From the NCBI GenBank assembly GCA_037042915.1, contig CM073193.1:3224001-3288000 (forward strand): DNA of 64,000 bases, given 5' to 3'. A program made the translations under genes and the position numbers. This DNA comes from Auricularia sp. M13. Lineage: Eukaryota > Basidiomycota > Agaricomycetes > Auriculariales > Auriculariaceae. Of the stretch, positions 1 through 64,000 are shown one piece after another (within the stretch, counting starts at the first letter, position 1; the number at the start of each line of letters is the position of its first letter). The notes beneath the pieces are model-generated. The model saw nothing but the letters and a program-made list of their open reading frames with translations, had not been told where the DNA came from and ran no database searches.

Positions 1-2994
1 CAGGTATCCTTGACCGAGTCGATATTGGTGACAGAGAAAGCAAGCCGCACATCAAGCGGGCGTTCAGTGGGCTCTGGTTCGCTCTCTTGCGTAGGCGCGT
101 GCACTTTGGGGTCCTTCACATATACCTTCTGGCCCGGACGCACGGTATATGTAGCCACTGGCGACAGTCAGAACAAATACGCCAGCATCGCAAAACACAA
201 CGCACGTTTTGTGATCTCCACGCCCTTGCCGTCTAGGCGCGAGCGTAGATGAGTGCGTATACCAGTCACATCATAGACAACGAATCCATCTGGCACTGGT
301 TCGAGCTTGTCGCGACCGGGCGTAAGATCCTCCTCAACAGTTTGGCCGCCAATAGAGAGAACAAAGTCAAAGGTCTATAGGTGATGTCAGAGGGCTATGG
401 TGGCACGTACATAACCGCCAACGTACGTATTGCGACACCTTCGGACGCTCACAATGACCTTCAGGAGTCCAGTATGCAGCATCGTCGCTGGACAATTCCG
501 AAGACAAGCTAATGCCAGCTAAATGCCGACCGAACTCGAAGTCGGACAGACTCCTAATGCCTGCCAAGAGCGGTAAACCGCGAACTTCGTGCCAGTTCAT
601 TGCGTGTTTCTCATAAGACGGGCACTGTGAGTTGTCTATGGGGCGAAGCTTGCGCCGGGCGGCCGACGGTGGCTTGATGTGCGTTGAATTCAAGTGGAGG
701 ATGTGACCTTCTGTGGTGAACACGAAGTTGGACCCGTCCTTATTGACCGGGTTTTCGTCGTCGAAGAGTAGATAAAGATACTATAAGGTAGATTAGAACA
801 TAACGGATTGCGGGAAAGGAGATGGCACCTTCAAAGTCTCCGAGAGTACAAACGATTCCATGCGATCGCTTCTCTTGTTGGTCAAGAGGTCTTCTATACC
901 GGTTAATCCACAGGTCACCCTGGCGCGAATTTCCAGGTCATTCAAAATCTTCTCGCCCTAACACGGACGGTCACAAGATTATCGACGCGCAACATGCTGT
1001 AACGCACAACGTCGAGGTAGAACGGGTCTCGAGTAGCCTGTGCTATGGTCAACCAGGGCGACCGACGGAAATGCCAATGGCACACACCGTATACAAATAC
1101 CATGTGCTCTCGATGAGCTCTGGGCGCAGTGGATAGGAAAGCGTCGTTGCGACTCCGTTATTAATATCATACACTTCCGGCAGTCCAGAAAACCGTTTCC
1201 ACAGGTTCCAATCTAAAAGGATTCAGCACAATAGCGTATGGAAGACTGGCCTTCACACACAAATTAGATGTGATTTCACAGCGTTCTCAATGTCGCCGGC
1301 AAGCACCTTAGCAGTTGACCGTCAATGTCCCAGGTTGTAATCAGTAGGTCAGCGCCGCACCTGCAAGCCTGGCCAGAAAGCAGATAACGAGTCCAACGTA
1401 GCGTATCGCACATCCCCCGTGTCCATGTTAACACGCCTTGGAGGACTTGAGCGGTAGAAACACCTGTATAGATCATCGCTCACCGGTACTTGGACGATCA
1501 TGAGTATTGTGGTGCATCTGGAATCAAAGAAAAGCGCACCCAAAAACCGTCCGAGCCCCGTACATGCTGCATAACGGCGGCATATGCGTCCTGTCGTATG
1601 GCTCAATAAGCACACATTTTCGGTGAATCTGAGCGGCACGTACATTCCATACATCGAGAAATTGAGGTTCGCCACTCAGGATATACCATTTCTACAGAAG
1701 ATTATGAGCAACGACCGATGACGTGCAGTGGGTGAAACGAACAAGGGCATATTCGTAGAAACTGTCGATACCTGCACCAATTGCGGCGATAGCGGGAGAC
1801 GTCCAGGCCTATGGGGATTTAGCCACGGTGAGCGACTCAGCGGACGCACGCACTCCCGTCCAAACGTTTATCGTATTTCCCACCAAGCCGATGTCAGACT
1901 TGCGATTCCAAATCGCAAAGAATGCTTTGAAAGCAGCCTTTTCGAAGCGGTCGTCGCCAGTGAGTCGACTAAGCGTGGCAAACTCCAGTATCAGAGAGCC
2001 TGCGCCTGCGGTACAGGTTTCGTGCGTTTCCCCTTTCAAGACACCCCGTCTGAGGTGTGTCTGGAAGATGATGAGCGGAGAATGGAGACATACACGCTTC
2101 GCGCACCCTTGCGTATGGCATTCCAGTCCCCGTATTGAACGCTGGGAGCAGGCGCTCTCCCAAATCCAATGCCAACCTGCGATGCCATGATTATGAGAAA
2201 ATAGTAACGGGCCAGATCGCACTCACGTTAATAATTCTCCCGAATACCAGTCAAGAGCAAAGCCATATTGAGGCTCTGATGCGAATATATGGCCGGACAA
2301 TAACCCCCCTAGCGCCCGTATGGTGACCTCGAATACTTGAGGTCGCGTGTCGACGTCGAAGGAGACGTGCTGAATCACGTCGCGCACGGCACGCTCGAAC
2401 CCTGGTCGGTCCTGCAGCACGACGAATGTGTCTAACACATCGACCAGTGTTATACTGTGTTGACGCGTGAGCACGTCGTGACCTCGGACGGGATAGACGC
2501 ACGAATAGTTGCCGGCCACGTCGTTTATGGAAATATTGTTTCTGTGTTCAGAGTCAGTGCGGCAATCGCAACCACAACCAGCACGCACATGTTATCCCAG
2601 TCAGGCCCTCGCCCTTTACATGACAGAGGTCTGAGCTGGACAGCACAGTCAGTTATGTGCGCAACTGGAACTCGGGTGGCACACTAGCCTCGTCCGCGGG
2701 AAACGCTGGTTACAGAGGAACGCGTCAATGCCAGGCCAGACGCGTCTTGTTGATCACAGGCGTACCATAGCGCATGTACGAGTCGAATCCATGGTACCAG
2801 AGCGCGCGCGTGCGGTCTCTACGCAGGTGCTCAGCAAGCCTCCAAGTGGACACTTTGTCCCGGCCGCACCTCAGTTCCGCCTTTCGACGACTGTCCCAGA
2901 CAGCAGGCTTTGCGACGACGGGATCATGCTGCCCGAATAGGAGTGTCGCTGCGGACCATATCGAGAGCAGGCGCCGAGGAGAGGCCCAGCCCAT
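1..2994 (-). CDS. MNL1: EDEM/Mnl1-type ER alpha-mannosidase (GH47), 3' end beyond window
   Basis: Glycoside hydrolase family 47 protein of the EDEM/Htm1 group, which trims mannose from misfolded glycoproteins in the ER lumen and marks them for ERAD. The N-terminus has a signal-like segment ([13 protein letters not shown]) and then the family hallmark [14 protein letters not shown] (about 2740-2790). GH47 blocks follow in order: [20 protein letters not shown] and [20 protein letters not shown] (2330-2450), [20 protein letters not shown] (about 1960-2020), [20 protein letters not shown] (about 1370-1430), [12 protein letters not shown] (about 740-780) and [14 protein letters not shown] (about 680-720). 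The reading frame then runs off the left edge through [19 protein letters not shown], so the C-terminal extension is not in view. The start was chosen at the ATG that opens the signal-like segment. Many short introns. The gene lies 153 bp downstream of the quinolinate phosphoribosyltransferase gene on the same strand. Confidence 0.9.
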
Positions 2995-3147
2995 GAATTG
3001 TGAGAGGAGAGCGGAAGTAACACGTAGACATGCATGTTTACAAACATCATATGTAATGTCATTGCGGCCAGATTTACCCGAGCATGTACATGCTGTTCTA
3101 CACCCATCGTACAAACTAATCATAAAGACGTTCAACGAACCGCAGGT

Positions 3148-4295
<1,148 letters not shown>

Positions 4296-4349
4296 GGTCG
4301 CGGCGGGTCGGACCGAGGCTCAGGCTCTCTACCGTACTCTATTTTCGCC
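4296..4349. promoter_or_regulatory. 54-bp divergent promoter, BNA6 / ZNRD2
   Basis: Only 54 bp lie between the minus-strand start at 4295 and the plus-strand start at 4350. The 5' leaders must be very short or overlap the opposite transcription unit. No TATA-like element is obvious. Confidence 0.5.
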
Positions 4350-5391
4350 ATGTCCAGGGCGTCGATACTGAGCGCGTCCATTGGGCCGTACTTACTGAAA
4401 GGCTGGGTATGCAGACGCGTTTCTAAAGCGTCCTTTGACTGCCACTGAAGTGCTGACGCCGCGTCGCGCTAGACTTTGACTGATTCGCCGTGCCCAACTC
4501 GCGGCTGTGGCGCTCCGCGACTGCGAAAACCGAACAGCACGCTGCTGCTATGCCCTGCATGCGACAGCAAACAGCTATCCGACTCGGCAGCTCCTGGATC
4601 GACGGGCCACGACGCAGAGTCTAGCAGTGCCAGCCAGACAACCGTGTCCTCTCATTCGCGTCCATCCACGCCCGCCACCGACGCAAGCCGGCCTCAATCA
4701 CCCGACCTGCGATTCGTCGAAACTCCTGAAATGATAGCTAGACGCGAGCAAAGCGATAGAGCCGCTGCCGAGATGGGACGCCGCTTATTGCAAGGATGGG
4801 CCATGCTGGCAGACGAATGTCAAAACGCGTGCGTACCAACTCCGTGCGTCGTCGTTGCAACGTGTTCACCACGTTGTAGTACCTGCAATAGCGTCCCCCT
4901 TATGCGGCCACCGCCGACTTCGTCTTCCGCAGGAAAGAACCCGCGAATGGTATGCAGGTTGGAACAGTTCCGCATCCAGATGCATACCACTCATGGACAA
5001 ACCTCGGTAGGAATGCGTGATTTGTGGAAGAGTGTATATTTCGCCGAAGGATGCAGCCGACCTGGCCATACCTGCTGCGCCCGAGGAGACATCCAGGAGC
5101 CAAGTTGTAGGGCATAGCCCCGCGCCGGTCACTGCACAACCACCACCACAGCAGCTGCCAGTCGCAGCGCCGATGTCTTCTCCCACACATGCCGCAGTTC
5201 CTTGCTCTGCGCTCTCGGAAACCGCAAATAGCCTGGAAACTGCCCTGCAACGCATGTCTTCGCAACTTGCCGCGATGTCCGAACGTACCCCTTTTGACAC
5301 GAGGGCGATAGGGGAGGCGGCGGACGCCATTTCCAAGGTCGCCGACGCGTTGTCGCGCGTCCGGCAGCTGCAGGCAAAGCCCAGTCCGTGA
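4350..5391 (+). CDS. ZNRD2: ZNRD2/SSSCA1 (autoantigen p27) family zinc-ribbon protein
   Basis: Small protein with two copies of the p27-type zinc ribbon; the cellular role of the family is poorly defined. Exon 1 (4350-4406) encodes MSRASILSASIGPYLLKGW, and splicing over 4407-4472 gives KGWTLTDSPCPTRGCGAPRL, then LLLCPAC. The second copy reads MGRRLLQGWAMLADEC, then after an intron CNSVPLMRPP, and after another ECVICGRVYISPKDAADLAI. The helix-plus-GW entry, the V/APLMR motif and the paired cysteines match the family. A linker rich in Ser, Thr and Pro separates the two ribbons. The C-terminal third (AIGEAADAISKVADALSRV and before) looks helical. No in-frame ATG exists upstream of the second exon, which is why the short first exon is required. 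Confidence 0.85.
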
Positions 5392-5847
5392 TCCCGGCAC
5401 ATGGGAAGAGCATGTATGCATGTGTTGTGCTCACGCAATTTAAACGCGAGTACGTCTCTCGCGCTTCATTTGGAAAGAAGATCACATGCCGCGACCCTTC
5501 GCGGTCTCCAACTCAGCTATGAACTCCCGCGTACGTTTCAGATGACAGCAGCAAGGCGCCTCAAGTCCGTGTCCTCTTAAGACTGGCTGGAGTCTGTTCC
5601 TTCCACGTCCTTGCCACTCTCTCCATGGTCCGCGGTATCTTGCGGCTATTTAAGTCGAAGAACTCGCACACTGCGCAGCGCAGACCACGTACAACGTTTT
5701 CGGCGCCCTCTGAGGCAGCGACCGAGGTAATCCCAATTTATTTGCGGCGTAAGGAGAAATTGATGGTTGTTCATAGGAATACCGACCCGTATGTATAATC
5801 GCTCGATTCAAGGACTACATATCTTACTCTATTGCATCTTATAGACC
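5392..5847. other. Intergenic spacer with a possible TATA-like motif
   Basis: 456 bp between the ZNRD2-like stop and the next start. A TATTTAA motif occurs near 5647, about 200 bp before the ATG at 5848, and could be a core promoter element. No coding signal or RNA gene was recognised. Confidence 0.3.
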
Positions 5848-7640
5848 ATGTTTCGTACGCCGAAACCGTCCTTCCGTGCGACCGTCGAGGATGCGTCCGA
5901 CGAGGACGCTATGACTCTGACCTCCAGCATGATGGAGGGTACAAATCCCTATCCAACCGCTCGTCGCGCGGCGTCGACAGCTCCTCCGTTACAAACAGTA
6001 CCTTCCTCGCAGGTCCAAGACAGAGTCACGGTCATTTCGCTGCCAGAAAACTCTTATGCAGGGAGCCTCCTGACTGCCGGCCAGTTCGACCGCAGCCACC
6101 ACATGAATGATTACGGTGCGCCAAGTGTCGCGGGCTCAACACGAGGCGACCAGGCGCATTATCGTACACGTGACCGCCAACCCAAGCAGGACTACGCCGA
6201 ACCCCCACGCATCACGACCTCGAGCGAGCAGTACGCGCCGAGCGAGGCTGATGACCGTGGTTATGCCGAATCGGAGGCGCCTTCCTTGTTGCGTGCAGGG
6301 CCATCCGCTGTTCCGCTTCCAGGATTGCATGACCCAGGCCATCGTTCGGACAGTCGCGGCGCACCTAGCCTGTCCTATCCTCGACGCGACAACGAGTACC
6401 CCCGTTCAGAGCGACGTCGCCCTCAGCACGAACATGCCGAACCGCTCCTCTCCACTGCTTCGGGCGAAAATTACTCGCGACAGCATGCAAATGACAATGC
6501 GTATGGAAGAGCAGGACCCCTCTCCACTGCCTCGCGAGATCATTACGCGCAGCACCCGGCGACCAACAGCGCGTACGCGAGAGCACCATCCACTTCCGCC
6601 GCCCAGGGAGACTACTATGCGCAGCACCAAGCGAACGATAACGCATATGGAAGGGCTGCTTCCCATGCCACTGCCTCGGGAGAACATTATGCGCAGTACC
6701 AGATGAATGACCCTTCGCACGACGGGGCACCAGCCTTATCGCGCGCAGGGACGTCGACATTCCCCCAACCCCTTCCTGACTCTTCGTCCGACTCCGACGG
6801 TCAAGCGGGATATGCCCACGGCGCGGCGCATTCAGTGGTTGGGAGCCAGCCTCCGCCATCTGAACACAGCACGAGCTGGTCCCGCAGCGCTGTGTGGGTT
6901 CCACGGTCGGGATCCCCTGTTGACGTCGCGGGCTACCGCGTGCGCCTCGAAGACCCGCGGCCTTCGTCCCGTTCAACGCACCACACCTCGTATCGAGACG
7001 ATCGACCAGATTCGCGCACCAGCCATCGTTCGCGCGACACTCACCGGTCGGGACGGTCCTATGGTAACGAATCACGACGTCGTGGCCGCGACCGCGACCG
7101 CTCCCCTTCCCCCGAGTCGCCGCGGTATCATTCCCGTTCTCCATGCAACTGCTCTACGTGTCGTGAACGCAACCATCCAGAATCCGTGAGTACACCCGTC
7201 TCAATGTTCGACTGAGATTTCTGATGTACCTCCTTTGACAGGGTCCTAAGAAGCCATATGTGACATTCGAAGGGAACCGCCTCGTTGTGCACGTCAATCC
7301 TGGCTCGACAGTCAAGGTATGGGCATAGAGAAGCTTTCCATGTCGCACTTGCTGATTTGCATCTCATCCTGTTCTGCTGTTATTCTCATAGGTCGGAAAT
7401 CCAACCGACGGATATCTACCTGTGGACGAGTACAACGCTCGACAACGAGCTAGAGCTGCCATGGCAGCGCAGCAACCTCTTTACGCCGTGGTTCCCGCCG
7501 GACAGGTCCCAGGATACCCATTGCAACCCCAGCAGACGATTATGCCGCAGATGATTGTTCCCGGTAGTGCACCTCTTTACACACTTTCGCCCGTCTACCC
7601 TGGGCCTATGGGACGACCCATGATGCCGACACTTGCTTGA
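5848..7640 (+). CDS. Low-complexity hypothetical protein with internal repeats and an RS/RD-rich segment
   Basis: Not recognised. Exon 1 (to about 7187, donor GTGAGT) encodes about 445 mostly disordered residues rich in Ser, Arg, Pro, Ala, Tyr and His. It contains imperfect repeats of about 28 residues (HYAQHPATNSAYARA, YYAQHQANDNAYGRA, HYAQYQMND). It ends in a basic Arg/Ser/Asp stretch (RRRGRDRDRSPSPESPRY) and a CNCSTCRERN cysteine cluster. After an intron comes GPKKPYVTFEGNRLVVHVNP, the only part that looks folded, then a last exon starting VGNPTDGYLPVDEYNARQRA and ending in a Pro/Gln/Met-rich tail. The RS-like character could suit an RNA-associated or condensate-forming protein, but that is inference only. 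Confidence 0.75.
6460..6725 (+). repeat. Coding repeats of about 84 bp (YAQHxANDNAYGRA-like units)
   Basis: At least three to four imperfect tandem units inside the preceding gene. Each encodes a Tyr-Ala/Ser-Gln/Arg-His or Gln core followed by an Asn/Asp-rich spacer and a Gly-Arg-Ala or Ala-Arg-Ala step. Units have diverged at both base and residue level, so the expansion is not recent. Confidence 0.6.
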
Positions 7641-7727
7641 AGAACGCTCCACGACACTCTAGGACCCGATGTATTTTTTCTCCCATGTAAAATAGACAAC
7701 CATAGATAGCATATGCTATGCGAGGCA

Positions 7728-8861
7728 TCATCGACGCGATTTCCCCCTTCCCCGGCTGCCACCCCTCCCGCCTCTTCCACCCGTGTCACCTCCGCCAGTC
7801 GAACTCCCGCGCACTCTTGCGAGATCACGGGGAGTGAGCTGCAAGGTACCACGAACAAATTTACCAACTCCCAAGCTCAGCCCACGTTCACGCTTGCGCT
7901 GCGGAGCACGCTCCTCCGCGCCGAAGAGCTTTTTGATTGTAGGGTGATAATTTCCCACATTCTTGGCCTGTATAACGGATCAACGCTATGCATAAACGAA
8001 GGGACTGCGTATCACCTCTTCAAGACGTTTCGCATTCAATTCGGCCTCCTTGAGCTGCATGCCCTCACGTATGCGCTTCGGTGCATGTCCGCGTTCGGAT
8101 GTCTGTAAAACGCGCTGCCCGCGTCCGCGTTTGACTGTGCCCGCCAACTCCATAGCGCGACCTTCGATGGCTTTCCGCTTCTTCGATGGCGTCTTTTGGT
8201 CCCCCGCGTCAAGCACACCGGAAAGCAGGCTGTTCTGTACCAGCTCATGTAATAAAATGTCGTTTCTTGTATTGGACCTGGACACAATTCAGTGCATGTT
8301 GATATGGCGGGTACGAGCTGACTTTTCTTCTTCCTCGTCTTCTGCATCCTCTGCAGAACGGGATTGTGCAGTGTCGGCGCGCATCTTGCTGACTTTTGAG
8401 GACTGGGATTACTGTTAGCGTGCGAACTACTTGGGTGGCTGGCCCTGACCATGAACGCCTTCCTGCTGGCATGCGAGGACGATGCTCTGTCACCTCCATT
8501 GGACTGAGCAAATACCACGACGCGTGGACCGGTGCGCGGTGGGGAGGTACTCTGGCGTTCTGAGCTCTCGGATTTGCCTGAGCGCTGCTGAGAACGTCCG
8601 CCATACGTCGTTGGTACGCCACATACCAGCAGAATGATTATCAGAATCACTGGCGCCCGAATGGGCAATGCCCTGCCATTCCTCCTCCTCTTCGTCGTCT
8701 GGCGGTGGAGTAGGCGCGCGTTTTCGTTTCGCACCAGAGACGGACGGCAGCGAGCCGAAGGATTGCAGGAAGGACTGTCCGTGCGCGTTCAGAGCCGACA
8801 GGAGCGCTTCCTTGTCACCGTCGTTGCTCGAGGAGGGCGAGGATGCGCGTGCTCGCGGCAT
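7728..8861 (-). CDS. FAF1: Faf1/DUF4602-like ribosome biogenesis protein
   Basis: Nucleolar-type basic protein resembling yeast Faf1 (an 18S rRNA/40S maturation factor) and the DUF4602 family. It starts MPRARASSPSSSNDGDKEAL, then has an Asp/Glu-rich tract (PPPDDEEEEEWQG). The middle is spread over several exons and includes QNSLLSGVLDAGDQKTPSKK. The conserved C-terminal core is NYHPTIKKLFGAEERAPQRK followed by GLSLGVGKFVRGTLQLTPRD, and the tail is RGG-rich (GRGGRGGSRGRGKSRR) before the stop at 7728. The GVGKF.GGTL.L pattern is the main reason for the assignment. It shares a 74-bp divergent spacer with the DUF7719-like gene. The family call is moderately sure because the exon joins in the middle were not all resolved. 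Confidence 0.7.
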
Positions 8862-8935
8862 GGAATTTGCAATCGCAAGTGGTGTACCGCGCAGCTTAAC
8901 GCGTGAATGGCGGAGCCTGGATCCCGCGACACTGC
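8862..8935. promoter_or_regulatory. 74-bp divergent promoter
   Basis: Spacer between the Faf1-like start (8861, minus) and the DUF7719-like start (8936, plus). It is too short for two independent promoters. No TATA-like element is seen. Confidence 0.5.
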
Positions 8936-9814
8936 ATGTCTTCGACCAAGAAACGACGCAAGGCTGCGCCTGCAGCTCAGCCGCCAGAAGACGCGTCCGA
9001 CGTCCTCCCCGAGGAAGAGCAATGGCGGCTCATTAATGAGACTGGCATTCTCCAGCAAATCGCTACCCCGAGCGCGTCCAGCGCTCAGGCAGAAGCGCCA
9101 GTAGAAATGCCTCTTTTCGACGCATTCATCCTGCTGATACCGTTCTTATTCCTCTATCTGGTGATGATGGTGCATAATATTTTACCTGATTATATCGCTC
9201 ATTCTCGCTCTCTTTCAGTTGATGGACATGTGCGCGCACTCAGCCACATTCAATCCGTTAATCGCGTTAATGCCACTCCAGTTTGATACACCAACAATAC
9301 GGCCAGCACCCTACATTTGGCGAAGAAATATCCAGGCTGTCGAGCGCTGCACCAATCCTCGCGCTCTTCGTTTACCACAGTGCGCGTATGAGCGCACCAA
9401 GTACATGACGTAACCAGCTTGCAGCAAATACGCGCAAGAAACGTATATGGATACAAGCCCTGCTGTTCTGCTTGGGAGTTGCTTGTGGATGGTAAAGCGT
9501 ATTCGAAACAGCTGTTGCGTTTTTGGTGACCGGTGACATGCAGCGGCCTTGTTTTCCACCTCAACACGAGTCCCTGGAAGACCGTAATGCGGCAGGTAAG
9601 TCGTGCCTTTTCCTCGCAAGGCTTCTGGCTACAAATATTATAGGCACCGCCATTGGCCACTCTCTGGGTAAGTTGGCATAGTGCCACCCGCTTGCCATTC
9701 TGACGATCCCGGCAGGTATACACCATCCTACAACTTCGCCTCGAGTTGGCCGTCCTCTCACTAGTAGCTGTGTATGCATGGCTATGGTTTAAGGGTCTGA
9801 AGATCATCCTCTGA
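8936..9814 (+). CDS. DUF7719-like fungal membrane protein
   Basis: Small multi-exon integral membrane protein. Exon 1 runs from MSSTKKRRKAAPAAQ through LPEEEQWRLINETGILQ to a first membrane segment (FDAFILLIPFLFLYL). Frame-consistent splicing then gives LLMDILIHQQYGQHPTFGEE, SAAPILALFVYHSAPNTRKK, RIWIQALLFCLGVACG, NTSPWKTVMRQAPPLATLW, VYTILQLRLELAVLSLVAVY and AWLWFKGLKIIL. The HQQYG.HPTF motif, the basic loop before a second hydrophobic pair, and the APPLATLWVYT..QL..AVLSL ending match an uncharacterised fungal family I know as DUF7719. At least four segments could span a membrane. Function is unknown. The stop (9812-9814) is only 34 bp from the stop of the convergent gene. Confidence 0.75.
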
Positions 9815-9848
9815 AATCGTCGTTAATACTATTACAAGCCCTGCTACT

Positions 9849-11264
9849 TTACACATCGTGATGCTCAACATCCAGCTGCGCGGCCAACGTTTGCACTTTA
9901 CTCTGCATAACGGATTCAGCACAATGCAATATGTGTGAATACCACTAACTCACGCGGAGTGTTGTCGACCGCCCTTCCAGCGTTTCCTCCAGTATTTGTA
10001 ACTGCCACCGTAAGCGCCTGGAGCGTATCCGTGATATTGCATCCCTATGCTCCTGCAATCGTTCGGTGAAGGCCTTGTACACTCGATCATCTCTTGCGAA
10101 ATAGTATGCTGGAATGGGTTCCACATCTTTAACGAGCTCACGCACGAGCGACCATGCGCCGAGCACCACCAAATCCAGGGTTGCGTTAGACATGCTGGCC
10201 ATTGTGTCAGCAATGTTCGCGGATAGGGAGATGTTACGGACTAATCGTCCAGTGCAGCAATGGCCTCTGCGCGACCCAATTCCTTCGTTGCGAATGCGCG
10301 GACGGCCTCTGACGCTGTCTGCACTGGCTTGCCGGCGCCACCCGCACGCAAAGCAATCGCTACCAGGTTTACTTGCTGGTAAACCCACTTCTCGCCTTCG
10401 CTCTGAAGAAGCAATGAATTCTCTGATAATACCCATCGAGGAAGTGAGAACCATGACAAGCGCTTGCATAAAGCTAGCCACGAGGTCGCTCTGCGATGTC
10501 TGCAGCCCGAAATCGATAGCGAGTTTTAAGTTCGCTCCTGTCGATGGCATAACCAATCAGTCGTCCGTCAGGCGCTCGCAGACCACTTACGAAGAGCTTT
10601 GAGCAGGTCTCGTGTGCGGGACTGTTTGAAGTCTTCGTCCTCGAGATGGTTGATCCATCTGCTGAACGCGCCTACAAGTACAATGGCTACATCACGATGG
10701 GATTGGCCCATCCGGATAGCATGTAAGAGCGGGGTCGTGTTCTGTGTCCGTCTCAACAATAACTACATGCATTAGTATTCGCCGGGCCCGTCTAAAGCTC
10801 TCGACTCACGTGGAATGCCCTATCTCGGACCTCCATAAGATAGGTAAGGTCGTGTTTCTCGATAGCTCTGTAAATCTGCGAGCGCGCATTTTGCGAGTGA
10901 GGAATTGCCACATGGCCACACACAGGGCGCACACCTCAAACGGCTCTGGATCCTTCCACGGTACTGTTCTGACTTTCTTCGACCCGCTTGCACGCCCTGC
11001 CTGCAACTGTTTGGAGCCACGCGTCGAGCCTGTTGGCGAGTCTGGAGGTTGTAGTGCGGCCAAACGTTGCGCTTCCTGCTCAGCCCTGTATGCATCGTAT
11101 GCAGCAGAGGCATACTGCGTGCTTTCGCGGTTCAGGAAAGATGTTGACGGCAGGCGAGCCGGCAGGCAGTACTCTGACTGGCATTGCCGCCGTGGCGTGG
11201 GGAGAGCCTTGGTCAGCTCGCCGTCGTCAGCGATGTAGGCTATCCAGTAAGCGTTGTTGTACAT
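9849..11264 (-). CDS. Conserved basidiomycete protein of unknown function (helical)
   Basis: No function recognised. Exons read from MYNNAYWIAYIADDGELTKA through AYDAYRAEQEAQRLAALQPP and a charged segment, then NTTPLLHAIRMGQSHRDVAI, VGAFSRWINHLEDEDFKQSR, LKLAIDFGLQTSQSDLVASF, GEKWVYQQVNLVAIALRAGG, FATKELGRAEAIAALDD and LVVLGAWSLVRELVKDVEPI. The ORF stops at 9945, but a consensus GTGAGT donor lies just before that stop. Splicing to an AG near 9904 adds SKVQTLAAQLDVEHHDV and a stop at 9849-9851, which I prefer. The helical repeat-like layout is compatible with an ankyrin/ARM-type scaffold, though no clear repeat consensus could be shown. Similar proteins occur in other mushrooms, to my recollection. 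The first exon is uncertain. Confidence 0.65.
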
Positions 11265-11425
11265 GCGACGGGTATGGCCAGCGCTGGATGGGCTGTGGAG
11301 GCCACAGACGATTGCTATAAGTCCAGTACCACACCGCCGCGGAACGCGTAAATCGGAAAAGCCGGGGCGGTGTCCGAACCGTGCATCCGGCGCTTGCTTC
11401 TGCCTTCATCCTCGTCCTGTGCGGC

Positions 11426-14400
11426 ATGCTGTCGCTGTGGAAAAAGACGGCTCAGGAAAGCTCGGGCGACGCGCAGTCTCATAGCAGAAAGCTCGACGAC
11501 GTTGATGGCCTTGACCCAGACCCGCGGCCGGCGAAACGTAGCCGGCTCGAGACCAGTGGTGCTGCTGCTGCACCTGTCCTTAGTAGCTATGCACCTGTCA
11601 AGGAAACCACAACCCATGCTCAACAGACACCTCTCTATGATGCCAAACTGACGGATACTGCGAAACTTGTCAATAGTGCGTCTGCGTTTTCCTCCTAGCA
11701 CCCACCGTTAATATTTTCCCAGCCACTGCTGCTTTCGACAGCTGGAAATGTCAGTAAACCGTGTTCCAGGTTCTCCTACTCATTATGCGCCTTGAATTAG
11801 CGTTCTGCGAGCCCATGAAAGCACTGGTTCTTCACTTCATTGCTGTGGAAGTCGACTTCGGGTTTCGTCCGACATCGCCAGGCTCTCGAATTCCCGTATA
11901 CGTGATCGACGATTCTGGAAATATGCCTCGCATATCACAGGCATTGGCCACCGCTACCGGTGTCATTGTGGGAGCATGTAGCGGCACGCTCACACTGGCG
12001 GCATGGAGAAAGCTGTCGCTTTCGTATGACCTCCTCGTCATCCATGGACCTACCTTTCTCTCGGCTTTGAGGGCTCATATTGCAACAGCAGCGGATATGA
12101 GCCTTTGTGTCATCGACAGTGTCCTATTCGATGTCGCTGTAGACGCCGACTTGCTTCGGGAACAGCTGTTTACAGGCGTTCCGGCGAGTCAGCGTCCGCG
12201 TCTGTTTGTCCCATTGCTGCACAGGCAGTCGGACCCGAGAGCGACAATAGCTGCCAACCTCGGAAGGATAGCTGTAGCGTCGTCGTGCACTGTCTACACT
12301 ACAGACGAGAATTCGCCTCAGGCTGATGGCGCGGAGAGTGCCAATGATCTATCTGGAAGTGAAGATGAGTCCATGCAGTCAAGCCACGCGGTCTTGGAGG
12401 ATCCCATCTCTGGTGGGACCATTACTCTCCAGAACGCCGTTCAGATCTCTAGACGGCTAGCGGCTCGAATGGGTAGCCAGACTACGCCTTCTGGGCGACT
12501 GTTGTTCGCATACACCAGAAGCGCATCTTCAGCCTCACAAGTGTCTTGCACCGTGTCACTTTCTGCGGAACGCATCGACCTCCATGTTCAAGGTCGATTT
12601 TGCGAAAACGAGGGCGACGCGCAGCGAGCAGCATGTCTGGAGTTATGTACTCGTCTCCACCGGATGGGCCAACTCGACTACCGCCTATTTCCAGCCCAAC
12701 CAGCGGGAGCCTTTCCACCAACAGCCGCAATTGGCTCTGACCATCTTGCTGGATCGGAAGCTGGTGTCAGCAAATACCCACGACACAGAGTCGGGTTTTG
12801 GAATCACAAAATGGGCGACGGACTTTTGTACCCCTCCGTGATATTTATCGACGGCGCCGACGAACTTGGTCTGCCCAGGCGGCCGATGTTGCTTCTGACC
12901 AAAGCCCCGCTCCCAACGCTCGAGGCATTTGACATCTACTTTGACGGGCAGCCTTCCACGGTGCACGTGCAGTCACCCGGCCCGCCGTTCCAGCTCTCAG
13001 ACGAACGGCTGATCCTCCTGCAACGATACACCCTCAGGGTTGCACGTGCTATATCCAACAAACCCATGACATGCGCGCTCGAGCAAATGCCATACTTTCT
13101 TGCGCCGTGGGATGCCGCGTTTTCCCTTGAAGACAGTCTTGTCTCGGATCGGATTCCTTGGGACACTGAAATATTGGAAGGGGCCACGGGGTACATCACC
13201 GCCGTGCCGAAGGAGATGTTATCTCTGGAGCCACCTGCGCTCTATGATTTTGTGCTGCAGGATCGTTGGGCGGAGTATACCCGTCGATTTCGGGCTGTTG
13301 CTATCCGCCACGATATGAATCCCAACTCGAAGCCACCACCAAATGCAGTAAGTCGCAGTTCCCAACGCTCTTAGAGTCGTGATCAAGCACGCTAAAGACA
13401 CCGCAGGCTGGTGTTCAACATGAATCCTTCCTTCAACAGTATACATCGCGGCTGAAGACGCCGTTTGCCGGGCTCAAGGATGAATCACAGCCGCTCGTCG
13501 AGGTCGCTCGTCTTCCCGGTCTCATAAATCGACTCTTCCCGGCATCCCGCGCGATAGAAGACACTGATCCGCCAAAATGTGTGCTATAGACCGTCGCAAA
13601 GTTCTCTCGTGCTTACCAGAGCTGCAGTCGTCATTCCTGAAGTCTGCGCGCGGTTTGTTATCCCTGCGAGGTGCGTTTAAACTAGCATATCGATGCACAA
13701 GATGTGCCTAAGCAAGCAACGAAGCACTTTCGAGACAGCGTATCTCATACCATGCTGCCTTCGGCGCATAGAGGATACACTACTCGTCAAGCTACTGAAT
13801 CACCAGTTTTTCAACAACGAGATAGAGGAACGGCTCCTCTTGTCTGCCATCTCTTCGCCGTCCCTATGCGGGGACTTGGACTATCAAAGGCTCGAATTAC
13901 TAGGTACGCCATCGGTTTGCTTGTGCCGCAGCAACACTGATGTCTCTTAGGCGACTCTGTCTTGAAGTTCCTGGCATCTGCGGCTCTGTTCGTTAGGAAG
14001 CCGAGCAGCTCTGAAAGCGAGCTTCATCTGGGAAGGCAGGACATCTTCAGCAACCGCGCGCTATCGCATGCAGCTCGACGCGCTGGGCTACCACCCTTCA
14101 TTCTCACAAAGCCATTCTCGATCAAGTCTTGGATCCCGCCCAACTGTGATTTCGAAAGAGCTCCACCCAAGCCGCTGTCTGAAGAGGATGCTCTCAATCC
14201 CGACAAGGTCGCGGCTTATAGATTGGCCCGAGGTGTGCAACAATTTTCTTTCTCTTTTCCTACACTCATCGTATACGTAGAGCGCGATCAAAAAGCAGAT
14301 GAGCAAGCAAGACTGAAGCGCCAACAGGACGCATCAGAACACTGGATTGGAGAGAAGACCATCGCGGATGTTACAGAAGCCATCCTCGGCGCCGCGTTCC

Positions 14401-15661
14401 TCACAGGAGGGAAAAATCTCGTGTTACGCGCTGCACGACGACTTACGGTCGCACTTCAAGACTATGTGGACGTGAAAGCGAACCTCCCAGTGAATGGTCT
14501 AGTGCAGATAAGAAACGATTCCTTCAAGCACGTCGAGCATTTACTTGGACGGGCCATTCGACAGCCGCACCTTGTTGCCCAGGCATTGGTTGGTCGACTA
14601 ACTCATACGATCATATACACTCTGACTTATACCGCCCTTGAGACTCACTCGGCGATTGACTCGAGTCATGCGACATCGTACCAGAGGTATGTCGGTTTCT
14701 TGCCCATAATGCTAAGTCTCAACATCCTGAAAAGACTAGAATTTCTCGGAGATGCCATCCTTGACTTACTTGTCGTCCGTCACATCTGGCGTTACGAGAA
14801 GCTTGACCCGGAAGCGTTGACGTTGCTGAAAGTAAGCTGGCATAATTCTGTGACGAACTGACATATTTATGAGCAATATGCAGGCAGCGATGGTCTCTAA
14901 TAGCACGCTGGCTGCCATATGCGTTCAATGCGGCCTGCATAAGCACATCAAGCACGCGTCTCCTTCCTTAGGCGCAAAAATTGATAACTATGTCAAGGCC
15001 CTGCAGAGCGCGCGCGACAAGGAACGGGCACTCGCACAGAGTGAAGTTCGGCAGCCTGTTCAGTTTTGGCTTGAGCTGGAGCACCCAAAGGTTCGTACAT
15101 AAACAGCCCTCGCTGCTCGCTCATCTCCAATGCAGCCATTATCGGATTTGATTGAATCTCTCCTGGGAGCTTTATTCATATCTGAGAACTACGCGATCGC
15201 TCCCTTGGAGGCGTTCTTCGAGAATGTCTTGCGACCATTTTACGACGAGCATATTCGCCTCAGCAGCTGCTCGTCACACCCAACGACGACTTTGTTCAAA
15301 ATGCTGGAATCCAGGAGCTGCCAGCATTTCGAAATGGCGAGGACTACGCAGAAGGCGGCGGCCTACCACATTAATGGCAAGCGGTTGATTTGGCGCGCGC
15401 ATTCGTTATTTTGACCGAACTGCAGTCGTCATTCACGGCACAGTACTTGCGAGTGCCACGGGTAGCAATAAGGGAGCCGCAGAGCGCAGGGCTTCATTCG
15501 AGGCGCTCCTTGCCTTGGAGCGAGACCCTGGCTTCCTCGTTCGCACATGCGATTGTCGCGCGACGCTTGCGATGAAAAAGCAGGCAAAGCAGGCGGAGAG
15601 GGCGGCTAAAGCTGCGAATGTTGGAGGGAAGAAGAAGGGGACAGCTTCGAAAGTTGTGTGA
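11426..15661 (+). CDS. DCL: Dicer-like RNase III with ATPase-dead, truncated helicase region
   Basis: Dicer-family protein that would cut dsRNA into small RNAs. Exon 1 (11426-11675), a 27-bp exon (11723-11749) and exon 3 from 11801 are in phase. They give TTAAFDSWKSFCEPMKALVL where Dicers have the Walker A strand (GSGKT is absent). The DECH position is CVIDSVLFDV (residues about 195-204), also without the motif. Helicase domain 2 is missing: an acidic linker leads straight to a Dicer-dimerisation domain (GGTITLQNAVQISRRLAARM to QLDYRLFP). A platform/PAZ-like region follows. RNase IIIa has DYQRLELLGDSVLKFLAS and IADVTEAILGAAFLTGG. RNase IIIb has YQRLEFLGDAILDLLVV and LSDLIESLLGALFISEN. All acidic catalytic positions are present. 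The C-terminus is Lys-rich (TLAMKKQAKQAERAAKAANV). Two joins near 13570-13860 remain unresolved. The protein is probably near 1,250 residues, shorter than full Dicers. Confidence 0.88.
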
Positions 15662-15793
15662 CGAGAATGAATTTCGGGCTCGATTTAGACACGAGTGGGA
15701 TTATTGGCTTCCTGCACATTGTCCATCTATTTGCCGTTCTTCTTGCTGGAGGAAGAACGTAAGAATTCAAGGCACGGAGTTGTATGAGCACAC

Positions 15794-16105
15794 TTACAAC
15801 GTGACCCACACTGCGATGAAGGGAATCTGGGAAGCCGAATAAACTCTGGGTTTCCCAAACGACTGGCTGCGCTCACCGAGAAGCCAAAGGCACAATAGCC
15901 AAAGAGCTTGGCGAAGAATTTGCCTTTACCCGTGTCGTAGCGGAAGGGCATGTCTGGTCGGGGGTGAGCTTGACAAGGTATGACTATCCTTGCGGCGCTC
16001 ACTATTGTAAACCGTGTTCTCGAAGTGCGCTGCGCCGCGGGCCTGAACAAAGATGCGCTGCGCGACGCGAGGGCGAAGAGCGTTTCTCGCCAGGAGCAGC
16101 GACAT
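15794..16105 (-). CDS. COX8: Cytochrome c oxidase subunit VIII (COX7c homologue)
   Basis: Small inner-membrane subunit of respiratory complex IV. It reads MSLLLARNALRPRVAQRIFV, then QARGAAHFENTVYN (an Arg-rich mitochondrial presequence leading to the conserved HFEN motif). Spliced exons follow: NMPFRYDTGKGKFFAKLFGY, CAFGFS and IPFIAVWVTL-stop. The F-R/K-Y-D...K...F...G.F.P pattern and single membrane helix are those of COX8/COX7c. About 71 residues after two introns (one in the Asn codon before MPF, one after GFS), which is normal for the family. It converges on the Dicer-like gene with 132 bp between stops. Confidence 0.9.
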
Positions 16106-16676
16106 GGTCGATGAGGTCGGAGAAGAAGGTCTAGAAGTCCGTCCGGCGGACTTGTTTGCTTCAACTTGGCCATGGACTTCCAGTCAAGTTCGTGCACGAC
16201 TGAATACCGTGTGTACGGTACTTACGACGGCGCCTCGCTCCGCCCCACCTAGCAACCCAGACCGTTGCACTCCATTTCTACACTGCACACAACCCACCGA
16301 CTCCTCTCTTACTGTCAGCCAAGTACTGCATCTCGAGTCCTGGCTTCGATCATGGCAACTTCAGTGGATCATCGATTGGTTTGGCTGTGTGTGATTCCTG
16401 ACGACGACGTCGTGGGGCTGAGAGGATCTGGCGGCAAGTACGCTGACGCCATCAGTCAGTCACCAAGGTCCAAAGTGCCGTCTTCGTGGGAAGAATCCTG
16501 GGGATCTGTAATTTCCCCCGTCGCCAAGCTATAAAGTCAGATGCTCCAAGCAACTCAGCTGGTTCCCACCACCCCATCTTCTTCTCAACTCGTCCGTTTG
16601 CCTGGTGCAACACCCGTTCGACTTTCGACTACTTGCTTATTTCTTTCATCTGATTCTTGACTGCCTGAACGTCGTC
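16106..16676. other. Spacer between COX8 and the Gly/Ala-rich secreted protein
   Basis: 571 bp serving as the divergent upstream region for both neighbours. Apart from the TATA box listed separately I see no gene. The short ORFs here show no conserved features. Confidence 0.35.
16530..16535 (+). promoter_or_regulatory. TATA box of the Gly/Ala-rich secreted protein gene
   Basis: TATAAA sits 142 bp before the ATG at 16677, with a pyrimidine-rich stretch (about 16565-16600) in between. A clear TATA element is unusual among the genes here and suggests regulated or high-level expression. Confidence 0.5.
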
Positions 16677-18056
16677 ATGCGCTTCAGCTCGATCTTCGTT
16701 AGCCTTGTCGCTATCTCCGTCGCGGCAGCTCTGCCGTTGGACTCCGTCGCTCTCGCTCCAAGGCAGGGGGGACGCGGTGGACGCCCGGGCGCAGGTGCTC
16801 CTGCTCGTCAAGGCGGCGGTCCCGCTGGCAGGCAACGCGGTGGAGCTGCTCCTGCTGCTCCCGCTGCTGGTGCAGGTGCCGCAGGAGCAGGCGCTGCAGC
16901 AACCGGCGGACGTGGTCGCGGACGCGGTGGTGCCGGCGGGGCTGCAGCGGGTGGTGCCGCGGCTGGCGGGGCCGCAGCTGGAGGTGCTGCAGCTGGAGGT
17001 GCTGCAGCTGGAGGTGCTGCAACTGGAGGTGCCGCTCCCGCCGCAGGTGCTGGTCGCGGTCGCGGTCGCGGCGGTAACGCTGGAGCCGCCGGAGGAGCCG
17101 CTGCTGGGGGCGCTGCCGGAGGCGCCGCTGCGGGAGGTGCTGCCGCTGGCGGTGCTGCTGGGGGTGCTGCCAACGGCGGTGCTGCTGCTGGGGGCGCCGC
17201 TGCGGGTGGTGCTGCTGCCGGTGGGGCTGCAGCTGGAGGTGCCGCTCCCGCTGCTGGTGCTGGTCGCGGTCGCGGTCGCGGCGGTAACGCTGGAGCCGCC
17301 GGAGGCGCCGCTGCGGGAGGGGCTGCCGCTGGCGGTGCTGCTGGGGGTGCTGCCAACGGCGGTGCTGCTGTTGGGGGCGCCGCTGCGGGTGGTGCTGCTG
17401 CCGGTGGTAACGCTGGAGCAGCTGCGCAAGGTGGAAGGGGCCGCGGTGGCCGCAATCGGGGAAATGGTACAAATCTGCTCTTGCTTGCGCTGTGCCATTC
17501 CCAGACTAATGACATGATAAGGCGGCAACAACGGTGGCAACGCAGGCAACGCGGGAAATAACGCTGGCAATAATGCTGGCAACAACGGTGGAAATGCAGG
17601 CGCGAACGCCAATGCTGGCGCAAACGCCGACGCCAATGCCAGTAACGACAACGCGAATGCTGGAAACGGTGTCGGGGACACTGGTTAGTCATTTCGTTCC
17701 TCGACAGACTACAGTTCAATGGTCTGATGCTGGCAACTCAAGGCATCGCGAATGTCATTCAAGGCTGCACCAATGCTGACGGTGTAACTGGCTGCTTCCA
17801 AATCCTCGGTGACACGAAAGGCAGTTGCTTCACTGCGCCGACCCCTCTGTCCGGAAACGTACAGTTCTTCGTTCCACCTCCCGACGCGACATGTCAATTG
17901 TTCAGGTGAGCGATGCTGTCTCGGTTTCTGCGATAGTGTCCTAAAGTATGCGTCAGTGACGAAAACTGCACCCAGGGCGGCGTCGCCGCCGCTGGTGTAG
18001 TGACAGATGCAAACCAACTCGCGTGGAGCTGCGACGCAGTCGCAGCCGCTGCATGA
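16677..18056 (+). CDS. Secreted Gly/Ala-rich repeat protein with cysteine-containing C-terminus
   Basis: Not assigned to a family. It starts with a signal peptide (MRFSSIFVSLVAISVAAALP) and a short spacer ending LAPRQGGRGGRPG. About 220 residues follow that are almost only Gly and Ala, punctuated by GRGRGRGGNAGAAG blocks and NGG steps. After an intron (about 17468-17521) comes an Asn/Gly/Ala-rich segment (GGNNGGNAGNAGNNAGNNAG, then NANADANASNDNA). The C-terminal domain reads TGIANVIQGCTNADGVTGCF, QILGDTKGSCFTAPTPL, NVQFFVPPPDATCQLF, and after a last intron SDENCTQGG to AWSCDAVAAAA. The six cysteines there suggest a disulfide-bonded secreted module. The composition recalls silk or elastin-like structural proteins, but the role is unknown. 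The last-but-one acceptor was chosen to keep the frame open. Confidence 0.75.
16880..17420 (+). repeat. GC-rich coding minisatellite (GGAAAG units) with a duplicated larger block
   Basis: Short GGTGCTGCAGCTGGA-type units, embedded in a larger block that includes the GRGRGRGGNAGAAG segment. The block recurs 210 bp later (starting near 17023 and 17233), and its NGG step recurs at an offset of about 183 bp, so the copies differ by an internal deletion. All six frames stay open across the tract because of its composition. Confidence 0.75.
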
Positions 18057-18313
18057 GATATAATCGCTAGCCATAGTCTGTTCATCCACGAGCGGGTGAA
18101 ACGACGAGTTTTTGTATCGAAGAATATATGTGGTCATTATCTCTTTTGCCTCTGGTCATGAACTCAAGCTCCGTAACTGAAGGTCCGCATTGCTGCCAAC
18201 ATTGCTGAGGCAAATTGGATGTAGGTATTGCATGTAGGTGATACCATGAGGGCCGCGGTGGACGCGTCCGGCGATAACCGTCCAGCGCGTCTCAAATACT
18301 CCTCTCGCTTGGG

Positions 18314-20866
18314 ATGTCCTTCTTACATTCCAAATTTACGCGCGGAGGCGCCGCCTCTGGCGCATCGTCAAATAAGCACGGGGAAGACGAGCAGCCCAAT
18401 GAGGCCATCAGGAACCCTGTGCAACCTCCAACGATCAGCTTTCGCGGTCGTGGTCGTGGCAGAGGCTACGGACCCGCTCATCCCAACCAAAACCGCCAAG
18501 GTCCGGCAACTTTGCCAAATCGCGGTCGCGGTTATCGCCCAGTGCAGGGCAGAGGAAGGGGCGCTGTGATCATCTCGACGCCGCACGCAGCGGACCCACC
18601 GCCGCCTCGCGCTCCCGAACGCGTTCCCCGCCGAGACGAATACAGCAGCTTGTCTTCGCGATACTCTCCGTCTCTTCCGCCCCCGCTGTCTCTTGCGACG
18701 CCAGACGCCCAGGATTCTTCGCTGCCTTCATATTATGGCATTGCTCCTCGGCCTGCATCCTCGTCCACAGCACGTGTGCATCCCGACCGTCTTGCGCTTT
18801 TAGAGCCGTCCATCAACTCTCCCGAGGGCATCCGTGGCCTCGGGCAAGTAACGCAACAATCCTACGTTGCTTCTACTGCTCAGCCTGCAACTTCACCTCC
18901 CGAAGTCAAGCGTGAGCGGACACCGACTCCACCTTTGGGTGATGCTTTGCCGGTTTACAAATGCTCTGGAGTCCTCTTTTTGCCATTGCCGGCGGATTGT
19001 AAACGCACAGTCCCGACTTACAGGATGAACCGCGAGATGTGGAAACTTCGAGAGGTCGCAGCCATGGGCGAACTGGGTATAGCTGCCAAACCAGAATTTA
19101 TCAGGTACGAGTCCGCCTTGGTTCCGACACATGCTTCAGCTCTTCTTATTATAGAGATGATGGCTTGACAATGCATTGGTATGTTTTGTTGCACCTTTTC
19201 ACAATAGATCTCATTGCAGTCTAGGACATCTCCCACACCAGTTATGCTCATTGACAAGGGCGTCCAAACTGCTGCTGAGATACGCGTGCTGTATCCGCCC
19301 GCGCCTGTGCAGGAGAAGGTCGACGATACCTCGACAGTTCCCTCTGTTGAATTGACGCGTGAAGTCCCATCATTCCTACGCGGCCTGCCCGCCGACAACC
19401 CAGATGTCGCCGAATGGATTTGTCTCGAGATTGAGCTCCTCCAGACGGTCGAAGGGCTACATATAATTTCGACCGAGCTATCGTCTTCGGACGACTGCCT
19501 ACGTTTGTGGGCGTTGGACACATCGGAAGCTATAATGGAGGCTCGACAGCATCAGCGCAAGCTAGAGCGTTCCTCCCGACAAACGAACTCTCTGTCAAAC
19601 GCATCTTCGGATGTTCACCAGATACCCGTTCCAGCCTTTATCAAACAGTCTGTTTTAGCCGGCGACCCGCGTGGGCAGTTGTGGATTCGTCTCCAGGTGG
19701 ACGAAAAGGAGACAATGGAGGCGCGGAAGGTCGTCAAACAGGAAATCGACGGCGACCTTCTGAAGCTGTTCTTTGCGACGGAACCGAATGCCTCGTCGCA
19801 ATCTACATCCAACGAACGGAAACGGAAACGCTCTATCTTACCAGTGGATCGATCCTTAGAAGACAGACCCCGCCGTCCCCCCTCTCCGGGGCCAGGCCGA
19901 CATGGTCAGTCCTTCTCAACATGATACATATGTGTGTAGCTAATTACTTCCCCAGATTCCGCAACGGAAATAATTGATATGACTGGCGACGCAGATGAAG
20001 TGCACGCCCCCCTTACACCCGGTAAATATTGCTTGCCAGCCGCGCACACGTCTATATTGACATTTCTGTAGCTACAACCCACGTTACAGATGATGGGGTA
20101 GGTTAACGTCTCATTCTCTGCTGCAATTGCTGAGGTCTGACGCTGTTCCAGGAACCTGCCTCTGCCCCACAAGTGCACGCCGGACCCGAAGACGAAGACC
20201 GCAAGCTCGGCCTGCGTTTCTTGGAAAGGCGCGTCCTGTCGTGTGCTATGGCCTGCCCGCTCATTTTGTATCACAGTTACTTTCAGGCGTTCGACGGCGA
20301 CCGGAGAGCGCTTCATGATGCTTACGCGCCGAAAGCTATATTCTCGTACCAGTTGCAAGACCTGCCAGCGGGGACACAGACGGCCGAAGAGGCTAAGCTG
20401 AAGATACCATCCACCTCTCGCGATGGACGACGCAGTCTTTTATTCGGCGCACACTCTCAGGGAATGTGTGCCCAGGAGCCCGTTCTCAAGATTTTCAAGT
20501 CAGGGCGAGACGTCGTTATCCAATCTTTAGACGCCCTCGGACCGCATGTTTACGGATACAACGCGCAGTTCAATTTTGACATTGAGCCGCTCCCCGAGCT
20601 GGGAGACGTTTTCTCGCTGGTGTGCGACGGTAAGCCAGGCGGTAGGCTAGAGAGCATCCGGACTCACATGTCGTAGGTGATATTCTTCACGTACTATCCC
20701 GACAGATGTGTAATTACACACAGGTCTTTATTGTAAAGAAAGCCTCGAACGGGTGAGCCAGTAATGATTTGCAGTCGATGGTGCTCAGATGTCATCGCAG
20801 CACATGTTGGCCCTTTTCCATATTATCTCAACACTTGACGATTCGGCCCAAGCCACCGATATCTAA
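18314..20866 (+). CDS. RGG-rich protein with C-terminal NTF2-like domain
   Basis: Probable RNA-binding or mRNA-export related protein, by architecture only. The N-terminus MSFLHSKFTRGG leads into RG repeats (FRGRGRGRGYGP, RGRGYRPVQGRGRG) and a Pro/Ser-rich stretch. A folded middle includes ALPVYKCSGVLFLPLPADCK, WKLREVAAMGELGIAAKPEF, TPVMLIDKGVQTAAEIRVLY and PDVAEWICLEIELLQTVEGL. A nuclear-signal-like RKRKRSILPVD and acidic linkers follow. The C-terminal domain reads YFQAFDGDRRALHDAYAP, AIFSYQLQDLPAG, YGYNAQFNFDIEPLPELGDV and FSLVCDG, the layout of NTF2-like domains in Mex67/NXF proteins. Last exons give DILHVLSRQMCNYTQVFIVK and DGAQMSSQHMLALFHIISTL before TAA at 20864-20866. No LRR or UBA domain is seen, so it is not Mex67 itself. 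Confidence 0.75.
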
Positions 20867-20994
20867 CTCTTAGACGCCATCTCTTTCAAGACCCGCTGTT
20901 TTTCGCTTTGCTACGCTGTGCTGCAAGGAACGACGTACTGTACAGATACAAAACCCTACATTTGCTGCTTGGATTGATGGTCGCGGCGACTCCT

Positions 20995-23310
20995 TTACAA
21001 TGGCCAATCCAGCTTCTCCCCGAAGTTCCACTGAATAGCTTTGACGGCGGTGTATTCGTGCAGCGCGTAGCTGCCGAGCTCGCGGCCAATTCCACTCTGC
21101 TTGAAGCCGCCAAACGGTACGTTGTTGTAAAGCAAGCACTACAACCATTAATCAGCCTGCGCCTGACACCTGATATTTCAACGAACATAGCTATTAACCC
21201 AAACCTGCAGTCTGGTCAATCACGTCAAGGCAGTCGCGAAGTCCATTGCGCACCGTTCCCGCCTGAAGAGCGTTTGCAACTCGGTTGCACTGGCCCTGGT
21301 CGTCTAGCAGCAGATGTTTTAGCCGCTGTAAAAGGATCGCAGTGACACGGACTGGAATGAACGGCTGCAGCCAAGCCATAATCTGTGTCGTTTGCCAGCT
21401 TTATGGCTTCCTCCTCGGTGTGAAATTTGGCAACACTGAGGACCGGACCGAAAATCTGTGTTGCGGGTGAAACCCCGAGCGAGGACCGGTCGACATCTTG
21501 GACTGACCTCTTCCTTGACCTAAATGCTCATCAGATAGGTTATTCGCAACTGTGGTCAGACGCAGAAGCGCACGATCTTCATGTGTTGCTTTGTGTCGAC
21601 AAAGATTGTAGGGGGAACAAACCACCCTTTGCCAGGGATCTTCTCGCCGCCGATGACAATCTTGGCTCCGTCGCGCTTGCCCTCTTCGATGTAGTTCCAG
21701 ACTTTGTCGTACTGCGCCTTCGAGATCTATAATCCATGAATTACGCAGCCACAGAACTAGGGAATCAGGCAATGCTCACGAGAGGACCTCCTGCTGCATC
21801 GTCTTCCCACGCACTGGCTATCTTGAACCGCGAAGCTTTTTCGATAAGGATCTTGATGAACTTGTCGTAAATGGTGTCCTGCACATAAAGACGACTCCCA
21901 GCCGTGCAATCTTGCCCGGAATTCCAGAGAATGCCAAAGGCAGACCAAGTCGCAGCTTCGCGGAATCATGAGTATATTCAGGCAAAGAACCGTCTGCGTA
22001 TATCCATACCTTGGTCAAGGTCGACGGATTCGAAAATGATGCTGGGCGACTTGCCGCCCAGTTCGAGAGAGACCTATGGGGTCTGAGTATCGAGTGCTTT
22101 ATATATCCTTAGTATGAACCTTTTTGAGGTTGCTCTGAGCCGCCGCCTCCATAACCTTGCGGCCAGTGACTGTCGATCCGGTGAAGGCGACCTTGTCCAC
22201 GCCGCGATGCGCAGCAAGCGCCGCTCCACCAACGCTGCCGAGGGAAGGCACACAGTTGAGTACTCCCGGTGGAAACCTACTCTATTATCAGATCCTGCAT
22301 ACATTCAGCATGCAATGCAGCTTACCCAGCCTCAACAATGAGCTCGCAGAGTTTCTACAGTGCGGATTTAATTCATGAAGATTGTTGAACATGAGGTACG
22401 CACGAGTGCGGTGAGAGGCGTGAGCTCGGATGGCTTCATGACAATGGTGCAGCCCACAGCGAGCGCGGGCGCAGTCTTCCACGCCCTGTATGCACATAAG
22501 ACTATCGCAAGCGGAATGCATTCAGCTCGGGACATACCACATCTGGATGGGGTAGTTCCAGGGGATGCTGCGTTGAATGAGTGGATGTTCTTGAACTTCC
22601 GATTGGCCTCACATTTGACCGCAGACACCGATAGGCTCGTGCTTGGTGAACGCGAATTTCGCCTTTTCGTCGAGTTCAATGACTTCACCATGATTCTTGT
22701 CAGCCCAACCAGCGTAGTACCTTCAAATTCTGAGAATGCTTCAAGCGAGGCAGGATGAACTTGCCTCAGGCATGCGATCGAGTCTCCAATGTCGAAGTCG
22801 CTGCGATCAGGGATGAGCGGTCCGATATGGTATATCATATTCGAGTCGAGCTCACCGAGCAAAACGATTAGGTTTGCCGTTGTTGAGAGACTCTAGGTCA
22901 GCGAGCTCCTGCTGGTCACGTTCCATGAGTGAAGCAAGCTTCATCATGAGCCTTGCGCGCTCAGTCGGCGTGACATTCTTGCCCCAGGTCGTGTTGAAAG
23001 CCTCACGAGCGGCCGCGACGGCGAGATCGATGTCTTTCGGCGACGCTGCACGAGTTGCTCGTGAACAGGTATACGACAGAGGTTGCGGAATGATGCTTAC
23101 CGCTCTGGACGTCGCAAATGTGCTCCTCAGTTGCCGGGTTTATCACCCTCCATGACGCTTAGGAACACCGATCGGCAGAGTTCAATGGACCACACACTTG
23201 ATAACAGACCCATCGCTGCTTGCAACAAACCTGTTGTTGATGAACAGCCCTGTGGGCGCGAGCAGCGGTTTCTGACGCTTGGGAATTTGAAGAGTAGCAG
23301 AGAAAGCCAT
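20995..23310 (-). CDS. Aldehyde dehydrogenase (NAD(P)-dependent, ALDH superfamily)
   Basis: Oxidises aldehydes to carboxylic acids; cytosolic or mitochondrial. It starts [20 protein letters not shown] then [18 protein letters not shown], the usual ALDH N-terminus without a clear targeting peptide. Family blocks in order: [59 protein letters not shown] (catalytic Glu block), [20 protein letters not shown] (catalytic Cys region), [54 protein letters not shown] and [14 protein letters not shown] ending at 20995. Around ten short introns, and a length near 500 residues, normal for the family. The cysteine is CTAGSR, typical of fungal AldA-type enzymes. Its start is 69 bp downstream of the PRE8 stop on the same strand. 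Confidence 0.93.
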
Positions 23311-23378
23311 GTTTACTGAGCGGGTCGGAGCAAAGATGCGATAACAAGTTGACGGGACGGACAGCATCCTTCTTCTAC

Positions 23379-24396
23379 TTACAACGCCAAATAGTCGCGC
23401 ACCTCCTCCTCCGTCAGCTTCCTGAATGTCGCCTTGGGCCTCGCATTTGGTTCGCTCATTGCCTCGACCTCCGCCGGTGTGGGCACGGTGACGACACCAA
23501 TCTCAATCGTCTTCTCCGTCATCTGTCCCTCGAAGCCCTCCTTTAGAGTCAGCAGTGCAGTGTGGATTGCGTCCTCGAGCGAAATATCGTCATTGTAACT
23601 AGAGAGAATGAGTTATGGCGACTCCAATATTAATGGCATGCTTACCGCTTCTCCAAGAAAGTCTTCGCATTGACCATGTTCTTGCCAATCGCACTAGCTT
23701 TCCAGGCCCAGAAAGAGCCCGACGGGTCCACCTGGTACAGACTTGGCCCTCGGTGCGCGTCCCAGCCTGCTACAAGTAGAGAGACGCCGAATGGACGAAC
23801 GCCACTGCAACACCCGGTCATTCACCATATCCAATAACGCGGTTGTTAGACAGTACATACCCAGATTGCGTTGCCTGTTGAACAATTGTTGCGAGCTCCT
23901 GTGTGAGGACTCGTGTCGGAGGATATTCCCCATAGATCTGGGACAGCGTAAGGGCAAGGTGGCGAACGCGTGGTCCCTGGCGACGCGCCTTCCAGTACGC
24001 CTGCGCACTCTTCCGCGCGCGTGTCACGAGAACGCGGAAGTCTGGGCCCATCCCCGAGTAGACAATGCCGATGTTGGGGCAGATGACTGCGACCTTGTCG
24101 AGCGCGGACGAGTCGATGAGAAGCGACGACGACTTCTTTTCCGTAGCAATTACGATGCCATTCGTCGCTTTTGCAACTGGTCAGTTTTGCGGCGAGCAGC
24201 TTGGGAGTGTAAATACCTTTGATTCCCAAGCTTGTTGTCCCCGACGACACGGCAGCCAGGGCATGTTCAATCTGGACGAGCTTTCCGCTGGGGGAGAAGA
24301 CCGTCAACGAGTAGCTGGCCACTGGCATAAGCACACATCATTGTATGGCGTAAGGGACTCTGCCTGCCTGTAAGCTCCACCGTCTGCGCTGGCCAT
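23379..24396 (-). CDS. PRE8: 20S proteasome subunit alpha type-2
   Basis: Alpha-ring subunit of the 20S core proteasome. Exon 1 encodes MASADGGAY, spliced to [20 protein letters not shown] (the proteasome A signature) and [12 protein letters not shown]. Then [100 protein letters not shown] and [20 protein letters not shown]. It ends [16 protein letters not shown]. The YGEYPP and [12 protein letters not shown] motifs identify alpha-2 rather than other alpha subunits. About 250 residues once introns are removed. It is the upstream member of a same-strand pair with the ALDH gene. Confidence 0.95.
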
Positions 24397-24676
24397 GGTA
24401 AGAGTCGAGAGGACAAGACGCGTGTGCGGGAACGCGCGTCTGGCGGACTTACGCGACACCGCTCGGAGATATCGGCTGCCTTCTCCTTACTCCTTGGCCT
24501 GAGATACTTAGCACTGACTTAACTTCGGCAAGGCAGGAATCGTGTTAAGTAGATTAGGCACCCTCTGCCGCACCCAACCTCATACTCAAGTCCGCCCAGT
24601 AATCCTTGGGTGAGTACTCGGCGATGAGATTGGGTAGTACTTCAACAAGGTTGTCCACAAGCCACTGCCATCATCG

Positions 24677-27302
24677 ATGCATCATCAATCGCAGCTGGGA
24701 CAACGGACATTGCAATGGAGATTGGAGATGGAAGGTGGCCAGACGACCAGTTCGGGAATGACCGGCTTCCCCACACTGGCTCTGATCACGTCCGGAACCG
24801 CCGGTTTTGCCTGCTGCTTTAACGGGCAAATGGCGAACCAAGTCCCCGCCGTGCGGGGAAAGCGGTTAGCAGGCCTGCGGAGGCAGGCTCCCGCCGTTGG
24901 CACGCCTGCGGTCCATCGAAGACTGGATGAGCCCGGTGGCGCAACGGGCACCGTGTTGCCCATGAAACTGATTGGCGACGGCTTCATTGACTCGTGCGTC
25001 CGCCTCAGCTACCCTATAGCGTACCCTGTCCAACTCTATACCCTCGCAGTGCGTACACGGTCACAGCATCTGTCGGCCAGAATGGCGACCAGTATGCTCT
25101 ACTGGTTGATACAGGCTCTGCGGACCTCGTGCGTTACCCGTGCACTTGCTCAGCTGCCAACTGACAGGCTTCGTGGGGCAGTGGCTTGCATCGACGAGTT
25201 GCTCGTCGTCTCCTTGCTCTTCGGCCCGTTCGCGCTTGTATGACGCCCACACCTCTCGACCTACGAATCACAGCGTACAAGTCAAGTACCTGGTTGGCGA
25301 AGTGGATGTGCGTGAAATCCGCATAGTCTGATATTCCAATTATTCACCTGCCTGCAATTCTGTAGGGTCCGGTAGTTTGGGATCGCGTCTCGCTGGGACA
25401 CTTCGCGATTGATTCTCAGGCACTCATTGCTGCCAGTCATGTGCAGGACGAACATCTGGCCGCTGGTTTCTCTGGAATGTACGTGCCATACCGCGTTGTG
25501 CTGTTCGTCGTAACTGAAATCTGCGGCATAGTTTGGGGCTGGCTCTCGAAAGTAGCTCGCAGATTTCGGAGGTACTTCCCTCTGTCACGAACGACGACCC
25601 CGACGGCGCCCCTTACTGGTCCAATGTATTCGGTGCTGAACCGAACATATCTCGGTTCTTTTCCTTTTCGCTTGAGCGTCCCGGTTTCACAAACATACCG
25701 TCCTACCTGGGTATCGGTGCCCACCCGGCAACGCTCGTGCCAGACCCTAATGCCATCAGCTACTGGAATATTGTCCCAGGCGAATTCGCGTCGACGTTCT
25801 GGCGCGTCCAGATTCGCAGACTGACTGCGTATGTGGACAACATTCCGTTGCCTATCGACCTGGGTGGCTCTAGCGCGGTGCCGCGGTCACCGTACACAGT
25901 AGCTGTGTTTGACACCGGTGGACCCGTCATACTCGCGTCCCCTGCGGCAGCGAATGCGATTTACGGTGCCTGGAATATCGCGCCACCGCAAAACAGCGAC
26001 GGGCACTGTATGTTGACATCAGCGCCGGCATACTTCACGCACTAATAACATTGACTTGCAGATTTTATGCCATGTTCGCTCATGATGAACCTATCTGTCA
26101 CGATAGGCAACACGGAATTTCCGCTTCACCCGCTGGATCTATCATACAACTCGGATCCGTCATCTAAAATGTGCACCGGCTCAATAGTCGCCTCCCCTTC
26201 ATTAGGGATAGAGGGCTCTCAAGGAGACATAATCTTCGGCGTGCCCTTTCTCCGGAATGTCTACAGCGTACTCTCCTATTCAACCGCCGTCGGAGAGGAT
26301 GAGGACGACATTTTGGCGAACCCGCGCTTCGGGATGATGAGCCTTACAGACCCAGCGACAGCCATTGCAGACTGGACCCGCGTGCGCGTTCAAGGCGTAC
26401 CACTACGCGAACCAGGTGCAACTGCTTCTGCTGCCGGCACTGTCGGAGGGAAGAAGCTTTCTGTCGGCGTCGAGGTCTTACTTGGGATCATCGGTTTCTT
26501 CGTTCTCTGCGGTATACTCTTCCTGGTTCGATGGTTTATGCTACGGCGCAACTTCACTGCGCAGGCTGAATCGGGCGAGCTCAAGGCGCACGAGAAAGAC
26601 CTCGCTCTGGCCCTTTCTGGTGGCCGCTACGGTGCCGCACGTAGCATGCGATCTTCCCAGCCCAACGATATGACTCTGCACGCCCTAGGTTACGATGAAC
26701 ACAACGACTCATCGGGCTCGCCGAAGGGCGCCGCGGTTGAATATGGACTGACACCGCGCTCGACGCGCTCGCGGGGTCGTGACAGCGACCGCTACACATA
26801 CGTATCCTCCGACGCGGTACCCTGGCCCGCTGATCCTGAAGCTGCATACGAACATTCCCAGCAATGGCCATCTGCAGCAGGTGCCTGGCATCCACAAGGA
26901 ACATCCCACTTCGGCTTACAAGCTGGAGGACTTGGACCATACCCTCCGCACTCGCGGACAGTGTCTGACGAGTCAGATCCTCGGCGACGTAGTCGTGTGG
27001 AGAGCGAAGCGAGGTCCTCCGGTGCTGAAGATCCGCTCCTTCCCCCTTCTCCTGTTTGGCCGCACGATAACGCCGCAGCCGAACAGACAGAAGTACCTCA
27101 ACAACAGTTCATGGGCGTTGGGACGTTTGCGGCCGGACAACGGCGGCTGTCGGCGGTACGGTCGAACTCGACTAGCGCTGCACCCGCCGTCATGTCTCCC
27201 TTGCACGCACATCGACCACTTGTCGCTCAATCGGACGAGAGTCCATCAGGTCAAGAAAGAAGCTGGGACTCCGGAGGCGACAATGGGCAACCTCGCTCGT
27301 GA
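24677..27302 (+). CDS. Membrane-anchored pepsin-like aspartic protease (A1 family) with long cytosolic tail
   Basis: Aspartic endopeptidase. First active-site block VGQNGDQYALLVDTGSADLW is formed by an intron right after ADL. Then STSCSSSPCSSARSRLYDAH, QVKYLVGEV and GPVVWDRVSLGHFAIDSQAL. A GLALESSSQ block precedes PYWSNVFGAEPNISRFFSFS. The second active site is VAVFDTGGPVILAS, with DTGG in place of the commoner DTGS/T. After GSQGDIIFGVPFLRNVYSVL comes a Gly/Ala spacer, one transmembrane helix (VLLGIIGFFVLCGILFLVRW) and about 230 residues of Ser/Pro/Arg-rich tail. So it is probably type I, with the protease domain outside or in the lumen. The pro-region ends near GGATGTVLPMKLIGDGFIDS. The N-terminus is uncertain: no convincing signal peptide follows the ATG at 24677, and an upstream exon may be missing. 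Confidence 0.85.
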
Positions 27303-27734
27303 CCTACGTTGCTTTTCTCGCTACGAAGTGCCACGTTGGCCTGCTACGACGCCGTGTATGACTATGTTTGCATCTACCGCTGCCATTTGTATCACCATGG
27401 ACTCGAAATTTCCCCCCGGACACTCATTTATCGCATTTTACCATTTACCTTGTTTAGGTACCGCCTGTGGAGGCTCCATTCTTTCTTTCTTTACAGCTCA
27501 CAGCACCCATAATACATTCCCTGCACACTGAACGTCTATGTTGCACCGATCAAGGTAAGCCGCCCCTATTTGGGGACGTGAAGGCGGTTCCCCGTGCTTT
27601 GATGCAGTGATATGAGGCCCCTGGATGCAAATGCGCTCGTAACGACAGCATCTCTCTCTTCCGCTTCCTTCTTCGTACTAGCTATTTTTCCTTCAAGGTT
27701 CACTCCCCGCCTACCCTACACCGTCCTCCTCGCA
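27303..27734. other. Spacer downstream of the aspartic protease
   Basis: 432 bp holding the protease 3' region and the upstream region of the next gene. A short CTTT repeat (CTTTCTTTCTTT near 27481) is present. No gene recognised. Confidence 0.3.
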
Positions 27735-28376
27735 ATGCTCACTCGTCGATCGTCGTCCGCGCTCCTCCGCGAAGCAGGGGATGAGCAATCCGCGCACGAG
27801 GTGCTTCTGGCATATACGTACTCCAAGGTGACTGCATTTCGCTGGAAGCCCGCACTCGGTAAAGCTCAGCTTTTCCTCCACTATACAGATACATCGCGGG
27901 AATACGAGGAAGGTGCGCTGCTGCTGCCGCATCTACGGCCCCAGCATTACTGAAACTCGCCTTAGACATTGTTCGTCAAGCTTGAGCGCATTCAGGGAGC
28001 AGTTCCTCAGAAGGACTTTGGCACTCCCTTCTATGGTGCCTTCCGCCGTGTCAGTCATGCCCTGAACTCGGCCCGAACGTCGTGGGGAGGGAAGTCGGTC
28101 GTAGGATCACTTGCTGAACTGCATGTGCCATCCACACCCATTGGCCGCGTTGCATGGGTTAAGGCGGTAGGCGGTCCCAAGAAATTTGATAAGCTCCTCC
28201 GTCAGCAACAAGAATACGACGTCGAGTCGGACGACGAGGATAGCGACCTTGGGCCGTCCCGAGAGCCGCAGGTGGCCACCTGGCAACCGCAGCCTCAACC
28301 GCAATCATACGTTGCACCCCGGGCATCACACTCCCGCACGCACTCCCGCAACCATTCGTCGACGTACGCCTATTAG
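27735..28376 (+). CDS. Small hypothetical protein with a 24-bp microexon
   Basis: Not recognised. The only in-frame model I could build joins three exons in phase 0: 27735-27827 (MLTRRSSSALLREAGDEQSA to LLAYTYSK), a 24-bp exon 27889-27912 (IHRGNTRK) and 27966-28376 (TLFVKLERIQGAVPQKDFG onward). Introns are 61 and 53 bp with GT and AG ends. The body includes GTPFYGAFRRVSHALNSART and VGSLAELHVPSTPIGRVAWV, a folded-looking domain. An acidic DVESDDEDSD tract follows, then a Gln/Pro then Ser/His/Arg-rich tail (SHSRTHSRNHSSTYAY). About 175 residues. Reading straight through the first intron instead hits a stop before the last exon, which supports the spliced model. Confidence 0.6.
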
Positions 28377-28778
28377 CTACCTGTAGCGGTTTCATTGCTT
28401 GGGTCACGGTGCTACATGGTCTATCTTGTTACCCTTTGTACGATTGTCATTGGCTTATGCGGGAGCCAGTTTCCCGGATTCCTTCTCGCAGTGCTTGTTG
28501 TGCTTGCTACATATTTATTTTGCATGTTCTTGTCTTTCTCTTCTGTATGTAAAAAAGCAATGAAACACAATGAAGAGCGACCTCTGCTTCTCAGCCACCT
28601 CGGTTTCTCGCAATAGCATCCTATCGCATCGCGTGGTCCTGGTCGGCTCGATGAACTTCCATCAGCCGGATGTCACCGCAAAGACGTCGAGCACAACGCC
28701 GCGATCCCTCGGTGAGTATGAGCGCCCAATGCAACTTGGAGGCGCCTGACGAACAGCCAGTGCAGCGACGCGTGGAGT
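28377..28778. other. Spacer
   Basis: 402 bp with T-rich sequence (about 28490-28560) typical of a 3' untranslated region, then the upstream region of the Sec14-like gene. No gene recognised. Confidence 0.3.
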
Positions 28779-30200
28779 ATGGCGTCCGCGGAATCTGGCT
28801 CTGAAAACTATACGGCTTTGGATGCAGAACTCTCCGGACAAGCTGGACACCTCTCCGAAACGCAGCAAGCGGCCTTGGCCTCTTTTAAGGAGCGTATCGC
28901 TCAAGCTGGCGTATATCGTCCTGCAGTAGCCGCAAGCAACGACAAGCAGGCTGCGTTGCCTTCGCACGACGACATTACATTGCTGTGAGCGCGTCCATTG
29001 CAGCTATCGCCGATGCTGAGGCGTCAATACAGTCGTTTTCTTCGCGGCAAGGGTTTCGACGTAGCCAAAGCCACCTCTCAGTTCCTCCAGTCCGAGGAAT
29101 GGCGGAAGACGAACGACGTTGCGAAGATCTACGCGAGCACAACTCCGGAAGACCTGCGCCATACGCGCTTATTCTTTCCACGCTGGACTGGTCACAGAGA
29201 CAAGGTATGCACTACGGCTTGCCGTCCTTGAGAGAAGAACTGCCCATTGCTTACCGTACCCTAGATGGGGCGGCCGCTCTACGTCTGGAGCTTGAAAACA
29301 GTGGCACCGAGAGTCAAGGAGCTCACTGATCTCACACCTCAACGTCGGCTTGAGAAAATGTGCGTGTACACCCAATTTTATACAAACACGACCCTAATCA
29401 TACTTGTGCATTAGGATTGCGCTCTACGAGAACTTACGATTGTTCACAATGCGCCTATGCTCCTCTTTGCCCTCGGCGTCATTCCCGACACCAATCTCCA
29501 GCACTTCTAACATCATTGACCTGGATGGCGTCTCATTATCGCTCATATGGACACTGCGTTCTCACCTACAAGCAAGTGCAGGTATGGCCTCCACAAATTA
29601 CCCGGAGTTCATCACGCGTGTGTTCGTGGTCAATGCGCCGTATTTCTTCCCGAAAGTATGGGACTGGGTCAAGGTAGGCTCGTGTTTCTCGACATTTCCT
29701 GCTCATATCTGAAATTCTCGGCTAGGGTTTCTTCGACGAGGGAACGCGGAACAAGGTCTTCGTCCTTGGTACAGAGCCAGGCCCTGAGCTGCTCAAGCAT
29801 GTCAACGCTGCCGACTTACCCAAGATTTACGGTCAGTATACGACCAATTTTGTGTCGCACAAGCTCATAGCGCTATAGGCGGAGAGTTGGATTGGTCTCT
29901 AATTGATCCACCTAAACTGGATGAACCCGCAAAGGCGCTGCTGCAGCGAGAAGAGTTCCCAGATGGTGAGCTGCCCAGCCAACGTTTTGTCTGGCTATTA
30001 CTGATGTAACAGGGCCCTTTGTATTCGTCGGAGACGGTCTTAACAAAGGACGCATCGTCGATTTCGATCCTGCCGACCCTTCATTGGAAGTTCAACGCGA
30101 TTTCTTTGAGGCACCCAAAGAGGAGACGGTCATTGACGCCAACGATGCCAACGGCGCCAGCGGCGCCAACGGTGTCAATGGTATTGAACACGATTCGTAA
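28779..30200 (+). CDS. Sec14-like phosphatidylinositol transfer protein (CRAL-TRIO)
   Basis: Lipid-transfer protein of the Sec14 family, which moves or presents phosphatidylinositol and other lipids. It begins MASAESGSENYTALDAELSG. The CRAL-TRIO N domain reads SETQQAALASFKERIAQAGV, then by splicing DITLLRQYSRFLRGKGFDVA and FLQSEEWRKTNDVAKIYAST. The lipid-binding domain shows MGRPLYVWSLKTVAPRVKEL, IALYENLRLFTMRLCSSLP, NIIDLDGVSLSLIWTLRSHL, ASTNYPEFITRVFVVNAPYF, FPKVWDWVKGFFDEGTRNKV, LKHVNAADLPKIYGGELDW and a final strand GPFVFVGDGLNKGRIVDFDP. The Y-P-E/V-N-A-P...W...K.F motif is diagnostic. It ends in an Asn/Ala/Gly-rich tail. About seven introns. The organelle it serves cannot be told from sequence. 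Confidence 0.92.
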
Positions 30201-30476
30201 ATAGACGCATATACGGACAGACCATTTGTGCATAGATTTGCTGAGTATGATTCAGTACATTGCGGCGGGAGGGCGGACGACGGTCGGTTCCGAAGGAGTC
30301 GCTGCATAGTCACGCCAACCACCGCTCCCTTTGACTGGATGCGCGGTACGGCGTGGACATGACTCACACGTTTGCCTTCGACTGAGCCGAAGACTTTCGA
30401 CTATATAATTGCGCTATGTCGACCTGTGGTCCCCACTCATCAACGTCCCTTACCAGCAAGCTTTCGCTCAATCCAT

Positions 30477-33400
30477 ATGGCGAATTCAGAGGGTTCGCCC
30501 ATGACGCTGTCGTCATATTCCACCGCGTGCGTTTTTCTGCCCGCCATCACTCTGCAGAGCAGGTTGAACGCCATACGAGTGGTACGTGTACTATCTGACT
30601 TCAGGCTTACTTGATAAACTTTTGCCTTTAGGTCCACGATAAAGCCGGGACGAGATGGCCAGCACACTTAACGGCGTTGTTCCCTTTCGTTGAACCTGCT
30701 CATCTTGCTGATGCCGCTGCACATCTCCAAGCAGCAGTTTCAGCGGCGGCATTGGAGCCATTCAGTGCGACACTGGATCACGTGGACACCTTTACCATGC
30801 GCGGGTATAAAACCGTGTACTTGGCCCCCTCTCTTGCTGCCTCCGCGTCAATGCAGGCTGCCTGGAAGGTCGCTGCTTCTGCATTTCAGTATTCTGGTCG
30901 AGCGTTCGTCCCGCACCTCACCCTCGGTCAGACGCCGCATACCGAGAGCGACTTGCGTTTCCTCATGTCGAAGGGCGAAGCTCTCATCGAGACCGGCCTT
31001 CACTGGGAGACGAGCAGCTTTGCGTTATTGCGCAAAGACGAGGCTGACGGTGGACGCATGAAGATTGCCCATGTCGTCGAGTTTCGAGGGTCATTGCCTT
31101 CGGCGCTGCTCCTTCCTCCGCCAGACCACTTGCCTACCTATGTCTTCTCGCCGACAACAGACTCTTGGATCCAGGCGCCGGCCGCGGTCCCTTCTCTGGC
31201 GGTAGACGTTCTCCGGTTTGCGACCTTTAATATTCTCGAAGACGACCGTTTTCCCTTTTCGTCCAGGGCAGCCAGCGTCGTGAATGCTATTCTGGAATCT
31301 AGCGCCGACGTTGTTGCCCTGCAGGAGATGTCTGCGACAAGTCTGCGTTATCTTCTTGCTGCGTCGCCTCTGCGGGATCGCGGCTACCACTGGTGCACGC
31401 ACGATCCATCCACAGTATTCCCACTTCACAGGAACATCGTTGTGCTGAGCAAATTTCCAGTCGCATCTTGGACCGTGGTGAACCTCGGCGACAAGTTCAA
31501 GCCCGCGGTCCTGTTGTGCATGTCCCAGGCTGCTGGCCGAACTTTGACTGTCGTGGCCGTGCATCTATCTGCAGGGTACAGCTTCGAGATCTCCGCGAAG
31601 CGCGGCAAAGAGCTTGATACCCTGTCGTCTATCCTGCGTTCGCAGTTCGAGGACGATGACTGGGTTGTCCTGGGCGATACCAACCTTCAATTGTCGGACA
31701 GAAACCCTGATGGCTCAGTTTTGGTGGACACCTGGGAGCAGTGCGGATCTCCGCCAGAACTCGAGGCGTCTTTCGAGCCTGAGATCAATTCTCTGGCTGC
31801 TCGGACGTCCCGACAGGACAAATCTCCCAAGAGATATGACCGCATCTTTGTCAGGAACGCGCGATTCACGGCCATATCATTCTCTCGGTTCGGTCTCCCC
31901 TCATCCGCTTCAGCGGCTCCCGCTAGCGATCACTGGGGCATCGCAGTGTCTCTGAAGCTAGGCGCCCCGGTTCTTGCGGTCGACGAGGCACCAGAACAGG
32001 ACCCCGTCTCTTGGCTCCCGTTGATCCCCACCACTCTCACGGACTCGGAGCTGTTGAACTTCGCCGAGCATCATCAGCTCATACCTGATGAAGCCAATTT
32101 CGCTAGCTGTCAGGCGGCCGTCGACGCAGTCAGAAGCCTTGTCTGCTCTCGTGCAGACAATACCCTCTCCGGTAGTGCTACCGTTTGCCTCAGACTTGCC
32201 TCGGTCGGTAGCTTCGCTCTTGGGGTCAGTGTTCCCGAGTCAGATGTTGACTGCCTAGCTGTCGGCAACATATCACCCGATACATTTTGGGAGTTGATGC
32301 GAAGCCGCCTTCGTACTCTTGGCTGGCCAAATTTACACAGAATACGCCTTCGCCGCTTTGTCAAGGAGGCAACTGTGCGCATGATGGAGCTGTCTGTTGG
32401 CAACATCAAAGTAGACCTGCAATATTGCGCAGCTCCTCGAGTTGCAGAGAGGTACGTCTTATATCCTCCATTAGTCATTGACTAACTGTTAAACAGCTGG
32501 GACTCGATAGCTGCACTGCCCTCCAACAGCGCCGTATTCTCCCTGCCAGTCTCATCTCTTCGCACTCTCAATGCGTACCGTGACTCTTTGGCGCTTCGTG
32601 CCGCCATACCAGCGGGACTACAGTCTGCATTCCGTCTCGCCCATCGCTGCCTGCGACATTTTTGCAAGCGCCGCGGTATTTTCTCGTCCAAGCATGGCTA
32701 CTTTGGCAGCTTTCATCTGTCCATACTCCTTGCGCGGCTAATCAGCTCACTCCCACCCTCGGTCACTGCGCAGCAGCTCGTACGATCGTTCATAGCGCAT
32801 TATTCGTCCTGGAACTGGGCCAGCGATGCAGTCTACGTCGGTGCGATTCGCGAGTATGCGCGCACCGGACGAGAGGCCATGGTGATTCTCTCGCCGGAGA
32901 GACCGTCGTTCAATGTCTCGACGAGCGCTACTAGGTCGACCGTGCAAATCATCACCCGTGTCTTGGTGGACGCCGAACGTCTTCTCACAGAAGGCGCTAG
33001 CTGGGCGCGAGTCTGTGGTCCGGGACTGGGTTCCTTCCTTTCATCCCACCAGCGATTTGCGAAAATCGATGTCACCTACTGGGGCGCGAGCTCTATGACG
33101 GGTCGTGGGCTCGTTGGCCATCTTGAAAGTCGGTTTGTTCACGTACGTAATATATTAGTCTCGTGTCGTGGAATACCTCCTCACAAGCTTTTACCACAGT
33201 TACTTGTGCAGTTGCAGACCGCTTTGCCCACACTGCAGGCACAACTCTGGCCTGAGCGTTTGGCCGATCCGAATTCAGCCGATCCAGAGGGTAGCCTACA
33301 GGCCTTCTATCTCATCGGTCTGTCTGGTTCCAATCTCGATGCCTCAGTTCAAACGCGTCTCGCACTACTAGAGGCTTTTGCGGACGACATCCGCGAACAT

Positions 33401-34060
33401 GCTCGCTACTACGATGCGGCGAACTCCTTCGTCTACGCATCGGAGGTCACTAGCGATCGCCTTGGTGTTGTCGCGCTTGACTCGTTTTCTTGGCCCGATG
33501 GGGGGATAGACGAGGCCGAGGCCGAGGATTCGGATGACGAGGACGAAATACGTGCTGACGACGATTTCGCACGAGCTCGAGGCTCCGAATTTGCGCTCTC
33601 GCGGCGGAAAAAGGACAAGAAGGCCAAATCCAAGCGCGACACCAAGTCTCCCTCGCTTAGCACCACCGCAGGCACTGGTACCGCGAAGCTGCGCTCGAGT
33701 GCCGACGTTTATAATCGGCTCATGTGGGACTCCGGCGTCTCACGTGAAGACTACCTGATCGGATACGAAGATCGCTTCAAAGGACTGAAGGAGATGCCGC
33801 TGAGCGCGTGGAAGCGCGAGGTCGAGGATGAGGCCTTCGTGAGTTCTCAACGATAAAATCCTCTAGCTGTTGACTAATTCTCATCGTTCCAGATTCCGTT
33901 CCATCGCGTCGTGCACTTCAGGCGACGAAGTGATAATGTCATTGTATGGGATAGGTGAGCACGTGCCTGCTTGAGCCGTGGACCTTTTTGACAGTCAAAC
34001 AGGGCAAAACGCATTGACTTGCTCTTTGGCAGTGGTGTCAACATTCCCGACGGTTCTTAG
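30477..34060 (+). CDS. Four-domain RNA-end protein: 2H phosphoesterase, EEP, poly(A)-polymerase-like, MJ1316/DUF504
   Basis: One polypeptide of about 1,050 residues with four domains. (1) 2H phosphoesterase: two HxT motifs, PAHLTALFPF (residues about 45-54) and VPHLTLGQTP (about 129-138). (2) Endonuclease/exonuclease/phosphatase fold, about 230-475: FATFNILEDD, VVALQEMSA, VVLGDTNLQL, YDRIFVRN and ASDHWGIAVS, so Asn, Glu, Asp/Asn and His are all present. (3) Poly(A)-polymerase-like nucleotidyltransferase, from about 555: ASVGSFALGVSVPESDVDCL, a later GNIKVDLQY, and the central block RCLRHFCKRRGIFSSKHGYF plus STVQIITRVLVDAERL. (4) MJ1316/DUF504 domain at the end: VYNRLMWDSGVSREDYLIGY, IPFHRVVHFRRRSDNVIVWD, RAKRIDLLFGSG. 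A basic and acidic linker with RRKKDKKAKSK precedes it. Exon 1 (from ATG 30477) joins NAIRV to VHDKAGTRWPAHL. It converges on PRX1 with 71 bp between stops. RNA repair or end editing is inference from the domains. Confidence 0.88.
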
Positions 34061-34131
34061 CTCGAGAGTACTCTCCAACATTTGTACGATTCATGGGCTA
34101 TACAACATAATACATAATGTACGAGAGGCGC

Positions 34132-34975
34132 TTATGCGTCAACCTTGAACTCCGTCGTGCGCAAGTAAGGCTTGAGCGTTTTGTAACCAGGGAAGAGCTT
34201 GGCAGCCTCATCGTTCGACACGCTGGGGTGGATGATGACAGGATCGTTCCTGTTCCAGTTGACCGGGGTCGTGATGCGGTTCTTGTCGCCCAGCTGGAGC
34301 GAGTCGACGACGCGCAGAATCTCGTCGAAGTTGCGGCCAGTTTGTGCGGGGTAAGAGATCGTCAGGCGAATGACCTTCTTGGGGTCAATGACGAAGACAG
34401 TGCGAACCTGCGCATTCCAGATGAGCGCATGATTGCGATACGTGGGAAAGTCAGCATACAGTGAAGGGGAGGCCCTTGGCGTCGACGTTGGTCGCATCCT
34501 GGTAGTCGAGCATGTCGTACAAGGTCGAGATCTTGCGGTCCTTGTCGGCGATCTGTCCAAGGGCGATTAGATTAGACAAGCCAAATCGGCGGATCGGGCT
34601 ACGACGCACGATGGGGAACTGGACGTGGGTGGGCGCGATGGACGCGCCGACCTCCTCGATGTCCTTGATCCAGGCCTCGTGCGACGAGAGGTCGTTCGCG
34701 CTGAGACCGATGACCTTGACGCCGCGCTTCGCGAACTCGGGCGCCTTACGGGCGACCTCGCCGAGCTCCGTCGTGCAGACGGGCGTGAAGTCGTCCGGGT
34801 GCGAGAAGAGGATGCCCCAGGAATCGCCGAGCCACTCGTGGAACTTGATAGGACCCTGCGTCGTCTCTGCCTCAAAGTCGGGCGCGATGGAGCCGAGACT
34901 GAGAGCGCGTCAGTGTCGCTCTTCCGGCCTTCAATCCTGAGACACCTACCGAAGAGTGGGAGCTGCTTGGGCCAT
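34132..34975 (-). CDS. PRX1: 1-Cys peroxiredoxin (PRDX6/Prx1 type)
   Basis: Thiol peroxidase reducing hydrogen peroxide and organic hydroperoxides. After MAQAAPTLR and an intron it reads [40 protein letters not shown] (peroxidatic Cys in PVCTTE), [36 protein letters not shown], then FPI joined over an intron to [20 protein letters not shown]. The C-terminal domain has [40 protein letters not shown] and [20 protein letters not shown], ending [15 protein letters not shown]. The TPVNW and P.VS..EA blocks mark the 1-Cys group rather than typical 2-Cys enzymes. No clear mitochondrial presequence, so probably cytosolic. Length near 220 residues is normal. Confidence 0.95.
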
Positions 34976-35434
34976 GGCTGGGATGCGAGTGTAGAGTGTG
35001 CAGGCGGCTGAGTGGCGCTGGACGGCTGCAGGAACGCCGATCCGCGCGACAGCTTTTATTCAATGCGCGACGCGACAATTGCGCGGAATGGCGCGCTTTG
35101 TTCCCACGCCGCATCACCGGTCTTATCGGACCGTTTGTTCCGAAAGCGCGACTCAATCTGAGATCTCCAAGTCCCCGCAGAGCTGTGCAAGGCATCGTGG
35201 CTCTCTCGCAGCTTATATACTGCTTCAAGAACAAACGTTCTATGCGGAAGAACCACTTCTCAACGTTCTGGAGGTAGAATCCGTGCCTGAGGCCTCCGGC
35301 TTTTCGTACGCCGATGCTTCGATCTGTAGGACGCAAGGATGGCGAAATGCGCACGCCAGGACGTGCCAAGTGCCGATTGCGCATCGATAATCTATTCCCA
35401 ATCCGGGCGCAAAGGACGCAGTGATACAAGAAAG
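34976..35434. other. Spacer upstream of PRX1
   Basis: 459 bp between the PRX1 start and the SSU72 stop, presumably holding the PRX1 promoter. A 185-codon minus-strand ORF crosses it in the PRX1 direction but shows no conserved feature. Confidence 0.35.
35054..35059 (-). promoter_or_regulatory. Possible TATA-like element of PRX1
   Basis: On the minus strand ATAAAA occurs about 79 bp before the PRX1 ATG. Spacing fits a core promoter, but the motif is weak and A/T-rich hexamers are common by chance. Confidence 0.3.
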
Positions 35435-36519
35435 TCAGTAATATGTTACAACATGCAGCAGAGAATGAGGATGCTTTTCTTGCTGTTCTTGTAGTATCCT
35501 GCCCATCTCTTCGTCCAAATCATCAGCGTTCTCAATCTGCCAAAACCGAAGCGAACTCAGGTTAGAATGCTGCACTGCCTGGACTGCTCTACATACCGCA
35601 GTTGCGAGGTCGAGAATGGCTTTGCCCGCTATGCGGGCCTCTTCGTGGTTATCCTTGACCTCTAAGTTGATAATGTGCGTAGGGCGGTTCATTTCGCCTC
35701 CTCTTGATAGCAAATCTAGACACTCGTCAGACAGAGCGCCGGCGACAGCAACTCAGAAAGGCCGTACCATCGCAAACAGCGTCAAAACAGCGTTCTTCGC
35801 ATGTTATCACAACATCGGCAATAGCTCTTCCTTCCTGCCAGCGTTCCGGAGCGCGCTTTATGCGTCGATTACGGTCCAACATTGCCAATACACCGTTCGT
35901 CTGGTATCTGTCGCGGACATGAATTCAAATACGTGCGTCATGGTTGTCCAACCGCACTCACAACCGGGGATCCTTGGCCGATAATTCCTGTGTTGTGTTG
36001 GTAGAAGAACCCACCACGGAACTGTGCCGCTCACCTCGTACATGTCATTATAGGGGGTGCCAAACTGGAAAACTGTCGGTTGGTGCAGTGATGGTCCAGG
36101 CAATCGCACAGCAGAGCCGGTGCCGTACGAAATGACACGCATGCCAGCTTCCCTGGAGGACTTCAATTCGATTGCAGCGGACGATAGGTGGCTAAGAATA
36201 CGCACGCGAGGACCTTGTGGCCCTCCATAGAACGGTTCTGCATCACCGCGCAGTGTCAGACTTGACGGACGGACATATGGAGAAAACAGGGCTGTGAAAT
36301 GAAGCTTGCCTGGTTACTCGCGCAGACGACGCAGAAGAGCGGCCGGGGCTTGTACTTCGCGGGCGTTTGTGAGGGTGCGGGCGCGGGCGCGGTTGCTGCG
36401 GCTGCGTGACTGTTGGACGCCACCGGTTGCGCGGCTTGCGCCTGCGCAGGGACCGGAGACGAGGACGCGCCAGCCATGCGCGCCAGTCGCGGGTCGCGTC
36501 TTCTTGGGTCGTTCGACAT
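35435..36519 (-). CDS. SSU72: SSU72 RNA polymerase II CTD phosphatase
   Basis: Removes phosphate from Ser5 and Ser7 of the Pol II C-terminal domain and acts in 3'-end processing. It starts [20 protein letters not shown], a disordered Ala/Pro-rich extension of about 55 residues, then [18 protein letters not shown]. The catalytic C-x5-R loop is completed over an intron as [10 protein letters not shown]. That intron (36238-36309) starts with GC, not GT, and ends in CAG. Further exons: [54 protein letters not shown] (partly inferred), [60 protein letters not shown] and the C-terminus [12 protein letters not shown]. Order and length match SSU72. Confidence 0.92.
36238..36309 (-). other. GC-AG intron in SSU72
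   Basis: 72-bp intron starting GCAAGC and ending GATGCAG on the minus strand. It sits within the catalytic loop, joining VCASNQ to NRSMEGH. No GT donor nearby gives the conserved C-x5-R motif. Confidence 0.8.
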
Positions 36520-37587
36520 TGCAAAGATAGTTCTAAGAGTGAGCGTCAATGAGATGATGGTGCGTGCGGGCGTGGGCGAAGAATGGTAAAAGTCAGAAGT
36601 ATCTAGAACATTGAGTAACAAATCTCGCACGCCGCTCCTCGTCGGATGGCGTGTCAGGTACCACTCCGAAGTCATCTTGGGAAATGGCGAACAGGCTGCG
36701 CCGGAATTGCAGCACTTACCAGGACGGCTGGAACCTGGCTTTCGTCCGACGCGCGCGGAAACAACCTGCGGGACGCGTCTCGGTTGCGACCGACCTGTCC
36801 GACTTCAGGCATTCATATTCAGGAACTGACTTCTGTGGCCATGATTGCCTTGAAGATGCTTTCAAACGGCGGCCGAGTATCCCTCAGCTGGGCAAGGCCC
36901 GCCACTGGCTCATCTGGATTTTGCCCGCGCGCAGCATAGCCAAATTCGCGCTTGAATTTGCCTTCGCTCCACGCACTAGGAGGGGTTATCAGGCCACAGG
37001 CCGGGGTTGTGACAGGACAAAGGAGCATGAAATAATAGCAGACGCGGCGTTAAGACGTGCGCAGCGCCGTGAGAAGTCGCGGAGTAATCAAGCGATTCTT
37101 CCTTATATGGGATTCATGACAGTTTTGATGGCGAGTCGGACTCGCGCTAAGCGATAATGATTACACTTTGCACATGACGAGCAGACCGTCTCCAGGACGT
37201 GTGAGAAAGTGCAGGAAAGAAGCGGACTGCGACCGTGGCGTGTCTGCTGGCGTCGCTGGGGATGCGGCGCAGCGACTGGGCGAGCGATAGCATCATGGTC
37301 CGCAGTTATGATTGGTGCATGTCAGAGTTCGCTTGCAAGTTGTTTGGGCGTTAGTGCCGGATGCGGCTGGCGGACTGCTGGGCTGGCGAAGGGACACTGG
37401 GCGGGCTGGGAGGCAGCAGCAGGCTGGCGGGCGTGGGCCGGCGCAGGGGCCGTGGTGGTAAGTAGTGGCTGGCTGCGGACTGAGAGAAAGTCGGTGCGGA
37501 TCTGGCGGAAGCAGTAAGCTGGACTGCGCCGGGCAGGACACCCTCTCCGCAGCAGAGCGCACTTGCAACTTAGTCCCGACCCACAAC
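36520..37587. other. 1.07-kb spacer between SSU72 and the SMG6-like gene
   Basis: Divergent upstream region of both genes. Plus-strand ORFs cross 36650-37157, but their longest form has no ATG at its 5' end and no recognisable domain. A 15-bp palindrome (GCGAGTCGGACTCGC, 37131-37145) lies in the middle. No RNA gene or transposon remnant is evident. Confidence 0.4.
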
Positions 37588-40500
37588 ATGGCTGAAAAGC
37601 ACGCCCGCTCGTCGTCGCGCAAGGAGCTCGACATTGCAGAGAAGATGATCGCCTACCAGCGCCGCAATGCCGCGTACGTCGTCCCCGCAGCGCGCGCCCA
37701 GGACGCCAGCTCACGCCCAGCACGCAGCGCGTCGGCCTCGCGTCCCCGCTCATCACGCCCAGCAGCCCCGAGCGCGCAGGAGAGCGCGGCCGCGGCGCCA
37801 GACCCCGAGGACTTCTCGCGCAGGCTCAAGATCTCGTCGTCCGGCCGCACGCGCGAGCTCTACCGGCCAGACGTCGACCCCATCCCGCCCAGGCGCAGCC
37901 ACGAGCACGCAGACTCCGACAACACCTCCTCCCACCACCCGCACCCGCACAACCACCATCACCATTCCCAGCAGCGCTCGCCCCGCCCGCCCAATGCACA
38001 GCCCGCACAGCACCGACAGCTCTTCGATCCCGCAAGGGACGACCCGTTGCGCTTCGCAAAGGCCCAGCAGCCAGCCCAGCCAGCCCAGCAAGCCCAGCAA
38101 CCCCCGCAGAACCAGCCCCAACCCCCGCGCCAGCAGCAGCAGCTCAAGTCGTCCGCGTCGCGCCATATGGCCGACTGGATGTCCGTCTCGTCCGCCTCGG
38201 TCTCGTCGTCCGCGCCCTCCGTCCTCTCGTCCGTCCTCACGCTCACTTCCAATACCACCGGCTCCACGGGCTCGTCTCCGCACCAGAAGACGGACGACGT
38301 CAACTCGTGGCTCACTCAGATCAAGAAGTTGTATCGCGATCTCTCGGCCTGCGAGGCCAAACTCTCAAAGGACCTATATCCGGACCAGGAGGAGAGCAAG
38401 GTCGTGCTCAAGACCAGGGCCGCGGCCTCCAACATCCACAACGAGCGTATCCTGCGCATGATCGCTGACCACAAGCAGTATGTCGCGCGTCGCTCGTGCC
38501 ATGCATTCACTAATCAGCCCCCCCAAGTTTCGCCGAGATATGCCATACATTCTTGAAATTGACCCTTTCCCCGCTCGTCCCAGCATCCGTACACGCGTTT
38601 CCGTCGCGGTGCAACATCCCGGCGCGTTTATGGGCCGCGATACAGCGGCCGCTGGAAGTTTTGCGCCGCATGTCCTCGACTTCCACGATCGCTCTCGAAC
38701 ATCTCTCCGATTTTATCTATTACGCCTATGGCTACTACACCATGCTTTACGAAGAGCCCCTCCACGCTGTCTTCAAGTCTTTCTGGCTTGAGGCTCTCGG
38801 AGATCTCGCGCGCTACCGGATGGCCCTTGCTGCGCATCTCACGCCATCCACCACCGCAGCACCCGAGGCCGGGTCTCAGACGCTCGCATCCCTTCCTGCA
38901 CCGGAACCAGCCCCTGCCCGAATAGACGCCTCTCCGAGCCCCTCCATCGGTGTCGCCGCGTTGGCATCCTTCGACCTGGAACCGGAGCGCGACCAGTGGC
39001 GTAATATCGCCCGCGGCTGGTACGGTGATGGGTTGAAGGACCAGCCTGGTAATGGCAAGCTTCATCACCACATTGGATTGCTTTGTCGCGAGGACGAAAC
39101 TCTGATTGCCCTTTATCATTACGCGAAGAGGTGAGAACATTCTTCCGTTATTTTCTTCTCGGGAAGGTTTAGCAGAACTAATGACATGGCGCAGCATGAC
39201 TGCTCTGCATCCGTTTTCTACCGCGCGCGAGTCCGTACAGCAGGGTCTCTTCGGCCCTGCTATGACTTTGAAGCGACTGCTTCCAGAGGCAAAGGCGGCG
39301 GACCTCTTTGTCGTCCTCCATGGCATGCTCTTCACCCACATCCAGCTCGACGATTTCGACACTGTCCTGGCCCGGTTCCTCGAGAAGCTGCAACTCGATT
39401 CGATCGAGGAGCGCGAATGGATCGTGATGGGCGTCACGAACCTTGCAGCTGTTCTCGACTACGGCCGCCCGAACGGCGTGCTGCGCAAGACGGGCGCATT
39501 CGGTGAGAAAAAGGAGAAGGACACCGACAAGCCCCGGGCCGGCGTGAAGCGCAAGAACGAGCAGCCCGTCAGCGTCGTCGAGGAGGAGGACCTGACCGGC
39601 AAGATGGACGTCGATGAGCCCGAGGACGCGGAAGACGCGCAGCCCGACACGCCCGCCGAATCCCAGGACCAGTCGCAGTCCGAGGACGAGCTGCCAATCT
39701 CGTACACCCTCGCGCTTCGCCTGACCTTCTCGATGTTCAGCTACGTGTTGAGCAACCCGAAGCACCGTCGCACGCCCTTCACCCCGTCGACGCTCAATCC
39801 ATATATCCCTATCATCTTCACCTTCCTGGCGACTATGGCGCGCCATCCTCGTGCCCTGGCTGTCATGGAGCGCGCTATTCCCTGGGACGACATGGCAACC
39901 TTCCTCGCGATGACTCCGCGCAGCGTGCTGAACGCCGAGGTTGAAGCAGGTCTGAAGCTCACGAGTGGTTGCGACCCGTCGCCGGAAGACTGGTGCTTGC
40001 GTGGCATGGAGTGGCTCGGCCGTCGCGTCTACGAACGCGGATTCTGGGCGCGTGCGGAGAAGGGCGGCGAGATGGAGGTGCTCCTGGCACAGGAGGCCAA
40101 TTTCGAGCCCGCGGACGACGGTATCATCGAGGACGACAGCGATGAGGCGAATCATGCTGCGACGAGCACCGCTGTTGGGAACGCGCGTCGCTGGACGCGC
40201 GTGTGCCGCGCAGCAGGCATCCTTGGCAAGGCGGTCCCGGGCTTCGTGTGGCAGCGCGAAGTACGCCGCTGGGTCGTCACTGGCCCTCTGCGAGAGAAGG
40301 TGCAAGAATGGCAGGCTTTGGAGCGCCAGCTCTCCGAGAGCAAGGCTCGTCGTTGGGCCGACGAGGATCTCGATGACGAGATGGACGTCGACGACGAAGA
40401 CCAAAACAACACCGAGAGCTCGGAAGAGGATGACGATGAAGATGAGCAGGTCAAGGCCCTTCGGGTGAGCTCTGCCTATTTTGATCGCAATAATATTTGC

Positions 40501-41225
40501 TTATATTCTTGCGCAGGCTCGCCGGCGGTATCTTCGCTCGCTTCTTCAAGATTCGAATAAGCCAGTCTCGCCGGTCTATACCCGCCGTGCGCGTCGGCAT
40601 GGCATGCGCGGCTCGCGGCGGCCACTGCAAATGACTCCTGGCTATACCGTCCTCGTCGTCGACACGAATATCCTCCTTTCAAGCCTTCCCCAGTTCTCCG
40701 CTCTCGTGACCAGCCAACGCTGGACGGTCATCGTCCCCCTGGCCGTGATCACGGAGCTTGACGGCCTCGCGCAGAATCATTCCCCGCTCGGCCTGGCTGC
40801 GAAAGACGCTCTCAAGTTCATCACATCGTCCATCCGCACGTGCAGTTCCTCTCTCAAGGTTCAGACCTCGAAGGGCAACTACCTTTCGTCGCTCGTCGTA
40901 CGGAGCGAGCAAGTGCAGTTCAGCAAACACGAGGGCTCTTGGGAACGCAACATGGATGACTTGATCCTCCGCTCGGCACTCTGGCAGCTTGAGCACTGGG
41001 TCGATCGTTCTTCGCTCCTCCCCGGCACCGATAGCAATAGCATGGCCGATGATACGTCTAGTCATGTGGTCTTGCTCACTTTCGATCGTAATCGTGAGTT
41101 TGGTTTCTTGTCGGTTCCTCTGGTCGTTTTCTAACGCACTTGCAGTGCGATTGAAAGCCACCTCTCGCCAGCTCGACGCAGCAGACGAGAAGGATATGGC
41201 CGCCATTCTCGCACCTCAGACATGA
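37588..41225 (+). CDS. SMG6: SMG6/EST1A-like protein with C-terminal PIN nuclease domain
   Basis: Est1/SMG5-7 family protein with a PIN domain, the layout of SMG6, the endonuclease of nonsense-mediated decay. From MAEKHARSSSRKELDIAEKM it has about 240 disordered residues with a His-rich patch (HHPHPHNHHHHSQQ) and Gln/Pro tracts. The Est1 14-3-3-like part follows: DVNSWLTQIKKLYRDLSACE, then over intron 1 FAEICHTFLKLTLSPLVPAS, NIPARLWAAIQRPLEVLRRM, EHLSDFIYYAYGYYTMLYEE, NGKLHHHIGLLCREDETLIA and LYHYAKSMTALHPFSTARES. Long acidic stretches (DEDLDDEMDVDDEDQ) precede the PIN domain: TVLVVDTNILLSSLPQFSAL, VIVPLAVITELDGLAQN, ERNMDDLILRSALWQL and HVVLLTFDRNLRLKATSRQL. The acidic residues of an active PIN fold are all there. 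Four introns. It is the first ATG in frame after the last upstream stop-free stretch. Confidence 0.9.
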
Positions 41226-41791
41226 GCTTATCGCTCAATTTCTCGATCTTTTATCTGGGACAACTGACCCAGCGACGCGTCCATGTTACCCGTCGCTTTC
41301 TCTAATCCGTGGCGCGTGGCCGCGTCCTTGGGACTCTTGTCGTACCTACATTATCCACCATCTATGCACACAGCTCGTCCCGGATAGGATGCGCATCCCG
41401 GTCTTTCTCTATGGAGGAGGTAAATCCAGCGCGCCGGCGCCGCCCATTGTGTATAACCCTCTCGTCGTGCAGTATCATCTCTCGCTTGTATCGCGCATAA
41501 ATTATTAGCTTACAGTGTATCCAGCAATATCAGTACCTGTCGTTGTTCAAACCTCATTGCATATTGCTCCCATTACACTCCAGACCGATGTCAGTTTCGT
41601 TTCCGCGCGCCGTTGGCGAACCGCGGCGTCTGCGCGTCGGTCCGTGCCAGGGTCCCGAATTGTGATCGAGACTACCCTTCGCGGTGAAGTCTATATGGAG
41701 CAGGGGTCCAGCTACCAAGCAGATCGTCCACTTCCATCGACCCACACTCTCGCACACTCTCGCATCGGCTCCCGCCCCTACCCACACGACA
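41226..41791. other. Spacer
   Basis: 566 bp between the SMG6-like stop and the phosphatase start. A pyrimidine-rich, CACAC-containing stretch (about 41740-41790) directly precedes the ATG. No gene recognised. Confidence 0.3.
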
Positions 41792-42618
41792 ATGGCCACT
41801 AACTCTAAGGTATGCGTACCAGTCGCTGGCGGACCTGTCCATGCTCACGCGTGTTGCAGTACATCACTCAGCCTGAGATGCCTGAGGCCATTTGTCGCAT
41901 GGTTCTCCGTGAGGAGTGCACACCGCGGCACGTCCCGTGGACGTTGCAGGCGAACGAAGTTGCCGACCGCGTCTATGTCTCCGACCTCTACACCGCTACC
42001 TCTGAAACAGCTCTCACTGAGCTCGGCGTCACGCACGTTATTTCGCTCCTGCAAAACGACGTAACCCTTCCGGTCCCCGTCAAAAAACATCTGCAGCTAC
42101 ATATCGCGGATGTTCCCCAATCGAACATCCTCCAGCACTTCCAGGAGACCACGCACTTCATTCGCGACGCGTTAGCTGCTTCGGATAACCACAAGGTTCT
42201 CGTCCACTGCGTCTGGGGCATGAGTCGCAGCGTCTCGGTCGCCATCGCGTATCTCCAGGCCACTCGCGACATGCTGTATCACGAGGCGTACAATATCGTC
42301 AAGGAGCGCCGGGGCTTGGCCTGCCCCAACCCAGGCTTTAGGACGCAGCTGATTCGCTATGGCACGGAGATTGGCGTACTCGTGCGGCGCGCCCAGAAGT
42401 CGCAATCGACACGGATTCGCCAGTCACTTCTCGAACGAACGCCGACTCACTTTGGAGCGCAGACCAACTTTGAACAGTCGTTATCGCCCATGTGCGTCTC
42501 TGCTCAGTTTCCGATCCGTCACGTACCACAACTGAACTGCATTCGGGTTCCAGCACAAATGACGATCGGGGAATGGTTGCGGCAGCCCATAAGAAGTGTG
42601 AAAGCGCCGTCTCCCTGA
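41792..42618 (+). CDS. Dual-specificity protein phosphatase
   Basis: Cysteine-dependent phosphatase of the DUSP/VH1 class. A tiny first exon (MATNSK) is spliced to YITQPEMPEAICRMVLREEC. Then EVADRVYVSDLYTATSETAL, TELGVTHVISLLQNDVTLPV, LHIADVPQSNILQHFQETTH and the P-loop KVLVHCVWGMSRSVSVAIAY (C-x5-R present), followed by YNIVKERRGLACPNPGFRTQ. The general-acid Asp is in HIADVPQS. The C-terminal 90 residues (RRAQKSQSTRIRQSLLERTP and beyond) are not recognised and look disordered. About 255 residues. The substrate cannot be told from sequence; no MAP-kinase docking (rhodanese) domain precedes the catalytic domain. Confidence 0.92.
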
Positions 42619-43093
42619 TTCAGAACATTTCAGTGTCCACACTCCTTGACACATTCTCCTGAAGTCTTGGCGGCCGTCCCACATGGACGCTTCTGTACAG
42701 TACGATTAGAGCAGTTTTTCTTGCGTTCTATGTATGCTGCGGGTATTCGTGCATCAGCTTTTCGGAGCTGTAAGTTGTCTGCGGCAGACTCGTACGCGTT
42801 CAGTCGGCAAACGGGTGACGCGTTCATACTGTCATGTTGGTGGAGTATGATGATTCTGCGCCAGCTTCAGCAACAGCCTCGACAATCTGAAGAAATGACT
42901 GATTTTACCAAGAGCATGGTACTGAAATTCAGGAGTGTCAGTACTCACTGTGACAGAAGGATTTTGCTCTTGCAGAACAACGTTGTTTTTGATCGTTTGA
43001 TCGACGTCATGACTAAGTGCGGCTTGGTTTTTCGGCGCCGTTTATCAGATTGCGGAGTGTGAATTATCGGACAGACTCTTGCCCTACGCACAC
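42619..43093. other. Spacer upstream of ISU1
   Basis: 475 bp. A plus-strand 138-codon ORF spans most of it without domain or composition typical of the neighbouring genes, so I treat it as the phosphatase 3' region and the ISU1 promoter. Confidence 0.35.
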
Positions 43094-43783
43094 CATGTTC
43101 CGTCTTGCAGCCAAAACCGCCCTCGCAGCTCGTCCCGCGCGCAACACCGCGCCAGTTATTTCTGTCGCCCGCCGCGGCTACCACGAGAAGGTCATCTCGC
43201 ACTACGAAAAGCCCCGCAATGTGCGTTCCTGAACTGAGCGTCGTCGAAGGCGGCACCCGCTGACTCTGCTGCTCCTAGGTCGGCTCGCTACCTAAAGACG
43301 ACATCAACGTGGGTACTGGACTCGTCGGCGCACCTGCGTAAGCTTTGCGATTTCTTTGTCTTAGCGACCGTTGACCCCGCGCTCGGGTAGGTGTGGCGAC
43401 GTCATGAAGCTCCAGATTCGTGTGGACGAGAATGGGATCATCCAGGAAGCCAAGTTCAAGACCTTCGGCTGTGGCTCTGCCATTGCTTCGTCCTCGTACA
43501 TGACTGAGCTCGTCAAGGGCCGGTCGCTGGAGGAGGCAAGCCAGATAAAAAACACCGAGATTGCCAAGGAACTGTGCCTTCCGCCCGTCAAGCTTCATTG
43601 CTCCAGTACGTCCACAACGCCTTCCAGTGTGCCTCCACATATCTAATACTCGATGTTTCAGTGCTTGCGGAGGATGCTATCCGGTCGGCCATCCGTGATT
43701 ACCGGTCCAAGCGCGCCCGCCTTGCGTCGACTACCGCGGCTGATGCGACGGCGACGACGACAGCAACAGCATCGGCCGCCTAG
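43094..43783 (+). CDS. ISU1: Mitochondrial iron-sulfur cluster scaffold ISU1 (IscU)
   Basis: Scaffold on which [2Fe-2S] clusters are assembled in the mitochondrial matrix. An Arg/Ala presequence ([20 protein letters not shown], then [18 protein letters not shown]) is followed over introns by [80 protein letters not shown] and [20 protein letters not shown]. The three cluster-ligand cysteines, the essential Asp after PACGD, and the LPPVK chaperone-binding motif are all present. A low-complexity Ala/Thr tail ([18 protein letters not shown]) extends beyond the usual C-terminus. Four exons; typical length. Confidence 0.95.
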
Positions 43784-43993
43784 GCAAAACGGGCTTCCCT
43801 TACCTGTTCCTGTCTATCATAATCACTCTGGCATTTATCCCTTGTCTCGTTTCTAGTGCCCTCCAATGTACAATATGACAAGCGCATGGCGAAAAATATT
43901 GCGTGTGTCGCAGAGCAAAGAAAAAACCGTGATCATGAAACTTCTTGGACTATGCAGCACAGGCGCCGCTCATAACAAGTCCCCTCAAAGCTA

Positions 43994-46084
43994 CTACGAT
44001 TTCTTGTTGGGCACATGTGTCACGGTGCCCGAAGCGAACCATTTCTCGTTTGCCTCCTTGACGCGTTGAGCTATTGCGGCGCGATTGACAAGCTCGAAAC
44101 CTAGGTATCAAACCCATCAGACGCAGCGCATTGTGCAAAGTTGCACAAGACCGACCTTGTGCGGGCGTAACGGCCAAGCTGGTCGCCGTGCCTGATGTGA
44201 TTTGGGCGCTGGCGCTACTGGCAGCCTTCGCCTGCTGCGTGAGCAGCGCAGTGCGCAGCTTGTTGGCCTTGGACATCTTGGCCTTGCTCTTGCTGTCCGC
44301 GCCGCCCGCGCGGACTTTGCCCGTCGAGACACCGATCATGCCCAACCCCTTGGTCTGGTCGAATGCGCCGACCTCCTCCTCCGCCTCGCCAAACACCATC
44401 CTGTTTTGCTGCTTGCGCAGTTCCGTCTGCGCGTACGCTTCTTTAGCCTTGCGTGCGCTATGGGCGTCATGAGCTAAGCCACACGGGGGAGGAAGAAGAT
44501 ATGTGGACGCACCGTTTTCCGCCGCGTCGCTTCTTGGAGCCTTCCACGGGCACTGGCAACGCTTTACCAACACGCTGCGGAGGCGGCGCTGCGAGCTTTT
44601 CGAGCACTATCTCGACCTTTTCGCGTAATTGACGCCCATAGCTGCCTGCTCGCAATGTCAGTTGACACACAGGAAATGGCTGCAAGGACGACAGACCATC
44701 CCGCTGTTTACGCTCCATGTCCATCCTCGCAGCCAGCACACACTTTGCACCGACCGTCCGCTGGGCTTTCACACGCAGTGACTTGTCCGCCTGACGCACA
44801 ATATCGCTCTGGAAGACGAAGCCTGTATGTCGGCTTGCAGACGTGGAAAAGCCCGCAGCGATCTTCTTCTGGGCACCCAACAACTATTTTCGAGAGTCAA
44901 GGCATGCACAATGGAAAAGGGTCCTAGGACGCACATGAACATTGCATGCGGGCATCTTAGCAAGTGCGTTGAGGCCGCCAGCAACACCGAGCAACTTGGC
45001 GGCGATGGAAGTTCCAACGATGGCTGATAGGTTAGGCGCCAGCATGGTCATCCTGGAACTGACATACGCGAAGATCTGCTACACAGTCAGCTGGCAACCC
45101 AATGAAAAGATCAAGCGTCCTTACCTTGTTGCGAGCGGCTTCGAGACGATCGGCAAGGTCGCACGCCTCAGAAATCGCATTCCACTTCGCAGCAGACAAT
45201 GGGCGGCCTGTCGTGGTTGTGGATGTCATTACCACACTCATGACGATGGCGGGAGGGAGGACGGAGGCGAGATTGAGCTTTGCAATATCCTATGTTGACA
45301 GCATTCAGCAATAGTGCAGAGTTTCGGAATCATAGCCCGCTCACCTCGTTGTTTGCAATAACTCGTACGGCCTTGATATACATGGCCGGGTCGATAACAA
45401 GCTGCTCTAGCTCTGGGAAGCGGGGAGCATAATGGTCGCGAATGAACTGAACGATTGCACGTCAGTCATCGAGATGCGACGAACTCAGAAGGGGCCCAAC
45501 CTTGTTAACAAGCAGGATTTCGTTGTCAATCTCGACAGACAGGTTGTTAGCAGCGACAATGACATTATATTCCGGATTGAGGTGCACAGGGGCGTTCATT
45601 GTATGCGTTGAAGCTGGTTGGGCCGTGTATTTTTCGACATCCTGGCAGCCGCATATCGTTAGCACCTGCAGCCTTGGGGTGAGTAACAGACACACCTTAA
45701 TAATGTCGGACATGCGCTTGCTGCCTTCGAGCTTTGCTATCGAGCGCACGTTGTCGACCTCGCCGAGCTCCATCCGCTCGACCTCTTCCGCGTCAAACTC
45801 GTCTGCAGGCCTGACGCCTCCCTTGGTAACACGCTCATGTCAGCACTGGATAGCACGCGCACGATCCAGGTATTGCTCACTTCGAGAACGAGCCCGCCAC
45901 CCTGGGCGTCTTCCGCATCCGCGTCGTCGCCCAAGTCACTTAGGTCGTCGCCAGCCGCGCGCTTCCGCTTCTGGCCTGCGCTGGGCTCGGCGTGTGTGGA
46001 CGGGCCGGCCTCGTTGTCGAAGTCGTCGCCGTTGTCGGAGAGGCCCTCGAGGTCGGCGAGAAGCTCGTCGGCTAATCCGCTCAT
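43994..46084 (-). CDS. PRP31: Pre-mRNA-processing factor 31 (U4/U6.U5 tri-snRNP)
   Basis: Splicing factor that binds the 15.5K-U4 snRNA complex and bridges U4/U6 to U5. It starts [20 protein letters not shown] and has an acidic N-terminus. The NOSIC/Nop region includes [145 protein letters not shown] and [20 protein letters not shown]. The C-terminal Prp31 block has [68 protein letters not shown], ending THVPNKKS. Order and spacing match PRP31 rather than Nop56/58. About seven introns. Starts 66 bp from the divergent FUR1 gene. Confidence 0.95.
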
Positions 46085-46150
46085 GGTGTCAAGAGACGCG
46101 ACCGTCGGAACAATCCGTGTGGCTGCCTCGAGGCTTTCCACAATCCCAGC
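46085..46150. promoter_or_regulatory. 66-bp divergent promoter, PRP31 / FUR1
   Basis: The two start codons are 66 bp apart, so one short region must serve both transcripts. No TATA-like element is visible. Confidence 0.5.
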
Positions 46151-47024
46151 ATGTCGCACAACGTCCAGGTCATTAACCACCCCGTCATCCAGACCAAGCT
46201 CTCTCAGCTGCGCGCCGCGCAGACAACGGCCAAGGACTTCAGAGAGGTGCGGTATATGCGGTCAATGGCCTATTATCTGTATCTAACGTATCGGCGTGCC
46301 AGCTCACGCACGAGGTCGCGATGTTGCTGGGCTACGAGGCCTCGCGCTCGCTGGGGCTGCGGCACTACAGCGCGGTGCGTGCCCGCGACGCGTAAATTGG
46401 TTTAGATACACGGGCTGAGACTGGGTGCCCGCAGCAAACGCCCGTAGCCCCGTTCAATGCGCTCGCAATCCTGCCGCGCATCGGCCTCGCGCCCATCATG
46501 CGCGCGGGCATCGGAATGACGGACGCGCTGCTCGCGCTGCACCCCGACGCGCATGTCTACCACCTCGGCCTCTTCAGAGAGAAGATCAGCCTCCAGCCCG
46601 TCGAGTGTACGTGAACGGCAGCCCGTATCCGCTTAGCCGACCCATCACGCGCCCGCACCCACAGACTACAACAAGCTACCCGAGCGGCCGAACGTCGACT
46701 TCGTCTTCCTGCTCGATCCTATGATCGCCACGGCGGGGACAGCCTGTGCCGCAATGCACATGCTCATCGACTGGGGCATTCCAGGTGAACATGACCTTGC
46801 CGTCCCCATTCATTCCTGACACGCTCGCAGTCCAGAATATCAAGTTGATAAGCATCGTCGCGTCTCAGACCGGCATCGACGTGCTGTCCAAAGAATTCCC
46901 TGCGCTGGAGATCTGGACCGCCGCCGTCGACCCCCAGCTCGTCGTCCACAACGGTGAGGGCGGTAAGATTGCCCCAGGACTTGGTGACGCTGGCGACCGA
47001 CTCTTCAACACGCACGCGTTTTGA
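46151..47024 (+). CDS. FUR1: Uracil phosphoribosyltransferase
   Basis: Pyrimidine salvage enzyme: uracil plus PRPP gives UMP. MSHNVQVINHPVIQTKLSQL, RAAQTTAKDFREV, then spliced LTHEVAMLLGYEASRSLGLR, APFNALAILPRIGLAPIMRA, GIGMTDALLALHPDAHVYHL, GLFREKISLQPVEYYNKLPE, FVFLLDPMIATAGTACAAMH (PRPP-binding loop DPMIATAGTA), IKLISIVASQTGIDVLSKEF, EIWTAAVDPQLVVHNGEGGK and IAPGLGDAGDRLFNTHAF. The family's YNKLP and GDAGDR..N/GT blocks are intact. About 215 residues, five introns. Its stop is 71 bp from the convergent RRP8 stop. Confidence 0.96.
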
Positions 47025-47094
47025 AGACCGGAATTTGCTTGGAGGATAGGGCACTTTTGCTACGGCCTTGCTCGTAACCAATCACAAATATAAT

Positions 47095-48479
47095 TCAGCG
47101 CCGTTTATATTCGCAAGGCTGTAGGACAGTGTGCTGAGCGAGGAGCTTGTTCCAGGATTTTTCGCTTGGAGGAGCTTGGGATACTTTGCGGAATTCAAAG
47201 AGGGAGAAATGGGTGCTAGGATTATCCTGCAACCAAAAGAGTTAGTTGAGGCACCATGCAAGCAGACGATTCATCGTACTCTGCTCAATAACTTGAAGCC
47301 GATTGTCTCGACGACAGAGACGAACTTGTCAACGTCTTCAAACCGGCTTGTAACCTCTGCTATTTTGAGCAGTCCCCTAGAAATGCGCGCATTGGTTTAA
47401 GAAACACTGCGTGGCGGAATGCACGTACCTGGACTTGAGCACCCGTCTGGACTCGCGAAGACATTGTACCCAATTGGAGTTCATGAGACTGAGTGCGCAG
47501 ATGCAAACGTCCACGACAGCGGCTTCGCTATCCTGCTCTGGGTCTTCGCTCCCCGGAAGTGGAATCTTGGTGCAAATGTCCGCCTCGATGATCCAAGGAC
47601 TCTGGGAAACCAAGTCGAAGGAGAGCACCGTGTACCCTTGTGGCACAAGAGCGCGCGCAAGGGCCGCTTCGCCGCATCCAAGATCTGCGATAATGGCCTT
47701 TGTGGGGAGCTTGGAGCATTGGTCGATGTAAATGTCGACAGGGTTGGTCGGCCAGGATTCGACTTGTCTTCTGAAGCCTGCATGGTACTGTATGCGACAT
47801 GAGAGCAGCGCAAGTTGAGGAAAGGGATTGCGCACGTCTTCAAAGATCTTGGGGTCATTCCGTATCATGCTTGTCGCTTCTGCACTATCCGACTTGTAAA
47901 GGACTTCGTTTATCCACCTGCACCGCGTAAGAATAGTCTGAACGCGAGGATAAAGTAATATCACCTGAAGCGGGCGCCATCCAGCTTGCTTTTCATGTTG
48001 GATTGCAGGGACGTGAGAGAACCAGACGCGTCCTTGGACTGGGACGGTGTGGCCTGTTGTGGCTTTGCGGCCACGGCAGGCTGCAGTTTCTTCTTGTCCT
48101 TCGCGGCAGGCTTTTGCTTCTTGTGCAGCGAAGGCGCGTCGCGATGCTCGGCGGCCTTTGGTTCGCGTTTCTTTTCCTTCTTTGGCGGCGCGTCGTTGGC
48201 CTGGGCGAGCTGCTTGTCGATCTTGTCCATGAGCTTGCTCACGTCCACGCCTTCCGCAGCGGCGCTCGAGTTGGCCCGTTTCCGTTTCTTGCCATTGGCC
48301 TTGGCGGCCTGCGCGCTGGGGGCAGGCGCTGCAGACTCTTCCCAGCCGCCGTCGAGCATACCGTGACCGTGAACGGACTCGGAGGGCCGCGTCGGAGTCT
48401 TTTTTCGCGTGCTTTCGCCGTGATTGCGTGCTCGCGAGGTCGGCCACGCTCTGAGCGTTTCCCTCCTCCCGTGAGCCAT
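47095..48479 (-). CDS. RRP8: RRP8 rRNA (adenine-N1) methyltransferase
   Basis: Nucleolar SAM-dependent enzyme that methylates an adenine of the large rRNA. The disordered basic N-terminus (NGKKRKRANSSAAA, PPKKEKKREPKAAE) leads to LTSLQSNMKSKLDGARF, then RWINEVLYKSDSAEATSMIR, NDPKIFEDYHAGFRRQVESW, PTNPVDIYIDQCSKLPTKAI, IADLGCGEAALARAL (SAM motif I), YTVLSFDLVS, EAAVVDVCICALSLMNSNWV and RESRRVLKSR. C-terminal exons give ELKIAEVTSRFEDVDKFVS (partly inferred) and SWNKLLAQHTVLQPCEYKRR. The longest frame starts at 48479 with an ATG overlapping the MET10 ATG; an inner Met at 48359 (MLDGGWEESAAPAP) is equally plausible. Confidence 0.92.
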
Positions 48480-51400
48480 GTCTGGTCGCTCGTCGCCCTC
48501 GACGCACTCGACGACGCTCACTAACCCGTCCGCCGCAAAAGACAAGCTCGCGGACGCGCTCCCGCTCCTGCAAGCCCCGCGTCTCTCCGCCACCGCGCAT
48601 ATAGAGCAGCTCGCGGCCCGCAACAGCTCGGCCGTCTTCGTATATGACCTTGCCGCCCAGGTTGGCATTGGTGCCGCCCTTCCCAGAGATGGCGACAGCG
48701 CCGCCGTAGTTAACATGCAGACTCGCCCGGGCGCGGGTCTCATCCTGCTTGGTCGTCTGTCCGAAGGCAGCAGCAAGGACGGCGGCTCAAAGCTCACCGC
48801 TTTCACCACACCCGCTGGCCTCGAGAAAATGGCCGGTTATCTCGCCGATTTGCCAGAGCCTAAGCCGGATGCACGGCTCGCGCTCCAGGTCGCTGCTATC
48901 ACGCCCGCGCCCGAGTCTCTGTCACTCTCCCCCTCGCTCAACCATCTCGCCAGCGCCATCGAGGTCCTTCCCGCAAACACGGCTGTGCTTTTCTCCAGCG
49001 GTGCGCAGGAAGCTATCAACTTTGCCGAGGTGGCCTACAAGACGACAAGCCACCATGTTGTTCACATCTTCGACCATCACGGGGCCGCTCGCGAGTTAAC
49101 AAACACCCGCGTCCCAGAACCCGACGAAATGGCCTCCGGATCGCTTGACGAAGTCCTCTTTCAAGCTGGAGTCCAGCCTTTCTCATACCACGGCGATGCG
49201 AACGCGACTTCCGTGCTCGTCCTGCTCAACGGTCCTCTGGCAGTCTTGGCCAAGGCTCTGACAAAGAATACCGCAGGGCTGGGCATTCTTGTCGTGCGCG
49301 TTCTGCGTCCTTGGGACCGCGAGGCATTCCTCGCCGCCATCCCTGCCTCGGTCACTTCACTTCACGTCGTGGACGATGCGTCAACGACCAAGTTGAGTGG
49401 CCCGCTTTTCAGTGACGTATTCGCCGCCGTCGCGGGTACCTCGCGCTCTATGAAGGGTCATCACCCGTCCCCGCAGCAGCTTCTGGATAGCATTTCGTCC
49501 GAGGAGAATTTCCGCGGTTTGCTCAAGGACCTGGGTCTCCCGCCTTCAATGACAATAGCGCCTCTCCTCGATACCCGCGATAAGAAGATGCTGTTCTTCT
49601 CAACGCCATCCAGCAAGACAGCCGCCTTGCCGTTGGTCGTCGCGCACGACTTCCTTTCAAACAAGACCCTATCGGCGCGCCTCTCTACTGAGCACGACGC
49701 GTTTAGTAAAGTCGGCGGTGTCACGTGCTCGCGCGTCTTGTTGTCGAACAAGGCAGACGGGGCCGCTGACGACGACCTGCCGTTGTCGTTTGCTATCCCT
49801 ACTGCAGGGCCAGCACCGCAGGCCCATTTCCTGGGGATATTAGATCAAGCACTTCTCAGGACGCACGATGTTCTTCGCGGCGCGCGCCAAGGTGCTACAG
49901 TGCTCATCGGCTCGAGCTGGACTGTCGATGAGCTGTTGTCGAACGTCGCTGCGCCTTCGCTTGCACTGGCGCAAGAACGCAAGCTCCACCTTTTCCTCAT
50001 TGACACGGCAACCATCGCTTCTAAGCTCACTTCCGGGAGCACCGACATTTTGGAACTCGTTGTTGCACACATCGCGTTCCTCAAGCTGTACATGGGCCGT
50101 GCTGGCTCCTTACCGATTCTGAGCGAGGTCGCCCGAGCTGCATTTGGCGCATCGCTCGAAAACGTCGACGTCGCTCACATCGCTGCAGTGGTCTGGCACG
50201 AGCTAGCTGAGGTCTATCTTCCGCCGGAAGTCGCGGCTGCCGACCCGGAGGCCAAGTCTCTCAAGTCATTCAGCTTCAATACTGTCACACTCGAAGAGGA
50301 CAGCAGCGCGCAGGACGTTCTCAAGCCGCGCACAGGGACCCTCGCGCAAGCGATCAAAGCCGTGCTCTTCCGTGAGGCGCTCTCGCCTCCCACGCCCAAG
50401 AACACCGAGGATGAGATCCCCGCTCTGCGGCCCGACCTCGCGGAGCGCACCTACATTCTCACCTGCAGCGTCAACCGTCGCCTGACGCCGCGCGAGTACG
50501 AGCGCAACGTGTTCCACATGGAGTTCGACACGACGGGCACGGGGCTGCAATATGCGATCGGTGAGGCGCTGGGCGTGCACGGGTGGAACGACGAACAGGA
50601 CGTGCTCGATTTCTGCGCGTGGTACGGCGTCAACCCCGACCGCACCATCTCGCTGCCCGTGCCCGACTCCAACGGTACACTCCGTCACGTCCGCACGGTG
50701 TTCCAGGCGCTGCAGCAGCAAATTGACCTCTTCGGGCGCCCGCCAAAGAGCTTCTACGCGGCGCTGGCGGAGCATGCGGCCACCAAGGAGGACAAGATGG
50801 CGCTGCTTTTTATCTCGAGCCCCGAAGGCGCCGCGACGTTCAAGAAACTTGGCGAGAAGGACACGGTCACTTTTGCGGATGTTTTGAAGCGCTACTCGAG
50901 TGCGCGCCCACGTATCGAGGATTTGTGCGAGATGGTCGGCGACATCAAGCCGCGGCACTACAGTATCGCCAGCGCGCAGAGCGCAGTGGGGGATCGAGTG
51001 GATTTGCTCATCGTTACGGTGGAATGGGCTACTCCGAGTGGTACGTAGCTCAGTAGATGTGCGATTTTCCTTGCTGACTATAATGATGCGCAGGATCTCC
51101 TCGCTATGGACAGTGCACGCGATACCTTGCTGGATTGAAGGTTGGCCAGAAAGTGACTGTCTCCATCAAGCCCAGCGTAATGAAGGTCCGTTTTGGCGCC
51201 ATTGATCCCTGTGCTTCCTGACGTTTTGTGTGCAGCTTCCGCCCGACAACCTGCAGCCTATCATCATGGCAGGCCTCGGCACGGGGTATGATGACTGCAT
51301 CGTCCTTCTTCTCGCCGTTCTAACGGAACGCGCAGCGCAGCGCCTTTCCGCGCGTTCATGCAGCACCGGGCGCATTTGGCTTCGCAGGGTATAGAGAGCG

Positions 51401-51815
51401 GCCCGCTGCTTTACTACTTCGGCTCGCGGCACCGCTCAGAAGAGTACCTTTACGGCGAAGAAATCGAGGCGTACCTTGCCGACAGGGTCGTGACGCACGC
51501 GGGGCTCGCGTTCTCGCGCGACCAAGCCCGGAAAGTCTACATCCAGCACAAGATGCAAGAAGATGCGGAGATGCTCGCAACGATGCTCGACTCGGAAGCG
51601 AAAGGCGTCTTCTACCTGTGCGGCCCCACCTGGCCCGTCCCCGACGTGTACGAGGCATTGGTTGGCGCACTCGTCAAATACCGCGGCAAGGAGCGCGAAG
51701 TCGCGGTGCAGTACCTAGAGGATCTGAAAGAGGAGGAGCGCTATGTTCTGGAGGTGAGTAGCCTTGTGACTTCTTGTCAGGGTCGAGCCGCTCACGGGCT
51801 CTGTAGGTTTACTAG
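48478..51815 (+). CDS. MET10: Sulfite reductase (NADPH) flavoprotein alpha component
   Basis: NADPH-oxidising subunit of assimilatory sulfite reductase, supplying electrons to convert sulfite to sulfide for Cys/Met synthesis. The N-terminal half (about 60-600) is the pyruvate:ferredoxin-oxidoreductase-like region typical of fungal Met10: AARNSSAVFVYDLAAQVGIG, GILVVRVLRPWDREAFLAAI and HLFLIDTATIASKLTSGST. The FAD/NADPH reductase module follows: ALRPDLAERTYILTCSVNRR, MEFDTTGTGLQYAIGEALGV, DIKPRHYSIASAQSAVGDRV (FAD motif RHYSIAS), then spliced RYGQCTRYLAGLKVGQKVTV, MAGLGTGSAPFRAFMQHRAH, GPLLYYFGSRHRSEEYLYGE and GVFYLCGPTWPVPDVYEALV. It ends EEERYVLEVY with the last two codons in a final exon. 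Four introns, all near the 3' end. About 1,050 residues, as expected. Confidence 0.95.
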
Positions 51816-52851
51816 ACTCGCACGGATGCACAATGTGGTACATGGCCAGCGGATTGCTTAACAATGGAGACTGTTTTGCTCGGAGAAACTCACTGAAAGC
51901 GCGGCGCGCTCTCAACCTCATGTGGCAGTCCGCATGCTCGCGACTGCGTGCTCGCCGTTCTTGTTTAGGGTCGCTGCTGTTCTGGACACGGCACAAGTTA
52001 TCGATGAGCATCTGCTGTTGAAACTTCCCTCATGAGACTGACAAACCCGTTGGCAGCAAGTCAACGCTCGCGTGTGATCCACCACACATTAAGGCATCTC
52101 CGACAATGAGCCAATCTACTAGTCCTAATTTTACCTGTCTGGCGAGTCAATCTGGACTGTTTTCCCACGGCAACGTTCCCCGGGGCACCGTTCTGGACTT
52201 CTGGCGCGCTGTATCAGGACGGGATCCTGCCAACCGTGCGATACTACCTCGGTCTATCATTGTCCGCTTTAGACGGCAAGTCACCACGCGTTCATGGTTT
52301 ACACGCGCGCGAAGGCTACGCCTCACACTTGGACGCGCGCACTCCGGGCAGCCCGAGACGAAAGTCCATGTGATGAGCCTTTCTGCGCTGGCTCTGAGCT
52401 GGCCAGCGATAAGCACGCTGACAAGTCCGCTCGGGATACTGCTGTGGGGCTCATCCACTAGGTCGGCTATGGTCAACTGTCTTGGCCGATGCTGCCATTT
52501 GCTTCCCTGAAGTACGTTCAAGTGCCTAATTGGAGAACATATTTCAGACATCCGGCATTCTCTTGGGCGCCATCCAATCGCTGGCAAATCGAAGGAGATG
52601 CATATGCGACGATGCATGAATGTTTGCATGGAGACCGGATACGCCCCGTTGAAGGCGCGTGGCGCACTTCCTGCCTCCCTATCCTGAAGTGTCGAATATG
52701 AATCTTCGGCCTTTGCACCAATGAGGCCAGTCATTGTCGTGGCAAAGTTATAAATGCGGTTGCATCTGCACTTTCCCATCTCCTCGAGCTCGCTCCCTCC
52801 GTTATCTGCTCCCTCTCGCTTCCTCACTCGCCGTCTTTCGCCTCGAGAACC
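51816..52851. other. 1.04-kb spacer between MET10 and the chitinase gene
   Basis: Long for this window. A 226-codon minus-strand ORF (52147-52827) and shorter plus-strand ORFs cover it but show no domain, codon pattern or splice-supported extension. The right end is the chitinase promoter. No RNA gene or mobile element is evident. Confidence 0.4.
52749..52754 (+). promoter_or_regulatory. TATA box of the chitinase gene
   Basis: TATAAA (followed by T) lies 97 bp before the chitinase ATG, followed by a strongly pyrimidine-rich stretch (about 52770-52840), a common fungal promoter arrangement. Confidence 0.55.
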
Positions 52852-55537
52852 ATGTCGCCGTCATGGAAGGCCGTGATCTGCTCCGCACTTTTCGGCATCG
52901 TTAATGCTGCTGTCGTGCAAACGCGTGTGCGCGGGGCTGCCGCCGAGCTTGACACGCTCGACAAGCGCGCCTCAGGCAAAGTCCAGATGGGATACTTCGT
53001 GGGTCTTGCATTCACATTCTCTGTGAATTTGTTTTCATAGTAACAAACCAATCGACTAGACTAACTGGTCCGTAACTTCGCGTGTCTGTTTCTATATCTG
53101 ATGCTACGCTGTTTCTCACAGGGGAATATACGGCCGGTATGTGCTGGCTCTCAGCATGTAGGACGGCTTATCTAATTTCTGCATTTGCTCCAATTCAGGA
53201 ACTTCCGTGAGACCGACGTATGGATGCAATCCCTTATCTGAACATACGTCCCAGAGCCTGACGATATGGACACATCGTCGTTAACCCATGTGCTGTACGC
53301 TTTCGCGGACACCGACGGCAGCAGTGGTATGTTGAATCCTCCGGAGGAATGCAACGCTGACCATCGGGTGCCCAGGCGCTATCAAGCTGTCGGACACATA
53401 TGCAGACACTGACGTATGGACCCATTGCGTATCTACGACTCGCTAGCTGACATGCCTCCTTTCAGAAACATTACCCTGGTACGAGTATTGTTTGGTGCTC
53501 ATTATCACTTCTGACTGCGGCGATTCTTTCTGCAAGACGACTCGTGGAATGATGTTGGGGTGAGTTGAGCCTTCCTATCCTGCGAATAGCCTCGCGTTGA
53601 TGGACGTTCTGCAGAACAATGTATGGATGCCGTTCAATACGCGTTAGGGTAATGTCTGAGCGGCGCAGGTCTACGGCTGTATCAAGAGGTTATTCTTGAT
53701 CAAGCTGAAGCAGAGGTAGGAAGGCCTTCCCAATACGATGCTACGTGGGACCCTAAGTTTCCGATTTAGGAATTTGAAAACTATCCTGTCGATTGGAGGC
53801 TGGACGTACTCACAAGCTGGACATTTCAACTTCGTGACCTCCTCCTCCGCACGGGCTACGTTTGTCTCCAATGCCGTCACGGTCAGTAATGAGCAACATC
53901 ACATGCATTTCGGTCTAATGATTTCCAGATGCTTGAAAACTTTGGTTTCGATGGCATCGACTTGGACTTCGAGTTCCCCACACCTGCCCAGAAGGCTGGA
54001 TTTTCCAGCTTGGTTAATGAACTGCGGACTGCCTTGGACAAGCATGCAAGCTCCAAGGGCGACACTACTCCGTACCTAGTGACGGTGAGTACCGCGCCGC
54101 CTGACCTGAAATTTCGCTGAACATGTCCATAGATTGCAGTGTCTGCGGGCCAGGATAATTATGTCAACTACGGTGCGATTGAGAGCTCAGCACGAACGCA
54201 GCATTCATAACACTCTGTATAGACGTCAAAGGCATGAATGGTGCTTTGAGCTTCTGGAATCTGATGGTATGAGCTGTGTTACATTCACCTCAACTGCTAA
54301 CACTCGCTTGAGGCATACGACTACGCGGGTTCGTGGTCCAATGTCTCTGCGGACCTGGCGAATGTCTTCGGCGGAGACACCGGCTTCTCGACGGACAGTG
54401 CCCTGTCTTGGTACTTGAGCTCTGGAGCAACTGCCTCCAAGATCACGCTCGGTATACCTATCTACGGTGAATAATATTGTTGCCGGGGATAAATTCTGCA
54501 GCTGACCATTTGTGAAGGTCGTGGATTCGAGGCCACTAATGGGATTTATCAACCCTACAACGGAGTAAGTTACTATTCTGTACCAACGCGGTATCTTACT
54601 GTGTGCTAGAACGGTGTGGGGACTTGGGAAGCTGGTTAGTGCAGCTCATTTCCGCCTAGAACTCGTCTTGCTCAAGTTTACACAGGTGTTTACGACTACA
54701 AGGCACTGCCCTTTGCTGGGGCGACCGTGGTCGAGAACGGCACCACAATGGCATCATACTCCTACGATGCTTCCAAGAAGGAGCTTATTTCCTACGACAC
54801 GCCCAATATCGCTGCAAAGAAAGCTGCGTATGCAAATTCAAAGGGATTGGCAGGTAAGTTGTGCTCCCATTTCCCACGATAATGCACATCCCTGAACATT
54901 GTATGACAATGAACAAGGTTCGATGTTTTGGGAATTATCAGCGGATAAGACTGGCTCTGCTTCCCTGGTAAAGACGGTCGGAAACGCGCTTGGTAGCTTG
55001 GTCAGTCACTGGATCCTATCCCACATTCGAGATGGCTAACATGCATACAGGATCAGGTCAGTTGATTTTCTCTGCTAGGGAATATGGCTAAGATTCTTCG
55101 AGTCTCAAAATCATATCAACTACCCAGGAAGCATGTATGCATTTCTGGCCCGTTCACCGTGCCATTGCTCACAGTACATCAGTTATGACAACATTCGTAA
55201 CAAGATGGGTGGCTCTCCCGGGACGCCGACCACGTCGTCCCCATCGAGTGGTCCAACAGGGGCCCCGGGTTCTGGCAACTGCGCGGGAGTGCCGGCCTGG
55301 ACGAGTGGTGCAGTATTTACAGGCGGTCAGCGAGCAACGTTCAGTGAGTGGTCCTGCATGATAATACTCAATTCCTGCTGACCTCGTCGGTTTCAGATGG
55401 CCATCTCTGGACGGTTCGTAGCCGCTGGTTTTGCTCTCTCTTGGATCTGATGCCATTGTTTATAGGCAAAGTGGTGGACGCAGGGCGATACTCCCGGTGG
55501 TCAGGCTGGCGTCTGGACCGACAACGGCGCGTGCTGA
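52852..55537 (+). CDS. Secreted GH18 chitinase with C-terminal CBM5/12
   Basis: Endo-acting chitinase for cell-wall remodelling or nutrition. Signal peptide MSPSWKAVICSALFGIVNAA, then a pro-region ending LDTLDKRASGK with a Kex2-type KR site. Spread over many small exons: KVQMGYF, WGIYGR, SLTHVLYAFADTDGSSG (partly inferred), LKTILSIGGWTYSQAGHFNF, MLENFGFDGIDLDFEFPTPA (DGxDxDxE with the catalytic Glu), LVNELRTALDKHASSKGDTT, AVSAGQDNYVNY, FWNLMAYDYAGSWSNV (partly inferred), GDTGFSTDSALSWYLSSGAT, ITLGIPIYGRGFEATNGIYQ and FWELSADKTGSASLVKTVGN. After a Pro/Ser/Thr/Gly linker comes a CBM5/12: CAGVPAWTSGAVFTGGQRAT, NGHLW, AKWWTQGDTPGGQAGVW, TDNGAC, then stop at 55535-55537. At least 14 introns, the most fragmented gene here. 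Confidence 0.93.
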
Positions 55538-55761
55538 AATGTGGGCGGATGGGATTTATGATTCAAGATTGTATGATGGGTTGCTCGTACTTTGTTGTAC
55601 ATTACTCAGCGCACTGGAATCACAACGGTGCAGCCTTGATGACATAATGGCTGGTAACCTTGAGGGTTGCCTGCACGCAGAAATCGCACGCTCAAAACGA
55701 TAGACCTATTACTGTAAAGACTTCATTTACCAACGTCATTACAAAGATTTCCATGCGTCCT

Positions 55762-57452
55762 CTAATCGTCTATCCATTCGGTGTTTCTAACCCTCTCCAC
55801 ATAGCTCGCTGCCCAACCAGCAGGAGGTTGAGGCGGGGGTTCTCGTGGTGGTTGCTGCTCGCCACCAGGAGTTTGCTCGGCAGGTTGTTCTTCGGCCTCT
55901 ACCTGTCGATATAGAGTGCGCAGTTGACCCTCCCGATTACGCAACGCCCTTCGTCGTCTATTCCACCATGCAGGGTGCATGCTAAGAATTAGAAGTGTGA
56001 AAAACGATTTGATACGCTGGGATAGAGGCGGCGGGGGAGCGGGGGCGGCTCCCGGAGCTAAGATGGCTGCCTCGGCCGCCAGGTCGATATTGGCGAGGCG
56101 AGTGACCAGGTCCTGATCCCTATTAACACCCAACAATGTTGCATCAACGACGCCGGCGGGTGCACCATTTGCTTGGGCTTGGGCAGGGACAGGCACTCCT
56201 CCTCCTGGAGCATTGGCCCCGGCGGCGGGGGCGGCAGCGGCAGCGACAGGAGCAGGACGAGCCGCAGCTGCACGAGCTGCGCCGGGTGGTACAGCCATTG
56301 CAGCACGGAATGCACCAAGCGCTTCCCAAGCAACCCATCCTGCAATCAGGATGGCGAACATAGGCCGCCGAGACGGTGAAAAGATGTAGAGCAGCAATGA
56401 TGCGCGGAACGCAAGCATCAGCAGAGGCGCGAGGAGGACACGGAACTGAATCTGCGCGAGCGGCTGCATGGCGCCTCCAAGATGGCCAATGCGGACGCCA
56501 GGACGTGGCACGTTGTGATGAACGGCAGCGCGGGCTGTGACCAAAGCGTGTGTTTGCAGCGTAGTGTGCACCTGCTGCAGGAATTGCGCCTGGATAAGCG
56601 GTGTTTGGTTCAGAAGCGGTAGTGTCGCCTCCAAAACTTTGAGTGCATGTCTCTGTGGAGTGGTGGGCGTGGCATCTGGTGTCTGCAGGATCAGATATGG
56701 TAGTGAACTACTCAAATGAAACTGTCAGCAAATGGGTGACTTCGAAGAATGCAAGACTAACCTGCTAAATGCAATAGAATATTGGACGCCGTCTCCTTCA
56801 CCAGGCTGGGCGGGAGGATATTCCTGGTCAAATACAGACGGCCATGTGCCGCCAGCAGCCTCAATTGTCGACTTGCAGAACGTTCGGGCGCTCGGCAAGT
56901 CCTGTGTGACAAAGCCCCACCACGGCACTGGCGGTAGTCGACAGAGTACACGCAAGGCGTTGACATGGAGATGGTGAATCAGAGCCATGGCATACGGCGG
57001 ACTGGGTGGCACATAAGCCGGTGTTGGTGTAGTATGCGCGAAGTATGCGGCAGCCGGCGACTGCAATGGCGATGAGGCATGGGGAGTGGGTGGTCGTGAA
57101 GTAGATGCGCTGGCTTCTGGTGCAGTCTGCACCTTGGGAGGCTGGGCTGACCATGCGCTTGGGTTCACGGCTACGTGAATGGTGTACTCCGGCTCGCCAG
57201 TCTGAATATGAGAGTGAGCTGATATATAGCAGGGCAACACGCGTAACGCACGTTCCAGACATCAGCAACAACAGAGCCGTCGTCAATAATTCTGCCTTTG
57301 TAGATGACACGCTGGCCCGAACGCGATGGGCGACCAGGACATGTCTCAGTAATCTGGTCCTTTAGCTGTGAGACCGTGCTATCCGAGGGCACGGTGATCT
57401 GGAACGAGTAAGTAGGAGCGGATAGTTGGACATTGAAACGCGTTGAAGACAT
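55762..57452 (-). CDS. Ubiquitin-like-domain membrane protein (HERPUD/Usa1-like)
   Basis: N-terminal ubiquitin-like domain, MSSTRFNVQLSAPTYSFQIT, VPSDSTVSQLKDQITETCPG, RSGQRVIYKGRIIDDGSVVA, DVW, then EPEYTIHVAVNPSAW. A Pro/Ser/Ala-rich linker and a helical middle (HHLHVNALRVLCRLPPVPWW, DLPSARTFCKSTIEAAGGTW) follow. The last large exon contains a hydrophobic hairpin (RVLLAPLLMLAFRASLLLYI then MFAILIAGWVAWEALGAF). The C-terminal region holds an Ala/Pro-rich stretch and a third hydrophobic segment (IKSFFTLLILSMHPAWW), ending VERVRNTEWIDD. UBL plus a membrane hairpin is the layout of HERPUD1 and yeast Usa1, Hrd1-complex ERAD factors. Sequence identity to them is weak, so the assignment rests on architecture. 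Confidence 0.75.
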
Positions 57453-57609
57453 TCAGCGATGAGTAGAAGGACAAGCCACAATGAAAGCGGTAACGTGGCC
57501 GTTCGGACAGCGTACAACGCGGAATCTCGCGGAAGTTTCCAGGCTTTGCCCCCAACCCGTAAATCCTGAAGTCTTGCACCCTGAGCTTTCTGCTTAGCAA
57601 TACAGTATT

Positions 57610-59397
57610 TTATTCTTCATCGTCCTCGTAGATTACAGGCAACATCCAATGCGGGTCTGTGTCGTCATCTGGATCCTCATCGGCCCAGTGTGCATCCTCG
57701 TCCAATGCATCCAGCACCTGCCCTTTGCCGGTCTTATGAGACGTCCATTCGTCATCAATGTCGACATCCTCCTCCTCAGCTTTTCGTTTGCGCTGTTCGA
57801 CGACTTCTTCATCTTCCTTCGAAGTTATGTCAGCGAGGAAAGGCGGAAGAGCGAGCAAGTGACTTGCAATATCAAACTCGTCCTCCCGCTCGTCATACTC
57901 GACATTTTCATCCACCTCTTCAAAGCCACCCGCAAAGGCCCCCCATCGTTCCTCAGTGGGGGTGTGCCAGATCAAAATGTCGCCCAATTTTGTGACAGAG
58001 GCGATGCATGGCTGATTCGGATGCCACTATGAGGTGATTGCGTTGAGCGTACTCGAAAGCCAAGGACATAACGAGCACTCACATCAAGGTCGACGAGAAT
58101 TTCGCGTCCACCTTCGAGACTCGTAGTGAATTGGCCGTCGGCTGATAGGTCCCATATGTAGATTTTGTGGCCTGCAGGGTCCGCGGCGCCTGAGCTTTCG
58201 TTTAACATTCGCGTCGATTGGGGCTCACGGGGACGACATACCCCCGGCCAACCATTCGCCGTCTGGGCTGACAACTTGCCCATTCCACGCAACCCTATTG
58301 ATTGGGTCGCTGAGTCGAAGTTTGGGCTCCAGTTCTTCGTCAAGTAACTTGCCCTCGGAGGGATTCGGGTATTCCGGCACATCGAACTGACGTAGTACAC
58401 GGTCGGCAGAGTTTGTGACAATAAACCTTTGACGATGGTTAGCGTTGTAGAAAGTGGGTGGGTGTAGGGCAGACATTGCTCACCTGCCTGAACGTGCAAA
58501 CGCTATTTGTTTCAAGCTACCGGCGCCAGCAACTATGTGCCGTCCAACCATCTTCGTGGAAAGTGAAAAAACGGAGACGGGACTAGGTCAGACTTACAAC
58601 TCCAGTCCGAGCGTTGAAGACCAAGATCGCACCCGCATTGGTTCCAGCAAAGACATGCTTCCCCGTTGGATCAAAGCGCGCAGTGGTTATAGCAGATCTG
58701 GATGGGATATCTGAGCTGTCGTCGTCGTCGCCGCAAGCCGCACGCCGTGCCTTCGGGGTGCATCCTCTTCGTCATTCTCGTTTTCGTCCGGTTCCAATAA
58801 CTCTGTGCGTGGACGAGACGCAATGCGTGTATCCACGATGAAAGCTTCACCCGAAGATAGGACGGCCAAGATGATCTTGCTGACTTCCGTCAGTAGCGCC
58901 TAGACACACGCTCCCAGGCGGTAGCGCACCTGTTGCGAGGATGAAAGGCAGCATAGGACACAGGCTGGTCGAATCGTATGGTTGCATGCCGATCGATGGG
59001 TTCAGTCTGCGCGGAGAGGTCCCATATGACGATGTTCCAGTCTTTTCCCGCAGAGAGCAAATAGCGCGAGTTGCGTGACCAGCTGCACGAGCTTGTGAGC
59101 ATGTGCCCGATGCGTGTCCGCGTAGCACGTACTCTACGCAAGTAACGGCTTTCTTCTTTGCATGGCCATCAAGGACACGCACCATGGCGCGTGTATCAAG
59201 GTCCCACACGATGGCTGCGCCGTTCCAGGTGCCAGCACCGACCAGCTTGCCACTCGGGTTGAACTTGGCAAAAGTAGCCCCGCCATTATCCAGCGTGGCC
59301 TGAATCGCGGTTGGGTAAGTGAGGTTGAATGGATCTATCGCGTTGTCAGCGTTGCAAGGGCTCCCAGAGAGGGCGCACTTAAGAAGCTCGCGTTCAT
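57610..59397 (-). CDS. SWD1: SWD1/RbBP5-like WD40 subunit of COMPASS
   Basis: WD-repeat subunit of the Set1/COMPASS histone H3K4 methyltransferase. A short first exon (MNASFL) splices to NPFNLTYPTAIQATLDNGG, matching the LLDPFGQNYPE start of the family. Repeats follow: ATFAKFNPSGKLVGAGTWNG, AAIVWDLDTRAMVRVLDGHA, WSRNSRYLLSAGKDWNIVIW, FDQPVSYAAFHPRN, LAVLSSGEAFIVDTRIASR, FDPTGKHVFAGTNAGAILVF (partly inferred), RSGRFIVTNSADRVLRQFDV, HKIYIWDLSADGQFTTSLEG, GREILVDLDWHPNQPCIASV and TKLGDILIWHTPTEERWGAF. The acidic C-terminal tail (DEREDEFD, then VDIDDEWTSHKTGKGQVLDA) is also a feature of SWD1. About eight introns. It diverges from the PUB-domain gene with 77 bp between starts. Confidence 0.93.
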
Positions 59398-59474
59398 GCT
59401 GGATCGCTGGACGAACCGCGTAGCGGTCGGCAATATGCGGCGCTTTACCTCTCACTCAGATCGCCACAATCAGC
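59398..59474. promoter_or_regulatory. 77-bp divergent promoter, SWD1 / PUB-domain gene
   Basis: Short spacer between opposed start codons at 59397 and 59475. It must serve both genes. No TATA-like element is seen. Confidence 0.5.
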
Positions 59475-60686
59475 ATGTCCGCACCCTCGAGTCCTAGTGC
59501 CGCTAACCAGCCATCTGCGGATGCGCGTACGGTGTCTGAGCTGGATAAGCTCAAGATATTGGAGGCTATGCAGGCCCGTGCTGCCGCAGCGAGAGTTCGG
59601 GATGACCAGGTATGCTCTCGTGCGCTTGCCTCGGCATTTGCTGACCTACGCGGCTAGTTCGACAGCGAGAGAGACGTCCGACAGATGTTTCGTCGTCTCA
59701 TAGACCCTGGCATCATGAGAGCGGATCCCCGCAAAGCGCGCTCGGCGCTAGACGTACGTCGGCGAAATCGTTCATGAGACACTCACGACTCATGTGCGTG
59801 CAGATACTTCTTAAACTCGCGGACAATATCCTGAAGAATGTAAGTATATCATCATTACGTCCCGCTTGCCTAGACTGACTGGTTGATAGCCCGACAACGA
59901 GAAGTACAGGTAATAGCCGTCTGCGGAGGCTGGAGTTGCTCTGAGGTGATCTCAACAGGACATTCAAGACGACCAACTCCATTATCAAACGGGACCTCAT
60001 CGAAGTCAAAGGAGCAGTCGAGTATGCAGTCGCTGTACGTCCCAACGCGACAGAGTAGCCGGGCAATAACAGAGCTCGCTCAGCTCGGGTTTCGCGCCGA
60101 AGTTCAAGACTTTCAGCCGATATATAGGTGGAATCCGAAACACGCAGACGAGCTTAGGATAGGCGCAGACATGATCCGCGAGGAACTCGTTCGCCAGGAC
60201 GAACGCCAGGTCTTGGCGGAGCGGGGCAAGGTCGCTGAGAAGTACGCCGCTAAAGAGGCCGCGGAGAAGGTCGGTTTTACATTTACATTACCAAGACGCG
60301 GTAAATGGTGCTAATCATGCCGCTGTCAGGTCAAACTTGCATATGTGGACGACCGACGGAAAAAGCAAGAGGCTGATAGACTTGAGAAAGAGCGTAGGCT
60401 CAGAGCAGCCGCGAGCCCTGCGCCAGCTCCTGTCGTGCGCTCCTCTCCTACGTCGCGTCCACCCCCGATTCGTGGCGAGGGGCGTACGCTGTCTGGCGCA
60501 GTCGAACCACCTCCGTACACGACAAACCCCCATCCTGCTGACGTCGTTCATCCGGCAAATGTTGACGCTCATGCGGACGATGCGGCGGATGACGCCGCTG
60601 ACGATGACGACGACGGCGACGATGATGACATGGACGATAGGGCATCCAGCACCTCGTTACGAGGCGGGCGCAGACTCATCGACTGA
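59475..60686 (+). CDS. PUB (PUG) domain protein, probable Cdc48/p97 partner
   Basis: Exons in order: MSAPSSPSAANQPSADARTV, SELDKLKILEAMQARAAAAR, FDSERDVRQMFRRLIDPGIM, RADPRKARSALD, ILLKLADNILKN, PDNEKYR, TFKTTNSIIKRDLIEVKGAV, EYAVA, LGFRAEVQDFQPIYRWNPKH, then ADELRIGADMIREELVRQDE. The middle segment (ILLKLADNILKNPDNEKYRT through LGFRAEV) fits the PUB domain of peptide:N-glycanase and UBXN6, which binds the p97 C-terminal tail. A charged coiled-coil (ERGKVAEKYAAKEAAEK, VDDRRKKQEADRLEKERRLR) and a Pro-rich then Asp-rich tail follow. No transglutaminase or UBX domain is present. About 290 residues, with several very short exons. Function beyond p97 binding is unknown. Confidence 0.8.
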
Positions 60687-60830
60687 ACAACGAAAACTCA
60701 GCATCGCACCTGATTTTGCACTTGCTCCTGATCATGTACAAATACTGCCCGCGGCGCAACGCTTTGGAAAGAAACTGCGAGGTTCCCATGGATCATGTAA
60801 TAGATATGATGCAGTGACGAATAGATACAC

Positions 60831-63800
60831 TCATGCGAACGGATACCTGGAACGATCCAGCTTGGAGACTCTTCTTGCGCTCGCACTCGTACTGGAAGCA
60901 GACCGCGAAAGCGTACCCGCAGCGTCATCGGCCGGAGAGAATTGCTTCACCTTTTCGAGGACGACACTGCGACGGCTGTTGTGGCCCTGGCTGAAGGTCG
61001 TCGGCGAAGACCGCGTTGACGTCAGCGCGGAACGCGTCGACCCGGCGCTCGCCAAATTCTCCTCGGACGGGGATCGCGAGGGTGACCGACTAGGGGCACC
61101 TTCAGGAAAGACGAGACGGTGCAGCTCGTCATGTGACCGCTTCGAGCGTTCTGTTGGCGGCGACGGGAATTCGTTGCGGTCCAAGAATGAGTGCAAGTCT
61201 TCTGCGGCAGTGAAGAATTGGTCATTGGTTAACGAAGTATGCGGAGGCAACGAACCACCCTGAGAAGTTGAGCGGTTGTGGAAGAACCGCTCGTGTAGTT
61301 GCTGGTGCGTTTTGCGAACAGGACGAACCACAGTCGATTCCGCTGTCGAAATCAAAATAAGTATCCGTGTTTCTCCATGAGCTAAATGCGCACGAATGGT
61401 CTGCACCGTCAACGACGTATGCCGCGATGGCACCGGGCTCGTAGATGGTGTACGTATGTGCGCTGGAATTGCTGGCACTGGGGGCGCACCCTCTGCGCTG
61501 ATGCGCCGCGAAAGGGACCCACGGACTGCATGGGTCTTGCCATCCCTTTGGCGCGTCAACGTCGCTGACCGGCGGCGAGACTGCGGGGAGCCAGAACGCA
61601 ACCCTCGCAGAGCCCCCTCTGAGCAACCATAAGCCGATTATCCCAGGAATAAAGTACTCCACGAACCTGCTGCCCAAGAAATACTGCTAGGGTAGGGGCA
61701 GACATGCGGGTACACAGACTCGTCTTCAAAATGTCAATAAGCTGGGCTCCGTAACTGGGGGATTGGATACACTTACACAATTGGATATAAGGATAACGGC
61801 TCTGCAGCTTGCAATCCACCCATCTCAGAGAGATGCCCTCGTTGGCGTCTATCTGCACAGGAGGATAAACAGAGGTCAAGCTGTGAGGATACACAGCGGG
61901 GTCTGGTCATGTAGCTCAGTCAATATTTGATACTTCAAAACCAAGCCACGCACAGACGCCAGCAAGGAAGGGATATGACAAGGTTGTCACAAGAAATTCC
62001 TCCTGCTGCGCTATCGGCATATATATGAAGTCGAGGCTATACGGATACACCGCGGGGTCTAATGCGCTGTGAGAACGTCTCGCCCTGGGCCGGACATGGA
62101 CACGCACAGACGCCACAAAGAAATGGGTACGGCAGAGCGCTTGGACCGGTTTCGACCTCGCCTGCTATTGGCATGTAGATGAAGTCAAGGTTGTATGGAT
62201 ACACCGCAGGATCTAGTCCGTTATTGTTGTCAGCATATTCGCGCCGGTGATGCAAGCACGCACAAATGCCAGAGAGGAACGGGTACGACAGAGCAGCCGG
62301 TCCGGACTCGACCTCAGACGTTATGGGCACATATATGAGATCGAGGTTGTACGGATATACCGCAGGATCTGGATCAGACGTCAGTGAGCACTATGCACGA
62401 GCTGGCGGGGACGCACAAATTCCTGTTGCAAAAGGATACGATGCTACAGGCACATTATCGACGAATTCCGCCTCCTTCTGTGGGTAGATGCAGTGCAGGT
62501 TGTGCGGGTAGACACTTGGATACAAGGACTCTTCTATCCACGGGTAATGTGTTGCAAGTCGTATGGTCACAGGTGCCTGTGCACAAGTCTGCGAGGTGCT
62601 GCTGTTTTGCGGGCCAATCGTAACGGCTGATGCCTTGCGTGGACGGACAACGTCAGCGTTGGCTTTGGCGGTAAGCTTCTTGGGTGCTGCGGGATAAAGC
62701 TCGAAGTGAGGATACGTGGTCGGGTCTGCGATAAGTAAGCATTAGTATAGTAGGAATAAGCGCACTTGCAGATCGTAAGAGTAGGCCAAAGCGAAGGGAG
62801 CCCAACAGCAGCGGATATGCGCCACTGCTCTGATCGTTCAGGCCGTGCATGCGGAGCGCTAGGCTCCGGATAAATGTCAAAATTAGGGTAGACGGTGGCG
62901 TCTGGACCACGGTAAGTATCGTAAAGCTTTATCATTGCGGGCACGCACAAATTGTCAATGCAGGATACGTAGCGGGAAGTCGTACGGACAACGGTCCTGC
63001 CGAATCGAACGAATCCTTCGTGGGAGGATAGATGAACGACAGACTATGCGGATAAACGGCCGGGTCTGAGAAGAAATTAGTTGCTTGGTTTACCCAAGTC
63101 AGTGTTACACACAGATGTCCAACACCGGATAATCAGCTGGAAGGCTGATAGAGATGCCAGAAGACGATGCGCTGACTGCAACGGAAGCCAGCGGGTAGAT
63201 CTCCGAGAGACTATGGGGATAGACAGCGGGATCTGTATTGCACGCACGTTAGTAGGGCAACGATGTCCGTAGCTGCCTCGTACAAAGCGAGGCCTGAACG
63301 AATGGATAGGCCGGAATGAGCTTGACGCTGACTGCAGATGACTGGATGCGGGGCGGGTCTGAAAGAGTATTACGTTAGACTTACGAAGATAGACCAACTA
63401 AGCACGCACAGATACCGTCTGTAAATGGATAGCACACGGAGTCGTCGAGCAAAACCTGAACGAGGTTGACAGCGACCGCTGAAGATTGAATCATGCGTGC
63501 CGGGTCTGGAATTGGGTTGAAAATACATATGAGAATTGTGAATATAATTATAACTTGTGCACGTACAGATTCCGTTCGTGAATGGGTAGCTCACGGAGCC
63601 ATCAAGCATAACCGGTACCGATGCGTGAGACAGAACAGGGTCTGCTAGCCAGTGAGCTGTGATAGGGATGATGAGACAAGACTCACAGATGCCATGCACG
63701 AAGGGGTAGCCGTGGGAGCCGGGCAACATGACCTGAACCGTATGGCGATCTGAGAGTGAATTAGTTAATGGGAAAGGCGAAATGGGGGTGTTCACTTACA

Positions 63801-64000
63801 AACACCAGCTTCGAACGGGTAGCTGAGTGCGTCTACTACAGCGTAAGTTCAAGTTGAATGGAGTCCAGGACCGATGCGTACCAATCGAGATCCCAGGAAG
63901 TGGTTGCTCGTCCTCGGAATCCTGGAACTGATTCCTGTAAGGCCACACAAATGACCACGGCTCGCGAGTCCAGGCATCGTAGTAGGGGAAGGATACTGCA
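60831..64000 (-). CDS. Repeat protein made of tandem phase-1 exons (YPxVYPYxLDxIY units), 5' end beyond window
   Basis: Large minus-strand gene whose beginning lies past the right edge. At least 14 consecutive small exons, each starting and ending inside a Tyr codon (T|AY, phase 1), encode related units such as PAVYPYNLDFIYMPIAGEVE, PAVYPHSLSFIYPPTKDSFD, ATVYPNFDIYPEPSAPH and PTTYPHFELYPAAPKK, most closing with a YPF..GI/V ending. The introns between them are about 50-70 bp. The unique C-terminal exon reads SRRRSATLTRQRDGKTHAVR, RTPSTSPVPSRHTSLTVQTI, ERSKRSHDELHRLVFPEGAP, SVVLEKVKQFSPADDAAG and ends VSKLDRSRYPFA. I recall uncharacterised mushroom proteins with YPxFDLYP repeats and the same ending; no function is known to me. 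The join between the last repeat (ESVYPHVCPYPSSISWAA) and the terminal exon is not resolved. Confidence 0.7.
61777..63840 (-). repeat. Tandem exon-intron repeat array
   Basis: Three neighbouring exons are exactly 105 bp each (61954-62058, 62108-62212, 62264-62368), spaced 154-156 bp apart, with near-identical GTGCGTG donors and acceptors ending TAG or CAG before AT/AC-CCN-GC. Flanking exons (61777-61902 and those up to about 63840) are more diverged, and 5'-ward units have lost the VYPY core. This pattern fits repeated duplication of whole exon-plus-intron segments. Confidence 0.75.

Follow-up and report, generated by a model that had tools for sequence, protein, structure and literature searches.

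A predicted fungal gene joins 2H, EEP, poly(A)-polymerase-type and MJ1316 domains in one chain and may remodel RNA 3' ends

The MJ1316 domain was reportedly described by Burroughs and Aravind in 2016. Eukaryotic fusions of MJ1316 to RNA-repair domains are already in print (PMC6514570, citing Burroughs & Aravind 2016), and the account of the domain given in that source states that it recognises 2',3'-cyclic ends. Other described systems carry out the chemistry that such fusions would require. In tRNA ligases of yeast and plants, the 2H domain converts a 2',3'-cyclic phosphate into a 2'-phosphate and a 3'-OH, according to the relevant portion of PMC3400036. The EEP protein ANGEL2 removes a cyclic phosphate by way of a 2'-phosphate and leaves a 2',3'-OH end, as set out in part of PMC13247085. 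In those portions of the two sources, both ANGEL2 and the tRNA-ligase 2H domains are described without a poly(A) polymerase (PAP)-type transferase or an MJ1316 domain. For the transferase itself, yeast PAP provides the reference: Asn226 touches adenine N6, Lys215 and Tyr224 correspond to residues possibly contacting phosphate and ribose, and Val234 stacks on ribose and base (PMC7470959, in the part dealing with these residues). The protein considered here is a fusion of known domains inside an already proposed theme. Like the eukaryotic fusions of PMC6514570, it joins MJ1316 to RNA-repair-type domains of families that act on RNA ends in one predicted eukaryotic gene. An earlier note on this DNA supposed that surveys might already have recorded related fungal fusions, and the pertinent part of that source bears this out in general terms. 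Searches of an open-licence library for the domain or the fusion, judged by the titles and abstract openings listed, showed no study of this particular four-domain order.

The gene lies in a window, by which we mean the whole 64,000-nucleotide stretch of DNA that was analysed, and was modelled from sequence alone. The model predicts six exons on the + strand between 30477 and 34060, encoding 1109 amino acids with no internal stop once the introns are removed. The ATG at 30477 and the stop codon ending at 34060 coincide exactly with the limits that the earlier note gave for a single protein. Every one of the five introns is bounded by GT..AG, with lengths of 50, 45, 57, 54 and 48 bp (range 45-57 bp). 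Because of its introns, the window was taken as eukaryotic; its gene style, in which the GT-AG introns are only about 50 bp long and the spacing is compact, appears fungal-like. Counting CTGAC as a branch-site-like sequence was uninformative, and Rfam and tRNA scans of the window returned no match. The predicted features are as follows.

30477..30581, + strand: exon 1, aa 1-35, with the start codon and the first part of the 2H domain
30552..31039, + strand: 2H phosphoesterase domain, aa 26-171, PF13563, broken by intron 1
30582..30631, + strand: intron 1, 50 bp
30632..32451, + strand: exon 2, aa 36-642 with the last codon split, stop-free, with the remaining 2H, the whole EEP domain and the transferase palm with its three Asp
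31220..31933, + strand: EEP domain, aa 232-469, PF03372, TDP2-like among solved structures
32174..32451, + strand: nucleotidyltransferase palm, from about aa 550, with GS, D573, D575 and D630
32452..32496, + strand: intron 2, 45 bp
32497..33142, + strand: exon 3, aa 642-857
32630..32989, + strand: PAP central domain, aa 687-806, PF04928, with R695, F704, S706 and F714 at Pap1 K215, Y224, N226 and V234
33143..33199, + strand: intron 3, 57 bp, open in frame, so that its retention would give a possible form with 19 extra residues
33200..33838, + strand: exon 4, aa 858-1070, with the region after the central domain, the acidic/basic linker and the first part of MJ1316
33419..33691, + strand: linker, acidic-rich then basic-rich, aa 931-1021
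33692..34003, + strand: MJ1316 (DUF504) domain, aa 1022-1091, PF04457, split by introns 4 and 5
33839..33892, + strand: intron 4, 54 bp
33893..33954, + strand: exon 5, aa 1071-1091 with the last codon split
33955..34002, + strand: intron 5, 48 bp
34003..34060, + strand: exon 6, the C-terminus and stop codon

Exon 2 is one uninterrupted open stretch of 606 codons that holds nearly all of the 2H domain, the EEP domain and the nucleotidyltransferase palm. At the base composition of this exon, the chance of a stop-free run of that length is approximately 1.6e-9, and the longest run seen in 500 mononucleotide shuffles was 255 codons. Since exon 2 alone joins 2H, EEP and palm without a break, we rejected the possibility that neighbouring genes have been run together; exon 4, in which MJ1316 is linked to the sequence following the central domain, speaks against it too.

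A Pfam search of the whole protein places four domains above their gathering scores, in the order 2H (PF13563, 2_5_RNA_ligase2; aa 26-171, 9.4e-21), EEP (PF03372, Exo_endo_phos; aa 232-469, 5.4e-15), PAP_central (PF04928; aa 687-806, 9.6e-12) and MJ1316 (PF04457, DUF504; aa 1022-1091, 1.2e-16). These are the domains and the order that the earlier note had proposed, and the residues on which it relied are all in place: the two HxT motifs of 2H (H47/T49 and H130/T132), the full EEP set (N235, E267, D384/N386 and D468/H469), and a nucleotidyltransferase signature with a later Asp (G561, S562, D573, D575 and D630). Of the two transferase profiles it had expected, PAP_central was found and NTP_transf_2 was not, the latter reaching E 0.062 and falling below its own cut-off together with Nrap_D2, Exo_endo_phos2, LigT_PEase and PAP_NTPase; aa 550-828 nevertheless align to poly(A) polymerase gamma at 1.2e-15 in a phmmer search of PDB sequences. 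Searched singly, the 2H and EEP pieces reach slightly better Pfam scores than within the whole protein. Matches to NCBIfam are all below cut-off, comprising two 2H-type models (best 2e-5), a nuclease model on EEP (0.07) and the PRK04257 hypothetical-protein model on the MJ1316 piece (1.3e-8), and no NCBIfam model matched the transferase piece. One scan for close viral relatives gave 71 pattern matches, none of which was confirmed. Structure predictions made without an alignment were too poor for use (mean pLDDT 34.7 for exon 2, and 36.7 for exons 3-4 read through intron 3). At the level of sequence comparison, one predicted gene carries 2H, EEP, canonical-PAP-type transferase and MJ1316 domains, and each of them keeps its catalytic or family-invariant residues.

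The N-terminal domain resembles the PF13563 2H phosphoesterases of the 2'-5' RNA ligase superfamily in matching nearly the whole profile, above cut-off, and in carrying two H-x-T/S motifs, which points to membership in that family. It differs in that phmmer found no related solved structure for it among PDB sequences, where the 2H piece retrieved just two gasdermin rows with E values of 0.41 and 2.1.

At the other end of the protein, the PF04457 match (a family titled 'RNA cyclic group end recognition domain' in Pfam) and the family-invariant residues suggest a genuine MJ1316 domain, for which the PDB sequences gave no match. A direct scan for prokaryotic relatives with the fungal domain yielded 23 pattern matches and no confirmed one; archaeal relatives were found with the Pfam model. 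In the phylum of Methanocaldococcus sp. SG1, PF04457 is present in 29 of 36 genomes; for the class of an Archaeoglobaceae MAG the figure is 56 of 59, and for a mixed archaeal set it is 3 of 10, two of these three being also within the phylum and class sets. In the control set of 14 genomes, M. jannaschii and S. acidocaldarius alone carry it. All 85 matches in the phylum and class sets lie in open frames of just 77-128 aa, and the archaeal MJ1316 proteins thus stand alone, which sets them apart from the fungal domain. Of the 86 distinct archaeal matches, 32 were taken up as loci, and a phmmer search with the fungal piece found 28 of these, which were aligned; the four left out of the alignment (L123, L146, L150 and L151) carry, by eye, the same five residues in their frames. 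These five (W, R, P, H and R) do not vary among the 28 aligned archaeal sequences and correspond to fungal W1033, R1049, P1072, H1074 and R1075. Three more columns, conserved in 21-27 of the 28, agree in the fungus (N1029, Y1046 and I1071). In contrast, ten other commonly conserved columns are changed or missing in the fungal domain: eight alignable ones conserved in 20-26 of the 28 differ (D1034, S1035, W1061, V1076, H1078, F1079, N1085 and R1091), and two further ones fall in a fungal gap.

The archaeal genes lying within about 1.5 kb of MJ1316 offer weak and mixed support for a function of the domain at RNA ends. One representative was scanned for each cluster named here, and the counts are restricted to these clusters: an ArsR-type regulator cluster is found at 15/32 loci, TrkA/DHH at 9/32, CBS at 9/32, radical-SAM/UPF0004 at 6/32, BtpA at 6/32 and a Clp1-type protein at 4/32. 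Clp1-type proteins include RNA 5'-OH kinases, and it is therefore only these 4 of the 32 loci that speak for RNA ends.

Given these domains, the reading that we favour, tentatively and with slightly more doubt than confidence, is that a single fungal protein remodels RNA 3' ends by binding, opening, dephosphorylating and tailing them in one chain ('heal and tail'). MJ1316 would dock a 2',3'-cyclic phosphate RNA end left by an RNase, and 2H would hydrolyse it to a 2'-phosphate and a free 3'-OH in the manner of the fungal and plant tRNA-ligase 2H domains. EEP would then strip the remaining phosphate, and the transferase would extend the clean 3'-OH by at least one nucleotide, perhaps preferring a substrate other than ATP. 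In the cell, this could serve to re-use the RNA, to mark it for decay or to repair it. A PAP-type enzyme requires a 3'-OH. We regard this as the best reading because the product of each step would serve as the substrate of the next, and it is favoured by D573/D575/D630 and N667 in the PAP alignment, by the EEP residue set and by the five MJ1316 invariants. The mixed archaeal neighbours and the ten changed or missing MJ1316 columns count against it. The function suggested in the earlier note, in which a damaged or processed RNA end would be bound, cleaned and then extended, fits the parts and the biochemistry of their families, and the interpretation offered there is, as a whole, partly supported.

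The transferase appears to be of the canonical poly(A)-polymerase type. When aa 504-929 are compared with PDB sequences, poly(A) polymerases are the only matches, with 9 distinct sequences at E<=10 and the best being PAP gamma at 1.4e-16. Positions of yeast Pap1 were transferred by alignment to chain 2hhp_A, in which D100 and D102 correspond to D573 and D575; the residue mapping rests on pairwise alignments, and F687-F714 is gapless in the printed Pap1 alignment. Like PAP gamma and alpha, yeast Pap1 and Pla1, the fungal protein has a palm and central domain with the GS motif and three Asp, and the equivalents of Pap1 N189 and V141 are kept as N667 and V617. It differs from these enzymes in being fused to 2H, EEP and MJ1316, in its K215, Y224, N226 and V234 equivalents, which are replaced by R695, F704, S706 and F714, and in that a C-terminal RNA-binding domain was not detected. 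The earlier note had judged all catalytic positions to be intact, which holds for catalysis, where the three Asp are retained, but not for the nucleotide pocket. Since the adenine-reading and ATP-contact residues differ from those of Pap1, the nucleotide added may be one other than A. A PAP-type RNA-binding domain after aa 806 was considered, as LVGHLESRFVHLLVQL in that region presumably resembles a PAP RNA-binding motif; neither Pfam nor the PDB sequences support it for that region alone. Pfam gave no match up to E 10 to aa 804-958, where the RRM-like domain of PAP C-termini was sought, and PDB sequences gave no PAP match up to E 10 to aa 779-929. The Pla1 match, however, extends to query aa 863 and Pla1 residue 401.

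The altered adenine-reading position would also suit an RNA decay or tailing factor, in which the transferase oligo-tails fragments as a mark and the EEP and 2H domains cut the tail back or undo it, setting the state of 3' ends and not repairing them. The same set of domains fits such a factor, and EEP deadenylases are known to act in opposition to tailing enzymes. We nevertheless consider it rather unlikely, as the EEP domain has no deadenylase-type match among PDB sequences and MJ1316, from the account of it in PMC6514570, suggests cyclic ends.

The above-cut-off PF03372 match of the EEP domain and its N, E, D/N and D/H residues point to EEP family membership, and TDP2 accounts for 11 of the 13 distinct PDB sequences that match it at E<=10, the best at 4.4e-8. 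These 11 are also all of the distinct sequences matching at E<=1e-5. The remaining two, at E 0.28 and 0.74, look like chance matches; the second is an OAS-like protein and is read in this way because such proteins have another fold. Although EEP proteins of the CCR4, ANGEL and PDE12 types have solved structures, none of them matched up to E 10 among PDB sequences, which represent solved structures only. Thus, of the EEP families named in the earlier note, TDP2 was recovered among solved structures and the deadenylase and 2'-phosphodiesterase types were not, to E 10.

Such a TDP2-like domain could instead serve 5'-end or protein-RNA adduct processing, with EEP removing a bound tyrosine, peptide or other 5' block and with 2H and the transferase treating the 3' end of the same RNA. 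The alignment to TDP2, the sole significant solved-structure match, covers nearly the whole domain, including the common stretches GDTNL and SDHWG and the catalytic residues. Unlike TDP2, the fungal EEP sits in a fusion. We judge adduct processing unlikely: the similarity is modest, the comparison set consists of solved-structure EEPs only, and the other domains do not imply TDP2 chemistry. That the comparison covers solved structures only limits the TDP2 argument in both directions. For 3'-end remodelling in one chain, the TDP2-like EEP is the strongest point against, because the substrate could then be a 5' end or an adduct. While the chemistry proposed for the 2H and EEP steps is like that of the tRNA-ligase 2H domains and ANGEL2, the third step borrows from ANGEL2, which has no match to the fungal EEP at E<=10 among PDB sequences.

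A 2'-5'-oligonucleotide enzyme, with the transferase making and 2H and EEP destroying 2'-5' oligonucleotides much as OAS and the AKAP7- or PDE12-like enzymes do, is a more improbable candidate still. 2'-5' phosphodiesterases occur in both the 2H and EEP families, PAP and OAS have a fold in common, and in Pfam the protein scores 25.2 bits against the Nrap 'PAP/OAS-like' domain, below the cut-off of 33. However, the 9 distinct PDB matches of the transferase are all poly(A) polymerases, neither PDE12 nor a credible OAS-like match to EEP was found up to E 10, and we know of no place for MJ1316 in the 2'-5' pathway. Least likely of these alternatives is a partly inactive protein whose transferase has lost ATP binding and become a mere RNA-binding scaffold: K215R, Y224F, N226S and V234F affect positions to which part of PMC7470959 assigns contacts with phosphate, ribose and adenine N6 or a role in stacking, but the GS motif and all three Asp are retained, as are N667 and V617, and the K-to-R, Y-to-F and V-to-F changes are mild.

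Returning to 3'-end remodelling, a more specific version of it is conceivable, although we think it very doubtful: in one chain, the protein might re-terminate tRNAs or other RNAs after ribosome rescue or toxin nucleases have left them ending in a 2',3'-cyclic phosphate, with MJ1316 finding the end, 2H and the TDP2-like EEP stripping it, and the PAP-derived transferase with its altered base pocket rebuilding the missing 3' nucleotides. An example of such a substrate is the P-site tRNA after removal of the nascent chain.

If the protein is active, it would constitute a route of RNA-end repair in fungi whose recognition, clean-up and re-extension steps are joined in one covalent chain. From the changed base pocket one would predict that adenosine is not added, or is not the sole nucleotide added. 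An active protein would also provide a direct way to test what MJ1316 binds, since each domain is proposed to hand its product to the next as substrate.

Within the window, we located the following features around the gene that encodes the four-domain protein (2H, EEP, PAP-type transferase and MJ1316) and within the gene itself:

11758-14858, forward strand: Dicer dimerisation domain and RNase III, in two frames (domain matches)
about 29500-30201, forward strand: candidate Sec14/CRAL-TRIO lipid-transfer protein, C-terminal part (by eye)
33143-33199, forward strand: intron 3 of the four-domain gene
34132-34560, reverse strand: 1-Cys peroxiredoxin, C-terminal part (PF10417 match, 5.6e-8)
41809-42615, forward strand: dual-specificity phosphatase (match 2.7e-27)
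47380-48786, reverse strand: Methyltransf_8 protein
48475-51045, forward strand: FAD_binding_1 protein

Since intron 3 is 57 bp long and has no in-frame stops, its retention would lengthen the predicted protein by 19 residues, inserted after the PAP central domain.

The peroxiredoxin frame lies tail to tail with the four-domain gene and ends approximately 70 bp past its stop codon. The gene immediately upstream of the four-domain gene may encode a Sec14/CRAL-TRIO lipid-transfer protein, whose C-terminal portion it resembles on visual inspection. Approximately 16 kb upstream of the four-domain gene lie the two matched frames, at 6.6e-9 for the Dicer dimerisation domain and at 4.6e-26 for RNase III; both are probably pieces of a single Dicer-like gene. 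Downstream, the dual-specificity phosphatase also matched a Rit1 DUSP-like domain, weakly and barely above the cut-off. The Methyltransf_8 frame, whose family is that of the rRNA methyltransferase Rrp8, overlaps the FAD_binding_1 frame on the opposite strand; these are stop-to-stop frames, and their overlap may be without significance.

Among the archaeal loci inspected, we observed a Clp1-type P-loop protein near the MJ1316 gene in four: L123, from Methanocaldococcus sp. SG1, and L128, L129 and L135, from genomes of the same phylum. The L135 neighbour, the one of the four that was scanned, matched PF16575 (6.7e-45). Because a Clp1-type protein is encoded nearby in these loci, there is a hint that the stand-alone MJ1316 domain works on RNA ends.
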